A stretch of 64,000 nt of DNA from the NCBI RefSeq assembly GCF_030704205.1, contig NZ_CP131913.1:3534001-3598000 (forward strand), written 5' to 3'. Each line of letters begins with the position of its first letter. Position 1 is the first letter of the stretch. The translations under genes were made by a program, and so were the position numbers. The notes beneath the pieces were generated by a model that did no database searches, was not told the origin of the DNA, and saw only the letters and a program-made list of their open reading frames with translations. This stretch comes from Halomonas alkalicola. GTDB lineage: Bacteria; Pseudomonadota; Gammaproteobacteria; Pseudomonadales; Halomonadaceae. Shown in pieces: positions 1 through 64,000 of the stretch.

Positions 1-546
1 GATGCGCAGCGGCGCCTCGGTGCCCATGGGGAAGAGGTCGATGATGGCGCCGCGCAGGGCGTACTCGCCGGGTTCAAAGACGGTCTCCACCGCCCGGTAG
101 CCGGCCCGGGAGAGCGCTTCCCGGAAGCGCTCGCGGTCGAGTCGCTGGCCCACCTCCAGGGTGAGCACCCGCCCGGCAATGTACTCAACCGGCGGCAGCC
201 GCTGCATCAGCGTATTGATCGGCACCAGCACGATGCCGTGCTCGCCGTCCTGCAGCCGACGCAGGGTGCGCAGCCGCGCCGAGACGATGTCCTGGTGGGG
301 CGAGAAGCTGTCGTAGGGCAGCGTCTCCCAGTCGGGGAAGGGGAGCACCGGCCGGCGGCCGTAGAAGGCCAGCTCGCTCTCCAGGCGCAGGGCCTGGGCG
401 GTGTCGGCGGTGATCACCAGCAGGGGGGCGTCCTGGGCCAGGCGGGTCAGGGCCAGGGCGCTGGCGCTGCCCTGGGGAGCCTGCCAGTAGAGGGTGTCGC
501 GCATACCTTCAGGGCGCGGCGGGTCCAGCGGCGAGAAGTTCGGCAT
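1..546 (-). CDS. mfd: Transcription-repair coupling factor Mfd (N-terminal part)
   Basis: This is the first 182 residues of Mfd, the ATP-dependent translocase that removes stalled RNA polymerase from DNA lesions and recruits UvrA. The gene starts at an ATG (544-546, minus strand) and runs off the left edge, so only the UvrB-like N-terminal module is visible. Recognisable pieces include the LPYDSFSPHQDIVSAR stretch and the VLPFPDWETLPYD region typical of Mfd and UvrB domain 1a. The neighbouring gene on the other side is a divergently transcribed GAPDH, an arrangement I know from Pseudomonas. The missing C-terminal three quarters (RNA polymerase interaction and motor domains) lie outside the window. 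Confidence 0.95.
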   Translation of the reverse strand, partial: MPNFSPLDPPRPEGMRDTLYWQAPQGSASALALTRLAQDAPLLVITADTAQALRLESELAFYGRRPVLPFPDWETLPYDSFSPHQDIVSARLRTLRRLQDGEHGIVLVPINTLMQRLPPVEYIAGRVLTLEVGQRLDRERFREALSRAGYRAVETVFEPGEYALRGAIIDLFPMGTEAPLRI

Positions 547-738
547 GGTCACGTCGGTCGGCTTATGGACGGGCTTGGAAAGGACGCATGATAGCAGATC
601 GCGCCGGGGCTCCGGCCTGTAGTCAAAAGCAGGTTTCTGTAATGCCGCTACAGCGGCTGCGACCATCCTTCGATTGACCCCGGGGGCTGGCTCCGGATAA
701 TGGCCGCGAACTTCCAACCCCCACCAGTGAGGCCGCAC

Positions 739-2202
739 GTGAGTCAGCAACCCTCCGATACCGTCTTCCAGGAATGGCACGACAACCAGGCGCTTGCCGA
801 GCAGATGATCCCGATGATCGGTAGGCTCTACCGTCATAACAACGTGGTCACCACCCTCTACGGGCGCTCGCTCTTCAATCGCAGCGTGATCCGCATCCTG
901 AAGGACCACCGCTACGTGCGGAAGGTCGAGGGGACCGAGCTCTCCGTCCAGGACACCTATCCGCTGGTCGAGGCCATGGGCGAGCTCAACCTGGGGCCGG
1001 CTCACGTCGACGTGGGCAAGCTGGGGGTGGCCTTCAAGAAGCAGGGCGGCGGTGACGCCGTGGCCTTCCTGCGCAAGGAGCTGGCCGAGATCGTCGACCA
1101 GCAGGACGCCGCCGGCAATAACGGCGAGCCCAAGGACGTGGTGCTCTACGGCTTCGGCCGCATCGGCCGCCTGCTGGCCCGGGTGCTGGTGGAGAAGGCC
1201 GGCGGCGGCAACCTGCTGCGCCTGCGCGCCATCGTCGTGCGCGGCCGCGGCGATATCGCCAAGGACCTGGAGAAGCGCGCGAGCCTGCTGCGTCGCGACT
1301 CCGTCCACGGCCCCTTCAACGGCACCATCAGCGTCGACGCCGAGGCGCGCACCATCACCGCCAACGGCAACGTCATCCAGGTGATCTACGCCGACTCGCC
1401 GGCCGAGATTGACTACACCGCCTACGGCATCGACAACGCCGTGGTGGTGGACAACACCGGCATCTGGCGCGACGAGGCCGGCCTCGGCCAGCACCTGGCC
1501 TGCAAGGGCGCCTCCAAGGCGCTGCTCACCGCGCCGGGCAAGGGCGATATCAAGAACATCGTCTACGGCATCAACCACGATGACCTGACCGGCGACGATC
1601 GCATCATCTCCGCGGCCTCCTGCACCACCAACGCCATCGTGCCGGTGCTCAAGGTGCTCAACGACGAGTTCGGCGTCGAGCATGGCCACGTCGAGACGGT
1701 GCACGCCTACACCAACGACCAGAACCTGATCGACAACTACCACAAGGGTGACCGCCGCGGCCGCAGCGCACCGCTCAACATGGTGCTGACCGAGACCGGC
1801 GCCGCCAAGGCGGTGGCCAAGGCTCTGCCGGAGCTGGCCGGCAAGCTGACCGGCAACGCCATCCGCGTGCCGACCCCGAACGTCTCCATGGCGATCCTAA
1901 ACCTGCGCCTGGAGAAGGAGACCGACGCCGAGGCGCTGAACGACTTCCTGCGTCGCATGTCCCTGGACTCCCCGTTCCAGAAGCAGATCGACTACGTCGA
2001 CTCCCCGGAGGTGGTCTCCACCGACTTCGTCGGCAACCGCCACGCCGGCATCGTCGATGCCAAGGCGACCATCGCCAACGGCAAGAATGCCGTGCTCTAC
2101 GTCTGGTACGACAACGAGTTCGGCTACAGCTGCCAGGTGGTGCGCATCCTGCAGCAGATGTCCAACGTGCATTTCCTCAAGCTGCCGCGCGCCGGCGCCT
2201 GA
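739..2202 (+). CDS. Glyceraldehyde-3-phosphate dehydrogenase, N-terminally extended type
   Basis: NAD(P)-dependent oxidation of glyceraldehyde 3-phosphate to 1,3-bisphosphoglycerate. The ordinary GAPDH body begins near the Rossmann motif (LYGFGRIGRLLARVL) and contains the catalytic cysteine in SAASCTTNAIVP; the C-terminus has the usual WYDNEFGYS. In front of it sit about 140 extra residues, so the protein is about 487 residues against about 335 for classical GapA. This matches the long form found next to mfd and nqr in Pseudomonas. I chose the GTG at 739 because the protein then begins MSQQPSDTV like that homologue as I recall it, with a TGAGG about 9 nt upstream; an in-frame ATG at 700 is the alternative. 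Monocistronic, ended by a strong terminator. Confidence 0.9.
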   Translation: MSQQPSDTVFQEWHDNQALAEQMIPMIGRLYRHNNVVTTLYGRSLFNRSVIRILKDHRYVRKVEGTELSVQDTYPLVEAMGELNLGPAHVDVGKLGVAFKKQGGGDAVAFLRKELAEIVDQQDAAGNNGEPKDVVLYGFGRIGRLLARVLVEKAGGGNLLRLRAIVVRGRGDIAKDLEKRASLLRRDSVHGPFNGTISVDAEARTITANGNVIQVIYADSPAEIDYTAYGIDNAVVVDNTGIWRDEAGLGQHLACKGASKALLTAPGKGDIKNIVYGINHDDLTGDDRIISAASCTTNAIVPVLKVLNDEFGVEHGHVETVHAYTNDQNLIDNYHKGDRRGRSAPLNMVLTETGAAKAVAKALPELAGKLTGNAIRVPTPNVSMAILNLRLEKETDAEALNDFLRRMSLDSPFQKQIDYVDSPEVVSTDFVGNRHAGIVDAKATIANGKNAVLYVWYDNEFGYSCQVVRILQQMSNVHFLKLPRAGA

Positions 2203-2223
2203 GGCGAGTCCACCGTCCGACCG

Positions 2224-2257
2224 AACCCCCCGCCGGAGACGCTCCGGCGGGGGGTTC
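2224..2257 (+). terminator. Rho-independent-type terminator after the GAPDH gene
   Basis: A 15-bp perfect stem (2224-2238 with 2242-2256) closes a 3-nt loop, starting 22 nt past the GAPDH stop codon. The A-A at its base pairs with T-T and no long T-run follows. It separates the GAPDH gene from the nqr operon. Confidence 0.8.
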
Positions 2258-2339
2258 TGCGTCTGGTGGGGGTGGCGGCCTGCCAGGCTGCGACATTTTT
2301 CCCCTTGCCTCAGGTCACACCTTGCGACCTTCGCTCAGG

Positions 2340-2405
2340 TGGTCATCGCCCGGCCTTGTCTTTATAATACCGGGGATTTTTCGGGGTGGTCCGAGCCTGG
2401 CTCGG
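2340..2405 (+). promoter_or_regulatory. Candidate nqr operon promoter and leader hairpin
   Basis: A perfect TATAAT lies at 2363-2368, about 128 nt before nqrA. The sequence 17 nt upstream of it (TGGTCA, 2340-2345) is only a weak -35. Downstream, CCGAGCC/GGCTCGG (2391-2397 and 2399-2405) can form a small hairpin in the leader, and ATTCGAA occurs twice further on. The long leader suggests room for post-transcriptional control, but I recognise no riboswitch. Confidence 0.5.
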
Positions 2406-2495
2406 GCCCGACTGGTAACGTACTGACACGACAAGAATTCGAATCCATTCGAACCCCTTTCCTTCGTATATCCGATCCATCAACTGGGCGAGACT

Positions 2496-3845
2496 ATGAT
2501 CGAAGTCAAGAAAGGCCTGGATCTCCCCATCGCGGGGGCGCCCGAGCAGCGCATCGAGGATGCGCGCCCGGTACGTCACGTGGCGGTCCTGGGCACCGAC
2601 TACGTCGGCATGAAGCCGACCATGGAGGTCCGGGAGGGAGACAGGGTAAAGCTAGGCCAACTGCTCTTTACCGACAAGAAGATCGACGGTGTGCGCTTCA
2701 CCGCGCCGGCAGGCGGCGAGGTGATCGCCATCAACCGGGGCGAGAAGCGTCGCCTGCTCTCGGTGGTGATCAAGGTCGACGAGACCGAGGCAGCCGTCGA
2801 GTTCAAGGCCCACGGGCGTGATGGCCTGGAAGGCCTGGAGCGCCAGGCGGTGGTCGACCAGCTGGTCGAGTCCGGCCTGTGGACCGCGCTGCGCACCCGT
2901 CCCTACTCGCGCACCCCCGCCATCGACAGCAAGCCGTCCGACATCTTCGTCACCGCCGTCGATACCCACCCGCTGTGCCCCGACCCCGCCGAGATCATCA
3001 ACGAGCAGCCCCAGGCGTTCGAGGATGGCCTCAAGGTGCTGGCACGCCTGACCGCCGGCAAGGTCTACCTGTGCACGGCGCCGGGCGCCCGGATTCCCGG
3101 CGGCGACGTCAAGGGCGTCCAGGTCGAGCAGTTCGGTGGCCCGCACCCGGCCGGTCTCGTCGGCACCCATATCCACTACCTCTCGCCCGTGGGCCTGCAC
3201 AAGCGCGTGTGGCACATCGGCTACCAGGACGTGATCGCGTTCGGCAAGCTGTTCGCCGAGGGCAAGCTGGATGTCAGCCGCGTCGTCGGCGTGGGCGGCC
3301 CGCGAGCCGAGAAGCCGCGCCTGCTGCGCACCCGCATCGGGGCCAGCACCGAGGAACTGCTGGCCGGCGAGGTGGTCGACCCGGAAGGTACCCGCGTGCT
3401 CTCCGGTTCGGTCTTCTCGGGCTTCGCCTGCGAGGGCAGCCTGCGCTACCTGGGCCGCTTCCACAACCAGTTCAGCCTGCTCGAGGAAGGCAACAAGCGC
3501 CTCTTCATGGGCTGGTTGTCGCCGGGTGCCAACCGCCACTCGGTGCTGGGCATCTACCTGTCCAAGTTCACCGGCCTCAAGGACTACGCGCCGACCACCT
3601 CCACCAATGGCTCCGAGCGTGCCATGGTGCCGGTGGGCGCCTACGAGGCCGTGATGCCGCTGGATATCCTGCCCACGCAGCTGCTGCGCTCGCTGATCGT
3701 CGGCGACATCGAGACTGCCATGCAGCTCGGGTGTCTGGAGCTGGATGAAGAGGACCTGGCCCTGTGCACCTACGCGTGCCCGGGCAAGTACGAATACGGT
3801 CCCATCCTGCGTGACAACCTCACCCTGATCGAGAAAGAGGCCTGA
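2496..3845 (+). CDS. nqrA: Na+-translocating NADH:quinone reductase subunit A
   Basis: NqrA (449 residues, normal length) is the cytoplasmic quinone-associated subunit of Na+-NQR, which oxidises NADH, reduces ubiquinone and pumps sodium outward. The protein begins [16 protein letters not shown], a typical NqrA start, and carries the conserved [16 protein letters not shown] block near residues 35-45 and [13 protein letters not shown] near residue 370. No membrane segment is evident. It is the first gene of nqrABCDEF, with only 2 nt between its stop and nqrB, so co-translation is likely. The ribosome-binding site is weak (GGGCGAG). A Na+ pump as main complex I fits a halophilic host. Confidence 0.97.
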
Positions 3846-3847
3846 TC

Positions 3848-5071
3848 ATGCCGATTCGACAGACACTCGACAATCTCGAGCCGCACTTCCACAAGGGTGG
3901 AAAGTACGAGAAGTTCTACCCCCTCTACGAGGCGGTGGACACCATCTTCTACGCCCCCCCCAGCGTGGCCAAGACCACCGCTCACGTGCGTGACGGCGTC
4001 GACCTCAAGCGCATCATGATCACCGTCTGGCTCTGCACCTTCCCGGCGATGTTCTTCGGCATGTGGGCCGCTGGCTGGCAGGCCAACACCGCCATCGCCG
4101 ACGGCTACGCCTCCATGGCGGGCTGGCGCGAGGCGATCATGATGACCCTGGCCTCCGGCCACGATCCGGGCAGCCTGTGGGCCAACTTCGTGCTCGGCGC
4201 CACCTACTTCCTGCCGATCTATCTGGTGACCTTCGTGGTCGGCGGCTTCTGGGAAGTGCTGTTCGCGGTCAAGCGCGGCCACGAGGTCAACGAGGGCTTC
4301 TTCGTCACCTCCGTGCTCTATGCCCTGATCCTCCCGGCCACCATCCCGCTGTGGCAGGTGGCGCTCGGCATCACCTTCGGCGTGGTGATCGGCAAGGAGA
4401 TCTTCGGCGGTACCGGCAAGAACTTCCTCAACCCGGCGCTGACCGGTCGTGCCTTCCTCTACTTCGCGTATCCGGCGCAGATCTCCGGCGACGCGGTGTG
4501 GGTGGCGGCCGACGGCTACACCGGCGCGACCGCACTCTCCATCGCCTTCCAGGACGGCATGGCCGCCCTGACCAGCACCTACAGCTGGTGGGACGCCTTC
4601 ATCGGCTTCATCCCGGGCTCCGTGGGCGAGGTATCGACCCTGGCGATACTGATCGGGGCGGCGATCCTGCTGTGGACGCGAATCGCCTCGTGGCGAATCA
4701 TGCTCGGGGTCTTCCTCGGCATGGTGGCGACCAGCGCGCTGTTCAACCTGATCGGCTCTGACTCCAACCCGATGTTCGCGATGCCCTGGTACTGGCACCT
4801 GGTGGTCGGCGGCTTCGCCTTCGGCATGGTGTTCATGGCCACCGACCCGGTGTCCGCCGCCATGACCAACCAGGGCCGCCTGCTGTTCGGCGTGCTGATC
4901 GGCATCATGACCGTGCTGATCCGCGTGGTGAACCCGGCCTTCCCGGAAGGCATCATGCTGGCGATCCTGTTCGCCAACCTGTTCGCACCGCTCATTGATC
5001 ACTTCTTTGTTCAGGCCAACATCAAGCGCCGCAAGCTGCGCACCGGTGAACCGGCCGAGGAGACTGCCTGA
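3848..5071 (+). CDS. nqrB: Na+-translocating NADH:quinone reductase subunit B
   Basis: NqrB (407 residues) is the large polytopic membrane subunit that carries riboflavin and a covalently bound FMN and forms part of the sodium path. The flavinylation site is visible as DGYTGATAL, where the threonine of GAT (about residue 228) is the expected FMN attachment point. Long hydrophobic segments run through the protein, for example around residues 55-75, 125-145 and 270-390. It overlaps nqrC by 1 nt at ATGA-like junction spacing. Maturation needs an ApbE flavin transferase, and the copy in this operon is broken (see 8517-9238). Confidence 0.97.
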
Positions 5072-5886
5072 TGGCACAGAGCAACAACTCCATCAAGAAG
5101 ATCCTGACGGTGGCGTTCGCACTTTGCATCGTGTGTTCGGTCATCGTCTCCACCGCCGCGGTGGCGCTGCGTCCCATGCAGCAGCTCAACCAGGAGCTGG
5201 ACCGCAAGACCAATATCCTGCGCGTCGCCAACCTCTACGAGCGCGGCATGGACGTGGAGGCGGCCTTCCGCGAGATCACCCCGCGCGTGGTGAACCTGCA
5301 GACCGGCGAGTACTCCGACCAGCATGACCCGGAGACCTTCGATGGCTTCGAGACTCGCCGCGATCCGGCCGCCTCGCGCACCCTCTCCGGTGCCCAGGAT
5401 CCGGCCGGCCTGTCCCGCGTCGAGAACTACGCCACCGTCTATCTCGTCGGCAACCCCGACGACCCCGAGCAGATCATCCTGCCCATCCGTGGCCAGGGCC
5501 TGTGGGGTCTGATGCGCGGCTTCCTCTCGGTGGAAGGTGACGGCAACACCATCGTCGGCATCACCTACTTCGAGCACAGCGAGACCCCCGGTCTCGGCGC
5601 CGAGGTCAACAACCCGCGCTGGCAGGCCCAGTGGGAAGGCAAGCAGGTCTTCGACAGCGAAGGCGACCTGACCCCTGCCATCCGCGTGGCCAAGGGCAGC
5701 GGCAGCGGTGACCACGAGGTCGACGGCCTCTCCGGTGCCACCCTGACCGCCAATGGCGTCAACAACATGCTGCAGTTCTGGCTGAGTCCGGAAGGCTTCG
5801 GCGAGTACCTCGCCAAGTTCCGCAGCGGCGTCGATCAGGAAGACGCCCAGGACGCCGACGTCGAACTCGAAGCGGAAGGAGCCTGA
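5071..5886 (+). CDS. nqrC: Na+-translocating NADH:quinone reductase subunit C
   Basis: NqrC (271 residues) has one N-terminal membrane anchor (about residues 10-34) and a periplasmic flavodoxin-like domain that carries covalent FMN. The attachment motif [13 protein letters not shown] is intact, with the acceptor threonine at about residue 224. The start codon overlaps the nqrB stop. The C-terminal tail after about residue 250 is acidic ([17 protein letters not shown]), as is common for exported domains in salt-adapted bacteria. Like NqrB it depends on ApbE for flavinylation. Confidence 0.97.
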
Positions 5887-5888
5887 TC

Positions 5889-6557
5889 ATGGCGGATGCA
5901 TCAACCAAGAGCGTCCTGACGGCGCCGGTCTTCAAGAACAACCCCATCGCGCTGCAGGTGCTCGGCATCTGCTCCGCGCTGGCGGTAACGACCAGCATGA
6001 GCGTGTCGCTGGTCATGACCCTTGCAGTGATCTTCGTGACGGCCTTCTCGAACCTGTTCGTGTCGCTGATCCGTCACCATATCCCCTCGTCCATCCGCAT
6101 CATCGTGCAGATGACTATCATCGCCTCGCTGGTGATCGTGGTGGATCAGGTCCTCAAGGCGTACGCCTACGAGATGTCCAAGCAGCTCTCGGTGTTCGTC
6201 GGCCTGATCATCACCAACTGCATCGTGATGGGGCGGGCCGAAGGCTTTGCCATGCAGAACGGCCCCAAGATGTCCTTCATCGACGGCATCGGCAACGGCC
6301 TGGGCTACGGCTTCATCCTGATGACCGTGGGCTTCTTCCGTGAGCTGTTCGGCGCCGGCAGCGTCTTCGGCTTCACCGTGCTCGAGACCGTGCAGAACGG
6401 TGGCTGGTACGTGCCCAACGGCCTGCTGCTGCTGCCGCCGTCCGCGTTCTTCATCATCGGTCTGATCATCTGGGTGCTGCGTGCCGTGAACCCGGAGCAG
6501 ATCGAGGAGAACGAGTTCAAGATGAAGCACAACACCGAACCGAAGGAGGCGGTGTAA
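5889..6557 (+). CDS. nqrD: Na+-translocating NADH:quinone reductase subunit D
   Basis: NqrD (222 residues) is a six-helix membrane subunit that together with NqrE holds an iron centre between the two inverted-topology proteins. The sequence is hydrophobic throughout. The conserved cysteine segments are present as [13 protein letters not shown] (about residue 27) and [18 protein letters not shown] (about residue 110). It starts 2 nt after nqrC and its stop lies 1 nt before nqrE. Length and order are those of a normal nqr operon. Confidence 0.97.
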
Positions 6558-6558
6558 C

Positions 6559-7176
<618 letters not shown>

Positions 7177-7191
7177 GGCAGGTCGTGCTCT

Positions 7192-7216
7192 CCCGGCGGC
7201 CGGCTGTGCCGCCGGG
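7192..7216 (+). other. Intra-operon hairpin between nqrE and nqrF
   Basis: CCCGGCGGC (7192-7200) pairs with GCCGCCGGG (7208-7216) around a 7-nt loop. No T-run follows, so it is more likely an mRNA processing or stability element, or a partial attenuator, than a terminator. It could set the NqrF level relative to the membrane subunits. Confidence 0.55.
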
Positions 7217-7248
7217 GTCCAGACAACGTGAAGCAATAGGAAACCGAC

Positions 7249-8481
7249 ATGGTTGATACATCCGTCATCTTGCTCGGCGTGGTCATGTTCACCCTGATCG
7301 TCATCGGTCTGACGCTGGTGATCCTGGCCGCCCGCAGCAAGCTCGTCAGCACCGGGGACGTGACCATCGAGGTCAACGGCGACCCCGAGCACACCCTGAC
7401 CACCCAGGCCGGCGGCAAGCTGCTCAACACCCTGGCCGCCAACGGCATCTTCCTCTCTTCCGCCTGCGGTGGCGGCGGCTCCTGCGCCCAGTGCAAGTGC
7501 CGCGTGGAAGAGGGCGGTGGGGCGATCCTGCCCACCGAGGAGTCCCACTTCACCATGCGTGAGAAGAAGGAGGGCTGGCGCCTCTCCTGTCAGGTGCCGG
7601 TGAAGCAGGACATGAAGGTCGAGGTGCCCGAGGAGGTCTTCGGCGTCAAGAAGTGGGAGTGCGAGGTCATCGCCAACCCCAACGTCGCCACCTTCATCAA
7701 GGAACTCAACCTCAAGCTGCCCGAGGGCGAGAACGTCGACTTCCGCGCCGGCGGCTATGTGCAGCTGGTGGCACCCCCCTACGATATCTCCTTCAAGGAC
7801 TTCGATATCGAGGAGGAGTACCGGGGCGACTGGGAGAAGTTCGATCTCTACAAGATCTCCCACAAGAACAACGAGGAAGTCATCCGCGCCTACTCCATGG
7901 CGAACTACCCGGAAGAGGTCGGCATCCTCAAGTTCAACATCCGTATCGCCACGCCGCCGCCCAATACCAACCATCCGCCGGGCCTGATGTCCACCTACGT
8001 CTTCAGCCTGAAGCCGGGTGACAAGGTCACCGTGATGGGTCCCTTCGGCGAGTTCTTCGCCAAGGAAACCGATGCCGAGATGGTCTTCGTCGGCGGCGGT
8101 GCGGGCATGGCGCCGATGCGCAGCCATATCTTCGACCAGCTCAAGCGCCTCAAGTCCAAGCGCAAGATCTCGTTCTGGTACGGCGCGCGCTCCTGGCGCG
8201 AGACCTTCTACAACGACGAGTACGACCAGCTGGCCGAGGAGTTCCCGAACTTCACCTGGCACCTGGCGCTCTCCGACCCGATGCCCGAGGACAACTGGGA
8301 TGGCCCCACCGGCTTCATCCACAACGTCCTCTACGAGAACTACCTCAAGGACCATCCGGCCCCCGAGGACTGCGAGTTCTACATGTGCGGACCGCCCATG
8401 ATGAACGCCTCCGTCATCAAGATGCTGTTGGATCTGGGCGTCGAGCCCGAGAACATCCTGCTGGACGACTTCGGCGGATGA
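7249..8481 (+). CDS. nqrF: Na+-translocating NADH:quinone reductase subunit F
   Basis: NqrF (410 residues) is the NADH-oxidising subunit. One N-terminal membrane helix (about residues 5-27) is followed by a 2Fe-2S ferredoxin domain with the cysteine cluster [14 protein letters not shown] (about residues 69-82) and a later LSCQVP cysteine. Next comes a ferredoxin-reductase FAD domain with [11 protein letters not shown], and an NADH domain with [13 protein letters not shown] and the terminal YMCGPPMM. It ends in the conserved acidic DDFGG. The stop overlaps an upstream ATG of the decayed apbE reading frame, so apbE was once co-translated. Confidence 0.97.
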
Positions 8482-8516
8482 TCTCCCTCGCCGCGAGGCG
8501 ATACCCGGGGCTGGCC

Positions 8517-9238
8517 ATGCGGCCAGCCCTCTTTCTATTCGCCCTGCTGATGCCGCTGGTCCTGCTGGTGGGCTGTCGTCAGCAGGGGGAATGGTTCCTG
8601 CTCGAGGGGGTGGCCCTCGGCACCGGCTATCACATCACGCTGAATGGCGACCTGGGCGAGGGCGAGTCCGCCCTGGTCGAGGCCGCCATCCAGGGTGAAC
8701 TGGTCAGCCTCGACAGTGAGTTGGCGTTTCTTCGCAGGCTTGTGACACCATCACTATTGCCGCTGCCCGGTGCGCAGGTGCCTGACGCCGCGAGCGAGGC
8801 GCTGCGCGAGCACCTTCAGGTCCTGGCCGTGGATCGCCTGTTCCGCGTGCTCGACGAGTTTGGCATTGCCAATGCCATGGTGGAGCTTGGCGGCGTGCAG
8901 CGGCCCGCGCATGCATGGCCGGACGCCACCCCTGGCGTGTGCGCCTGCCGCGCAGCGGGGCCGGCGAGGCGGAGCTCCCCGCCCTGCGCCTGCAGGATGC
9001 CGCCCTGGTGCACCGCGCCGTACCGGAGCCCTCCGCCATCGAGGCCTCGGCCGCGGGTCGCGTGCTCGCGGTCAGCGCGGTGGCGCCCAGCGCCGAGGCC
9101 GCCGACCGCCTGGCGCGGGAGCTGCTCGCCGCTGCCCCGGATGACACCCTGGAACACCCGGCACGCCTTGTGGTCCTCACCCCACAGGGAATCGAAATCC
9201 ATACCGGATCTGCCCTCGAGCCGCTGCTCGACCGCTGA
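8517..9238 (+). pseudogene. apbE: Decayed apbE (FAD:protein FMN transferase)
   Basis: The position between nqrF and nqrM is where apbE, the enzyme that attaches FMN to NqrB and NqrC, normally sits. The start is intact: from 8517 a lipoprotein signal (MRPALFLFALLMP then LLVGC) and an LEGVALGTGYHITL block as in ApbE. After about residue 65 the flavin- and substrate-binding middle is missing: LDSEL jumps almost directly to a block resembling the LAVDRL...VELGG part. Around 8905-8920 the frame then shifts. The last 100 residues (RVRLPRSGAGEAE onward) lie in another frame, ending at 9238. About 100 central residues seem lost, so no active enzyme is expected. Another apbE elsewhere must be assumed if Na+-NQR works. 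Confidence 0.8.
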
Positions 9239-9265
9239 GCCCGGGCGTTGAGAAAGGAGAATGTC

Positions 9266-9520
9266 ATGACCATCTGGATTATTGCCTTTGCCTTCATGCT
9301 GCTGATCATGGCCGCCATGGCCGTGGGGGTGATCCTCGGCCGCAAGCCTATCGCCGGCTCCTGCGGCGGCCTCAACCAGCTCGGCCTCAAGGAGGGCTGC
9401 GAGGTGTGCGGCGGCAAGGACGAGGTGTGCGAGGAGGAGAACCGCAAGCGCGGCAGCGTCCGCCGCCGCAGCGACGAGAGCCGTGGCGCCGACCTGGGCT
9501 ACGACGCGACCCGGCGCTGA
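9266..9520 (+). CDS. nqrM: NqrM, Na+-NQR maturation factor (DUF539)
   Basis: NqrM (84 residues) is a small membrane-anchored protein needed for Na+-NQR assembly, probably by delivering iron to the NqrD/NqrE centre. One N-terminal helix (MTIWIIAFAFMLLIMAAMAV) precedes the four-cysteine segment with GSCGGLNQLG and CEVCGGKDEVC, the family signature. I chose the ATG at 9266, preceded by AAAGGAG, rather than an upstream TTG at 9248. The C-terminus is basic and low in complexity. It is the last gene of the nqr cluster. Confidence 0.93.
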   Translation: MTIWIIAFAFMLLIMAAMAVGVILGRKPIAGSCGGLNQLGLKEGCEVCGGKDEVCEEENRKRGSVRRRSDESRGADLGYDATRR

Positions 9521-9561
9521 AGAAACCAGCCATGGGGGATAGCCGCAAAGCTCTGGGGCCA

Positions 9562-9679
9562 CTGGTGGGAGCTGGGCTTTGCCCGGCGAATGGAGACCGA
9601 AGGACTCCTTGGCGGTATTCGCCAATGCCAGCGACTCTGGCGGGGCGCCTGCGGCGCCATTCGCTCGGCACAGCCGACC
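9562..9679 (+). repeat. Dispersed intergenic repeat, copy A (imperfect palindrome)
   Basis: This roughly 118-bp stretch between nqrM and sthA is clearly similar to the reverse complement of 20462-20588. Both contain CTGGTGGGAG or TGTGGGAGCTGGGCT, then CCGGCGAATGGAGACCGAAGG, and end with GGCGCCATTCGC. Left and right arms are inverted copies of each other, so it is an extended REP- or MITE-like hairpin. It fills most of the 224-nt gap and leaves the sthA ribosome-binding site intact. Confidence 0.75.
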
Positions 9680-9744
9680 TTATTACAAGGCTCGGCTGCG
9701 CTCGGCGCTCGTAACGGATGTTGAAAAAGGAGATCGAACGGCCA

Positions 9745-11136
<1,392 letters not shown>

Positions 11137-11159
11137 GCAGGCCCGATGCGCTGATCAAC

Positions 11160-11192
11160 GCCCCCCGCGGCGGTGAGCCAACCGCGGGGGCG
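11160..11192. terminator. Bidirectional terminator between sthA and the DUF488 gene
   Basis: GCCCCCCGCGG (11160-11170) can pair with CCGCGGGGGCG (11182-11192) around an 11-nt loop. It lies between two convergent genes, 24 nt after the sthA stop and 22 nt before the DUF488 stop, so it probably serves both. Confidence 0.7.
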
Positions 11193-11213
11193 CAGTGTTT
11201 CCGTGTGCGTCGG

Positions 11214-11639
11214 TCAGAGGTCCTTGTGCTCCTGGGCGTAGCAGGGAGGCGAGGCGGGCTCGCGGTCGGCGGCATCCTCGTCGCGCAGCGCCTTGAGCAG
11301 CGCCTCGCGCAGCTCCGGCAGATGCGATGCCTCGATATTGCGTGCCGCGGTGAGCAGGGTGAGGCGCCCACGCCGGGCGTGGCGCATCAGGGGTACCAGA
11401 TGCTCCGGGTGATCGCGCAGTTCGCCGCGATAGCGGGCCGCGAACACGAAGTGGCTGATCTCCTGCTGATGGTACTGGCGACGCAGGGTGGGGCTGGGCG
11501 AGGCGTCCCGGTACCAGTCGGTCAACGCCAGCGCCTCGCGGGGCTGGCCCCTCGGCCACAGCCGGTCCACCAGCACCCGGGCCCCGTCCTCAGGCTGGGC
11601 GGGCTGGTAGAGGCGCTTGAGCACGATGTCATGGGCCAC
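11214..11639 (-). CDS. DUF488 family protein
   Basis: A 141-residue protein of the DUF488 family, whose biochemical role I do not know. The family signature near the start is visible: [26 protein letters not shown], followed by [18 protein letters not shown], and LTLLTAARN near residue 115. The start is taken as GTG at 11637-11639 (VAHDIVLKR), because no ATG fits and the preceding gene stops only 2 nt upstream. It is therefore likely translated in an operon with the C39-peptidase lipoprotein gene. Confidence 0.8.
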
Positions 11640-11641
11640 GG

Positions 11642-12616
11642 TTATCTCTCCTCCAGACTCGCCAGGGCCTCGCGGGCATGGGGCTGCCAGTGGCCGGGCA
11701 GGGCGGCGGCCTGCTCCAGGGCCTCCCGCGCCCCGGCGGTATCGCCTCGGCCGCGCCGGGCGAGGCCGAGGTTGAGCCAGGCCACGGCGAGCCCCGGCTC
11801 GGCCGCCACCGCCTGCGCGAAGGCGTCGATGGCACCCGAGGCGTCCCCGGTGGTGTGGCGGGCGTTGCCCAGGCCGAAGTGCACCAGGCCACTGTCCGCG
11901 AAGCGCTCGGCCAGCGCCTCCCAGGCCGGCAGGGCGGTCTCGGCGCCCTGAACCCCTTCGAAGGCGCTGATCGCCTCCATGGCGCGATGGGGCCTCACCC
12001 CGGCCGGCAGCGCGCCGGGCGGCAGCGCCACGAAGGCCCAGCGTTCGCTGCGGGCCCAGGTGGCGTCGAAGCGGCGGAAGGATTCGACGCGGCGGGGCTC
12101 CTCCCCGCTGTGGAGGATCAGCTCGTCGCGCTCGAGATCGAAGCCGATGGCCACCGCATAGTGCCACATGGGCCAGGCGGGCAGCGCCAGGTTCTGCATC
12201 ACCACCACAGGATGGCCGTCGGCGAGCTCCAGCAGCAGCGCATCCAGGTGGCCCTCGATCACGAAGGGAATCTGGCCGTGGCGACGCACCGTGGCCAGCA
12301 TCTCCGGCTGCACGCTGCCCTCGCGGCCGGGCAGGAAGACCTGGGGAATCAGGGTGTCCACCTCGACGTCGACGCCGGCATCGTTGAGCACCATGGCCAG
12401 GGATGCCGGGCCGCACTGGTAGTCGCGCTGGGCGTGGAAGGGCACCTCCTCGAGCAGCAGCTGGCGGGGCAGGGCCTGTTCGGTGCTGTCGGCAAGCCGC
12501 GGGGTGGTGGCGCAGCCGGTCAGCAGCAGCAGGCAGAGCACCAACGCAAGAACGCCCGCATGGCGGGCGTTCCTGGCTGTTGCTGCCGCCGGCTGCCGGA
12601 TAAGGCAGTCGATCAT
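11642..12616 (-). CDS. C39-family cysteine peptidase lipoprotein with TPR-like tail (PA2778 family)
   Basis: A 324-residue predicted outer-membrane or periplasmic lipoprotein. A basic N-terminus leads into [13 protein letters not shown], giving a lipobox cysteine at about residue 35. A papain-like C39 peptidase domain follows, with the active-site cysteine in [11 protein letters not shown] (about residue 68) and the histidine in [11 protein letters not shown] (about residue 151). After about residue 215 come two or three TPR-like helical repeats ([37 protein letters not shown]). C39 domains normally cleave double-glycine leaders, but no ABC transporter is present here, so the substrate is unknown. 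It always seems to travel with the next gene upstream (12627-13025), which suggests a functional pair. Confidence 0.85.
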
Positions 12617-12626
12617 GGCAGCCCCC

Positions 12627-13025
12627 TCAGCGGGTGAAGGGGAAGACGTTGGTCAGGCCGAGGATATCGGTGACCAGCAGGATCACGAACACCGCAAAGA
12701 GGGCGCCGACCACGCTGGCACCGGCGGGCAGCTGCTCCAGCTGCTCGGCCATCTGGGCGGCCTCGGTGTCGGAGAGCGCCGCCACGCGGGCCTCGACCTC
12801 GGCCAGATCGACGCCCTGGGCGACCAGCTGGTCGCGCACGTCGTCACGGGCGAGGATCTCGTGGATCCGCTCCCGATCGGTCTGGCCATGTTCGGCGTTG
12901 AGTGCCGCCTGGGTGGTGATCAGGTCGCCGCCGGCGGGCGCCGGGGCGGCAGCCACGGGCAGGCTGCCCAGCAGCAGGGCGGTGATCAGCAGCGGGCTCA
13001 GGTAACGGCAGATCTTCTTCATCAT
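12627..13025 (-). CDS. PA2779-family protein of unknown function
   Basis: A 132-residue protein of a small family known mainly from Pseudomonas and relatives. It has a clear signal peptide (MMKKICRYLSPLLITALLLG, cleaved near VAAAPA). A helical, acidic middle carries the phrase DREIRHEIL-like (TDRERIHEILARDDVRDQLVA), and one hydrophobic segment lies near the C-terminus (VVGALFAVFVILLVTDILGL). It ends 10 nt before the peptidase lipoprotein gene starts, so the two are co-transcribed. A plausible role is as partner or substrate of that peptidase; this is inference from neighbourhood only. Confidence 0.75.
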   Translation of the reverse strand: MMKKICRYLSPLLITALLLGSLPVAAAPAPAGGDLITTQAALNAEHGQTDRERIHEILARDDVRDQLVAQGVDLAEVEARVAALSDTEAAQMAEQLEQLPAGASVVGALFAVFVILLVTDILGLTNVFPFTR

Positions 13026-13187
13026 GTCGGTGTTCCTTCTTCTTCGAGTGGGCTTCCGGCTCCTTGATGATCCACGCGTCGCTTCCTGGCGAACAAGTGT
13101 GGCGTCACGATGATACCCGCACAGTATAGGATGAAATGGTGTGAAATTTCATGCCCTTGCCGATCAACGCTCGGGGCGATCAGGCGA

Positions 13188-14246
13188 TCAGGCGATCCGG
13201 TAGGAGGAGGGCAGTTCGGCCAGCAGGCCGCGGCCGCCGGCCAGGGTCAGCGCCAGGTCGTGCAGGCCGTCCTGCACCGGCAGGGGGGAGGCGCCCTTGA
13301 TGGCCAGGTCGAGCCGCTGGGCGAAGAGCAACAGCTTGTGAAGCCGCTTCAACGGCAGCCGCGAGATGGCCTGTTGGTAGGCGGGGCGGCGCTTCTCGAA
13401 GATCGAGGGCTTCTGGGCCTTGCAGGCGTGCTCGAAGCTCTGCCCCTGATCCAGATGCTGGTGCAGCGAGAGCAGGGTGCGCAGCTCCCGGGTCAGGGCC
13501 CAGAGCACGATGGGGGGCTCCACCCCCTCGGCGCGCAGACCGGCCATGATTCGCGAGACCCTCGCCCGCTCCCCCTTGAGGCAGGCGTCCATCAGGGTGA
13601 AGACGTCGAAGCGGCTGCTGTCCTCCACGCCACCGGCGACGTCTCTAGGCGAGACGCGGCTGTTCGGCGGCAGCATCAGGGCGAGCTTCTGCAGCTCCTG
13701 GTCGGCGGCCAGCAGGTTGCCCTCGGTGCGCTCGCCGAGCAGGCGGGCGGCGTCCAGGTCGAGGTTGAGGCCGTATCGGGTGGCGCGGTCGCGCAGCCAG
13801 AAGCCCAGCCGCGAGAGGTCCACCGGCCAGACGGGCACGAAGAGCCCGGCCTTGTCGAGCGCCTGGAACCAGGCGCTCTTCTGCTGGCGGAAGTCGAGCT
13901 TGCCCATGGCCAGCAGCAGCACGTTGTCGCTACCCTTCAGCTCCTCGGCGTAGGCCTTCAGCGCCTTGGCCCCCTCCTGGCCCAGGTTGTTGCCGGCCAG
14001 GCGCAGCTCGATCAGCTTGGCGCTGGCGAACAGCGACAGGCTGGCCGAGGCCTCGTGCAGGCGCCCCCAGGCGAAGTTGCCCTCCACGTGGAGAATCTCG
14101 CGCTCCTCGATGCCGCGGGCGCGGGCCGCGGCGCGCACGGCGTCGCAGGCCTCCATGTGCTGAAGCGGCTCCTCGCCGGCGACGATCACCACCGGCGGCA
14201 GCTTCTTCGTCAGCGCATCGGCCAGCTTGTCGGGGAAGACTTTCAC
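13188..14246 (-). CDS. holA: DNA polymerase III delta subunit
   Basis: HolA (352 residues) is the delta subunit of the clamp loader and opens the beta sliding clamp. The sequence starts MKVFPDKLADALTKKLPPVVIVAGEEPLQHMEACDAV, the normal beginning with the degenerate P-loop region (AGEEPL). It continues through LSLFASAKLIELRL and the C-terminal helical collar (LWALTRELRTLLSLHQ). It overlaps lptE by 4 nt (ATGA), and the order leuS-lptE-holA is the conserved one. The last codons lie inside an 8-bp tandem repeat (GCGATCAG, 13175-13196). Confidence 0.95.
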   Translation of the reverse strand: MKVFPDKLADALTKKLPPVVIVAGEEPLQHMEACDAVRAAARARGIEEREILHVEGNFAWGRLHEASASLSLFASAKLIELRLAGNNLGQEGAKALKAYAEELKGSDNVLLLAMGKLDFRQQKSAWFQALDKAGLFVPVWPVDLSRLGFWLRDRATRYGLNLDLDAARLLGERTEGNLLAADQELQKLALMLPPNSRVSPRDVAGGVEDSSRFDVFTLMDACLKGERARVSRIMAGLRAEGVEPPIVLWALTRELRTLLSLHQHLDQGQSFEHACKAQKPSIFEKRRPAYQQAISRLPLKRLHKLLLFAQRLDLAIKGASPLPVQDGLHDLALTLAGGRGLLAELPSSYRIA

Positions 14247-14725
14247 AGCGCACGCAGGCGGTCGAGTAGCTGGCGCACGGCGGCCTCGCGCAGCTCCTGC
14301 CGGGCCTCCTCGCGCAGGTCGTCCTGAATCAGCAGGTTGGCGTCGCTCACCGTGTAGCGGGTGGTGACCTCGAGGCGCTGCTGGTCGAGCAGGTAGGCGC
14401 CGTCGCTTGCGCGTTGCACCGAGAAGGGGGCAGTGAGGGTCATCTCCTCCTCCCGCGGCCCCGAGTCGAGGACGCTGAGGCCGCGGCGCTGGAACTCGGG
14501 CTGGCCGAGGGTGAGCACCCGGTCGGCGCCGTCATCCACGCGGGTGCCGGCGGCCTCGAGCCGCTCCCGGACGAGCCGCGAGAGCTCACTGTCGGGGCCG
14601 GCCAGGGCCAGGGCATCGATCACCGCGGCGGGCTCGTCGAAGCCGCGCAGCCTGAAGCCGCAGCCGCCGAGCGCGAGGCCGACGCCGCCGGCCAGGCCCA
14701 GGGTGAGAAAGGTGCGTCGCTGCAT
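14243..14725 (-). CDS. lptE: LPS-assembly lipoprotein LptE
   Basis: LptE (160 residues) is the outer-membrane lipoprotein that plugs the LptD barrel and helps insert lipopolysaccharide. The signal peptide is MQRRTFLTLGLAGGVGLALGGC, with the lipobox cysteine at residue 22 followed by the family phrase GFRLRG. The remainder is short beta strands and one long helix (DLREEARQELREAAVRQLLDRL). It lies 24 nt downstream of leuS and overlaps holA, so the three form an operon. Confidence 0.93.
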   Translation of the reverse strand: MQRRTFLTLGLAGGVGLALGGCGFRLRGFDEPAAVIDALALAGPDSELSRLVRERLEAAGTRVDDGADRVLTLGQPEFQRRGLSVLDSGPREEEMTLTAPFSVQRASDGAYLLDQQRLEVTTRYTVSDANLLIQDDLREEARQELREAAVRQLLDRLRAL

Positions 14726-14749
14726 GGATCACTCCCTCTGGCGTGGCGT

Positions 14750-17554
<2,805 letters not shown>

Positions 17555-17576
17555 TCACCGCAGGAAGGAGCACACC

Positions 17577-18092
17577 ATGAGCGAGCAGCAGAAACATTCC
17601 CGGGACCATCGCCTGCGTGAAGGCTATGAGCGCATGCTCGAGCGCCTGCAGGAGGGGGTCCACGAGCTCACCTGGGAGAACCTGCAGAAGGAGCTCGATG
17701 AGGCCGTGGAGTTCGAGGCCGAACTCGAGGAGTTCACCAAGGATGAGCTCTCGCTGCTGCGCGCCTGGGTGGAGCGCGACCTCAAGGACATGCGCCGCTA
17801 CCTGAGCGCCGGCGGCGAGAGCGTCGCCACCTGGCTCGGCATCGACCTCTCCGCCCTGTCGCGCAAGGTCAGCGAGTCGCTGCTCTCCATCCCCGACCGC
17901 AGCGTGGTCGATCGCGAACGCCTGGAGGAGGACCTGGAGGCCGCCCAGGCCGACTACTGCGAGGGCGAGATGGCCGTTCCCGGCCGCATGGCCTGCGTGC
18001 ATTGCGACGCCGAGGTGGACCTGCCCGAGATGACCCTGATCGAGCCCTGCCACCGCTGCGGCCATCGCTACTTCAAGCGGGTATCGAAGTAG
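17577..18092 (+). CDS. Zinc ribbon-containing protein (DUF1451, YbeL-like)
   Basis: A 171-residue acidic, helical protein ending in a zinc ribbon. The N-terminal two thirds are helical (REGYERMLERLQEGVHEL, then LEEFTKDELSLLRAWVERDL). The C-terminus has CVHCDAEVDLP and PCHRCGHRYF, giving a C-x2-C / C-x2-C metal site. E. coli YbeL lies near leuS and lptE too, so the neighbourhood is conserved. The molecular role is not known to me. A good AGGAAGGAG precedes the ATG. Confidence 0.85.
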   Translation: MSEQQKHSRDHRLREGYERMLERLQEGVHELTWENLQKELDEAVEFEAELEEFTKDELSLLRAWVERDLKDMRRYLSAGGESVATWLGIDLSALSRKVSESLLSIPDRSVVDRERLEEDLEAAQADYCEGEMAVPGRMACVHCDAEVDLPEMTLIEPCHRCGHRYFKRVSK

Positions 18093-18095
18093 TGG

Positions 18096-19418
18096 CTACA
18101 GCCAGGCGTCGAGCAGGAGGATGGCGCCCACCACCAGCGCGGAGAGGGCGGCGGCGTAGCCGAGGTTGTGGCGCATCATCACGCCGCCGCTCACCCCGTA
18201 GCGCCCCTGCAGCGAGAGGTTGATGCCGGAGAGCGGGCCGACGCTGGTGCCCACCGCCCAGGAGGCCAGCGCCACGAAGGCGAACAGCGTCTGGCGGCTC
18301 CCTTCCAGTTCCAGCATCGAGGCCAGTACCGAGACGCCGATGATGGGGTGAAGCCCCGCCACGGCGCTGGCCACGATGGCCAGGAAGCTGGCCACCGCCT
18401 GGGGCGCGCCGAAGTGGGCGAAGAGCGTCCACTGGCTGCCGGTGAGTGCGCCGATGAAGGCCGAGAGCCCCTGGGTCAGGAGGCCCGCACACAGGAAGAG
18501 AGCGATCTCCCCGCGCATGGCCGGCAGCCGCTCCAGCGTATGGCTGCGCACCCTGCGCAGGGTCCAGCGCGGGCCCCGGGGCAGGTTGGCCAGCAGCGCC
18601 ACCGCCGGCAGCAGGAAGGTGATGATGCTGACGATGGAGAGCGCGGGCGTCAGGACGTAGTGGAACAGCAGCACCAGCGTGGCCATGCCCACCGGCATCA
18701 GCAGGCTGCGCGGCGAGAGCGAGTAGCCCGCCACCTCGGTGAGGTCGAAGCGCCGCGAGAGGTCGAGCAGCGAGAGAGTGCCCGCCAGCATCCCCAGCGG
18801 CAGGCCGAGTGCCAGGATCGTCGTGAAGCGCATCTCCGGCGCCAGGGTCATCACCACCCCCATGGAGGCGAAGAAGGGCGACCAGAGCGCGGCGCTGGAG
18901 AGCCCGCGGTTGAGGGCCAGCAGCTGCGGCAGCGTGAGCTCGCCGTGGCGCCGCAGCCGGTCGCCCACCATGAACACCGTCGAGAGGTTCAGCACGGCGC
19001 CGAGCAGGTGGACCCCCAGCCAGGTGCCGCCGGTGCCGCGCCGTCCGGTCACGGCGCTGCCGGGCGGTGCCGCGTGCCCCTGGCGGGTGCCGATCAGCGT
19101 GATGAAGCTCACCCCCACCAGCATCGCCACCACATAGCTGTTCCCGTCCAGCAGCCGGTGCCAGGCGATCTCGGCGCCGTGGAAGAGCGCCGCGACCAGG
19201 GCCAGGGCCATGCCGAGCCCGGCCAGGATGCCGGCCTGGCGACGATTGCCGCGCTTGAGGTCCGGCCACAGCAGCACCACCGCGAGCCAGAAGGCGTAGC
19301 TCACCGCCGGCAGGGCGATCGGCAAGCCCATCAGGCGTAGCACCTGCAGGGCGAGCCCCGCGAGGATCAGGCCGCCGGCGATGGCGTGGCGAAGCGAGGT
19401 GGGTGGGGCAGGGGACAA
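18096..19418 (-). CDS. Polytopic membrane protein, unknown transporter or permease
   Basis: About 440 residues with roughly ten to twelve hydrophobic segments (for example LILAGLALQVLRLMGLPIAL, ILAGLGMALALVAALF, LALGLPLGMLAGTLSLL). I do not recognise a specific family; the general build resembles secondary permeases. No ATG fits the start: the reading frame stays open far upstream into lysR. The best start is the TTG at 19416-19418, with GGAG 9 nt before it, which puts the first helix at residues 10-30. It lies 60 nt downstream of the LysR gene in the same direction. It may be in that operon, but no substrate can be inferred. Confidence 0.65.
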   Translation of the reverse strand: MSPAPPTSLRHAIAGGLILAGLALQVLRLMGLPIALPAVSYAFWLAVVLLWPDLKRGNRRQAGILAGLGMALALVAALFHGAEIAWHRLLDGNSYVVAMLVGVSFITLIGTRQGHAAPPGSAVTGRRGTGGTWLGVHLLGAVLNLSTVFMVGDRLRRHGELTLPQLLALNRGLSSAALWSPFFASMGVVMTLAPEMRFTTILALGLPLGMLAGTLSLLDLSRRFDLTEVAGYSLSPRSLLMPVGMATLVLLFHYVLTPALSIVSIITFLLPAVALLANLPRGPRWTLRRVRSHTLERLPAMRGEIALFLCAGLLTQGLSAFIGALTGSQWTLFAHFGAPQAVASFLAIVASAVAGLHPIIGVSVLASMLELEGSRQTLFAFVALASWAVGTSVGPLSGINLSLQGRYGVSGGVMMRHNLGYAAALSALVVGAILLLDAWL

Positions 19419-19477
19419 GGGGGCAGGCTCCGAACGGATGGCAGGTCGGTCGACGAAACAATCAGAATGTGAGCAGT

Positions 19478-20383
19478 CTAACCAACTCCCGGGGCGGTTG
19501 TCCTCGCCGCTGCTTCCCGGGCCGCCTCCAACTGCTCCAGCATCGCCCGGGCGGCGTTGGAGAGGGTTCGGCTGCGGTGCACGATATAGCCCAGCGGGCG
19601 ATGGATCGGCGGGCAGTCGATGGCCAGCTCGTGAAGCTCGCCCGCCACCAGCCGCTCCGGCAGCAGGCTCCAGCCCAGGCCGATGGCGGTCATCATCTTC
19701 AGCGTCTCCAGGTAGTTGGTGGAGAGCGCCACCGGCAGGCGCAGCCCCGCCGCGGCGAAGCGCGCCTCGATCAGCCCCCGGGTGAAGGTCAGGGGCCCGG
19801 GCAGCACGGCGTCGTGCTCGCACAGCTCGCGCAGCGCCACCCGCTTGCGTCTGGCCAGCGGGTGGTCGTGGGCGCAGACGAAGCAGAGCCGGTCGACCCA
19901 TACCGGCACCACCTCGAGCTGCGGCTCGGGGTGGGGCGCCAGGGTCACCACGGCGATCTCCAGGGCGCCGTCCAGCACCCCCTGATAGGCCTCCTCGGAG
20001 TCGAGGAAGTGCAGGTCCAGGCGCACCTCGGGGTGGGCTCGGGTATAGGCCTTGAGCAGCGGCGGCAGGCGGTGCAGGCCGATATGGTGGCTGGTGGCAA
20101 GCGTCAAGCTGCCGGCCACGCTGCCCTCGAGGTTGCCCAGCGCCCGGCGGCTGTCGTCCACCATCACGAGTATCTGCCTCGCCCGGGGCAGCAGCACGCG
20201 ACCGGCCTCGGTCAGGCTGACGGCGCGGCCGATGCGATCGAACAGCCGCGCGTTGATCTGGGCCTCGAGCACGGCGATACGCTTGCTCACCGCCGGCTGG
20301 GTCAGGTGCAACTGCTCCGCCGCGCGGGAGAAGCTGCCACTCTCGGCCACCGCCAGGAAGGCCTGCAGGCTCTGGGTATCCAT
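19478..20383 (-). CDS. LysR-family transcriptional regulator, divergent from leuC
   Basis: A 301-residue LysR-type regulator. The N-terminal winged helix-turn-helix is clear (SGSFSRAAEQLHLTQPAVSKRI, residues 16-37 approximately). A periplasmic-binding-protein-like effector domain follows (LTLATSHHIGLHRLPPLL, LEIAVVTLAP). It faces leuC across 374 nt that hold a T-N11-A dyad (20654-20679). A LysR gene facing leuCDB is also known in Pseudomonas. Control of leucine synthesis is therefore likely, but the effector is not known. The start MDTQSLQAFLAV is typical for the family. Confidence 0.9.
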   Translation of the reverse strand: MDTQSLQAFLAVAESGSFSRAAEQLHLTQPAVSKRIAVLEAQINARLFDRIGRAVSLTEAGRVLLPRARQILVMVDDSRRALGNLEGSVAGSLTLATSHHIGLHRLPPLLKAYTRAHPEVRLDLHFLDSEEAYQGVLDGALEIAVVTLAPHPEPQLEVVPVWVDRLCFVCAHDHPLARRKRVALRELCEHDAVLPGPLTFTRGLIEARFAAAGLRLPVALSTNYLETLKMMTAIGLGWSLLPERLVAGELHELAIDCPPIHRPLGYIVHRSRTLSNAARAMLEQLEAAREAAARTTAPGVG

Positions 20384-20461
20384 GGTCCCTCCGTGACTGG
20401 CGTGAAATTGCCCATGGGAGATGCTCTGTTGTCCCTCAAGCCTTCACGAGGCTTGAGCTGA

Positions 20462-20588
20462 CTGGTGGGAGATCGGCTTCGCCGGGCGAATGGCGCCGTA
20501 GGCGCCCCAGCGGAGTTGCCTGCGTTGGCTTATGCCGCCCAGGAGCCCTTCGGTCTCCATTCGCCGGGCGGAGCCCAGCTCCCACAAA
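20462..20588 (-). repeat. Dispersed intergenic repeat, copy B (imperfect palindrome)
   Basis: This is the inverted copy of the repeat at 9562-9679. Its arms, TGGGAGATCGGCTTCGCC and the reverse complement of GGCGGAGCCCAGCTCCCA, match each other imperfectly, so the whole element could fold back. It lies between the lysR start and the leuC promoter. The first 75 nt of the gap (20384-20461) hold nothing I recognise. Confidence 0.75.
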
Positions 20589-20653
20589 AGCCCAGTTTTC
20601 ACAATAAGCAACCTGGTTCATATGATCTCTCTATTCCTTTGGGGAATGCAATC

Positions 20654-20697
20654 CATAAATAACATGAATTGATTTTATGGGCGAGCCGCCGGACACT
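20654..20697 (+). promoter_or_regulatory. LysR-type operator (T-N11-A) and leuC promoter
   Basis: CATAAAT (20654-20660) and ATTTTATG (20672-20679) form an interrupted dyad in which T20660-N11-A20672 fits the LysR-family rule exactly. TTGATT (20669-20674) could be a -35 and GACACT (20692-20697) a weak -10, with 17 nt between. The overlap of operator and -35 suits an activated promoter. The region is AT-rich against a GC-rich background. Confidence 0.6.
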
Positions 20698-20757
20698 GGG
20701 TGAGACCGGACATGACATGAAGGGGCTTCGAGCCCGGGAGAAACGAAATGGCAGGCC

Positions 20758-22193
20758 ATGGCAGGCCAGACTCTCTACGACAAACTGTGGACGCAGCACC
20801 TCGTCAAGGAGCGCGATGACGGCACCGCGCTGATCTACATCGACCGCCAGCTGCTCCACGAGGTGACCTCGCCCCAGGCCTTCGAGGGCCTGCGCCTGGC
20901 GGGCCGCAAGCCGTGGCGCCTCGACGCCAACCTGGCGACCCCCGACCACAACGTGCCCACCACAGTGAAGGAGCGCGCCGAGGGCAACGCCGGCATCAAG
21001 GACCCGGTGTCGCTGATCCAGGTGCAGACCCTCGACGACAACTGCATCGAGTTCGGCATCGAGGAGTTCAAGATCAACGACCCGCGCCAGGGCATCGTCC
21101 ACGTGGTGGGCCCGGAGCAGGGCGCCACTCTGCCGGGCATGACCGTGGTCTGCGGTGACTCCCACACCGCCACCCACGGCGCCTTCGCCGCGCTGGCCCA
21201 CGGCATCGGCACCTCCGAGGTGGAGCACGTGCTGGCTACCCAGTGCCTGCTGGCCCAGAAGATGAAGAGCATGCAGGTGCGCGTCGAGGGTGAGCTCGGC
21301 ATCGGCGTCACCGCCAAGGACGTGGTGCTGGCCATCATCGGCGAGATTGGCACCGCCGGCGGCACCGGCTACGCCATCGAGTTTGCCGGCAGCGCCATCC
21401 AGAGCCTCTCCATGGAAGGGCGCATGACCATCTGCAACATGGCCATCGAGGCCGGCGCCCGGGTCGGCCTGATCGCCGTGGACGACACCACCATCGAGTA
21501 CCTCGCGGGCCGTCCCTTCGCCCCGGCAGGCGAGCAGTGGCAGGACGCCGTGGCCGACTGGCGCGGCCTGGTCTCCGACGCGGACGCCGAGTTCGACAAG
21601 GTGGTGGTGCTCGACGCCGCCAAGATCGAGCCGCAGGTCTCCTGGGGCACCAGCCCCGAGATGGTCACCGGTGTCTCCGGCGAGGTGCCTGATCCGGCCG
21701 AGCAGGCCGACGAGACGCTGCGCAGCGGCTATACCCGGGCCCTCGAGTACATGGGGCTCGCCCCCAAGCAGAAGATCACCGATATCAGGCTCGACAAGGT
21801 GTTCATCGGCTCCTGCACCAACTCGCGCATCGAGGACCTGCGCGAGGCGGCCAAGGTCGCCCGCGGCCGCAAGGTCGCAAGGTCGCTGACACCATCAAGC
21901 TCGCCATGGTGGTGCCGGGCTCCGGCCTCGTGAAGCGCCAGGCCGAGGCCGAGGGGCTCGACAGAATCTTCACCGAGGCGGGCTTCGAGTGGCGCGAGCC
22001 CGGCTGCTCCATGTGCCTGGCCATGAACGCCGACAAGCTCGGCGCCGGCGAGCACTGCGCCTCCACCTCGAACCGCAACTTCGAAGGGCGCCAGGGCTAC
22101 GGTGGGCGCACCCATCTGGTGAGCCCGGCGATGGCCGCCGCCGCCGCCATCGCCGGCCACTTTGTCGATGTCCGCACCCTTGAGGAGGCCTGA
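20758..22193 (+). pseudogene. leuC: 3-isopropylmalate dehydratase large subunit, frameshifted
   Basis: LeuC with LeuD isomerises 2- to 3-isopropylmalate using a 4Fe-4S cluster. The protein starts [16 protein letters not shown] and has the aconitase-family blocks [20 protein letters not shown] and [16 protein letters not shown] in the first frame. It then breaks at an exact 8-bp tandem duplication (AAGGTCGC at 21871-21878 and 21879-21886). The rest, with the cluster ligands in [14 protein letters not shown], continues in another frame to 22193. Removing one copy restores a normal protein of about 475 residues. A second duplication (ATGGCAGGCC, 20748-20767) doubles the start codon: the GGAG ribosome-binding site is now 7 nt from an out-of-frame ATG at 20748 and 17 nt from the true one. 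As read, no functional LeuC is expected. Confidence 0.85.
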
Positions 22194-22196
22194 GCC

Positions 22197-22850
22197 ATGA
22201 ACAAGTTCGAACGCACCGAAGGTCTCGTCGCGCCGTTGGACCGCGCCAACGTCGACACCGACCTGATCATTCCCAAGCAGTTTCTGAAGTCGATCAAGCG
22301 CACCGGCTTCGGCGTCAACCTCTTCGACGAGCTGCGCTATCTGGACGAGGGCTACCCGGGCCAGGACTGCTCCCAGCGTCCGAAGAACCCCGACTTCTTG
22401 CTCAACCAGCCGCGCTACCAGGGCGCCAGCGTGCTGCTCGCCCGTCGCAACTTCGGCTGCGGCAGCTCACGGGAGCACGCCCCCTGGGCGCTGGAGGACT
22501 TCGGCTTCCGGGTGGTGATCGCCCCGAGCTTTGCCGACATCTTCTACAACAACGCCTTCAAGAACGGCCTGCTGCTGGTCACCCTCCCCGAGGAGACCGT
22601 CGACCGCCTGTTCAAGGAGGCCGAGGCCACTGAAGGCTACGCCCTGGACGTGGATCTCGAGAACCAGCGGGTCACCACGCCCTCCGGCGAGATCCTCGAG
22701 TTCGAAGTGGATGCCTTCCGCAAGCACTGCCTGCTCAACGGCCTCGACGATATCGGCATCACCCTGCAGGACGAGGATGCCATCCGCGCCTTCGAGGCGA
22801 AGCACCGCGCCGCGCGCCCCTGGCTGTTCCGCGATAGCGCTCAAGCCTGA
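22197..22850 (+). CDS. leuD: 3-isopropylmalate dehydratase small subunit
   Basis: LeuD (217 residues) is the swivel-domain partner of LeuC in leucine synthesis. The start [32 protein letters not shown] and the block [20 protein letters not shown] are diagnostic, and the length is normal. It starts 3 nt after the leuC frame ends, so the two were translated together. Unlike leuC it shows no lesion. Without LeuC it would have no enzyme to join. Confidence 0.97.
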
Positions 22851-22884
22851 CGTTCCCACTACTTCGAGGAAGCGGAGCGTCGGG

Positions 22885-22969
22885 GGCAGGCCGAAGAGGA
22901 GGTCCTACGCCAGGGATGGCGTCGGTAGCGTACAGGGATGTATTCACAGCGCCTCCTCGCAGGCCTGCC
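22885..22969 (+). ncRNA. Structured repeat with two CsrA-type hairpins, copy 1
   Basis: A fold-back element between leuD and leuB, on the transcribed strand. Outer stem: GGCAGGCC (22885-22892) with GGCCTGCC (22962-22969), then a 3x3 loop, then GAGGAGG (22896-22902) with CCTCCTC (22952-22958). Inside are two hairpins. The first is ACGCCA-GGGA-TGGCGT (22907-22922). The second is TACA-GGGA-TGTA (22931-22942), whose context GUACAGGGAUGU equals the CsrA/RsmA SELEX consensus RUACARGGAUGU. The about 50-nt core recurs at 48634-48683 with a compensatory pair change. Whether it acts as a leader element, a CsrA decoy or only a mobile repeat is open. Confidence 0.6.
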
Positions 22970-23006
22970 GCCGAGGTAGCTCCGCGGTCCCAGCAAGGAA
23001 GAAGCA

Positions 23007-24086
23007 ATGACTCAGAAGATTCTGGTACTGCCGGGTGACGGCATCGGCCCCGAGATCACCGCCCAGGCGAGCCGCATCCTGGCCGCCTGCCAGGCCCGCG
23101 GCCTGGACGTCGAGGTGGAAGAGGCCCTGGTCGGCGGCAGCGCCTACGACGCGCACGGCGAGCCGCTGCCCGCCGAGACGCTCGAGAAGGCCAAGGCCGC
23201 TCGCGCCATCCTGCTCGGCGCCGTGGGTGGCCCCAAGTGGGACAAGCTCGAGGACCTCTCCAAGCGTCCCGAGAAGGGGCTGCTCGGCCTGCGCAAGAAC
23301 CTGGGGCTCTTCGGCAACCTGCGCCCGGCGATCACCTACCCCCAGCTCGCCGAGGCCTCCAGCCTCAAGCCCGAGCTGGTGGCCGGCCTCGACATCATGA
23401 TCGTGCGCGAGCTCACCGGCGGCATCTACTTCGGCCAGCCCCGCGGCATCGAGGTGCGCAACGGCGAGCGGGTCGGCTTCAACACCTACGTCTACTCCGA
23501 GAGCGAGATCGAGCGCATCGGTCGCGTCGCCTTCGAGATGGCCCAGAAACGCGGCAAGAAGCTCTGCTCCGTGGACAAGGCCAACGTGCTCGAGGTCACC
23601 ATCCTGTGGCGCGAGGTGATGGAGCGGTTGGCGCCGGAGTACCCGGACGTCGAGCTCTCCCACATGTACGTCGATAACGCCGCCATGCAGCTGGTGCGTG
23701 CGCCCAAGCAGTTCGACGTCATGGTCACCGGCAACATGTTCGGCGACATCCTGTCGGATGCCGCCGCCATGCTCACCGGCTCCATCGGCATGCTGCCGTC
23801 CGCCTCGCTCAACGAGACCGGCCAGGGCATGTACGAGCCCTGCCACGGCAGCGCCCCGGACATCGCCGGGAAGGGCATCGCCAACCCGCTTGCGACCATC
23901 CTCTCGGTGGCCATGATGCTGCGCTACTCGCTGGATGAGCCGGCGCTGGCCCAACGCATCGAGGACGCCGTGGGCAAGGTGCTGGACGACGGGCTGAGAA
24001 CCGCGGATATTGCCTCCGAGGGCACCCGCACCGTCTCCACCGCCGAGATGGGTGACGCCGTGCTGGCCGCCTTCGAGGCGCTCTAG
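23007..24086 (+). CDS. leuB: 3-isopropylmalate dehydrogenase
   Basis: LeuB (359 residues) oxidises and decarboxylates 3-isopropylmalate to 2-oxoisocaproate with NAD+. The N-terminal [11 protein letters not shown], the substrate arginines in [17 protein letters not shown], and the metal-binding [24 protein letters not shown]... region (split here: NMFGDILSD then [10 protein letters not shown]) are all present. The 156-nt gap after leuD is unusually long for a leuDB pair and is filled by the structured repeat. The AAGGAAG ribosome-binding site lies just outside the repeat. A terminator-like hairpin follows the gene. Confidence 0.97.
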
Positions 24087-24130
24087 GCGCGCCGAGCCAT
24101 TGTCAGAATCTGCTGTTGAATCAGGGCGTT

Positions 24131-24160
24131 CCGGGCCCGCCTGCGAGGCGGGCCCGGTTT
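24131..24160 (+). terminator. Terminator after leuB
   Basis: A 12-bp perfect stem, CCGGGCCCGCCT (24131-24142) with AGGCGGGCCCGG (24146-24157), has a 3-nt loop and is followed by TTT. It lies 44 nt after leuB, directly upstream of the candidate asd promoter. Confidence 0.75.
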
Positions 24161-24163
24161 CTG

Positions 24164-24169
24164 TATAAT
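24164..24169 (+). promoter_or_regulatory. Candidate asd promoter -10 (TATAAT)
   Basis: A perfect TATAAT lies 33 nt before the asd start and just after the leuB terminator. The sequence 17 nt upstream is the terminator stem and gives no good -35, so the call rests on the -10 and position alone. Confidence 0.45.
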
Positions 24170-24202
24170 GTTGACCCACATTCGATTACTGGAGGACTTC
24201 AC

Positions 24203-25315
24203 ATGTTGAAAGTCGGTTTCGTCGGTTGGCGCGGCATGGTCGGTTCCGTGCTCATGCAGCGCATGGTGGAAGATGGGGACTTCAACGGCATCGAGCCGGT
24301 CTTCTTCACCACCTCCCAGGTCGGCCAGGCCGGCCCCGACGTCGGCGTGGACGTGCCTCCGCTGAAGGATGCCTTCGACCTCGAGGCGCTCAAGGCGCTG
24401 GACGTCATCATCACCTGCCAGGGCGGCGACTACACCAAGGCCGTCTACGGCGACCTGCGCAGCGGCGGCTGGAAGGGCTACTGGATCGACGCCGCCAGCA
24501 CCCTGCGCATGGAGGATGAGGCCACCATCATCCTCGACCCGGTCAACCGCCACGTCATCGACGCCCAGCTGGCCCGCGGCGCCCGCACCTTCGTCGGCGG
24601 CAACTGCACCGTCAGCCTGATGCTGATGGGCCTCGGTGGCCTGTTCGAGGCCGACCTGGTGGAGTGGATGACCTCCATGACCTACCAGGCCGCCTCCGGC
24701 TCCGGCGCCAAGCACATGCGCGAGCTGCTCAGCCAGATGGGCGCCCTGCGCGACAGCGTGGCCGACGAGCTCGCCGACCCGGCCAGCGCCATCCTCGACA
24801 TCGACCGCAAGGTCACCGAGACCATGCGCTCGGGCGCGTTCCCCACCGAGAACTTCACCGCCCCGCTGGCCGGCAGCCTCTTGCCGTGGATCGACACCAA
24901 GCTCGACAACGGCCAGAGTCGTGAGGAGTGGAAGGGCAGCGTCGAGACCAACAAGATCCTCGGCCTCCAGGCAAACCCCATCCCAATCGACGGGCTCTGC
25001 GTGCGCATCGGCGCCATGCGCTCCCACAGCCAGGCCTTCACCATCAAGCTGAAGAAGGACGTGCCCCTCGACGAGATCGAGGAGCGCATCGCCAGGCACA
25101 ACGACTGGGTCAAGGTGGTCCCGAACGACAAGGAGGCCACCATTCGCGACCTGACCCCGGCTGCCGCCACCGGCACCCTCACCATTCCGGTGGGGCGCCT
25201 GCGCAAGCTGGCCATGGGCGGCGAGTACCTCTCCGCCTTCAGCGTCGGTGACCAGCTGCTGTGGGGCGCCGCCGAGCCGCTCAAGCGCATGCTCAAGATC
25301 CTGCGCGAGCAGTAA
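24203..25315 (+). CDS. asd: Aspartate-semialdehyde dehydrogenase
   Basis: Asd (370 residues) reduces aspartyl phosphate to the semialdehyde, the branch point to lysine, diaminopimelate, threonine and methionine. The NADP motif [18 protein letters not shown] is at the start, and the catalytic cysteine is in [17 protein letters not shown] (about residue 135). The C-terminal histidine region is [11 protein letters not shown]. This is the gammaproteobacterial long form. The ATG at 24203 has a GGAGG 7 nt upstream and is preferred over upstream in-frame codons. Because diaminopimelate is needed for the cell wall, this gene is expected to be essential, and it is intact. Confidence 0.96.
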
Positions 25316-25328
25316 GCGTCGCCAGGCT

Positions 25329-25389
25329 CCCCGCGGCAGCCTGCCGCGGGGCCAGTGACGGCGGGGCGCCACCTTCGGGGGCGCCCCGC
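25329..25389 (+). terminator. Two tandem GC hairpins after asd
   Basis: CCCCGCGGCAG (25329-25339) pairs with CTGCCGCGGGG (25341-25351). Then GCGGGGCGCC (25361-25370) pairs with GGCGCCCCGC (25380-25389). No T-run follows either stem. They probably end the asd transcript before fimV. Confidence 0.65.
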
Positions 25390-25591
25390 TCTGCTGTGGG
25401 GTGCCGGCATCGGGCGTTGATTCGCGAGGCGTGGATCAATGGCTTACGTTGAAGGGATGACGCCTGGCATGACCCCGCTCAGGCGCGTCGAGGCGGCAAA
25501 TATGGTACACAGGTACCCTATCGATACAACGGCATGGCATCGGTGCCGCGGCCTGGCCGCCTGGTACTGCCGACGGACGCAAGGGACCTCC

Positions 25592-28228
25592 ATGAAACGC
25601 AAGCTGACACTCGCCATGCTGCTTTCGCTTTCCGCTGCCAGCCCGCTGGCCTTGGCCCTGGGGCTGGGGGAGGCGGAGGTGCGCTCCACGCTGAACGCAC
25701 CGCTGCGCGCCACCCTGCCGCTTACCGATGCCGCGGGGATTCAGCCCGGGCTGCTCAATGTCTCGGTGGCGGACGAGCGGGCCTTCGCGGCGGCGGGCCT
25801 GCCGCGCACGCCCCTGGCGGCGAGCGTCAGGCTGGCGGTGGAGCAGCGCCAGGGGCGCCTGGTGGTGGAGCTGACCACCGAGCGGCCGGTGCGCGAGCCC
25901 TGGCTCGATCTGCTGCTGCGCTTCGATTGGCCGGGCGGCCAGCAGCTGCGCGAGGTCACCCTGCTGCTCGACCCCCCGGACTACGACCAGATGCCGGCCC
26001 TGGTGGTGGGCAGCCGGCGTGTGGCGGCGCCTGTCGTCTCGGCGCCGCCGGCCGCCGCTCCCTCGGCGCAGGCTCAGGCCCCGGCGGTGCGTACCGCCGC
26101 GGCACCCGCCGGCAGCGGTGGTCCGACCTGGGTGAGCAGCGGCGATACCCTGTGGGCCGTGGCGGGGCGCCTGCGCCCGGACAGCGGCATCAGCATGAAC
26201 CAGATGATGGTGGCCCTGGTGGAGGCGAACCCCGAGGTCTTCCCCTCCGGGAACATCAATGCCATGCGCGCCGGCTTCAGCCTGGTGGTGCCGAGTCGCG
26301 AGCGGATTGCCGCACGCTCTGGGGGCGAGGCGGATCGCATCGTCGCCGAGATGAACCGGGCCTGGGCCAACCGCGGTGGCGGTGCGCCGGCGCGTGTCGC
26401 GCTGGGCGGGGCGGCCCCCGGCGAGCCTGTGGCGGCGGTCGCCCCAGCGGCTGCCCCGCCGCCGGAGGCCGCCCCTGCCGAGGCGCCGGCACCCGCCGTC
26501 GAGCCGCCAGCCGACGCTGCCGAGCCGGCGGCCGAGGTCGTGCAGCCCGCCGAGGAGCAGGCCCCGGCGGCGTCAGCAGAAGAGCCCGAGACGCCGCGAC
26601 TCACCCTGCTCACCGATGCCCAACTGGCGGCCGAGGGGGCTACCCCTGGCGAAGCGAGCGAAGGTGGCGAGGACGAAGGGGCCGGCGAGGCGCCCGCCGA
26701 GGAGGCCGGGGATGGCGTCGCCGAGGCCGGCGAGGCATCGGGCGCTCCCCAGGTCATGGTCGACCCCGAGCTGCTGGCCACCCTCTATGGCGATGGCGAG
26801 TTGAGCAGCGACGAGCGTCTGCTGCGCCTGGAGAGCCAGTGGCTCGAGCGGCGTGACGCCCTCGTGGCGGTGCAGGGCGAGCGGGACCAGCTACAGGAGG
26901 AGCTCACGGAGATGCGCGATGAGCTGGCCGTCCTGCGCGAGCAGCTGGCGGCGCTGGCCGCCGGCGGTGCCGGGGGCGATGGCCCCGGCACCGGCGGTAT
27001 CGCGCCTCCCGGGGGCACGGCAGAGGAGCGCCCCTGGTGGGGGGCGATCTACCAGGGCGAGCTCGACCGCAACCTGATGCTGGGCGGCGCCGGACTGGCC
27101 GCGCTGCTGGCGCTGTGGCTGGCGGTGCGACGCCGTCGCCGCCAGGAGGAGGCGCCTGGGGCGGCGGGTGTCGGCCCGGTGTGAGTGGTCGTGCCGGGCG
27201 CCCCGGCCCCGGGGCAGCCCGAGGCCGCAGGCCAAGCCGTGGCCCCGCCCGCTGCGCCCTCGGTGCAGGGTTCGCTGCCCCAGGCCGAGGCGATCAGCGA
27301 GGCCGATATCTTCATCGCCTATGGGCGCTACGACCAGGCGCGTGAGCTGCTCGAGGCCAGTCTCGCCCGGGAGCCGGAGCGCGACGACCTGCGCCTCAAG
27401 CTGCTCAATGTCCATCTGGAGCAGGGTAGCCGTGACGAGGTCGAGCGCGAGGCCGCCCGGCTGCGCGAGGGCGGTAATCCCGCCGTGCGCGACGAGGTGG
27501 AGCGCCTGCTGGCGCACCACGGCCTGACCCCCGAGGCCACCGGTGCCGCTGGTTCCGCAGCCGCTGGTTCTGCCGGTGCCGCCGCGGAGCGCGCGGTGTT
27601 CGTCCGGCCCGCCGAGCGTGCCCCGCGGGTCTTCGATGCGGCCGGCGAGGAGGGGGGCGACGCCTCAGGGGAGCAGGCGGGTGAGAACAGTGCCCCGGCC
27701 CAGGCGGCCCCGGATGCCGACGCCTATCGTCGTCCGGCGTCCCTGGAGGCGCCGGCGGCACCCGAGGAGCATGAGCCCCGGGTCGAGCCCGAGCCCGAGC
27801 CCGAGCTTCCGTCCGACCCCGAGGCCGAGCCGCTTCAGGTCACCACACGGCGCCTCGAGGATGGCAGCGAGATCATCGACTACCGCCCCCCGGCGCTGGA
27901 TCCCTCGCCGGCGCCCAGGGAGGAGACGCCCATGCAGCCGGGCATCGACTTCACCCCGGAGAAGGGCGGCGAAAGCGGCCCGGACGGCGGCGACGACGAC
28001 GAGCTCCCCCAGGAGTGGGAGGTGGAGGAGGTTTCCTTCCCGCCCCTCGAGGCGGATAATGGTGGCTTTTCACCCGGCGCCGCCCCGGAGCGTCTGGCCG
28101 AGGCCCAGCGCCTGATCGATGCCGGCGAGGCCGGTCGCGCCCGAGAACTGCTCGCCGAGCTGGCCGAGAGCGACGACCCCGCCATCCGCGACGAGGCCCG
28201 CGCGCTGCTTGGCCGACTGGACCCCTGA
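25592..28228 (+). pseudogene. fimV: FimV, split by an in-frame stop codon
   Basis: FimV is an inner-membrane hub protein for type IV pili, polarity and motility. The first part (25592-27184, 530 residues) has a signal peptide (MKRKLTLAMLLSLSAASPLA), the periplasmic FimV N-terminal domain and a LysM domain (WVSSGDTLWAVAGRL, about residues 180-235). An acidic Pro/Ala-rich stretch, a coiled coil and one membrane helix (LMLGGAGLAALLALWLAV) follow. A TGA at 27182-27184 interrupts it just after the helix. The same frame then continues through the cytoplasmic TPR part to the usual FimV C-terminal domain (LAEAQRLIDAGEAGRARELL) at 28228. A GTG directly after the stop could allow re-initiation and give two separate proteins. 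Periplasmic part intact, cytoplasmic part uncoupled. Confidence 0.75.
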
Positions 28229-28234
28229 TTCCGC

Positions 28235-29152
28235 ATGACCCTCTTTCAGCTTCTCGATGATCGCACCCCCCTGGCCGGCCGGCTGGCCATGGGGGTCGAG
28301 TACGACGGCAGCGCCTACTGCGGCTGGCAATACCTCAAGCATTCGCCCTCCGTGCAGGGGGCGCTGGAGCAGGCCCTGGGCCGTGTGGCCGGCCAGCCGA
28401 TCCGCATCCATGCCAGCGGTCGCACCGACTCAGGCGTGCATGCCACGCGCCAGGTCATCCACTTCGACCCGCCGGTGCCGCGCTCCCAGAAGGCCTGGGT
28501 GTTCGGCGTCAATGCCAACCTGCCGCGGGACGTCGCCGTGCGCTGGGTCAAGGAGGTGCCCGAGAGCTTCCACTCCCGCTTCAAGGCCCTGGCGCGCCGC
28601 TATCGCTACATCCTGCTCAACCAGCCCAGCCGCCCGGTGCTGGAACGCGCCAACGTCACCTGGTGTCGCGACCCCCTGGACGCCGAGGCCATGCACCGCG
28701 CCGCCCAGGTGCTGGTTGGCGAGCACGATTTCTCCAGCTTCCGGGCCGCCGGCTGCCAGTCGAAGACCCCCTGGCGCCATCTGCACTTCATCGAGGTGCA
28801 CCGCCACGGCCCGCTGGTGGTGGTGGACGTCCAGGGCAACGCCTTCCTGCACCACATGATCCGCAACATCGTCGGCGCCCTGGTCACCGTGGGGCGCGGC
28901 GAGCGTGGCGAGGAGTACCTGGCCGAGCTGATGGCCCTCAAGGACCGCACCCTGGCCGACGTCACCGCGCCTGCCTGCGGCCTGCACTTCGTGGACTCCC
29001 TCTACGACGAGAGCTGGGGCCTGCCCCGCGAGCCGCTGGGCCCCAACCTGCTCGCCTTCCTCGGCGAGTGGACCGGCGAGCGGCCGCTGCCCGACTGTCC
29101 CATGGTGGAGTTTCGCCGCGGCCGGCCGGTGGCGGCCGGGGAGGCGCCATGA
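28235..29152 (+). CDS. truA: tRNA pseudouridine(38-40) synthase
   Basis: TruA (305 residues) modifies U38-U40 in the tRNA anticodon arm. The opening [16 protein letters not shown], the catalytic aspartate in [20 protein letters not shown] (shown in two parts: [12 protein letters not shown] then TRQVIHF), and the C-terminal [17 protein letters not shown] are family hallmarks. It starts 6 nt after the fimV frame and overlaps trpF by 4 nt. This fimV-truA-trpF order is the Pseudomonas one. Slightly longer than E. coli TruA because of extra residues at the N- and C-termini. Confidence 0.96.
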
Positions 29153-29808
29153 TGCAGCGCACACGGGTGAAACTGTGCGGCCTGACCCGGCCCGAGGACG
29201 TCGATGCCGCCGTGGCGGCCGGTGCCGACGCGCTCGGCTTCGTGCTCTGGCCCGGCAGCAAGCGTGCCGTGGACGAGGCGCGCCTGGCCGCGCTCGCCGC
29301 ACGGGTGCCGGCCTTCGTCACCCGGGTGGGGCTCTTCGTCGATCAGGACCCCGAGCTGATCGAGCGCTGTGCGGAGCACCTCGACCTGCTGCAGTTCCAC
29401 GGCGACGAGCCGCCGGCCCTCTGCGAGGCCTTCCGGCGCCCCTGGATCAAGGCGCTGCGCATGCGCGATGGCCTCGATCTGCATGCCACCGCCGAGGCCT
29501 ATCGAGGGGCGCGGGCGCTGCTGCTCGACGCCTACCGCCCCGGGGTTCCGGGCGGTACCGGCGAGACCTTCGACTGGTCGCGAATCCCCGCAGGGCTGGC
29601 AAAACCTGTTATCCTCGCCGGAGGCCTCGCTGCCGACAATGTGGCCGAGGCCATCGCCACCGTGGCGCCCTTCGCGGTGGATGTTTCCGGCGGCGTCGAG
29701 GCCGCGCCCGGCATCAAGGATGCCGGACGCATCGCGGCCTTCCTGGCCGCCGTGAGCGAGGGTGACCCCCGGCGTCGTGCCGGCCGAGTGCGCCCCGCCG
29801 ACCACTGA
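29149..29808 (+). CDS. trpF: Phosphoribosylanthranilate isomerase
   Basis: TrpF (219 residues) catalyses the Amadori isomerisation in tryptophan synthesis. The first strand [15 protein letters not shown] carries the catalytic cysteine, LQFHGDEPP is the second hallmark, and the phosphate site is [15 protein letters not shown]. The C-terminal tail ([17 protein letters not shown]) is basic. The ATG at 29149 overlaps the truA stop; a second ATG follows at 29152. The next gene is trpB, 43 nt downstream. Confidence 0.95.
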
Positions 29809-29851
29809 TTTCAACCCCCAAGCCCTTCTGGCGACCTGTGAGGTGTCTTTC

Positions 29852-31073
29852 GTGAGCAAGTTCAGTGACCTGACCCGACTGCCGGACGCCCGCGGCCACT
29901 TTGGCCCCTACGGCGGCCGGTTCGTCTCGGAGACCCTGAGCTTCGCCCTGGACGAGCTGGAGAAGACCTACCTGAGTCTTCGCGACGACCCGGCCTTCCA
30001 GGCGGAATTCGACTATGACCTGGCCCACTACGTGGGGCGTCCTTCGCCGCTCTATCATGCCGAGCGGTGGTCGAAGCAGCTGGGTGGGGCACAGATCTGG
30101 CTCAAGCGCGAAGACCTCAACCACACCGGCGCCCACAAGGTGAACAACACCATCGGCCAGGCGCTGCTCGCCAAGAAGAGCGGCAAGCCCCGGGTGATCG
30201 CCGAGACCGGCGCCGGCCAGCACGGCGTGGCCACCGCCACCGTGGCGGCGCGCCTGGGGCTCAAGTGCGACGTCTACATGGGCGCCGAGGACATCCAGCG
30301 CCAGAAGCTCAACGTCTATCGCATGCGCCTCCTGGGCGCCAACGTCATCTCGGTGGAGTCCGGCACCCGCACCCTCAAGGACGCCATGAACGAGGCGCTG
30401 CGCGACTGGGTCACCAACGTCGACGACACCTTCTACATCATCGGCACCGTGGCGGGTCCGCACCCCTACCCGATGCTGGTGCGCGACTTCAACTCCGTGG
30501 TGGGGCGCGAGGCGCGCCGCCAGTCCCTCGAGGAGTTCGGCAAGCTGCCCGACGCCCTGGTCGCCTGCGTCGGCGGCGGCTCCAACGCCATGGGGCTCTT
30601 CTACCCCTTCGTCGAGGATGACGAGGTGGTGATGTACGGCGTCGAGGCCGGCGGCGACGGCGTCGAGACCGGCCGCCACGCCGCGCCGCTCTCCTCGGGC
30701 GCGCCCCGCGGCGTGCTGCACGGCAACCGTACCTACCTGATGTCCGACGAGGGTGGCCAGGTCTCCAATACCCACTACCATCTCCATCTCCGCCGGCCTG
30801 GACTACCCGGGCGTCGGCCCCGAGCACGCCCTGTGGAAGGACGTGGGGCGGGTCAACTACGTGGCCGCCAACGACGATGAGGTGCTCGCCGCCTTCCGCG
30901 AGCTGACCCGCGTCGAGGGGATCATGCCGGCCCTGGAGTCCGCCCACGCCCTGGCCTACGCCAAGGTGCTGGCGCCCACCATGCGCCCCGACCAGAACAT
31001 CGTCGTCAACCTCTCGGGCCGCGGCGACAAGGACATCCTGACCGTCGCCAAGCTCGACGGCATCGAGATCTGA
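29852..31073 (+). pseudogene. trpB: Tryptophan synthase beta chain, frameshifted
   Basis: TrpB joins indole and serine to make tryptophan using PLP. The GTG at 29852 (AGGTG 6 nt upstream) opens a normal sequence. The PLP lysine is in [19 protein letters not shown], and the glycine-rich phosphate loop is in [15 protein letters not shown]. At about 30777 the frame breaks: where TrpB should read [12 protein letters not shown], seven extra bases (30777-30783, including a CCATCT tandem copy) shift it. The normal C-terminus ([14 protein letters not shown] to the end) continues in another frame to 31073. Without the insertion the protein would be about 404 residues. As read, the product ends in a wrong tail and lacks the last quarter. 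Confidence 0.85.
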
Positions 31074-31078
31074 GGGAC

Positions 31079-31897
31079 ATGATGAACCGTATCGACCAAC
31101 GCTTCGCCGAGCTCAAGGCCCAGGGCCGCCGCGCGCTGATTCCCTTCATCACCGCCGGCGACCCGGCGCCCCAGCACACCGTGGGCTTCATGCACGCCCT
31201 GGTGGAGGCGGGCGCCGACGTGATCGAGCTGGGCGTGCCCTTCTCCGATCCCATGGCCGACGGCCCGGTGATCCAGAAGGCCTGCGAGCGGGCGCTCAAG
31301 CACGGTGTGCGCCTCTCCCACCTGTTCGAGATGGTGCGCGAGTTCCGCCAGACCGACACCGCCACGCCGGTGGTGCTGATGGGCTCCCTGAACCCCATGG
31401 AGCGCATCGGCCTTGCCGCCTTCGCCGAGCAGGCCGCGGCGGCCGGCGTCGACGGCGTGCTGACCGTGGACATGCCCCCGGAGGAGGCCGAGGAGCTCGG
31501 CCCCCTGCTCAAGTCCCACGGGCTCGCCTCGATCTTCCTCGTCGCCCCTACCACTTCCGGTGCCCGGGCCGCTACAATATGCGCCCACGGCGAAGGCTAT
31601 CTCTACTATGTCTCGCTCAAGGGCGTGACCGGCTCTGCCAGCCTGGATGCCGCCGACGTGGCCGACCACCTGGCCCCGCTGCGCGAACAGACCGACCTGC
31701 CGCTGTGCGTCGGCTTCGGCATTCGCGACGGCGCCTCGGCCGCCGAGGTGGGGCGCGTGGCCGACGGCGTGATCGTCGGCTCGGCGCTGGTCAGTCGCAT
31801 CGCCGAGAATGCCGAGCGTCCCGAGGTGATCGCCGGCGAGCTCAAGGCGGTGCTTGGCGAGATGCGCCAGGCCCTGGACGCCATGAGCGCGAGCTGA
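31079..31897 (+). CDS. trpA: Tryptophan synthase alpha chain
   Basis: TrpA (272 residues) cleaves indole-3-glycerol phosphate to indole. The catalytic glutamate is in [20 protein letters not shown] (about residue 49) and the aspartate in [15 protein letters not shown] (about residue 60 counts differ by family; here near 130). The phosphate loop is [11 protein letters not shown] and VIVGSALV. It starts 5 nt after the trpB frame, possibly at the second of two adjacent ATG codons. TrpA alone can release indole, but the alpha-beta complex would be lost while trpB is broken. Confidence 0.96.
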
Positions 31898-31927
31898 GCG
31901 GCGCCTTCGCCACAGGATTCGACCCAC

Positions 31928-31949
31928 GCGCCCGGCCAGGACCGGGCGC
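31928..31949 (+). other. Hairpin between trpA and accD
   Basis: GCGCCCGG (31928-31935) pairs with CCGGGCGC (31942-31949) around a 6-nt loop, 30 nt after the trpA stop. There is no T-run, so it may only dampen read-through or stabilise the trpA end. A separate accD promoter could not be identified. Confidence 0.45.
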
Positions 31950-31975
31950 CGACCACATGACGGAACCCTTCTGAC

Positions 31976-32992
31976 ATGAGCTGGCTAGACAAGATCGTGC
32001 CCTCCATGGGGCGTATCCAGCGCAAGGACCGCCGCGCCAGTGTGCCGGATGGTCTGTGGCGCAAGTGTCCCAAGTGCGAGGCGGTGCTCTACCTGCCCGA
32101 ACTCGACAAGCACCATAACGTCTGCCCCAAGTGTGACCACCACCTGCGGCTCACCGCGCGCAAGCGCCTCGACTGGTTCCTCGACAAGGAGGGCCGCGAG
32201 GAGATCGCCGCCGAGGTGGAGCCCGTCGATCGCCTCAAGTTCCGCGACTCCAAGAAGTACAAGGACCGCCTGACGGCGGCCCAGAAGGAGACCGGCGAGA
32301 AGGACGCCCTGATCGCCATGCGCGGGCGCCTCGACGGCCTGCCGGTGGTGGTGGTGGCCTTCGAGTTCAGCTTCATGGGCGGCTCCATGGGCGCCGTGGT
32401 GGGCGAGAAGTTCGTGCGTGCCGCCACCCTCGCCCATGACGAGCGCATCCCGCTGATCTGCTTCTCCGCCTCCGGCGGGGCGCGCATGCAGGAGGCGCTC
32501 TTCTCGCTGATGCAGATGGCCAAGACCTCCGCCGCCCTCGAGAAGCTCAAGCAGGCCGGCGTGCCCTACATCTCGGTGCTCACCGACCCGGTGTTCGGCG
32601 GCGTCTCGGCGTCGCTGGCCATGCTGGGCGACCTCAACGTGGCCGAGCCCAATGCGCTGATCGGCTTCGCCGGCCCGCGCGTCATCGAGCAGACCGTGCG
32701 CGAGAAGCTGCCCGAGGGCTTCCAGCGCAGCGAGTTCCTGCTCGACCACGGCGTCGTCGACATGATCGTGCGCCGCGGCGAGATGCGCGACCGCCTGGGG
32801 GCTGTGCTGCGCAAGCTGACCCACCAGCCCGCCCTGGGGCTCCCCGAGCTGCCCGCCGACGAACCCGACCTGGTGGACGCCGCCGAGCAGGCCGAAGCCC
32901 AGGAGAGCGCCGAGCCGGCGGAGAGCGCGCCCGGCGCCGACGAGGCGACGCCCCCGCCCGGCGATGACGCCCGGGACGACGGCCGTCGCTGA
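31976..32992 (+). CDS. accD: Acetyl-CoA carboxylase carboxyltransferase beta subunit
   Basis: AccD (338 residues) forms, with AccA, the carboxyltransferase that makes malonyl-CoA. The N-terminal zinc ribbon is visible as [12 protein letters not shown] and [10 protein letters not shown]. The crotonase-like core has [19 protein letters not shown] and [15 protein letters not shown]. After about residue 290 the protein ends in an unusual acidic Ala/Glu/Pro tail of some 45 residues ([17 protein letters not shown] and on), which looks disordered. The gene is followed 4 nt later by folC. Confidence 0.96.
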
Positions 32993-32996
32993 GCCG

Positions 32997-34268
32997 ATGA
33001 GCAACGTGGCACTGCCCACCACGCTCGAGGCCTGGCTGGCTCGGCTGGAAGCCGCCCATCCCGTGGGCATCGACCTCGGCCTCGATCGCGTGGCCGAGGT
33101 TGCCCGCCGCATGGGGCTGCTGGCGCGCCCCATCGCCGGCCGGGTGATCACCGTGGCCGGCACCAACGGCAAGGGCTCCACGGTGGCCATGCTGGAGGCG
33201 CTCGCCCGGGCCCACGGCCTGACCACCGCCACCTATACCTCCCCGCACCTGATCCGCTACAACGAGCGCCTGCGCCTCGACGGCCAGGAGGCCTCTGATG
33301 CCATCCTGATGGCGGGCTTCGCCGCCGTCGAGGCGGCGCGGCTGGATGGCGAGCCGGTCAGCCTGACCTACTTCGAGGTGGGCACCCTCGGCGCGCTCTG
33401 GGCCATGGCCCAGCGCCCGGCGGACATCGCCCTGCTCGAGGTAGGGCTCGGCGGGCGCCTGGACGCGGTCAATATCATCGACCCCGACGTCGCGGTGGTG
33501 ACCACCGTGGCCCAGGATCACGCCGCCTTCCTGGGCACCGATCTCGAGCAGATCGGCCGCGAGAAGGCCGGCATCCTGCGCCCCGGGCGCCCCGCGGTGC
33601 TCGGCAGTCGTGAGCTGCCGGCCAGCGTGCGCCAGGTGGCCGCCGAGCTCGGCGCCCCGGTCTTCGCCCTGGGCGATGACTTCCGATGGGACGATAGCCT
33701 CCCCGACCCCGGCCTGCCCCTGGACAACGCTGCCACGGCGCTGAAGGCCCTGGAGCTTGCCGGGGTGGCCCTCGATCCGGCGGCCTGCCGCCGGGCGCTG
33801 ACCGAGGTGCGCCTGCCCGGCCGCATGCAGTGGCTGGGGCAGTGGTGCCTCGACGTGGGTCACAACCCCCATGCCGCCCGTTACCTGGCCGAGCGCCTGG
33901 CGGCCGTGCCCTGTGCGGGACGCACCTGGGCCCTGCTGGCCATGCTCGGCGACAAGGATGCCGACGGCGTGATCGCCGCGCTCGCCCCGGCGGTGGATGG
34001 CTGGGTCACCGCGAGCCTGGCCGGCGAGCGGGCGCGCCGCGCCGACGACCTGGCCGAGCGGCTGGCCGGGCAGGGCGCCGCGGTGGCGCACCGTGGCGGC
34101 TCGCCGCGCGAGGCCGCGGCCTGGCTGGCCGAGCGGTTGGCACCGGAGGATCGCGTGCTGGTGTGCGGCTCCTTCTTCACCGTGGGCGAGGTGCTCGAGT
34201 GGCTGGCGCAGCGCACCTCGGCGGGTCAGACTGATCAGGACACAGGCGGCAGCGAGGAAGCCCGATGA
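32997..34268 (+). CDS. folC: Bifunctional folylpolyglutamate / dihydrofolate synthase
   Basis: FolC (423 residues) adds glutamate to dihydropteroate and to folates. The ATP loop is ITVAGTNGKGSTVAML, and the folate region is TYTSPHLIRYNERLRL. The Mur-ligase-like core has LLEVGLGGRLDAVNII, and the C-terminal domain LDVGHNPHAARYLAERL. I chose the ATG at 32997 rather than upstream in-frame codons that overlap accD. The last codons overlap dedD by 4 nt. The stretch between FRWDDS and LPLDNAATAL is rather short compared with what I recall of the family, but the total length is normal. Confidence 0.95.
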   Translation: MSNVALPTTLEAWLARLEAAHPVGIDLGLDRVAEVARRMGLLARPIAGRVITVAGTNGKGSTVAMLEALARAHGLTTATYTSPHLIRYNERLRLDGQEASDAILMAGFAAVEAARLDGEPVSLTYFEVGTLGALWAMAQRPADIALLEVGLGGRLDAVNIIDPDVAVVTTVAQDHAAFLGTDLEQIGREKAGILRPGRPAVLGSRELPASVRQVAAELGAPVFALGDDFRWDDSLPDPGLPLDNAATALKALELAGVALDPAACRRALTEVRLPGRMQWLGQWCLDVGHNPHAARYLAERLAAVPCAGRTWALLAMLGDKDADGVIAALAPAVDGWVTASLAGERARRADDLAERLAGQGAAVAHRGGSPREAAAWLAERLAPEDRVLVCGSFFTVGEVLEWLAQRTSAGQTDQDTGGSEEAR

Positions 34269-34975
34269 AATATGGATGGCGTGAGCGCATCAGCGGTGCG
34301 GTGATTCTGATTGCCTTGGCGGTGATCTTCGTGCCCCTGCTGTTCAGCGAGCCGGCCCCCCGCAGCGAGCGGCCCCAGCCGGTGCTGACCATCGAGCAGC
34401 CCATCGAGGTACCGCGCACCGAGGTGCCGGAGCCCCGGCCCCCGTCGAGCCTCGGCGAGTTCGGTGGGCCCATGGCGATGCCCGAAGAGGATGAGGCGCT
34501 GCGCGACGATGCCCCCGTCGAGGAGGTCGCCAAGATCGCCGAGGAGGCCGCCGAGCAGCTGGCCCGGGCCGAGGCGCCCGCCGAGGTGATGGTGCCGCCC
34601 GTCGTCGATGCGACGCCGAGCCCCCGGGCCGAGCCCGCGCCGTCTCCGGCCCCGGACCCCATCGCCGAGCTGGCCCGGGCCGCCGACCAGCGCCTGGCCG
34701 AGAGCCGCAGCCAGCCTGCCGCCACGCCGGCGCCCGCCGCCTCCGGCGGCGAGTGGGCGGTCCAGGTGGGCAGCTTCGGCGAGCCGGCCAACGCCGAGCG
34801 CCTGCTTCAGCAGCTGCGCGAGCAGGGCTTCCCGGCCTACAGCCAGCCCCGCGACAACAACCTGACCACGGTCTATGCGGGCCCCTACGGCTCCTCCGAG
34901 GAGGGCGAGCGGGCCATGAACGAGCTCAAGTCCCGGGCCAACCTCCAGGGCCTGCTGGTGCGGGCGAGGAACTGA
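34265..34975 (+). CDS. dedD: SPOR-domain protein DedD
   Basis: DedD (236 residues) is a bitopic inner-membrane protein that goes to the division septum by binding denuded peptidoglycan. One membrane helix (ISGAVILIALAVIFVPLLF, residues 9-27) is followed by a long acidic Pro/Ala linker. The C-terminal SPOR domain starts at about residue 160 (WAVQVGSFGEPANAERLLQQL, split as WAVQVGSFGEP / ANAERLLQQL, and TTVYAGPYGSSEEGERAM). The folC-dedD-cvpA-purF order is conserved widely in gammaproteobacteria. Confidence 0.93.
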   Translation: MKYGWRERISGAVILIALAVIFVPLLFSEPAPRSERPQPVLTIEQPIEVPRTEVPEPRPPSSLGEFGGPMAMPEEDEALRDDAPVEEVAKIAEEAAEQLARAEAPAEVMVPPVVDATPSPRAEPAPSPAPDPIAELARAADQRLAESRSQPAATPAPAASGGEWAVQVGSFGEPANAERLLQQLREQGFPAYSQPRDNNLTTVYAGPYGSSEEGERAMNELKSRANLQGLLVRARN

Positions 34976-34976
34976 G

Positions 34977-35534
34977 ATGGCGCTGACCTGGCTGGACTGG
35001 CTGTTCATCGCCCTGCTGACGGTCACGGCGGTGACCGGCTTCCTGCGCGGGCTGATCCGCGAGGCCCTGGGCCTGGCCGCCTGGGTCATCGCCCTGCTCG
35101 CCGCCCGGGTGCTGGCCCAGCCGGTGGCGGACCTGCTCGCCGGGCTGATCGACAACGCCGATGGCCGCCTGGTGCTGGCCTTCGTGCTGGTGATCTTCGG
35201 CGTGGTGCTGCTCTGCGGCATCGTCATCCGCCTGGTCCATGCCGCGGTGGAGTGGGTGGGCATGGGCCTCTTCAACCGGGTGATGGGGGCCGCCTTCGGC
35301 GCCGCCAAGGGCGCGGCGATCCTGGTGCTGGCCACCATCGTCATCGGCCTGACCCCGCTGGCTCAGCTCGAGGCGTGGCAGGAGGCCGAGCTGCGCCCCC
35401 ACTTCGAGCAGCTGCGCGACTGGGCGGTCAGCCAGTTCGAGGCCTGGGAGGGGCGGCTGCCCGAGACCCCGGGGTCTCTCGGCGAGATTTCCCTTCCCGG
35501 GCGCGGCGAGGCCGCCGATCGGGACAACCCCTGA
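34977..35534 (+). CDS. cvpA: CvpA family membrane protein
   Basis: CvpA (185 residues) is a four-helix inner-membrane protein named for colicin V production and linked to envelope integrity; its molecular activity is not settled. Helices are evident near residues 3-25, 30-48, 60-82 and 98-122 (for example LVLAFVLVIFGVVLLCGIVI). The conserved GFLRGLIREALGLAAW block is present near residue 21. It ends 72 nt before purF with a perfect palindrome in the gap. Confidence 0.92.
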   Translation: MALTWLDWLFIALLTVTAVTGFLRGLIREALGLAAWVIALLAARVLAQPVADLLAGLIDNADGRLVLAFVLVIFGVVLLCGIVIRLVHAAVEWVGMGLFNRVMGAAFGAAKGAAILVLATIVIGLTPLAQLEAWQEAELRPHFEQLRDWAVSQFEAWEGRLPETPGSLGEISLPGRGEAADRDNP

Positions 35535-35545
35535 CAGACGACTTG

Positions 35546-35565
35546 GGGGTGGGCGCGCCCACCCC
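35546..35565 (+). other. 20-nt perfect palindrome before purF
   Basis: GGGGTGGGCG (35546-35555) is followed directly by its complement CGCCCACCCC (35556-35565), 12 nt after cvpA. It lies where a purine repressor site would be expected, but it does not resemble the E. coli PurR box. It could be an attenuator hairpin or a protein-binding site. Confidence 0.45.
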
Positions 35566-35606
35566 GATTCTCCAAAGCAAGCTCCAGGCAAGCGAGGTAA
35601 GGTGGA

Positions 35607-37119
<1,513 letters not shown>

Positions 37120-37127
<8 letters not shown>

Positions 37128-38331
37128 GGCCCCCATGGATCCGCACGCATCTCCCGAGGAGGAGTGGGCGCTGGCGACCCTGGCCATCCGCGCCGGTCAC
37201 GAGCGCACCCATGAGCAGGAGCACGCCGAGCCGATCTTCCCGACCTCGAGCTTCGTCTACGAGAGCGCGGCCGAGGCGGCGGCCAAGTTCGCCGGCGACG
37301 TCCCGGGCAACATCTACTCGCGTTTCACCAACCCCACGGTGCGCACCTTCGAGCAGCGCCTGGCGGCGCTGGAGGGCGGCGAGCGCTGTGTGGCCACCAG
37401 CTCCGGCATGGCCGCGATCCTCTCCACCGCCCTGGCGCTGCTGTCGGCCGGGGACGAGATCGTCGCCTCGCGCTCGCTGTTCGGCTCCACGGTGAGCCTG
37501 TTCGACAAGTACCTGGGCAAGCTCGGCATCACCACCCGCTACGTGGAGCTCGCCGACCTCGCCGCCTGGGAGGCGGCGATGACGCCGGCCACGAAGCTGC
37601 TGTTCGCCGAGACGCCGTCGAATCCGCTCTCCGAGCTGGTCGATATCGCGGCGCTCGCCGAGATCGCCCATCGCCACGATGCGCTGCTCGCCATCGACAA
37701 CTGCTTCCTGACCCCGGCCCTGCAGCGCCCCCTGGACCTCGGCGCCGACCTGGTGATCCACTCCGCCACCAAGTACCTGGACGGGCAGGGCAGGGCGATC
37801 GGCGGCCCCGTGGTGGGGCGCGAGGCCGAGCTCGAGGAGGTGTTCGGGGTGGTGCGCACCTGCGGCCCCTGCCTGAGCCCCTTCAACGCCTGGATCTTCA
37901 CCAAGGGGCTCGAGACCCTGGCCCTGCGCATGAAGGCCCACTGCGAGAACGCCCAGGCCCTGGCCGAGTGGCTCGAGGCGCACCCGGCGGTGGCGCGGGT
38001 CCACTACAGCGGTCTCGCCAGCCACCCGCAGCACGCCCTGGCCGCCCGCCAGCAGCAGGGTTTCGGCGCGGTGCTGGGCTTTGAAGTCAGGGGCGGCCGC
38101 GAGGCGGCCTGGTCGGTGATCGACGCCACCCGGCTGCTCTCCATCACCGGCAACCTGGGGGATGTGAAGACCACCATCACCCACCCGGCCACCACCACCC
38201 ATGCCCGGCTCTCGCCGGAGCAGAAGGCTGCCGCCGGCATCGCGGAGGGGCTGATCCGCGTCGCCGTGGGGCTGGAGGCGATCGACGATATCCGCGCCGA
38301 CCTCGCCCGGGGCCTCGACGCCCTGGCCTGA
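37120..38331 (+). CDS. metZ: O-succinylhomoserine sulfhydrylase
   Basis: MetZ (403 residues) makes homocysteine directly from O-succinylhomoserine and sulphide using PLP. The Cys/Met-metabolism fold is clear: [20 protein letters not shown], the PLP aspartate in [12 protein letters not shown], and the PLP lysine in [20 protein letters not shown]-terminal block [23 protein letters not shown] is shown in parts ([24 protein letters not shown]). The start ATG at 37120 overlaps purF; ATG 37135 is an alternative. The purF-metZ adjacency is the Pseudomonas one. A hairpin with six T residues follows. Confidence 0.94.
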
Positions 38332-38444
38332 GCCATGCCGCACGTGGCACCCTGGCCGCCTGCCAGAACCCGGCCTCCAGCGCGCCGACGGCCGAGCTGC
38401 TGCTGGAAGCCCTCGCCAGATAAGCGCTTCCCTGACGGTTCTTT

Positions 38445-38467
38445 CGAACGGTTGGTTCGGCTTTTTT
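38445..38467 (+). terminator. Terminator after metZ
   Basis: CGAAC (38445-38449) pairs with GTTCG (38455-38459) and six T residues follow at 38462-38467. The stem is short but the T-run is convincing. The 204-nt gap also holds a short open stretch ending at 38423 that I do not call. Confidence 0.55.
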
Positions 38468-38535
38468 CAGCGGATGCTGATGATGCACTGCGGTAAGCTG
38501 GTACGACTTTCGACTAGGCACGAGGACACCACGCC

Positions 38536-39090
38536 ATGTGGCGCAATACCCGTACCGGCTGGGGCATCGTCAGCATCACCCTGCACTGGCTCAGCGCCGT
38601 GACCATCGTGGGCCTCTTCGCGCTGGGCTGGTGGATGACCGGGCTCGGGTATTTCGATGCCTGGTACAACCTCGCCCCCTGGTGGCATCGCTCCATAGGC
38701 ATGCTGCTGCTGTTCGCCACCCTGCTGCGCCTCGCCTGGCGCTTCATGAACCCCACGCCGGCGGCCCACGGCGGCCGGCTCGAGCGCCTGGCCGCCCATC
38801 TGGGCCACGTGCTGATCTATGTGCTGCTGCTGGTGGTGCTGGTCAGCGGCTACCTGATCTCCACCGCGCGCGGCCGCGGCATCAGCGTGTTCGACTGGTT
38901 CGAGGTGCCGGCGCTGATCAGCCGCCTGCCCAACCAGGAGACCATCGCCGGCGAGATCCACTGGTACGCCGCCGTGGCGCTGATGGTACTGGCCGCGGGC
39001 CACGTGCTGGCCGCCTTCAAGCATCATTTCCTGGATCGTCAGGATACCCTGACCCGCATGCTCAACCCGGCGCGTTCCCGTCGCCGCTGA
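38536..39090 (+). CDS. Cytochrome b561-family membrane protein
   Basis: A 184-residue four-helix di-haem b-type cytochrome of the bacterial b561 family (YceJ/CybB type). Haem-ligand histidines are visible in SITLHWLSAVTIVGLF (helix 1), WWHRSIGMLLLF (helix 2), LAAHLGHVLIYVLLLV (helix 3) and IHWYAAVALMVLAAGHVLAAFKHHF (helix 4, shown in part: HWYAAVALMV). It directly precedes yceI, a pairing also known in E. coli (yceJ-yceI). It probably oxidises quinol or passes electrons to a periplasmic partner. Confidence 0.9.
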   Translation: MWRNTRTGWGIVSITLHWLSAVTIVGLFALGWWMTGLGYFDAWYNLAPWWHRSIGMLLLFATLLRLAWRFMNPTPAAHGGRLERLAAHLGHVLIYVLLLVVLVSGYLISTARGRGISVFDWFEVPALISRLPNQETIAGEIHWYAAVALMVLAAGHVLAAFKHHFLDRQDTLTRMLNPARSRRR

Positions 39091-39140
39091 GCCGCGTTCA
39101 ACCCCGCAAGACAGATCGTCAAACGACAAGGAGAGTGACC

Positions 39141-39725
39141 ATGTTCAAGAAGACCGCCCTCGCCGCCGCCTTCGGTGCCGTTGCCCTGGTGGGCGCAAGC
39201 CAGGTCCAGGCCGCCGACTACGTGGTGGATACCGAAGGCCAGCACGCCTTCGTCCAGTTCAAGATCAACCATCTCGGCTACTCCTACATCCTCGGCAACT
39301 TCGAGTCCTTCACCGGCCAGTTCCACTACGACGCGGACAACCTCGAGGCGTCCAGCGTCGAGATGGAAGTGGACGTGACCAGCCTGAACACTAACCACGC
39401 CGAGCGTGACCGTCACTTCCTCTCCGACGACTTCCTCAGCGCCGGCACCTATCCGACCGCCACCTTCGTCTCCACCGGCTTCGAGCCGAGCGGCGAGAAC
39501 GAAGGCACCTTGACCGGCGAGCTCACCCTCAAGGGCGAGACCCGCGAGATCGAGATGCCGGTGACCCTGATGGGCGAGGGCGAGGACCCCTGGGGCAGCT
39601 ACCGCGCCGGCTTCGAGGGCAGCACCATGCTGACCCTGGGCGACTTCGGCATCGACATGAGCGCTTTCCCGGAAGTGATGCATGAGCTCGAGCTCTACGT
39701 CACCTTCGAGGGCGTGCGCCAGTAA
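39141..39725 (+). CDS. YceI family periplasmic protein
   Basis: A 194-residue secreted lipocalin-like protein. The signal peptide is MFKKTALAAAFGAVALVGAS with cleavage near VQAADY. The mature protein has the YceI features FVQFKINHLGYSYILGNF, ERDRHFLSDDFL and GELTLKGETREIEMPV. YceI proteins bind polyisoprenoids such as ubiquinone-like molecules in a barrel. The role with cytochrome b561 is probably quinone-related, but this is inference. AAGGAGAG lies 7 nt before the ATG at 39141. A strong terminator follows. Confidence 0.93.
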   Translation: MFKKTALAAAFGAVALVGASQVQAADYVVDTEGQHAFVQFKINHLGYSYILGNFESFTGQFHYDADNLEASSVEMEVDVTSLNTNHAERDRHFLSDDFLSAGTYPTATFVSTGFEPSGENEGTLTGELTLKGETREIEMPVTLMGEGEDPWGSYRAGFEGSTMLTLGDFGIDMSAFPEVMHELELYVTFEGVRQ

Positions 39726-39754
39726 GGCCCAGCGCAGTTCGACTCGATAGCCCC

Positions 39755-39783
39755 AGACACCCCCGGCAACCCCGGGGGTGTCT
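39755..39783 (+). terminator. Terminator after yceI
   Basis: A 12-bp perfect stem (39755-39766 with 39772-39783) with a 5-nt loop, starting 30 nt after the yceI stop; a short T-rich run follows. Confidence 0.8.
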
Positions 39784-39836
39784 GCCTTTGCTTGGCCGGC
39801 TAGAATGGCCTCCCCCTGAACCACCATGGAGCGGTC

Positions 39837-41204
39837 GTGACGCAACGATCCGACAAGACCCCCGCCCTGGGCGTGACCCTGTGGCGGCAGACCTGGCCCA
39901 TGGCCATCGGCGTGCTGGCGCTGCTCGGCTTCCAGCTGGTGGACAGCGCCTTCATCGCCCGCCTGGGCACCGCGCCGCTGGCCGCCCAGTCCTTCACCTT
40001 TCCGCTCTCCTTCCTGATCATCGGCATCCAGGTGGGGCTCGGCATCGCCATCGCTGCGCTGATCTCCCGGGCCCTGGGCGCCGGCCAGGAGGCCCGCGCC
40101 AGGCGGCTGGGCAGCCTGGTGCTGCTGATCGGCACCGCCACCATCGCTCTGCTGGCGCTGTTGCTGTGGGCGATCCAGGCGCCGGTGTTCCGCCTGCTGG
40201 GGGCCGATGCGGCCACCCGCGAGCTGATCCGCGGCTACTGGGCGCCGCAGCTGCTGGCCGCCTGGCTGGGGGCGGCGCTCTACTTCGGCTACAGCCTGTT
40301 CCGCGCGCACGGCAATACCCGCCTGCCGGGCACCCTGATGGTGGTCACCAGCCTGGTCAACCTGGTGCTGGCCCCGCTGCTGATCTTCGGCATCGGCCCC
40401 TGGGAGGGGCTGGGGCTGCCCGGGGCGGCCTGGGCCACGGTGGCCGCCTTCGGCGTGGGCCTTGCGGTGCTGGGGCGGCACCTTGGCCATACCGACTGGC
40501 TCTCCCGCGAGGGGCTGGGCCAGGAGATGCGCGAGTCGGCGCGCCCCTTCGCCGGCATTGCCGGCCCCGCCATGGTCAGCCAGCTGATGCCGCCGCTGGC
40601 TGCCATGCTGGCCATCACGGCGGTGGCCAGCCTCGGCGAGGCCGCGGTGGCGGCCTGGGGCCTGGCCAGCCGCCTGGAGACCCTCTCGCTGATGGTGGTG
40701 CTGGCCATGACCATGTCGCTGCCGCCGTGGCTTGGGCGCTGCTACGGCGCCGGCGACTGGGACCAGGTGCACCGCCTGTTGCGCCTGGCGCTCAGGGTGA
40801 TCGTGGTGTGGCAACTGGGGCTTGGCCTGCTCATGGCCCTGGCCGCCCCCTGGGTGGCGCTGGCGCTCTCCGGCAACCCCGAGGTGCGCGACGACCTCGC
40901 CACCCTGATCCGCTTCCTGCTGCCCAGCTACGCGGCGCTGGGGGTGTGCATGATCGTGGTCTCCGCCGGCAACGCCCTGGGCTGGCCGCTGCGTGCCATG
41001 CTGATGTCCGCCGCCCGACTGTTCCTCTTCTACCTGCCCTGCCTGTGGCTGGGGGCCTACCTCGGCGGCCTGCCGGGGCTCGCCGCCGGCGCCGCGGCAG
41101 GCAACCTGCTGGCCGGACTGGCCGCCTGGCGGGTGCTGCGGCGCATCCTGGCAAGCCCGAGGCGCCGCGCGAGCCGGGAGGCCAAGCCCGCCGTCTCACC
41201 TTGA
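39837..41204 (+). CDS. MATE family efflux transporter
   Basis: A 455-residue antiporter of the multidrug and toxic compound extrusion family, likely driven by Na+ or H+. Twelve hydrophobic segments in two similar halves can be traced. The first half begins TWPMAIGVLALLGFQLVDSAFIARLG, shown in part: GFQLVDSAFIARLG is the typical MATE helix 1. The second half repeats the pattern at about residue 240 (AGIAGPAMVSQLMPPLAAML). It starts with GTG at 39837. The substrate cannot be told. It stands alone between two terminated transcription units. Confidence 0.9.
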   Translation: MTQRSDKTPALGVTLWRQTWPMAIGVLALLGFQLVDSAFIARLGTAPLAAQSFTFPLSFLIIGIQVGLGIAIAALISRALGAGQEARARRLGSLVLLIGTATIALLALLLWAIQAPVFRLLGADAATRELIRGYWAPQLLAAWLGAALYFGYSLFRAHGNTRLPGTLMVVTSLVNLVLAPLLIFGIGPWEGLGLPGAAWATVAAFGVGLAVLGRHLGHTDWLSREGLGQEMRESARPFAGIAGPAMVSQLMPPLAAMLAITAVASLGEAAVAAWGLASRLETLSLMVVLAMTMSLPPWLGRCYGAGDWDQVHRLLRLALRVIVVWQLGLGLLMALAAPWVALALSGNPEVRDDLATLIRFLLPSYAALGVCMIVVSAGNALGWPLRAMLMSAARLFLFYLPCLWLGAYLGGLPGLAAGAAAGNLLAGLAAWRVLRRILASPRRRASREAKPAVSP

Positions 41205-41327
41205 CCGCCTGAGCCCTGGCCGCTCGGCCGCTTGACCCGTGTCACGACAAGGGGTTACGCGGCGGCGCAGCGTGGCACCCGGTGGCCGGCTCAGGCATCA
41301 TGGGGGCAGACCACAGGAGGGGCCAAG

Positions 41328-41924
41328 ATGACGCCAAACGAACTCACCGGGCTGATCCTGGCCGGCGGCCAGGGGCGCCGTATGGGCGGCGTGGACAAGG
41401 GGCTGGTGGCCTTCCACGGCCGCCCCCTGGTGGCCCATGTGCGCGAGCGCCTGGCCGGCCGGGTCGCCGAGGTGCTGATCAACGCCAACCGCAGCCAGGC
41501 GGAGTACGCCGTCCTGGGGGATCGCGTCATCGAGGACGCCGAGGGCGGCTTCCAGGGCCCGCTGATGGGCATCTACAGCGGGCTGCGCGCCGCTGCCACC
41601 CCCTGGCTGGTGGTGGTGCCCTGCGACACCCCTGCGCTGCCCGAGGAGCTGGTGGCGCGCCTGGTGGCGGGCCTGGGCGATGCCGATATTGCCGTGGCCT
41701 GCGACGGCGAACGCCTGCACCCGGTGGTGGCGCTGACCCGCACGGCACTGGCCGATGACCTCGCCGCGGCGCTGGCCGGCGGCGAGCGCAAGATCGACCG
41801 CTGGTACGCGCGCCACGCCTGGCGCCGCGTCGACTTCTCCGACTGCCCGGCGGCCTTCGCCAACCTCAATACCGAGGATGAGAAGCAGCGCCTGGAAGCC
41901 AGCCTGGTGAGCCCCGACCCATGA
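41328..41924 (+). CDS. mobA: Molybdenum cofactor guanylyltransferase
   Basis: MobA (198 residues) attaches GMP to molybdopterin to give the bis-MGD cofactor. The nucleotide-binding start LILAGGQGRRMGGVDKGL is diagnostic, followed by NANRSQAEYAVLGD and VVPCDTPALPEELVARL. The ATG at 41328 follows a strong AGGAGG. A possible promoter lies upstream (TTGACC at 41232-41237, 17 nt, TTACGC at 41255-41260), with a poor -10. This is the first gene of the molybdenum-cofactor cluster and overlaps mobB by 4 nt. Confidence 0.94.
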   Translation: MTPNELTGLILAGGQGRRMGGVDKGLVAFHGRPLVAHVRERLAGRVAEVLINANRSQAEYAVLGDRVIEDAEGGFQGPLMGIYSGLRAAATPWLVVVPCDTPALPEELVARLVAGLGDADIAVACDGERLHPVVALTRTALADDLAAALAGGERKIDRWYARHAWRRVDFSDCPAAFANLNTEDEKQRLEASLVSPDP

Positions 41925-42544
41925 GTGCGACTGACGACCCCAACCCGATACCGAGCGCTGCGCCGCTGCCGCTGGACGCCGCGATGCCGCTGCTCGGCAT
42001 CGCGGCGTGGAGCGGCACCGGCAAGACCACCCTGCTCGAGGCCCTGCTGCCGCGCCTGGCCGAGCGCGGCCTGCGCGTCGCGGTGATCAAGCACGCCCAC
42101 CACACCTTCGACGTCGACCAGCCCGGCAAGGACAGTCACCGTCTGCGCCAGGCCGGTGCCGCCCCCATGCTGGTGGCCTCCCGGGAGCGCCTGGCGCTGA
42201 TGATGGAGACCCCCGGCCAGCAGGAGCCCGACCTGGCAAGGCTGGTGGCGCTGGTGGCCACCCAGGCGCCGGACCTGGTGCTGGTGGAGGGCTTCAAGGC
42301 ATGGCCGCTGCCCAAGCTCGAACTGCACCGCCCGGCCCTGGGCAAGCCCCTGCGGGTGGCCGAGGACCCCTGGGTGAGGGCGGTGGCCTCGGATGCGCCC
42401 CTGACGCTGCCTGAGGGCGTCGAGGCCCTGGATCTCAACGACCTCGCCGCCCTGGCCGACTGGATCGCCGCCTGGCCGGCGCGCTGGCCCGCGGAGCGCC
42501 GGCCCCGCGCCCCGGCCACGGCCCGGGGAGTCGCCGCGCCATGA
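41921..42544 (+). CDS. mobB: Molybdopterin-guanine dinucleotide biosynthesis protein MobB
   Basis: MobB (207 residues) is a GTP-binding protein that helps MobA. The P-loop is IAAWSGTGKTTLLEALLP (about residues 26-43). VAVIKHAHHTFDVDQPGKDSHR is the family phrase, seen in two parts (VAVIKHAHHTFD, QPGKDSHRLRQAGA). VLVEGFKAWPLPKLELHR is the third hallmark. The C-terminal end is rich in Pro, Arg and Ala. It overlaps both mobA and moeA by 4 nt, so all three are translated together. Confidence 0.94.
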   Translation: MSATDDPNPIPSAAPLPLDAAMPLLGIAAWSGTGKTTLLEALLPRLAERGLRVAVIKHAHHTFDVDQPGKDSHRLRQAGAAPMLVASRERLALMMETPGQQEPDLARLVALVATQAPDLVLVEGFKAWPLPKLELHRPALGKPLRVAEDPWVRAVASDAPLTLPEGVEALDLNDLAALADWIAAWPARWPAERRPRAPATARGVAAP

Positions 42545-43845
42545 CCCTCTCCTGCTTCGAACTGGGCGAGCGCATGCTGGCCGTGGAGGAGGCCCGGGCG
42601 GCGGTGCTCGCCCTGGTAGCGGGGCCGCTGCCCGCCGAGATCGTCCCCCTGGCGCTGGCCCACGGCCGGGTGCTGGCCGAGGACGCCGTCTCGCCCATCG
42701 CGGTGCCCCAGAACACCAACTCCGCCATGGACGGCATCGCCCTGGCCTGGCCCGCCGCGCCCGGCGAGGATTGCGCCCCCGTGACACGCTTTCGCCGGGT
42801 CGTCGAGCTCCACGCCGGCCAGGCGCCCGCCGGACCCCTGGCCCCCGGCGAGTGCGCCGGCATCACCACCGGCGCGCCGCTGCCCCCCGGCGCCGACACC
42901 GTGATCATGCGCGAGCAGCTGGCGGACGAGCAGGGCGCCGATGGCACCCGCTGGGCCATCGTCGATCAGCCCGAGCGGGTCCGGCGAGGCCAGAACGTGC
43001 GCCGCGCCGGCGAGGATATCGCCCGCGGCGCCCTGGCGCTGGCCGCCGGCACCCGCCTGGCCGCCGCCGAGCTCGGCCTGCTGGCCTCGCTGGGGCTCGC
43101 CGAGGTGGCGGTGCATCGCCGCCCGCGGGTGGCGCTCTTCTCCACCGGCGATGAGGTCACCGCCCCCGGCCAGCCGCTGCCCGCGGCGGGCATCTTTGAC
43201 GCCAACCGCTTCAGCCTGATGGCGCTGGCCGCCGAGCACGGCGCCGAGGTGCTCGACCTCGGCATCCTGCCCGACGACCGCGACGCCATCGCCGCCGCCC
43301 TTGCCCGGGCCGCCGATGAGGCGGACCTGGTGATCACCAGTGGCGGCGTCTCGGTGGGCGACGCCGACCACACCCGGGCGGCGCTCGCCGAGCAGGGCGA
43401 GCTCGGCTTCTGGAAGATCGCCATCCGACCAGGCCGCCCCCTGGCCTGCGGGCGCCTCGGCCCCCGGGGCGTGCCCTTCCTGGGCCTGCCCGGCAACCCG
43501 GTGGCGGCCATGGTCACCTTCCGCGAGTTCGCCGCCCCGCTGCTGGCCAGGTTGCAGGGTCAGCTGCAGGGTCAGCGGCAGGGCAGCGCGGCCGCTGACC
43601 CTGAGCGACTCACGGCCCTGGCCGACCATGCGCTCGCCAGTCGCGTCGGGCGCGTCGACCTGCTGCGCGGCGTCTACCGCTGCGACGCCGACGGGCGGCT
43701 GCGAGTCGCCGTCACCGGCGCCCAGGGCTCCGGCATCCTCTCCTCCATGGTCCAGGCCAACTGCCTGATCGAGATCGCCGCCGAGCGCGCCGCCGTGGCC
43801 GCCGGCGAGGCGGTGACCATCCAACCCCTGTTCCGTTTTCCATGA
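42541..43845 (+). CDS. moeA: Molybdopterin molybdenumtransferase
   Basis: MoeA (434 residues) inserts molybdate into adenylylated molybdopterin. The N-terminal substrate loop is [13 protein letters not shown], and [19 protein letters not shown] follows. The MoCF-binding domain has [14 protein letters not shown] and [17 protein letters not shown], and the C-terminal part [16 protein letters not shown] 12-bp in-frame tandem duplication (TGCAGGGTCAGC, 43553-43576) gives the repeat LQGQLQGQ near residue 340 in a surface loop, so function should be kept. Confidence 0.95.
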
Positions 43846-43855
43846 GGCATCGACC

Positions 43856-44701
43856 ATGTCACTGACCCATCTCAACGCCCGCGGCGAGGCCCATATGGTC
43901 GACGTCGCCGACAAGCCGGAGAGCCGCCGGGAGGCCACCGCCTCCGGCCGTATTCGCATGCTGCCCGAGACCCTGGCACTGCTCGCCGAGGGCGGCCTGC
44001 CCAAGGGCGACGTGCTGGCCACCGCCCGCATCGCCGGCATCCAGGCCGCCAAGCGCACCCACGAGCTGATCCCGCTCTGCCATGCCCTGGCGCTGTCGAA
44101 GGTGGCCATCGACTTCACCCTCAACGAGGCCGAGAGCTGCGTGGAGGTCTCCGCCACCTGCCGGCTCAACGGCCGCACCGGGGTAGAGATGGAGGCCCTC
44201 ACCGCCGTCTCGGTGGCCTGCCTGACTCTCTACGACATGTGCAAGGCGGTGGACAAGGGCATGGAGATCGATGCCATCCGCCTCGACACCAAGACCGGCG
44301 GCAAGTCCGGCGACTATCGCCGTGGGCAGGCCCTGGGCGAGGGGGCGGGAGAGGGCGCCGTAGTCACCGGCGCCGAGGGCCCCATCGTCACCGGCGAGGG
44401 GCACAGCGGCCAGGTGGCGCTGGGCAGCCGCTGCGATATCGCCGCCCCCTGCATCCGCGTCAAGTGCCTGGCGGAGCTGCGCGAGCGCCTCGGCGTGGGC
44501 GAGATTTCCGTGCCGCTCACCGACCTGCCGCGGGCCGATGTCGCAGGCCTCAAGGCGGCCCTCACGACGCTTGATGCGCGCTTCGCCGGCCTCAATGAGG
44601 GGCGGGTGCTCTGCGCGGTGAACCAGGTGATGGCCGGCGATGATACCCCCCTCACCGATGAGGACGAGGTGGCCTTCTTCCCCCCCGTCACCGGAGGCTG
44701 A
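43856..44701 (+). CDS. Fused MoaC-MoaD (cyclic pyranopterin monophosphate synthase / molybdopterin synthase small subunit)
   Basis: One 281-residue reading frame holds two enzymes of molybdopterin synthesis. Residues 1-155 are Moa[17 protein letters not shown], the [16 protein letters not shown] active-site region, and [20 protein letters not shown], then the final MoaC helix and KTGGKSG. A linker of about 35 residues ([20 protein letters not shown]) follows. From about residue 195 comes Moa[18 protein letters not shown], then [30 protein letters not shown], shown in parts. The protein ends in the double glycine that MoaB/MoeB-type enzymes must thiocarboxylate, so the MoaD half looks functional. 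moaE follows 3 nt later. The frame is open without a stop at the join. Confidence 0.85.
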
Positions 44702-44704
44702 ACG

Positions 44705-45169
44705 ATGAACCCAGCCCAGATGATTCGCGTGCAGGAGGCCCCCTTCGATGCGGGCGTCGAACAGCACGCGTTGCTCGCCGGGCGCACCGATATCGGAGCG
44801 GTGGTCTGCTTCACCGGCCTGGTGCGCGACTTCAACGAGCGCCCGGAGGTCACCGCCCTGACCCTCGAGCACTATCCCGGCATGACCGAGGCGGCCCTCA
44901 CGGCTATCGTCGACGAGGCGCGGAGCCGCTGGCCGCTTGACGGGGTGCGTGTGATCCACCGGATTGGACGCCTGGCCCCCGGAGACCCTATCGTGTTGGT
45001 AGCGGTGGCCAGCGCCCATCGACGGGCGGCCTTCGAGGCCTGTGATTTCATCATGGACTACCTCAAGACCCGCGCCCCCTTCTGGAAGAAGGAGCACGCC
45101 AGCGACGGCGACTACTGGGTCTCGGAGCGCCACTCCGACCACGAGGATGCCGGCCGCTGGACGACCTGA
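44705..45169 (+). CDS. moaE: Molybdopterin synthase catalytic subunit
   Basis: MoaE (154 residues) converts precursor Z to molybdopterin with sulphur from MoaD. The family phrases are GAVVCFTGLVRDFNE, LTLEHYPGMTEAAL, VIHRIGRLAPGDPIVLVAVAS in part (RIGRLAPGDPIVLVAV), and the catalytic lysine region MDYLKTRAPFWKKE. It starts 3 nt after the MoaC-MoaD fusion, which supplies its partner. Length is normal. Confidence 0.96.
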   Translation: MNPAQMIRVQEAPFDAGVEQHALLAGRTDIGAVVCFTGLVRDFNERPEVTALTLEHYPGMTEAALTAIVDEARSRWPLDGVRVIHRIGRLAPGDPIVLVAVASAHRRAAFEACDFIMDYLKTRAPFWKKEHASDGDYWVSERHSDHEDAGRWTT

Positions 45170-45196
45170 TTCGCGCGACACGCATGAGGGACGACA

Positions 45197-46198
45197 ATGA
45201 CAACGCTGCCCCAGGCACTGATCGACGACTTCGGCAGGCGCGTACGCTACGTGCGCATCTCGGTCACCGACCGCTGCGATTTTCGCTGCGTCTACTGCAT
45301 GAGCGAGGAGATGACCTTCCTGCCTCGCGCCCAGGTGCTGACCCTGGAGGAGCTCGCCCTGGTGGCGCGCGCCTTCGTGGAGCTCGGGGTGGAGAAGGTG
45401 CGCCTCACCGGGGGCGAACCCCTGGTGAGGCGCGACATCGACCAGCTGGTGGCCCAGATCGGCGCGCTGCCGGGGCTCAGGGACTTCGCCATGACCACCA
45501 ACGGCGCGAGCCTGCCGAAGCTCGCCGGGCGGCTGCGCGAGGCGGGCCTGACCCGGCTCAATATCAGCCTGGACTCGCTGGACCCCGAGCGCTTCCGGGC
45601 GCTCACCCGCACCGGCGACCTCGCCCGGGTCATCGAGGGCATCCGCGCCGCCCGGGAGGCCGGCTTTTCGCGCATCAAGCTCAATGCGGTGATCCTCAAG
45701 GGGCGCAACGACGACGAAGTGGTCGACCTGGTGGCCTTCGCCCGCGATGAGGGGCTCGATATCAGCTTTATCGAGGAGATGCCCCTGGGCGATGTCTCCG
45801 ACCACCGCCGCGACGAGACCTACTGCTCCAGCGACGAGGTCCAGGCGCTGATCGAGGCCCGCTACCCGCTGACCCCCACCACCGAGAGCACCCTCGGCCC
45901 CTCGCGCTATTTCCGCATGGCCGACAGCGAGAGCCGGGTGGGCTTCATCTCCCCCCACAGCCACAATTTCTGCGCCACCTGCAACCGCGTTCGGGTCACC
46001 GTGGAGGGGCGGCTGCTGCTCTGTCTCGGCAACGAGCACTCGGTGGACCTGCGCCGCGTGCTGCGCGCCCACCCGGGCAATATCGATGCCCTCAAGCGGG
46101 CCATCGTGGCGGCCATGCCCCTCAAGCCCGAGCGCCACCACTTCACCACCGACGGCGACGTCCAGGTGGTGCGCTTCATGAACATGACCGGCGGCTGA
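45197..46198 (+). CDS. moaA: GTP 3',8-cyclase (radical SAM)
   Basis: MoaA (333 residues) makes the pyranopterin precursor from GTP. The radical-SAM cluster motif is [15 protein letters not shown] (C-x3-C-x2-C). The second cluster is in [23 protein letters not shown] in part (FCATCNRVR and LLLCLG). The [15 protein letters not shown] block binds SAM, and the C-terminal pair of glycines (MTGG) is intact. It ends the cluster with a terminator 13 nt after its stop. Confidence 0.97.
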
Positions 46199-46210
46199 CG
46201 CCTCCTGCCT

Positions 46211-46232
46211 GGCCGCCTTTACGGCCTTTTTT
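46211..46232 (+). terminator. Terminator after moaA
   Basis: GGCCG (46211-46215) pairs with CGGCC (46222-46226), followed directly by six T residues. It is a classical rho-independent terminator for the molybdenum-cofactor operon. Confidence 0.85.
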
Positions 46233-46386
46233 CGCCGGCCTATGGCCGACCAGGGCGGGCATTTATTGCCCGTTTTTCTCGATGTGAGCGTGCGGCTTTC
46301 CTTGCCAATCCACCCATCATGCATATACTTTTCCTCTACACACACGCACAACCCGTCTCGTTTTATTCCGGTTCAGGAGGGGACCC

Positions 46387-46677
46387 ATGTCCAGCGAATC
46401 CCTGGAGCGCATCGCTCGCAACAAGAACGTCGCTCGCGCCGCCGCTCGTCAGCTCAGCATGGAGCAGCTGCACAAGCTCTCCGAGGTGATTGTCGAGGTG
46501 ATCGAGCAGAAGAAGGATGAGGAGCGCCAGCGCCAGGAGGAGGAACTCCAGAAGGAGCGCAAGCGCTCCGAGATCCTCGAGGCCATCAGCGAGGCGGGCC
46601 TCTCCGTCGATGACCTGGTGCTCGAGCCGCCGCGTCGCAAACGCGGCCGTCCGCCGAAGAACGCCACCAAGGCGTGA
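46387..46677 (+). CDS. Short H-NS-like protein with AT-hook-like C-terminus
   Basis: A 96-residue protein. Residues 1-60 are the helical oligomerisation part of H-NS-like nucleoid proteins (SLERIARNKNVARAAARQLS, then a long charged coiled coil rich in Glu, Gln and Lys). H-NS normally continues to a DNA-binding domain with a W-TGQGR-P type motif; here the protein ends instead with PPRRKRGRPPKNATKA, whose RGRP core is an AT-hook. A strong terminator starts 25 nt after the stop, so there is no room for a lost domain in frame. It may bind AT-rich minor groove by the hook, or act as a modifier of a full H-NS. Good GGAGG-type site; an AT-rich upstream region suits a strong promoter. Confidence 0.7.
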   Translation: MSSESLERIARNKNVARAAARQLSMEQLHKLSEVIVEVIEQKKDEERQRQEEELQKERKRSEILEAISEAGLSVDDLVLEPPRRKRGRPPKNATKA

Positions 46678-46702
46678 GTAGGGCCTGACAGCCAGATGCA
46701 AA

Positions 46703-46730
46703 AAAGCCGCTCAATGAGCGGCTTTCTTTT
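46703..46730. terminator. Terminator after the H-NS-like gene
   Basis: AAAGCCGCTC (46703-46712) pairs with GAGCGGCTTT (46716-46725) around a 3-nt loop, with a T-rich run on the plus strand and A residues before it. It can therefore serve both this gene and the convergent RNase J gene. Confidence 0.9.
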
Positions 46731-46762
46731 CCTCTTTGGCAGCCCGGTGATTGGCGTGTTAC

Positions 46763-48505
46763 CTACCCCAGCTCGCTGGCGGAGGGCGCCTCCACGGCCA
46801 GTATCTGCAGGTGAATCTCCGGCAGGCGGCGCAGGTGGTCCGCGAACCAGCCCATCAGGCGCGGCTGCAGGGCGAGGCGAAGCTCCGCCAGGGTATCCCC
46901 CGTCAGTGTCTCCAGGGTCTCATCCAGCCAGTCGGTGAAGGCCTCCTCGTCGATGGGGCTGGCCTGGCTGGCGTCCAGCATCAGCCGGCCGATGCGCGTC
47001 CAGCCCCCCTCGCCGGTGGCAGTCACCGACAGCGCGAGATAGAGGCTGCCGTGGCGCGGTCCCTGGTTCGGGCCGGCCAGGCCGGGCAGCGGGGCCACGG
47101 CGTTCTGGCTGACGATGCAGGGGGGCTGTGGGTGGCGGGACACCAGGGAGAGCCCCTCGGCGTCCAGGCGGATCAGGTCGCCGTTGAGGGGGATCAGCGG
47201 CGCCTGGATGCCCAGCGGCTCGGCCAGTTCCCGATGGGCCTGCTGGTGGCGGGGCTCGCCGTGCACCGGCAGCAGGTGGCGCGGCTTCACCCAACCGTAG
47301 AAGGTGCGCAGCTCCTCCTGGGCAGGGTGGCCCGAGGCGTGCAGCTCCGGGTGGCTGAACTCGTCGAGCAGGGTCACCCCCAGGCGCTTGAGGCCGCTCT
47401 TGAGCCGCTCGATCAGGAGCTCGTTGCCGGGAATCGCCTTGGCCGAGAAGATCACGCTGTCCCCCGCGCCGAGCTCCATGGCGTGGTGGCGGCCGCGGGC
47501 CAGGCGGCTGAGCGCCGCCCGGGGCTCGCCCTGGCTGCCGGTGGCGATCACCAGCACCTCGTTGGGGGGCAGGTAGCCGAGGTCCGAGACGGGCACCAGG
47601 GGCGGGAAGTCGTCCAGGTAGCCGAGGCCGCGGGCCACCGCCACCATGCGCTCCATGGAGCGCCCCATCAGGCTCACCCGGCGACCGTTGCGCTGGGCGG
47701 CGTGGCCGATGGCCAGCACCCGTGCCAGGTTGCTGGCGAAGCAGGAGACCACCACGCGCCCCTCGCAGCGGGCGATGGTGTGCTCGAGCGCCCGGGCCAC
47801 CTCGCCCTCGCTGCGCGAGTGGCCCGGCATGGGGGCATTGGTGGAGTCGCCGACGACGAGGTCCACCGGCGCGATGGCGCGGAAGGTAGCCGCCGACATG
47901 GGCTTTCCGATCAGCGGCTCGGGGTCGAGCTTCCAGTCGCCGGTATGCAGTACGCGGTGCTCGCCGGCGGCCAGCAAGAGGGCGCAGCTCTCGGGGATCG
48001 AGTGGGTCAGCGGCAGGTAGCGCAGGGTGAAGGGGCCGCACTCCAGCGCCTCGCCGGGCTCGATGACCCGGATGGCATCGGTGGCCAGGCCCCGCTCGAT
48101 GAACTTGGCGCGCAGCAGGCCGGCGGCCAGCGGGGTGGCGTGGATGGGGCAGCCCCACTTCGGCCATAGCCAGGCGGCCGCGCCGATATGGTCCTCGTGG
48201 CCGTGGGTGATGATCAGCGCCCGGGGGCGGATGCCGAGGGCGGTGAGGGTATCGAGGTTGGGCACCTGCAGCGGGCTGTCGGGAAGGTCCTGGCGGATCA
48301 TCATGCCGCAGTCCACCGCGATCCACTCGTCCTCGGGGCCCCTCTCGCCAAAACCCCTCTCTCCAAAACCATAGAGACTCAGGTTCATGCCGATCTCGCC
48401 GCAGCCGCCCAGCGGCAGGAAATGCAGGGGAGGGCGGCGGCGGGGGCGAATCTGGACTCTGGGCTGTGGCATCGGCAGGCGCGGGCTCGGAAAGTGTTGT
48501 TTCAC
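46763..48505 (-). CDS. Ribonuclease J family protein
   Basis: A 580-residue beta-CASP metallo-beta-lactamase of the RNase J type, an RNA endo- and 5' exonuclease. The metal motif is LIITHGHEDHIGAAAWLWP (HxHxDH), with LPLTHSIPESC and LHTGDWKLDPEPL as further ligands. The beta-CASP part has VVVSCFASNLARV and the late motif VIATGSQGEPRAALSRL; the sequence LHASGHPAQEEL carries the last histidine. It starts with GTG (48503-48505). A 15-bp tandem duplication (48339-48368) gives the repeat GFGERGFGERG near residue 47, in frame. RNase J is uncommon in gammaproteobacteria, which rely on RNase E. Confidence 0.85.
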   Translation of the reverse strand: MKQHFPSPRLPMPQPRVQIRPRRRPPLHFLPLGGCGEIGMNLSLYGFGERGFGERGPEDEWIAVDCGMMIRQDLPDSPLQVPNLDTLTALGIRPRALIITHGHEDHIGAAAWLWPKWGCPIHATPLAAGLLRAKFIERGLATDAIRVIEPGEALECGPFTLRYLPLTHSIPESCALLLAAGEHRVLHTGDWKLDPEPLIGKPMSAATFRAIAPVDLVVGDSTNAPMPGHSRSEGEVARALEHTIARCEGRVVVSCFASNLARVLAIGHAAQRNGRRVSLMGRSMERMVAVARGLGYLDDFPPLVPVSDLGYLPPNEVLVIATGSQGEPRAALSRLARGRHHAMELGAGDSVIFSAKAIPGNELLIERLKSGLKRLGVTLLDEFSHPELHASGHPAQEELRTFYGWVKPRHLLPVHGEPRHQQAHRELAEPLGIQAPLIPLNGDLIRLDAEGLSLVSRHPQPPCIVSQNAVAPLPGLAGPNQGPRHGSLYLALSVTATGEGGWTRIGRLMLDASQASPIDEEAFTDWLDETLETLTGDTLAELRLALQPRLMGWFADHLRRLPEIHLQILAVEAPSASELG

Positions 48506-48611
48506 TATACGGGAAGGCCCGGGGCAGCCACAACGACGCGCAGGGCCGGCGGTAGCCAGCGAGTGACGGGGCCAGGGCGGTCGAGGGAAACATGCAGCGG
48601 CGTTAGGTGCG

Positions 48612-48706
48612 CCGGGGATAGCTCACCGAGGGGGTCCTATGCCAGGGATGGCATCGGTAGCGTACAGGGATGTATTCACAGCGCCCCCGAGGGGAGCTAT
48701 CCCCGG
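48612..48706 (+). ncRNA. Structured repeat with two CsrA-type hairpins, copy 2
   Basis: The second copy of the element at 22885-22969, in the 303-nt divergent gap between the RNase J gene and purU, oriented with purU. Outer stem: CCGGGGATAGCTC (48612-48624) with GAGCTATCCCCGG (48694-48706), a 5x5 internal loop, then GGGGG (48630-48634) with CCCCC (48684-48688). The core hairpins are ATGCCA-GGGA-TGGCAT (48639-48654) and TACA-GGGA-TGTA (48663-48674). The outer stem differs completely from copy 1 yet pairs as well. The rest of the gap holds only a possible purU promoter; I see no other gene. Confidence 0.6.
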
Positions 48707-48808
48707 GACAGCACCGAACGAAGTCGCTAGATGCCGGAAGGTGCTGTTTTCGCTACACTGTCGCACCCCGATTACAGCCCAAGCCCAACGCCAAACCAGA
48801 GGCACGCC

Positions 48809-49663
48809 ATGTCACACTACTACCGCCTGGTGGTCTCCTGCCCAGACCGCGGGGGCATCGTCTCCCGGGTCTCCGGATTCATCGCCGGCCACGGCGGCTC
48901 CATCACCGAGGCGAGCCAGCACTCGGACCTCGAGACCGGGCGCTTCTTCATGCGCTACGAGATCCTGGCCGACTCCATCGGCATGCCCCCCGAGGCGCTG
49001 CGCGAGGCCTTCGCCCCCATCGCCGACGAATTCGATATGACCTGGGCGCTCACCGACACCCGCAACCGCCCCCGGATGGTGCTGATGGTCTCGAAGGAGT
49101 CCCACTGCCTGGTGGACCTGCTCTACCGCTGGACCGCCGGCGAGCTCGACTGCGACATCGCCGCGGTGATCTCCAACCACGAGACCATGCGCGGTCTGGT
49201 GGAGTGGCACGGCATTCCCTACCACCACGTGCCGGTGCAGCCCGACCAGAAGCAGGCCGCCTTCGACGAGGTGGTGCGCCTGGTGGATGACGTGCGCGCC
49301 GACTGCGTGGTGCTGGCCCGCTACATGCAGATCCTGCCGCCGTCGATCTGTGAACGCTACGCCGGGCGGGTGATCAATATCCACCACAGCTTCCTGCCCT
49401 CCTTCGCCGGCGCCAAGCCCTACCACCAGGCCTACGAGCGCGGCGTGAAGCTGATCGGCGCCACCTGTCACTACGTCACCGAGGAGCTCGATGCCGGCCC
49501 CATCATCGAGCAGGACATCCACCGCGTCAGCCACTGCCACACCCCCGGCGACCTGGTGCGCTTCGGCCGCGACGTGGAGAAGGCGGTGCTGGCCCGCGGG
49601 CTGCGCTGGCACCTGGAGGATCGCGTGCTGATCCACGGCAACAAGACCGTCGTCTTCGCCTGA
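48809..49663 (+). CDS. purU: Formyltetrahydrofolate deformylase
   Basis: PurU (284 residues) releases formate from 10-formyltetrahydrofolate, feeding purine synthesis and balancing one-carbon pools. An N-terminal ACT domain (YRLVVSCPDRGGIVSRVSGF) is followed by a formyltransferase-like domain. The catalytic triad is in VINIHHSFLPSFAGAKPYHQA (part: NIHHSFLPSF) and THYVTEELDAGPII-like CHYVTEELDAGPIIEQD. The ATG at 48809 (AGAGG 6 nt upstream) is preferred to an in-frame ATG at 48731, whose extra residues do not belong to the family. Confidence 0.95.
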   Translation: MSHYYRLVVSCPDRGGIVSRVSGFIAGHGGSITEASQHSDLETGRFFMRYEILADSIGMPPEALREAFAPIADEFDMTWALTDTRNRPRMVLMVSKESHCLVDLLYRWTAGELDCDIAAVISNHETMRGLVEWHGIPYHHVPVQPDQKQAAFDEVVRLVDDVRADCVVLARYMQILPPSICERYAGRVINIHHSFLPSFAGAKPYHQAYERGVKLIGATCHYVTEELDAGPIIEQDIHRVSHCHTPGDLVRFGRDVEKAVLARGLRWHLEDRVLIHGNKTVVFA

Positions 49664-49696
49664 TCGGGCGAGACGCGGGTCGACGAGAGGCGCTCC

Positions 49697-50374
49697 ATGT
49701 CCTTCTCCCAAGCGGTGCTCGCCCCTGGCTGCTGGCTGCTGGTGCTCTGTGCGCTGGTGTCGCTCGTGCTCTACGGGCTGGCGCTGGCCCAGCGCCCCTG
49801 GCGTGCGCTGCTGGCCGACACTGCCCTGCAGCACCGCTGGCTAGCCGCCAGCGTGGCGGTGCTGCTGATGTGGCAGCTGCGCGCCCAGGCGGTGGAGTGG
49901 CTCTCCCTGCACCTGATGTTCACCGCGCTGCTCACCCTGGTCTTCAAGGCCCCGCTGGCGCTGGTCACGATCCTGATCGTCAACCTCGCGGCGGTGGTCA
50001 CCGGCCGCGTCGACTGGCCGCTGCTCGGCGTCAACCTGCTGGTCACCGGCGTCATGCCTGCGCTGGTCACGGTGCTGATTTGGCGCCTGGTAGACCGCCG
50101 CCTGCCCGACAACCTGATGGTCTTCCTGTTTGTCTGCGGCTTCTTCGGCGCCGCCCTCTCCACGCTGGCCGCGGGGCTCGTGGCCGTGGGGCTGATGATG
50201 CTCGGTGCCGACGACGCCCACGCCCTCTATCAGGCCATGGAGTACGCCCGCTTCCTGCCGCTGCTGATGCCCTCCGAGGCCTTCATCACCGGCATGCTGA
50301 TGGCGATCCTGCTGGTCTACCACCCGAGCTGGGTCGCCACCTTCAACGACCATCGCTATATCGATACGAAGTAG
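49697..50374 (+). CDS. CbiM-like energy-coupling factor transporter permease
   Basis: A 225-residue membrane protein with six or seven helices, similar to the CbiM/NikM-type substrate-specific permeases of ECF cobalt or nickel transporters. The block SLHLMFTALLTLVFKAPLAL resembles the region where CbiM places metal ligands, and LLMPSEAFITGMLMAILLVY is the C-terminal conserved piece. No CbiN, CbiO or CbiQ partner is nearby and the N-terminal metal-binding histidine is not obvious, so transport of cobalt is not assured. It follows purU by 33 nt and may be co-transcribed. Confidence 0.7.
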   Translation: MSFSQAVLAPGCWLLVLCALVSLVLYGLALAQRPWRALLADTALQHRWLAASVAVLLMWQLRAQAVEWLSLHLMFTALLTLVFKAPLALVTILIVNLAAVVTGRVDWPLLGVNLLVTGVMPALVTVLIWRLVDRRLPDNLMVFLFVCGFFGAALSTLAAGLVAVGLMMLGADDAHALYQAMEYARFLPLLMPSEAFITGMLMAILLVYHPSWVATFNDHRYIDTK

Positions 50375-50435
50375 CCCCCAGCGCCACCAGCGCGACAGCA
50401 GGCGCGCAGATCCCGCGCGATGGCCTTGCCTCGTG

Positions 50436-51482
50436 CTAGAGACTCAGCACCAGCTGGCGCCGCTCGGCCTCCGGCAGCAGGCGGGCGCCGACGCCGAGCA
50501 GGCGCACGGGGCGGCGGCGGCGCTCCCAGGCCTGCTCAAGCAGGCCCTGGTAGCTGGCGGGGGAGGGGGTCAGGCCGCGGCTCTCCAGGGTGGTCAGGCC
50601 GAAATCGTCGAAGCGCACCTTTACCACCAGCCCGGCCAGCGGCGGGTGGCCGTGGCGGGCCAGGCGCTCCTCGAGGCGCTCGCAGAGCGGTGCCAGGGCC
50701 TCGCGGCAGCTGGCGAGATCCGGCAGGTCCCGGGCGAAGGTGGTCTCCACGCTGATCGACTTGCGCTCGCGCTCCAGGCGTACCGGGCGCTCGTCGATGC
50801 CCCGTGCGAGCTCGAAGAGCCGCTTGCCGAACTTGCCGAAGGCCTCCAGCAGCCGCTCCAGCGGCACCTCGCGCAGGGCTGCGCAGGTGGTGATGCCCAT
50901 GGCCTCCAGGCGCGCCCCGGTGGCGGGGCCCACCCCGTGGAGCTTCTTCACCGGCAGGGCGGCGAGGAAGGCTTCCAGGCGCTCCGGGGTGATCACCGTG
51001 AGGCCGTCGGGCTTCTCCCAGTCGCTGGCGATCTTGGCCAGGAACTTGTTGGGGGCCACCCCCACCGATAGGGTGATGCCGGTGCGCGCCAGGCACTCCT
51101 GCTTGAGCCAGCGGGCCATCCAGGTGGCGCTGCCGGAGAAGCGCTCCACCGCGCTGACATCGAGGAAGGCCTCGTCCAGGGAGAGGGGCTCCACCAGGGG
51201 GGTGAGCTCGTGGAAGATCGCCTGGATCTGTCGCGACACCTCGCGGTACTTGTCGAAGCTGCCGGGCAGCAGGGTGAGGTGGGGACAGAGGCGCAGTGCC
51301 CGGGCGGTGGGCATCGCCGAGTGGATGCCGAAGGCCCGGGCGGGGTAGTTGCAGGTGGCGATCACCCCGCGCCGCTCGGGGCTGCCGCCGATGGCCAGCG
51401 GCACCTCGGCAAGGGCCGGGTTGTCGCGCATCTCCACCGCTGCGAAGAAGCAGTCGCAGTCGGCGTGGAGGATCTTTCTCAC
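50436..51482 (-). CDS. dinB: DNA polymerase IV
   Basis: DinB (348 residues) is the Y-family polymerase for translesion synthesis. The first metal-binding block is ILHADCDCFFAAVEMRD, and the catalytic SLDEAFLDVS lies at about residue 100. The little-finger domain and LVVKVRFDDFGLTTLESR follow. The gene lies 20 nt downstream of lexA in the same direction, so it should share the lexA promoter and SOS control. It lacks an obvious beta-clamp motif at the very C-terminus, but the tail (EAERRQLVLSL) contains QLVLSL, which fits a clamp-binding site. Confidence 0.96.
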   Translation of the reverse strand: MRKILHADCDCFFAAVEMRDNPALAEVPLAIGGSPERRGVIATCNYPARAFGIHSAMPTARALRLCPHLTLLPGSFDKYREVSRQIQAIFHELTPLVEPLSLDEAFLDVSAVERFSGSATWMARWLKQECLARTGITLSVGVAPNKFLAKIASDWEKPDGLTVITPERLEAFLAALPVKKLHGVGPATGARLEAMGITTCAALREVPLERLLEAFGKFGKRLFELARGIDERPVRLERERKSISVETTFARDLPDLASCREALAPLCERLEERLARHGHPPLAGLVVKVRFDDFGLTTLESRGLTPSPASYQGLLEQAWERRRRPVRLLGVGARLLPEAERRQLVLSL

Positions 51483-51502
51483 GGCACGGGCTCGGTAAGT
51501 GC

Positions 51503-52153
51503 CTAGCCCAGCGCCTGGCCGCTGCCGCCGCGGATCACGCCTACGCCGATACCCTCGATCTCCAGCGCCTGATGGCGCAGGTCCACCTCGATGGGGGCGA
51601 ACTCGGGGTTCTCGGCGGTCAGGGTGACCACGTGGCCGCGACGCGAGAAGCGTTTGACCGTCACCTCTTCCTCCAGGCGCGCCACCACGATCTGACCGTC
51701 GCGCACCTTCTCGGTGCGGTGCACGGCGAGTAGGTCGCCCTCCAGGATGCCGACATCCTTCATGGAGAGGCCGCGCACCCGCAGCAGGTAGTCGGCCCGG
51801 GGAGTGAAGTACTCCGGGGGTAGGGGGCAGTAGCGGTCGATATGCTCGGCGGCCAGTATCGGGCTGCCCGCGGCCACCTCGCCGATGATCGGCAGCCCCT
51901 GCTGGGGGGCATCGCCCTCGGCGGCGGCCTCCTGCTCCTGGGCGGGCAGGCGGATGCCTCGGGAGGTGCCGGCGATCATGCGGATGGCGCCTTTCTTCTC
52001 GAGGGCGCGCAGGTGCTCCTCGGCGGCGTTGGGCGAGCGGAAGCCCAGGGCCCGGGCGATCTCGGCCCGGGTGGGGGGATAGCCGAGCTCCTGAATGGTC
52101 TTGACGATGAAGTCATAGACGTTCTGCTGGCGCTGGGTGAGGGGGCGTGCCAT
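51503..52153 (-). CDS. lexA: SOS repressor LexA
   Basis: LexA (216 residues) represses SOS genes and cleaves itself when RecA is active. The N-terminal winged helix has [25 protein letters not shown], shown in part. The cleavage site Ala-Gly is in GEVAAGSP (about residue 96). The catalytic serine is in [12 protein letters not shown] and the lysine in [10 protein letters not shown]. It is first in a lexA-dinB unit and is divergent from psrA. In Pseudomonas a sulA-like gene follows lexA instead of dinB. Confidence 0.96.
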
Positions 52154-52195
52154 GCGACCTCCGAAGCGGAAAGCGGCGACTGGGTGAATGCGTCA

Positions 52196-52231
52196 GTGAT
52201 CAAGTATACAGCATGTTGTTCCATCCAGTAA
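52196..52231 (-). promoter_or_regulatory. lexA promoter with a degenerate LexA box
   Basis: Reading the minus strand, TTACTG (52226-52231), 17 nt and TATACT (52203-52208) make a fair sigma70 promoter. CTGTATAC (52204-52211) is a good LexA half-site, but the other half (TTGATCAC, down to 52196) fits CTGT-N8-ACAG only partly. Autorepression of lexA is expected, so this is the best candidate. Confidence 0.45.
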
Positions 52232-52253
52232 TTCGGATGGTGCGCGCGTCCGG

Positions 52254-52300
52254 TGCTGTCGATGCTGTCGATGCTGTCGATAGAACAGTCGATAGAACAG
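52254..52300. repeat. Short tandem repeats between lexA and psrA
   Basis: TGCTGTCGA occurs three times in a row (52254-52280), running into two copies of GTCGATAGAACA (52276-52299). The overlap contains CTGT-N7-ACAG (52274-52288), one base shorter than a LexA box. The block sits between the two divergent promoters and could change their spacing. Confidence 0.8.
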
Positions 52301-52329
52301 ACTGTTTAAAACGGCTCGGTCTGGTGGCA

Positions 52330-52385
52330 TTGAGCGCAAGCCCGCGGCTGGCGTACAATTCCACCACGTTTGAAACAGCCGTTTA
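52330..52385 (+). promoter_or_regulatory. psrA promoter and PsrA operator
   Basis: TTGAGC (52330-52335), 18 nt and TACAAT (52354-52359) form a good promoter. GAAAC-AGCC-GTTTA (52372-52385) matches the known PsrA box (G/C)AAAC-N2-4-GTTT(G/C) in all but the last base. It lies just past the expected start of transcription, as needed for autorepression. Confidence 0.65.
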
Positions 52386-52402
52386 TTACCGGGACTCCTC
52401 CG

Positions 52403-53086
52403 ATGGCCCAGACCGACACCGTCACCCGCATCCTCGATACTGCCGAGGTGCTGTTCGCCGAGCGCGGCTTCGCCGAGACCTCGCTGCGCACCATCACCAG
52501 CAAGGCCAGGGTCAACCTGGCCGCGGTGAACTACCACTTCGGCTCCAAGAAGTCGCTGATCCAGGCGGTGTTCTCCCGCTACCTCGATCCCTTCACCGAG
52601 CGCTTCCACCGCGCTCTGGACGAGCTCCAGGCGCGCTACGGCGACGAGGTGATCCCCCTCGAGGAGCTGCTCGAGACCATGGCGCGCAGCGTGCTGGAGG
52701 TGCCCGCCGAGCGCAACAGCCTCAAGGTCTTCATGCGCTTGCTGGGGCTCGCCTACAGCCAGGCCCAGGGCCACCTGCGCCGCTATATTCAGGAGGAGTA
52801 CGGCAGCGTCTTCACCCGTTTCACCGAGCTGGTGCGCCAGGCCACCCCCGGGCTCCCCGACGCCGAGCGCTTCTGGCGCCTGCACTTCGTGCTCGGCACC
52901 GTGATCTTCACCCTTTCCGGCCTTGACGCCCTGCGCGATATCGCCGAGAAGGATTATGGTGAGCATGTGACGGTGCGCGAGCTGATCCGGCGCCTGCGCC
53001 CGGTGGTGGTGGCCGCCATGCAGGCCCCGCTGCCGGCGCCCCAGGTAGGCCAGGTAGAGCAGGCAGACCAGGCAGACCAGGCCTGA
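52403..53086 (+). CDS. psrA: TetR-family regulator PsrA
   Basis: PsrA (227 residues) is a fatty-acid-responsive TetR regulator that in Pseudomonas represses beta-oxidation genes and itself and activates rpoS. The N-terminus MAQTDTVTRILDTAEVLFAE and the recognition part TSKARVNLAAVNYHFGSKK are nearly those of Pseudomonas PsrA, and SLKVFMRLLGLAYSQAQGHLR in the ligand domain also matches (shown in part: FMRLLGLAYSQAQGHLR). The ATG at 52403 is preferred over an upstream TTG. The C-terminus is made of 9-bp tandem repeats (53041-53085) reading QVGQVEQADQADQA. Confidence 0.9.
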   Translation: MAQTDTVTRILDTAEVLFAERGFAETSLRTITSKARVNLAAVNYHFGSKKSLIQAVFSRYLDPFTERFHRALDELQARYGDEVIPLEELLETMARSVLEVPAERNSLKVFMRLLGLAYSQAQGHLRRYIQEEYGSVFTRFTELVRQATPGLPDAERFWRLHFVLGTVIFTLSGLDALRDIAEKDYGEHVTVRELIRRLRPVVVAAMQAPLPAPQVGQVEQADQADQA

Positions 53087-53230
53087 ACGGCCGGCCATCT
53101 CGCCGGAATTGCCTCGTGAGGCTGGCGGCTGTGGCGAATCTGTCACTCCTGCCAGCTTTGCCCTAGAATCTGGCCCCTTTCACGTCTGTCTGCGAAGAAT
53201 CTCTGCTTGCAAGAAGCCAAGGAAGCGAAC

Positions 53231-54238
53231 ATGACCCAGCTCGGTCCGGTGATGCTTGACCTGGAAGGCACCGCCCTCACCGCAGAGGAGCGAAAGCTGC
53301 TGGCGCGCCCCGAGGTGGGCGGGGTGATCCTCTTCGCCCGCAATACCGAATCGGCCGAGCAGGTCTGCGCGCTCTCCCGCGCCATCCGCGCGGTGCGCCC
53401 GGAGCTCCTGCTGGCCATCGACCAGGAGGGCGGCCGCGTGCAGCGGCTGCGCCAGGGGGTCACCCGGCTGCCGGCCATGGCGCGCCTGGGCGCGGGCTTC
53501 GGCGAGCATCCCGAGGTCACCCGGCGGCTCTGCCAGGACGCTGGCTGGCTGCTGGGCATGGAGATGGCCGCCTGCGGGCTGGATCTCAGCTTCGCCCCGG
53601 TGCTCGACGTCGACGACGGCACCTCCACGGTGATCGGCGACCGCAGCCTCTCCGCCGACCCCGAGGTCGTCGCCGCCCTGGCCGGCGCCTTCGTCGATGG
53701 CCTCCACGAGGCCGGCATGGTCGCCGTGGGCAAGCACTTCCCCGGCCACGGCGGCGTGGCCGCGGACTCCCACCTGGAGCTGCCCGTGGACCCGCGCCCG
53801 CTCGAGGCCCTGCGCGAGCGCGACCTCGTGCCCTTTTCTCGTCTCGCCGGCCGCCTCGACGGCGTGATGCCGGCGCACGTGGTCTACTCCGCCTTCGACC
53901 CGCGCCCCGCCGGCTTCTCGCCGGCCTGGCTCGGCATGCTGCGCCAGAGCCTCGGCTTCAAGGGCGTGATCTTCTCCGACGACCTGAGCATGGCCGGCGC
54001 CGCCAGCGCCGGCAGCCCCGCCGAGCGGGCGCAGGCCGCCCTGGACGCCGGCTGCGACATGCTGCTGGTCTGCAACGACCGCGCCGCGGCGCTGGAGGTC
54101 ATCGAGGCATGCCGCGAGCGACCGGGGGCCAGCCGCCTCACCCGGCTGCGCTACGCCCGCGCCCGCCCGGCGCTTGCAAGCCTCACCGCGCTCTCCCGCT
54201 GGCGCCGAGTCCACGCCCACCTCGAGGCCCTGGCCTGA
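53231..54238 (+). CDS. nagZ: Beta-N-acetylhexosaminidase NagZ
   Basis: NagZ (335 residues, glycoside hydrolase family 3) removes GlcNAc from muropeptides during cell-wall recycling in the cytoplasm. The opening MTQLGPVMLDLEGTALTAEE is shown in part (GPVMLDLEGTAL). LAIDQEGGRVQRL, the catalytic histidine loop KHFPGHGGVAADSHLELP, and the nucleophile aspartate in VIFSDDLSMAGA are all present. The ATG at 53231 follows AAGGAA. Its products influence AmpC-type induction in relatives. The gene order psrA-nagZ-phosphoribosyltransferase matches Pseudomonas. Confidence 0.95.
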   Translation: MTQLGPVMLDLEGTALTAEERKLLARPEVGGVILFARNTESAEQVCALSRAIRAVRPELLLAIDQEGGRVQRLRQGVTRLPAMARLGAGFGEHPEVTRRLCQDAGWLLGMEMAACGLDLSFAPVLDVDDGTSTVIGDRSLSADPEVVAALAGAFVDGLHEAGMVAVGKHFPGHGGVAADSHLELPVDPRPLEALRERDLVPFSRLAGRLDGVMPAHVVYSAFDPRPAGFSPAWLGMLRQSLGFKGVIFSDDLSMAGAASAGSPAERAQAALDAGCDMLLVCNDRAAALEVIEACRERPGASRLTRLRYARARPALASLTALSRWRRVHAHLEALA

Positions 54239-54283
54239 GTTCAAGTTTCAATTTCCGACACCCTTCGACCACGAGCCACCGCA

Positions 54284-54862
54284 ATGCCCAAACTCGATGC
54301 CGATTTTCACCAGTCCCTCGCCGACATGCGCGAGGTGATGGACAACGCCGACTGCCTGATCACCCAGGAGGCCGTGGAGCGCGCCCTGGACCGCATGGCC
54401 GACGAGATCACCCGCGACCTGGGCGAGAAGCTGCCGGTCTTCTACTGCGTGATGAACGGCGGCCTGATCACCACCGGCCACCTGCTGCCGCGCCTCGGCT
54501 TCCCGCTGGAGGTGGACTATCTGCACGCCACCCGCTACCGCGGCGGCACCCGTGGCGGCGAGCTGTTCTGGCGCGTCTCCCCGGAGGTGCCCATGGCCGG
54601 CCGCCACGTGGTGATCGTCGACGATATCCTCGATGAGGGCGCCACCCTGGCCGCCATCCTCGACTACTGCCGCGAGGCCGGCGCCGCCAGCATCTCCACC
54701 GCGGTGCTGGTCGACAAGCGGCACGACCGCAAGGCGGTGCCGGACCTCAAGGCCGACTACTGCAGCCTCGAGGTCGCCGACCGCTACGTCTTCGGTTTCG
54801 GCATGGACTACAAGGGCTACTGGCGCAACGCCCCCGGCATCTTCGCCCCCAGGGGGATGTAG
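54284..54862 (+). CDS. Hypoxanthine-guanine phosphoribosyltransferase
   Basis: A 192-residue type I phosphoribosyltransferase that salvages hypoxanthine and guanine with PRPP. The PRPP loop is HVVIVDDILDEGATLAAIL (about residues 103-121). VMNGGLITTGHLLPRL is the base of the flexible region, and VADRYVFGFGMDYKGYWRN is the purine-binding C-terminal block. The form with the N-terminal VERALDRMADEI helix is common in Pseudomonas and Halomonas. The stop lies 3 nt before the convergent pilD stop, with no terminator between. Confidence 0.9.
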   Translation: MPKLDADFHQSLADMREVMDNADCLITQEAVERALDRMADEITRDLGEKLPVFYCVMNGGLITTGHLLPRLGFPLEVDYLHATRYRGGTRGGELFWRVSPEVPMAGRHVVIVDDILDEGATLAAILDYCREAGAASISTAVLVDKRHDRKAVPDLKADYCSLEVADRYVFGFGMDYKGYWRNAPGIFAPRGM

Positions 54863-54865
54863 GGG

Positions 54866-55717
54866 TCAGAGCAGGAAGAACCTTCCATAGGCCGCCATCA
54901 GCGGCTCCCCGGCCAGCAGCGCCACCCAGCCCGCCAGGGCCAGATAGGGCCCGAAGGGCATGGGGGCGGCGCGCAGCCGCGGCACCGCCAGCTGCACCAG
55001 GATGCCGATGATGGCGCCGATCCCCGCGGAGAGGATCAGCAGCAGCGGCAGATATTGCCAGCCCATCCAGGCGCCCAGCGCCGCGAGCAGCTTGAAGTCG
55101 CCGTAGCCCATGCCCTCCTTGCCGGTGATCAGCTTGAACGCCCAGTAGAAGCTCCACAGCACGAGATACCCCGCCATGGCGCCGATCACCGCGCTCGAAA
55201 GCAGCAGCGGCTGGAACAGCAGCTGGTAGGCGAGCCCCGCCCACAGCAGCGGCAGGGTGAGCAGGTCCGGCAGCAGCTGGGTGCGCAGGTCGATCACCGC
55301 CATGGCCAGCAGTGCAAGGCACGCCCCCAGCACGAAGAGCCCCTGCCAGCTCGGCCCGAACAGCGCCACTACCGCAAGCGCGAGCGCCCCGCCGGCCAGC
55401 TCCACCAGCGGATACTGGGGGCTGATGGCCGCATCGCAGTTCGCGCAGCGTCCGCGGCGCTTTAGCCAGCCCACCACCGGGAGGTTGTCGTGCCAGGCGA
55501 TGGGGGTCTCGCAGCTCGGGCACATCGAGCGCGGCGTGGCCAGGTTGAATTCCGGCTGCGTCTCACTCGGCAGCTCCAGCGCCTCGCGGGCCTCGGCCCG
55601 CCAGCCCAGCATCAGCATCACCGGCAGGCGCACGATCACCACGTTGAGGAAGCTGCCCAGGCACAGGCCGACGAAGGCCGCCAGCGGCCAGAGCAGGGAA
55701 GGGGGAAGATCCAGCAA
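54866..55717 (-). CDS. pilD: Prepilin peptidase / N-methyltransferase
   Basis: PilD (283 residues) cleaves prepilin leaders and methylates the new N-terminus. The cytoplasmic zinc-like cysteine pairs are visible (MCPSCETPIAWHDNLPVVGW, shown in part: CPSCETPIAWH; and RGRCANCDAAI). The two catalytic aspartates are in VIDLRTQLLPDLL and GYGDFKLLAALGAWMGW (part: GMGYGDFKLLA). About seven or eight membrane helices follow. It is last in pilB-pilC-pilD. It may also serve a type II secretion system elsewhere. Confidence 0.95.
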   Translation of the reverse strand: MLDLPPSLLWPLAAFVGLCLGSFLNVVIVRLPVMLMLGWRAEAREALELPSETQPEFNLATPRSMCPSCETPIAWHDNLPVVGWLKRRGRCANCDAAISPQYPLVELAGGALALAVVALFGPSWQGLFVLGACLALLAMAVIDLRTQLLPDLLTLPLLWAGLAYQLLFQPLLLSSAVIGAMAGYLVLWSFYWAFKLITGKEGMGYGDFKLLAALGAWMGWQYLPLLLILSAGIGAIIGILVQLAVPRLRAAPMPFGPYLALAGWVALLAGEPLMAAYGRFFLL

Positions 55718-55735
55718 AACGATGTCCTTATCGGG

Positions 55736-56971
55736 TTAGATCACGCTGCCCAGCTCGAAGATCGGCAGGTACATGGAGATAACGAGCCCGCCCACCAGCA
55801 CGCCCAGCACCACGATAATGAAGGGCTCCAGCAGCGAGGTGAGGGTATCGACCATGTTGTCGACCTCCTCCTCGTAGTAGTCCGCCACCCGGTTGAGCAT
55901 GGCGTCCAGCGAGCCCGCCTCCTCGCCGATGCCGACCATCTGCACCGCCAGCGGCGGGAAGCGCTCGGTCATGCGCATGGCAAAGTTGAGCTGCTGGCCG
56001 GTGGCCACGTCTTCGCGGATCTGCACCACCGCGCGCTCGTAGACCTTGTTGCCGGTGGCGCCGGCGGCGGTGTCCAGCGCCTCCACCAGGGGCACGCCGG
56101 CGCCGAAGGTGGTGGCCAGGGTTCGCGAGTAGCGCGCTACCGCGGATTTATCGAGGATCTCCCCCAGTACCGGCACCTTCAAGGCAAAGGCGTGCATGCG
56201 GTAGGCGAAGGCCTCGGACTTCTTCATGCCGGTGCGGATGAAGAAGATCAGGGCGGCCACCCCCAGCACCCCCCACCACCAGTAGGCCTGGGCGAACTCG
56301 GACATGGCAATGGTCATGCGGGTCATGGCCGGCAGCTCCGCGCCGAAGCCCTGGAATAGGCTCTCGAACTGTGGCACCACCTTGATCAGCAGCAGGGCGG
56401 TGACCCCGATGCCCACTGCGATCACCGCCGCTGGGTACCAGAGCGCCTTCTTCACGCGCCCCTTGAGCAGCTCGATCTTCTCCTTATAGGTGGCCACGCG
56501 GTCGAGCATTCGGTCCAGCGAGCCCGACTGCTCGCCGGCTTCCACCAGGTTGGCAAACAGTCGATCGAAGTGCTGGGGGTGACGCTTCAGCGCATCGGAA
56601 AACGAGGCGCCGGCGGCCACGTCGTTCATCAGCTCCTGCACCAGGCCGCTCATGGCCGGCTTCTTGATGCTTTCCGCCACCACCTGGAAGGCCTGCAGCA
56701 CCGGCACCCCAGCACGGATCATGGTGGCCATCTGGCGTGCGAAGAGCATGATGTCGCGGGGCTTGATCTTGCCCATGCCGCCGCCGAAGCCACTTTTCCG
56801 CCGCACGTTCTTGATGATGATGTTCTGGCCGGCGAGGATCTTCTCCACCTCGCCCTTCTGGGCGGCGACGATCTCACCCCCCACCTTGCGCCCGCCGGGG
56901 CCCTTGCCTGTCCAGCGCCAGCGGTAGAGCTTGATCTCCTTGGTGGGGCGCAATTTCCGTGCTGTGGCCAT
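55736..56971 (-). CDS. pilC: Type IV pilus inner-membrane platform protein PilC
   Basis: PilC (411 residues) is the GspF-type platform that couples the PilB motor to pilin assembly. Two GspF domains are seen, each with the typical start (RDIMLFARQMATMIRAGVP and ARYSRTLATTFGAGVPLVEAL). Membrane helices lie near residues 175-200, 225-245 and 380-405, and the phrase FPPLAVQMVGIGEEAGSLD is conserved. It is translated 18 nt before pilD begins and 52 nt after pilB ends. No lesion. Confidence 0.95.
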   Translation of the reverse strand: MATARKLRPTKEIKLYRWRWTGKGPGGRKVGGEIVAAQKGEVEKILAGQNIIIKNVRRKSGFGGGMGKIKPRDIMLFARQMATMIRAGVPVLQAFQVVAESIKKPAMSGLVQELMNDVAAGASFSDALKRHPQHFDRLFANLVEAGEQSGSLDRMLDRVATYKEKIELLKGRVKKALWYPAAVIAVGIGVTALLLIKVVPQFESLFQGFGAELPAMTRMTIAMSEFAQAYWWWGVLGVAALIFFIRTGMKKSEAFAYRMHAFALKVPVLGEILDKSAVARYSRTLATTFGAGVPLVEALDTAAGATGNKVYERAVVQIREDVATGQQLNFAMRMTERFPPLAVQMVGIGEEAGSLDAMLNRVADYYEEEVDNMVDTLTSLLEPFIIVVLGVLVGGLVISMYLPIFELGSVI

Positions 56972-57023
56972 AGTGGTATCCCTTCATTCCCTGTGATGGT
57001 GGTCGACTCTGGCGGCCGACTCG

Positions 57024-58814
57024 CTAGTCTTTGGTCACCCTGTTGATCTCGGCCAGGCTGGTCACCCCCTGCATCGCCTTCATGAGGCCGCTTCTGCGCA
57101 GGTCCGGATAGCCCTCCTGGCGGGCCAGGTCGCTGAACTCCATGGAATTGCCATTCTTCATGATCAATTGACTCATGGCGTGGCTGATCGGCACCACCTC
57201 ATAGATGCCCACCCGCCCCTTGAAGCCCTTGGTGCAGTGCTTGCAGCCCACCGGCTCGAAGAAAGTGGCCTGGCCGATCTCCTCCTCCGTGAAGCCTTGG
57301 GCGGCCAGGGCCTCGTGGGGCAGGTCCGCCGGCTGCTTGCAGTGCTTGCAGAGCTTGCGCGCCAGGCGCTGGGCGATGATCAGACTCACGGAACTGGCGA
57401 TATTGAACGGCGCCAGGCCCATGTTGGCCAGGCGGGTGAGGGTCTCCGCAGCGGAGTTAGTGTGCACGGTGGAGAGCACCAGGTGGCCGGTCTGGGAGGC
57501 CTTCACCGCGATCTCGGCGGTCTCCAGGTCGCGGATCTCGCCCACCATCACCACGTCCGGGTCCTGGCGCAGGAAGGCACGCAGGGCGCTGGCGAAGTCC
57601 AGGCCGATCTTGGGGATCACGTTGACCTGGTTGACCCCGGGCACCTTGATCTCTACCGGGTCCTCGGCGGTGCAGATGTTGCGCTCCACCTCGTTGAGGA
57701 TATTGATGCCGGTATAGAGGGTCACCGTCTTGCCGCTGCCGGTGGGCCCGGTGACGAGAATCATGCCCTGGGGCTGATCCAGCACCGTCTCGTACATGGC
57801 GCGCTGCTCCGGCGTGAAGCCGAGCATCTCGATGCCGAGCTGGGCCGAGGCGGGGTCGAGGATCCGCAACACGATCTTCTCGCCGAACACCGTGGGCAGC
57901 GAGTTGACGCGAAAGTCGATGGAGCGGGTCTTCGAGAGCCGGAGCTTGATGGCGCCGTCCTGGGGCAGGCGGCGCTCCGAGATATCGAGCCGTGACATCA
58001 CCTTCAGGCGCGCGGCGATGCGCGCGCGCATGGCGAAGGGCGGGTGGGCCACGTCATGCAGCATGCCGTCGATGCGAAAGCGCACCCGGTAGCTGGTTTC
58101 ATAGGGCTCGAAGTGGATGTCCGAGGCGCCGCGGTGGATGGCGTCGAGCAGGATCTTGTTGACGAACTTGATGATCGGCGCGTCTTCGCTGGCCGCACTC
58201 GCGGCCGCCTGCACGTCTACCTCGCCGCTGGCCTCCTCCTCGCCGGCGAAGCCCAGCTCGCCGATGGCATCGTCCACCCCCTTGAGCTCATCGAGCATGC
58301 TCTTCTCACTGGAGGCGAGATAGGCCTCCAACACCGGGCCGAGCTGGTCCACCGGGGCCAGCACCCCCTCCGGAGTGAGGCCGGTGGCGAACTGCAGCTC
58401 GTCGAGCAGGGCAAGCGTAGAGGGGTAGGGCACCGCCACGGTGAGCCGGTGGCCGCGCTGCATCAGCGGCAGCACCTTGAGCTTGCGCAGGATCTTTTCG
58501 GGGAAGGCGTCGGCGCGGGGCAGCGTCTCCGGGCGGATGGCGTCGAGATCCATCATCGGCAAGCCATACTCCCAAGCCGCCGAGAGGGTGGCCTGGCGGG
58601 CGGAGACCAGCCCGGTATCGATCACGTGCTCCAGCAGCGACACCTCGCCCTCGCGGGCCTCCTCCTCAGCGCGCACCGCGGCGGCGTGGCTGATCCGCTC
58701 GTCCGCCACCAGTCGCCGCGCCAGACCGCGCAGGCCCGCCGTGGCGTCGTGGCGGGTGCTTTGTAGTGGGGTGTCCAGAGGAGGGGCACTCGGTGGGCTG
58801 CGATAGTCGTTCAT
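57024..58814 (-). CDS. pilB: Type IV pilus assembly ATPase PilB
   Basis: PilB (596 residues) is the hexameric ATPase that powers pilus extension. The N-terminal GspE domain (GLPMMDLDAIRPETLP) is followed by the Walker A VTGPTGSGKTVTLYTG, an aspartate box, Walker B DPDVVMVGEIRDLETAEIAV in part (DVVMVGEIRDLETAEI) and a His box. The tetracysteine zinc motif is present as CKHCKQPADLP and VGCKHCTKGF. The start is uncertain within the first 30 residues. No pilA lies beside it in this window, so the major pilin gene must be elsewhere. Confidence 0.96.
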   Translation of the reverse strand: MNDYRSPPSAPPLDTPLQSTRHDATAGLRGLARRLVADERISHAAAVRAEEEAREGEVSLLEHVIDTGLVSARQATLSAAWEYGLPMMDLDAIRPETLPRADAFPEKILRKLKVLPLMQRGHRLTVAVPYPSTLALLDELQFATGLTPEGVLAPVDQLGPVLEAYLASSEKSMLDELKGVDDAIGELGFAGEEEASGEVDVQAAASAASEDAPIIKFVNKILLDAIHRGASDIHFEPYETSYRVRFRIDGMLHDVAHPPFAMRARIAARLKVMSRLDISERRLPQDGAIKLRLSKTRSIDFRVNSLPTVFGEKIVLRILDPASAQLGIEMLGFTPEQRAMYETVLDQPQGMILVTGPTGSGKTVTLYTGINILNEVERNICTAEDPVEIKVPGVNQVNVIPKIGLDFASALRAFLRQDPDVVMVGEIRDLETAEIAVKASQTGHLVLSTVHTNSAAETLTRLANMGLAPFNIASSVSLIIAQRLARKLCKHCKQPADLPHEALAAQGFTEEEIGQATFFEPVGCKHCTKGFKGRVGIYEVVPISHAMSQLIMKNGNSMEFSDLARQEGYPDLRRSGLMKAMQGVTSLAEINRVTKD

Positions 58815-58938
58815 GGGCGTTCGCTGCTTATGGTCGGCATCATTCTGCCCATTCTAGCCGTCCCCACCCCCGCCCGCCCAGCGCTGAACCACGCGGCTTC
58901 AACCTTTTGCTGGGCAAATCTCATACTTACCGCAGGCA

Positions 58939-58977
58939 CCCAGCAGGCCGCCAATCCTAGATCGTTGGCCTGCTGGG
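58939..58977. terminator. Inverted repeat between pilB and hepT
   Basis: CCCAGCAGGCC (58939-58949) pairs with GGCCTGCTGGG (58967-58977) around 17 nt, followed on the plus strand by TTT. On the minus strand it ends the hepT transcript, 58 nt past its stop. The rest of the 220-nt gap (58815-59034) shows nothing else that I can call. Confidence 0.6.
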
Positions 58978-59034
58978 TTTGACTTATCAGGCGCTGCGCT
59001 CGTTTTCCTATCTGCCGAGGGGTTGGGCCGTTGG

Positions 59035-59445
59035 CTATGCCAGCTCGATCAGGCGGGAAGCGTAGTCCAGCAGATCGCCGGTGTGTTTCTCGATGATGGC
59101 GATCACGATGGGGATCTGCACCGCCTGATAATCGTGGACGGCCACATTGCGAAAGCCTGTCATCTGCTTCATGGACGTGGCGAGTGACGCGTCGATGAGG
59201 CCTTCGCGCGCCAGGATATCGAACACTTCCCTTGCGCTCTGGGGCAGGCCCAGACGGTGCAGGCGTATCAGGCGGTTGCCTGCATCGATGCTGGCCTCGC
59301 AGGCGCGCTGCAGGTTGAGGATGGCGGCGTCCTGGCGCGTCTGATTTTCCGTGAAGGTGGCCGGGTGCTTGTCATACTCCTCCCGGGCCCTCGCCACGCA
59401 GCGCTCGATGCTCGCAGCCTTGTTGAGCAGGACGTCATCGGCCAT
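59035..59445 (-). CDS. hepT: HepT-like HEPN ribonuclease toxin
   Basis: HepT (136 residues) is the HEPN-domain toxin of the MntA/HepT toxin-antitoxin family. The all-helical fold has the catalytic motif R-x4-H-x-Y, seen as FRNVAVHDYQ (about residue 100). A polar motif with an alternating charged N-terminus (ERCVARAREEYDKHP) precedes it. In the family the antitoxin MntA adenylylates the tyrosine of this motif to silence it. The 11-nt overlap with the upstream mntA gene supports a tight pair. Confidence 0.88.
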   Translation of the reverse strand: MADDVLLNKAASIERCVARAREEYDKHPATFTENQTRQDAAILNLQRACEASIDAGNRLIRLHRLGLPQSAREVFDILAREGLIDASLATSMKQMTGFRNVAVHDYQAVQIPIVIAIIEKHTGDLLDYASRLIELA

Positions 59446-59860
59446 GAACGCTGCCTCGCTCCTTGATGTCGGCGATCAATGCCCGGCGCTGTATGGCCAG
59501 GTCCCAGTATTCACTCTGCACCGTGAGCTCGAACTCGTCGCTGTCGCTGCCGAGATGCCATAGCCGCTCGCCGGTCGTCACGACCTGATGCTGAAGCACG
59601 GTAGAGGCCTGGCGCAGGTCGATCAGGTCGATCTCCTTGCTGAGCCTGTCGGCCAGTTCGCCGCTCAGCTGCCAGCGCTGCTCGGGCGGCAGCGGTGCGG
59701 CCAGCAGGAGAGCCAGGTCCACGTCGCTTTCCCTCGTCGCTTCCCCCTTGGCCTGGCTGCCGAACAGATAGACCGCCTGCAGCGAGGGCAGCGAAGCTGC
59801 CAGGTAGGCCGTCAGTGAGGCGAGGTCGCGTTGACTGAGGATGCGTTGAGAGTCGGGCAT
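59435..59860 (-). CDS. mntA: MntA-like nucleotidyltransferase antitoxin
   Basis: MntA (141 residues) is a minimal nucleotidyltransferase that neutralises HepT by transferring AMP. The key motif GS-x10-DxD is complete: YLFGSQAKGEATRESDVDLALL in part (FGSQAKGEATRESDVD), followed by a distant strand (EIDLIDLRQA) with the third aspartate. I chose the ATG at 59858-59860 (MPDSQRILSQRDL); an upstream in-frame TTG would add 13 residues. Order mntA then hepT is the usual one. Confidence 0.85.
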   Translation of the reverse strand: MPDSQRILSQRDLASLTAYLAASLPSLQAVYLFGSQAKGEATRESDVDLALLLAAPLPPEQRWQLSGELADRLSKEIDLIDLRQASTVLQHQVVTTGERLWHLGSDSDEFELTVQSEYWDLAIQRRALIADIKERGSVHGR

Positions 59861-59895
59861 GTCATGGACCGCGAAAGGTTCGAGAAGAACAGGGT

Positions 59896-59929
59896 ACAAC
59901 AGCGCCGCGGCAATTGCCGCGGCGCTGTT
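59896..59929. terminator. 34-nt perfect palindrome
   Basis: A perfect palindrome centred between 59912 and 59913, with arms starting CAACAGCGCCGCGGCAA. It lies between the 47-residue gene and mntA. It has no T-run, so it may end the upstream transcript, separate the two units, or bind a dimeric protein. Confidence 0.65.
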
Positions 59930-59981
59930 GGCCTGTAATCAGGAAACCTTGATGGTCCGCGTGACGAACGCCTGGCGTCGA

Positions 59982-60125
59982 TCAGGCGCCGGCCTTGGGC
60001 AGCCTGGCGAGCGGACGGCTCCAGATGGTCAGGAAGCGCTCGGTGTTGACGCTGCGCTGCTCGCTCTCGCGCTTGGTGCGGGGGAGGGGCTGGTCCCAGA
60101 TGGTGGGGATGCGCTCGGTGGTCAT
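59982..60125 (-). CDS. Small protein of 47 residues with an internal repeat, unknown function
   Basis: This short gene is easy to miss. It begins at ATG 60123-60125 and ends at TGA 59982-59984. AGGAGG (60134-60139) stands 8 nt before the start. The protein is built from two similar halves: residues 3-16 TERIPTIWDQPLPR and residues 28-41 TERFLTIWSRPLAR share TER-x2-TIW-x2-PL-x-R. Between them lies a charged spacer (TKRESEQRSVN). It has no signal peptide or membrane helix and is basic. I recognise no family. A sigma70-like promoter lies upstream and a perfect palindrome downstream. Codon use is like its neighbours. Translation is well supported, function is not. Confidence 0.65.
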   Translation of the reverse strand: MTTERIPTIWDQPLPRTKRESEQRSVNTERFLTIWSRPLARLPKAGA

Positions 60126-60170
60126 GGGGGAAACCTCCTGGGTTTCAATTTTCGGAAAGCATTTTCACAT

Positions 60171-60199
60171 ATCTTATCTTCGACCAAGGTCGCAGGCAA
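60171..60199 (-). promoter_or_regulatory. Promoter of the 47-residue gene, with palindromic spacer
   Basis: On the minus strand TTGCCT (60194-60199), 17 nt and TAAGAT (60171-60176) match sigma70 consensus well. CGACC-AA-GGTCG (60181-60192), a perfect inverted repeat, fills the spacer and could bind a repressor. The surrounding 60150-60235 is AT-rich. Confidence 0.6.
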
Positions 60200-60381
60200 G
60201 TATTTGTGAAAAATATTTCTGAAAATACCGCACCCCCTGAATCGCCCCGCAAAGCGTGGCTACCATCAGTAGCAACAGCCTCTGTGGCAGTAAGATGGCT
60301 ATCAGTGGAAACAGCCCCGGCGCTCCACAGGCCACAGCGGCTATAGTGAAACGACCACCCTCGGCAGGGAGGCCGTGCGCC

Positions 60382-61824
60382 ATGACCCCCTATCCACTGC
60401 TCCTCCATCACGGCGGCGCCAGCGGCGTGACCGGCAGCTGCCATCGGCTGCAGATCGCCGAGGATCGCGCCCTGCTGGTCGATTGCGGGCTCTTCCAGGG
60501 CCAGGATGCCGACCGGCTCGACGGCTTCGAGCAGCTCCAGGTGCGCTTCCCGGTGGAGGATGTGCTGGCGCTGGTGGTCACCCACGTGCATATCGACCAT
60601 ATCGGCCGGCTGCCCTACCTGCTGGCGGCGGGGTGGCGGGGGCCGATCCTCTGCTCGCTGCCTTCACGCCGGCTGCTGCCGCTGGTGATCGAGGACGCCC
60701 TGAAGATCGGCTTCACCCGCGACCGGGCGCTGATCGAGCGCTTCCTGGCCGAGGTGGAGGGGCGCCTGGTGGCGCTGGACTACGGCGATTGGCACACCCT
60801 GGTGGACGATGCCCGCCACCGGGTGCGCGTCAGGCTCAAGCGCGCCGGGCATATCCTCGGCTCCGCCTACGTGGAGGTGGACACTCTCGAGCGGGCCAGC
60901 GGCCGCGCCCACCGCACCCTCTTCTCCGGCGACCTGGGCGCCCCCCATGCGCCGCTGCTGCCGGCGCCCAAGCCGCCCTGGCGCTGCGACACCCTGGTGC
61001 TGGAGAGCACCTACGGCGACCGCGAACACGAGGATCGCCGCCACCGGCGCGGCCGGCTCAAGGCCGCCATCGATCGGGCGCTGGCCAATGGCGGCACGGT
61101 GGTGATCCCCGCCTTCAGCATCGGCCGCACCCAGGAGCTGCTCTACGAGCTGGAGACCCTGATCCACCAGGCGAAAAGCCCGCGCTGGCGGTCGCTGGAG
61201 ATCATCGTCGATTCGCCCCTGGCGGCGCGCTTCACCGAGGTCTACCGCGAGCTCAAGCCGTGGTGGGACGCCGAGGCCCACCGGCGGCTGCGGGCGGGGC
61301 GCCACCCGCTCAGCTTCGAGAACCTTTATACCGTTAGCTCCCACGAGGAGCACGAGCGCACCCTGGCGTATCTCGCCGAGAGCGGCCGGCCGGCGGTGGT
61401 GATCGCCGCCAGCGGCATGGTCAGCGGCGGGCGGGTGGTCAACTACCTCAAGCGGATGCTCCCCGACGAGCGCCACTGCGTGCTCTTCACCGGCTACCAG
61501 GGCAGCGGCACCCCGGGGCGCGATATCCAGCGCTACGGGCCCCGCGGCGGCTGGGTGGAGCTGGATGGCGAGCGCATCGACATCCGCGCCCGGGTGGAGA
61601 CGGTCTCCGGCTACTCGGCCCACGCCGATCGCCGCGACCTGCTCAACTTCGTGCGCTGCATGCGCGAACCGCCCCGGCATATCCGCCTGGTGCACGGCGA
61701 GGCCGAGGCCCAGCGCGCCCTGCGCGAGACCCTGCTGGCCTGGGCCCAGGAGGCCGGCCATCCCCTGGAGGTGACGCTGGGCAGCGAGTGCCCGGTTGCC
61801 GCCCCCGAGGGGGAGAGCGCCTGA
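60382..61824 (+). CDS. Beta-CASP metallo-beta-lactamase-fold hydrolase
   Basis: A 480-residue metallo-beta-lactamase-fold protein with a beta-CASP domain, the CPSF/Ysh1-like group of nucleases. The start is HHGGASGVTGSCHRL, the metal motif VVTHVHIDHIGRLPYL, and then GHILGSAYVEV and FSGDLGAPHAPLL. The beta-CASP domain has VVIPAFSIGRTQELLYEL and VIAASGMVSGGRVVNYLKRM, and the RMMBL-like end carries VSGYSAHADRRDLLNF. The ATG at 60382 has GGGAGG 9 nt upstream. RNA or DNA cleavage is likely from the family, but no substrate is known. A phosphatase gene follows 11 nt later. Confidence 0.85.
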   Translation: MTPYPLLLHHGGASGVTGSCHRLQIAEDRALLVDCGLFQGQDADRLDGFEQLQVRFPVEDVLALVVTHVHIDHIGRLPYLLAAGWRGPILCSLPSRRLLPLVIEDALKIGFTRDRALIERFLAEVEGRLVALDYGDWHTLVDDARHRVRVRLKRAGHILGSAYVEVDTLERASGRAHRTLFSGDLGAPHAPLLPAPKPPWRCDTLVLESTYGDREHEDRRHRRGRLKAAIDRALANGGTVVIPAFSIGRTQELLYELETLIHQAKSPRWRSLEIIVDSPLAARFTEVYRELKPWWDAEAHRRLRAGRHPLSFENLYTVSSHEEHERTLAYLAESGRPAVVIAASGMVSGGRVVNYLKRMLPDERHCVLFTGYQGSGTPGRDIQRYGPRGGWVELDGERIDIRARVETVSGYSAHADRRDLLNFVRCMREPPRHIRLVHGEAEAQRALRETLLAWAQEAGHPLEVTLGSECPVAAPEGESA

Positions 61825-61835
61825 GGGAGGGCGGC

Positions 61836-62267
61836 ATGTTCCAGCGCATCCTGGTGGTCTGTACCGGCAATATCTGCCGCAGCCCGGTGGCGGCGGCGAT
61901 GCTTCGCGCCCGCCTGCCGGGGCGGAAGGTGAGCTCCGCCGGCCTCGGCGCCCTGGTGGGGCACGGCGTGGAGCCCAGCGCCGCCCGCCTGGCCGAGATT
62001 GAGGGGCTCGTGATGGCGGGGCATCGGGCCCGCCAGCTCACGGCCGAGCTGCTGGCCGAGGCGGACCTGGTGCTGGTGATGAGCGAGGGGCAGCGCCGCG
62101 CCGTGGCCGAGCTGGCCCCCGCCGCGCTCGGGAAGACCCTGCTGCTGGGGCACTGGCTGCCCGGGGCGCGGGAGATTCCGGACCCTTACCGCCAGTCCGA
62201 GGAGATGTTTGCTTTGGTGCACCAGCGCCTGCGCGATGCCGTGGACGCCTGGGTGTCGCGGCTATGA
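61836..62267 (+). CDS. Low-molecular-weight protein tyrosine phosphatase
   Basis: A 143-residue phosphatase with the P-loop ILVVCTGNICRSPVAAAML (C-x5-R) at residues 5-23 and the general-acid aspartate in IPDPYRQSEEMF near the C-terminus. This group includes Wzb and Etp, which act on bacterial tyrosine kinases of exopolysaccharide systems. No capsule or kinase gene is in the window; the only neighbour is the beta-CASP hydrolase upstream (11 nt apart), so the target is unknown. Confidence 0.9.
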   Translation: MFQRILVVCTGNICRSPVAAAMLRARLPGRKVSSAGLGALVGHGVEPSAARLAEIEGLVMAGHRARQLTAELLAEADLVLVMSEGQRRAVAELAPAALGKTLLLGHWLPGAREIPDPYRQSEEMFALVHQRLRDAVDAWVSRL

Positions 62268-62367
62268 GCCGAGGCGGACGCCTGCGCCTCGCTGGCGCTG
62301 CTCTGGGGGCTGTACGGGAAAACCCTGAAGGTTGTCCCTCATCGCGTTGACCAAAAAGCGCGACAAG

Positions 62368-62388
62368 CCTCGGCACTTCAGGCCGAGG
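62368..62388 (+). other. Hairpin upstream of tnpB
   Basis: CCTCGGC (62368-62374) pairs with GCCGAGG (62382-62388) around ACTTCAG, followed by AAGGATAG. This resembles the subterminal hairpins of IS605-group elements and may be the left end, or a relic of another copy. A second hairpin (62400-62416) follows before the tnpB promoter-like TATAAAT. Confidence 0.45.
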
Positions 62389-62451
62389 AAGGATAGCGCG
62401 GGCGCCGCAGGCGCCCTATACTACTGGATATAAATATAGCTTCGGGTCACT

Positions 62452-63672
62452 ATGCAACGCCTCCAAGCCTTCAAATACGAACTGATGCCCAACGGCGAGC
62501 AGGTGCGGAAAATGCGCCAGTTTGCCGGCATGGCACGGTACGTGTTCAACCGAGGGCTGGCGTTGCAAAAGGAGCGGTATGCAGCCGGTGAGAAGACGTT
62601 GGGGTATGCGGCCTTGTGCAAGCAACTTACCGGCTGGCGTAACAGCGACGACACGCCATGGCTCAAGGATGGGCCGGTCCACCCGCTCCAGCAGTCGTTG
62701 AAGGATCTCGATCGCGCCTATGCCAACTTCTTCGCCAAGCGGGCGGACTTCCCGCGCTTCAAGAGGAAGGGTCAGCGTGACAGCTTCCGCTACCCCGATC
62801 CCAAGCAGATCCGGCTCGACCAGGGCAATCGGCGGCTCTACCTGCCCAAGTTGGGTTGGCTACGTTTCCGCAAGAGCCGCGAGGTACTGGGAGCGGTCAA
62901 GAACGTCACCGTCAGCCAGTCGGCGGGGCGATGGTTCGTCTCGATCCAGACTGAGCGTGAGGTCGCGGTGCCGGCGCCGATTGGCGGGGCTGTGGGCATC
63001 GACATGGGCGTGGCGCGGTTCGCCACGCTCTCCGATGGCAGCTACCTGGCACCTCTCAACAGCTTCAAGAAACACCAGGCGGCACTGCGCAAGGCGCAGC
63101 AGGCCATGAGTCGCAAGGTCAAGTTCAGCAACAACTGGAAGAAGGCCAAGGCCCGCGTCCAGAAACTCCAGGCTCGCATCGCCAATGCCCGGCGTGATTT
63201 CCTGCACAAGGCTTCCGCCATGATCAGCCAAAACCACGCGCTCGTGGTGCTGGAAGACCTGCAGGTCGGCAATATGTCGCGCTCGGCCAGAGGCAGTATC
63301 GAGGAGCCAGGCCGCCATGTTCGCCAGAAATCCGGCCTCAACCGCTCGATCCTCGATCAGGGGTGGTACGAGTTCCGTCGCCAGCTCGACTACAAGCTGG
63401 CCTGGCGTGGGGCGCATCTGGTCGTTGTGCCACCGCACAACACCAGCCGCACCTGCCCCGAGTGCGGTCATGTCGCTGCGGAGAACCGGCGCAGCCAGGC
63501 CCGCTTTGCCTGTGTCGATTGTGGCTTCGAGGCCAATGCCGATCATATCGGCGCCATCAATGTATTAAGGGCGGGGCACGCCCGGCTAGCCTGTGAAGTG
63601 AGTGGTGCAGTAAGGCCGCCAGCAGCAGGAACCCACCGAAGCGATTCAGGGATGGCTCAATGCCGTGCCTGA
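62452..63672 (+). CDS. tnpB: RNA-guided endonuclease TnpB
   Basis: TnpB (406 residues) is the RuvC-type nuclease ancestral to Cas12 and is guided by an omega-RNA from its own 3' end. The N-terminal part MQRLQAFKYELMPNGEQ is typical. RuvC-I has GGAVGIDMGVARFATLSDG (part: VGIDMGVARFA), RuvC-II HALVVLEDLQVGNMSR, and RuvC-III GFEANADHIGAINVLRAG, so D-E-D are all present. A zinc finger CPECGHVAAEN...CVDCG lies between II and III. Full length and with no frame damage, it should be active. No tnpA is near. It starts 184 nt after the phosphatase gene. Confidence 0.92.
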   Translation: MQRLQAFKYELMPNGEQVRKMRQFAGMARYVFNRGLALQKERYAAGEKTLGYAALCKQLTGWRNSDDTPWLKDGPVHPLQQSLKDLDRAYANFFAKRADFPRFKRKGQRDSFRYPDPKQIRLDQGNRRLYLPKLGWLRFRKSREVLGAVKNVTVSQSAGRWFVSIQTEREVAVPAPIGGAVGIDMGVARFATLSDGSYLAPLNSFKKHQAALRKAQQAMSRKVKFSNNWKKAKARVQKLQARIANARRDFLHKASAMISQNHALVVLEDLQVGNMSRSARGSIEEPGRHVRQKSGLNRSILDQGWYEFRRQLDYKLAWRGAHLVVVPPHNTSRTCPECGHVAAENRRSQARFACVDCGFEANADHIGAINVLRAGHARLACEVSGAVRPPAAGTHRSDSGMAQCRA

Positions 63673-63746
63673 GCGCCGTAGGAATCCCCTTCCTTTCCGC
63701 CGTTGGCGGCAGCTGCCTAAGCAGCTGAGGGAGGGGAGGACGTCAA
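63672..63746 (+). ncRNA. Candidate omega-RNA scaffold of tnpB
   Basis: Just past tnpB an outer 9-bp stem, CCCCTTCCT (63686-63694) with AGGGAGGGG (63728-63736, one G-U), encloses two hairpins: CCGCC-GTT-GGCGG (63697-63709) and CAGCTGC-CTAA-GCAGCTG (63710-63727). Then GAGGACGTCAA leads to the end. Such a branched structure ending at the element border is typical of TnpB omega-RNAs. The guide would begin at about 63747, in the yefM promoter region. Confidence 0.6.
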
Positions 63747-63759
63747 GTACAGAAATGAG

Positions 63760-63765
63760 TACAAT
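63760..63765 (+). promoter_or_regulatory. Candidate -10 of the yefM-type gene
   Basis: TACAAT lies 25 nt before the antitoxin ATG. The expected -35 position (about 63737-63742) lies in the right end of the tnpB element (AGGACG), so the original -35 may have been replaced. GTACA occurs twice nearby (63747 and 63759), as in YefM operators. Confidence 0.4.
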
Positions 63766-63789
63766 GAAGGTCGTCACAGGAGGTCCACC

Positions 63790-64000
63790 ATGGATACCGT
63801 CACCTATACCCATTTCCGCAGTCACCTGGCCAGGGTGCTCGACCGTGTCAACGATGATCATGTGCCGGTGCTGATCACGCGCCAGAATGGCAAACCGGCC
63901 ATCGTGATGTCGGTCGAGGACTTCAAGTCCTACGAGGAAACCGCCTACCTGATGGCCAGTCCCGAGAATGCCCGCCGCCTCAACGAGGCCATCGCCGAGG
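63790..64000 (+). CDS. Phd/YefM-type antitoxin (partial at the right edge)
   Basis: The first 70 residues of a type II antitoxin of the Phd/YefM family. MDTVTYTHFRSHLARVLDRV and VPVLITRQNGKPAIVMSVEDF are the DNA-binding N-terminal fold, and EETAYLMASPENARRLNEAI is the toxin-binding helix. AGGAGG lies 6 nt before the ATG. A YoeB- or RelE-like toxin gene would be expected just beyond the window. The adjacent tnpB element ends 43 nt upstream. Confidence 0.88.
   Translation, partial: MDTVTYTHFRSHLARVLDRVNDDHVPVLITRQNGKPAIVMSVEDFKSYEETAYLMASPENARRLNEAIAE

Follow-up and report, generated by a model that had tools for sequence, protein, structure and literature searches.

The Yersinia palindromic sequence YPAL, or RU-2, was described by De Gregorio 2006, as cited in Delihas 2007 (PMC2759123), whose accessible text prints the letters of RU-2. 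As far as the available text of PMC2229807 goes, YPAL is mobile, lies between genes and is joined to upstream transcripts, the stability of which it may affect. The accessible parts of the YPAL/RU-2 literature, these two papers included, mention neither CsrA nor any occurrence of the family beyond enterobacteria. Two repeats in the 64,000-nucleotide stretch of Halomonas alkalicola DNA analyzed here (the window) share with the printed RU-2 letters a core in the same strand, made up of two hairpins with ANGGAX loops (CAAGGATG, CATGGATG; spacing in RU-2 24 nt), a linker, and TTTACGGCG. Local alignment of RU-2 with the element core scores 65, where the best of 500 shuffles reaches 42, and both repeats are intergenic and multi-copy. 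They differ in length, with about 167–168 bp in the accessible YPAL descriptions compared with 120 bp here, and their arms are unrelated. YPAL is also characterized by a target-site duplication of 3–26 bp; the empty sites seen here, at leuD-leuB and purU, are in distant species only. Going by its letters, the window element is a shorter relative of YPAL, and we class it as a relative and not as YPAL itself because 120 bp is too short for the latter.

Rfam leads to the other strand of the same repeat. With RF02770 (Ysr224, Yersinia sRNA 224), for which the cut-off is 70, a copy from Yersinia reaches 94 bits, but Ysr224 is the opposite strand and is without the GGA loops. A window copy reaches 18.7 bits on the − strand, below that gathering cut-off, and no Rfam family matches at cut-off within the window. 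Of nine weak Rfam matches near copy 1 that were considered, just Ysr224 made sense.

The loops lead to a different set of described RNAs. According to the available text of PMC4005645, an ANGGAX hexaloop placed directly on a stem is a high-affinity RsmE/CsrA site, affinity falls when N is missing, and CsrB/RsmZ-type sRNAs display A(N)GGAX loops on stems. The element likewise carries ANGGAX hexaloops on stems, with GGA constant while the stem varies. Its layout is different, with two sites per unit in many dispersed copies instead of many sites in one sRNA. REP elements (GTAG/CGTC-tagged, in the accessible text of PMC3733652) are also dispersed palindromes, and inverted doublets of our element occur in some genomes, but REPs measure 20–40 bp compared with about 120 bp and two hairpins in a duplex here. 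As for the terminal inverted repeats that define MITEs, the ends of the element pair but vary among 28 copies. Likened by description, the nearest parallel in the literature would be a set of Rsm targets from P. putida, where the available text of PMC7937890 reports intergenic ISPpu8-flanking RNAs pulled down by RsmA, RsmE, and RsmI, one of these RNAs being a long palindromic region. A search mostly of open-licence papers, with few subscription papers within its reach, returned none that links CsrA with this repeat class.

Two copies of a dispersed family

Both repeats had been noticed in a sequence-only reading of the window, and each is larger than was drawn there, at 120 bp (Table 1). The letters of the two copies confirm the compensatory difference in H1 that it had pointed out, ACGCC/GGCGT versus ATGCC/GGCAT, and folding agrees with its view that the outer stems differ in sequence between copies and are paired in both. 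The window contains two instances of the 22-mer GTACAGGGATGTATTCACAGCG, which is absent from all 100 shuffles. Relative to 200 shuffles, the predicted folds have z-scores of −5.71 (copy 1) and −5.54 (copy 2) on the + strand, and −4.90 and −5.12 on the − strand. The neighbors named in that reading are upheld by NCBIfam, with leuD and leuB around copy 1 and purU downstream of copy 2, and both copies lie in sense; copy 1 takes up most of the leuD-leuB gap. By eye, the arms of copy 2 (L004) are clearly deviant among the 28 aligned copies. The divergent gene upstream of copy 2 (46763–48505, − strand) encodes an RNase J-type protein under the curated NCBIfam cut-offs, in a gammaproteobacterial host.

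Table 1. Features of the two copies, in window coordinates. Covariance-model scores are for copies that were both among the model-building sequences.
Feature	Position	Strand	Evidence and remarks
Copy 1, whole element	22871..22990	+	Covariance model 133.4 bits, E 2.2e-29; between leuD and leuB
Copy 1, outer duplex, left side, with internal loops	22871..22904	+	Fold and pair analysis
Copy 1, hairpin H1, ACGCC AGGGAT GGCGT	22907..22922	+	Hexaloop 22912-22917
Copy 1, hairpin H2, TAC AGGGAT GTA	22931..22942	+	Hexaloop 22934-22939
Copy 1, conserved bulge and linker, TTCACAGCG	22943..22951	+	(Near-)invariant in 28 copies
Copy 1, outer duplex, right side	22950..22986	+	Fold
Copy 2, whole element	48603..48722	+	Covariance model 120.9 bits, E 2e-26; between the divergent RNase J-type gene and purU
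Copy 2, hairpin H1, ATGCC AGGGAT GGCAT	48639..48654	+	Hexaloop 48644-48649
Copy 2, hairpin H2, TAC AGGGAT GTA	48663..48674	+	Hexaloop 48666-48671
Copy 2, conserved bulge and linker, TTCACAGCG	48675..48683	+	Sequence comparison, 28 copies aligned

The sequence-only reading had proposed a search for further copies in this genome and its relatives, and such a search recovers a dispersed family. A pattern search finds 35 copies in the H. alkalicola genome. A covariance model, built on an alignment of 28 of the 30 copies retrieved as loci (two with inserts were excluded), gives 56 matches there: 53 strong copies with E < 1e-13, two weak matches, and one match that lies antisense to a strong copy. 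The model has matches in 67 of 97 genomes, comprising 58 of 61 in the genus (the H. alkalicola genome included) and 9 of 36 from other families of the order. Of 369 genomes sampled across the class, 48 contain a pattern of H2 plus the bulge and none contains the reversed control pattern. With one genome per GTDB species, the two-hairpin pattern occurs in at least 118 stretches; the 80 matches listed include Stenotrophomonas, Xanthomonas, Yersinia, Marinobacter, Vibrio, and Shewanella, and by title 78 of these 80 are gammaproteobacteria and two merely "Proteobacteria bacterium". Among plasmids the element was found in one record, at three places in the 1.8 Mb plasmid of Halomonas sp. PA16-9, and two patterns for distant-type cores matched no plasmid. 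Searches of phages and of E. coli genomes gave no match to the element, and among viral contigs the two-hairpin pattern occurs in two stretches (L475, L476) and another core pattern in none. By these comparisons, the element copied at the two window sites is a dispersed gammaproteobacterial palindrome of mobile origin, with a core in common with YPAL/RU-2.

Some lineages carry the element in unusual numbers or arrangements. One genome (G355) holds 460 exact core motifs, far above the others sampled. Stenotrophomonas genomes have from tens to about a hundred matches each, and at loci L408–L425 the element sits inside composite inverted repeats of several hundred base pairs. G065 and G063 contain many divergent doublets (for example L127, L130, L135, L147, and L150), in which the 5′ ends lie face to face and each strand has one GGA-presenting copy.

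Architecture and the folded strand

Read inward from its paired ends, the element has a long outer duplex, then H1, a linker containing (G/T)AGC, H2, a bulge of TTCAC(A/G)GCG, and the return strand. The H2 stem has three pairs. Among the matches listed, 90 distinct sequences (30 genomes of the class) show it paired at 170 of their 180 positions, with a search pattern that does not require pairing. The outer arms are best compared in three more distant genomes, G063, G065, and G079 (loci L062–L161), where they are near-perfectly paired, mostly 26–47 bp long when aligned, and flanked by conserved ends and a conserved core. Between copies of the same genome (16, 25, and 9 copies, respectively, after one of 17 G063 rows was dropped for having no GGA, and with one G065 row of 9-bp arm kept that looks false), arm identity is 0.61, 0.56, and 0.60 compared with 0.54, 0.54, and 0.49 for shuffled letters, and core identity is 0.81, 0.72, and 0.71. 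This pattern indicates that the outer duplex is constrained in pairing more than in sequence. Arms so nearly unique could be taken for captured or target DNA; the conserved ends outside the arms (G063, by eye) and arm changes that happened in place in Stenotrophomonas favor drift with compensation. At the one site that could be compared between G063 and G097, the two species have different elements.

Covariation, the lack of which would have told against the sequence-only reading, exceeds that of shuffled alignments both in the family set and at orthologous sites. In the 28 aligned copies of the genome, 98.6% of pair cells hold standard pairs, and both sides have changed in 21 of 38 pairs, compared with a mean of 9.0 in 500 shuffles and 4–5 in slid versions. 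A further 70 distinct copies from the genus give 21 of 38 against 9.7, in a set that is biased toward the model because it comprises the best-scoring matches fitted to it. Covariation at a fixed orthologous site is a better test than covariation across a family. The leuD-leuB site in seven congeners, picked by eye for identical element ends, has 5 double-changed pairs compared with 1.1 in shuffles, and one orthologous copy in five Stenotrophomonas strains has 6 compared with 2.7, a count equalled in 1 of 500 shuffles. The Stenotrophomonas double changes are distributed across the arms, H1, and H2, and the loop letters A, G, G, and A are unchanged in either hairpin. On this comparative evidence the structure is under selection, and together with the genome-wide family the covariation bears out the earlier view that these repeats are not only a copied sequence.

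The strand that folds can be read from the mismatches, since G-T and A-C mismatches on the GGA strand would be equally frequent if double-stranded DNA were what mattered. In the own-genome copies, G-U outnumbers A-C by 22:1 without two nearly fixed columns (76:1 with them), and in the 70 other genus copies by 15:2 without two fixed columns. The independent arms of G063, G065, and G079 give 20:2, 32:10, and 12:3, the G065 count taking in internal-loop positions. A cruder count on ungapped arms of 101 copies has G-U at 37 and A-C at 48; it includes 325 internal-loop mismatches and we judge it spoilt by them, and it nevertheless stands against an RNA reading. Because G-U far exceeds A-C in the structure-based counts, the GGA strand works single-stranded, as RNA or as single-stranded DNA, and the excess fits both alike. 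What these alignments show to be kept is the GGA strand as a folded structure of long outer duplex, H1, H2, and conserved bulge.

Loop conservation and genomic position

Loop letters were counted in copies found by the bulge motif and arm pairing, with GGA not required, within loci retrieved by the covariance model. GGA is present in H2 in 139 of 143 such finds, and the other four look like errors of register or strand. In H1 it is present in 134 of 143; inspection by eye puts eight of the nine misses down to strand errors or mispicked hairpins and leaves one genuine change (L149). Across 136 GGA-bearing H2 hexaloops the fixed letters are nearly invariant (A 135, G 136, G 135, A 135), and all four letters occur at N and at X. 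Similarly, in the 35 pattern-found copies of the genome all 280 letters at the A, G, G, A positions are unchanged, compared with 35 of 140 N/X letters that differ from the commonest. In 118 of 135 cases the two GGA motifs are 22 or 23 nt apart. There are exceptions among distant copies: by eye the H2 loop of L062 is ATGAAT, and some G065 copies have an H1 pentaloop without N. The genome encodes CsrA. The RsmZ family has no match in it, a weak test, given that control genomes likewise have none over the cut-off.

The position of the copies bears on which transcripts could carry them. With a retrained gene caller, 50 of the 53 own-genome copies lie outside predicted genes and 3 inside; 12 are in convergent spacers and 5, copy 2 among them, in divergent ones, and between tandem genes 28 are sense and 5 antisense (p 7e-5). 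A co-oriented gene lies 5′ of 40 of the 53, and 35 of these 40 copies are at most 42 nt from its stop codon, with most copies in the genome starting about 22 nt after one. Because they are mostly sense and close behind stop codons, the copies appear to be 3′UTR or intercistronic elements and rarely leaders. The bias persists in 101 genus copies (54 sense to 23 antisense), a set of 32 own copies and 69 top-scoring ones from other species in which orthologues are not independent. Outside the genus, in other gammaproteobacterial lineages and with cruder gene calls, there is none (22:18 in 71 copies, 12:11 in 60). The sequence-only reading had held that equal antisense numbers would tell against it, and on this point its prediction survives in the H. 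alkalicola genome and fails beyond the genus. Within the genus, antisense and sense copies fold alike (medians −67.9 and −67.3 kcal/mol, p 0.85).

Orthologous sites were read by eye. In the best 30 of 61 leuD-leuB loci, the element is forward in 18 and inverted in 9; of the remaining three, two are empty and one is occupied by a different sequence. For purU, 13 of 22 loci tried were readable, and 10 of these 13 are without the element, G053 with doubtful anchoring among them; G031 and G046 carry it inverted and G056 forward. Inverted and empty orthologous sites imply that over evolutionary time the element can move or invert, and make a strict leader role unlikely. The purU copies of G046 and G056 have a second palindromic repeat (GGCTGGCC ATGGAT GGCCAGC, also with an ANGGAX loop) inserted in H1, and among the leuD-leuB and purU orthologues G030, G042, G045, and G051 show remnants of an older end beside a newer copy.

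Competing explanations and a possible role

The reading we favor, at a probability of roughly 60%, is that of an RNA element of mobile origin that is retained as a bivalent dock for CsrA/RsmA. The element would be transcribed together with the gene in front of it, and a single CsrA/RsmA dimer could dock on both loops. The outer duplex may serve a partner that reads shape, either as a 3′-end barrier that halts an exonuclease or as an RNase III site that releases the two-hairpin core; such partners would suit the arms because these are bound to pair and little bound in sequence. Tens of copies would then couple many transcripts to CsrA, and the outcome could be titration of CsrA or an altered stability or 3′-end fate of the carrier mRNAs.

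The main rival, which we consider unlikely on balance, holds that the GGA strand folds as a single-stranded DNA substrate whose loops are read by a transposase or recombinase (compare REP/RAYT, IS200/IS605, and attC), the fit to CsrA loops being a coincidence. It would account well for strand-specific folding combined with free orientation to genes outside the genus, for the inverted or empty orthologous sites, and for the divergent doublets in two genomes. The inversion of 9 of the 27 filled leuD-leuB sites and the missing bias beyond the genus are also what speaks against the CsrA dock. That antisense copies are as intact as sense ones, folding equally well, favors the DNA substrate and counts against any function borne purely by mRNA, which would not predict it. 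A DNA substrate leaves unexplained, however, why the loops of both hairpins carry the letters of a CsrA site and are free at the same two positions, and why there is a sense bias in the H. alkalicola genome; compensatory change in situ with the loops kept points to use at the site. An RNA role without CsrA, in which a REP-like duplex protects or processes the 3′ end of the upstream mRNA, draws on the location right after stop codons, on the strength of the duplex, and on the accessible report that YPAL is joined to upstream transcripts with a possible effect on stability (PMC2229807). We regard it as improbable, as A, G, G, and A stay fixed in two loops while the stems, N, and X vary, and a structural 3′-end element does not explain this.

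Two further explanations are very improbable. Without any selection, paired changes could result from quasi-palindrome correction, in which the template is switched within a palindrome. This process is favored by long near-perfect palindromes and is in keeping with arms that, within one genome, resemble one another about as much as shuffled letters do and are still paired. It predicts equal G-T and A-C, in contrast to all five structure-based counts given above, and no constant loops, yet the loops are constant; the case was already disfavored on these grounds. The other is the proposal of the sequence-only reading that the copies are CsrA-binding 5′ leaders of leuB and purU. Copy 1 does precede leuB and copy 2 purU, both in sense, and 27 of the 30 leuD-leuB loci read have a copy. 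Against this stand the inverted copies at that locus, the absence from most readable purU loci, and the fact that genome-wide the tight distance is to the preceding stop codon and not to the next start. 

Of the interpretation in the sequence-only reading, a dispersed family, selection on structure, and loops of CsrA type that fit ANGGAX are supported; leader elements as the rule are not. Among the options it offered, a MITE whose hairpins bind CsrA remains the best because the loops match the published ANGGAX consensus, with binding as the predicted step.

A broader picture, which we offer tentatively and hold to be less probable than the dock itself, is that of a CsrA network built by a transposon. 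An old RNA element that has spread through Gammaproteobacteria, and can reach hundreds of copies in a genome, would be retained at single sites as bivalent docks, its drifting arms read by shape, and the copies might jointly buffer free CsrA and link transcript ends to it. If true, this would join dispersed palindromic repeats such as YPAL with the Csr/Rsm network, fields that are apart in the literature searched, and in carrier species a repeat ignored by annotation would be one of the largest classes of CsrA sites. The P. putida Rsm pull-downs, as described in the accessible text of PMC7937890, suggest that the signal may already sit in existing RIP/CLIP data. The picture also opens to test the question of whether post-transcriptional regulons can be assembled by a mobile element.
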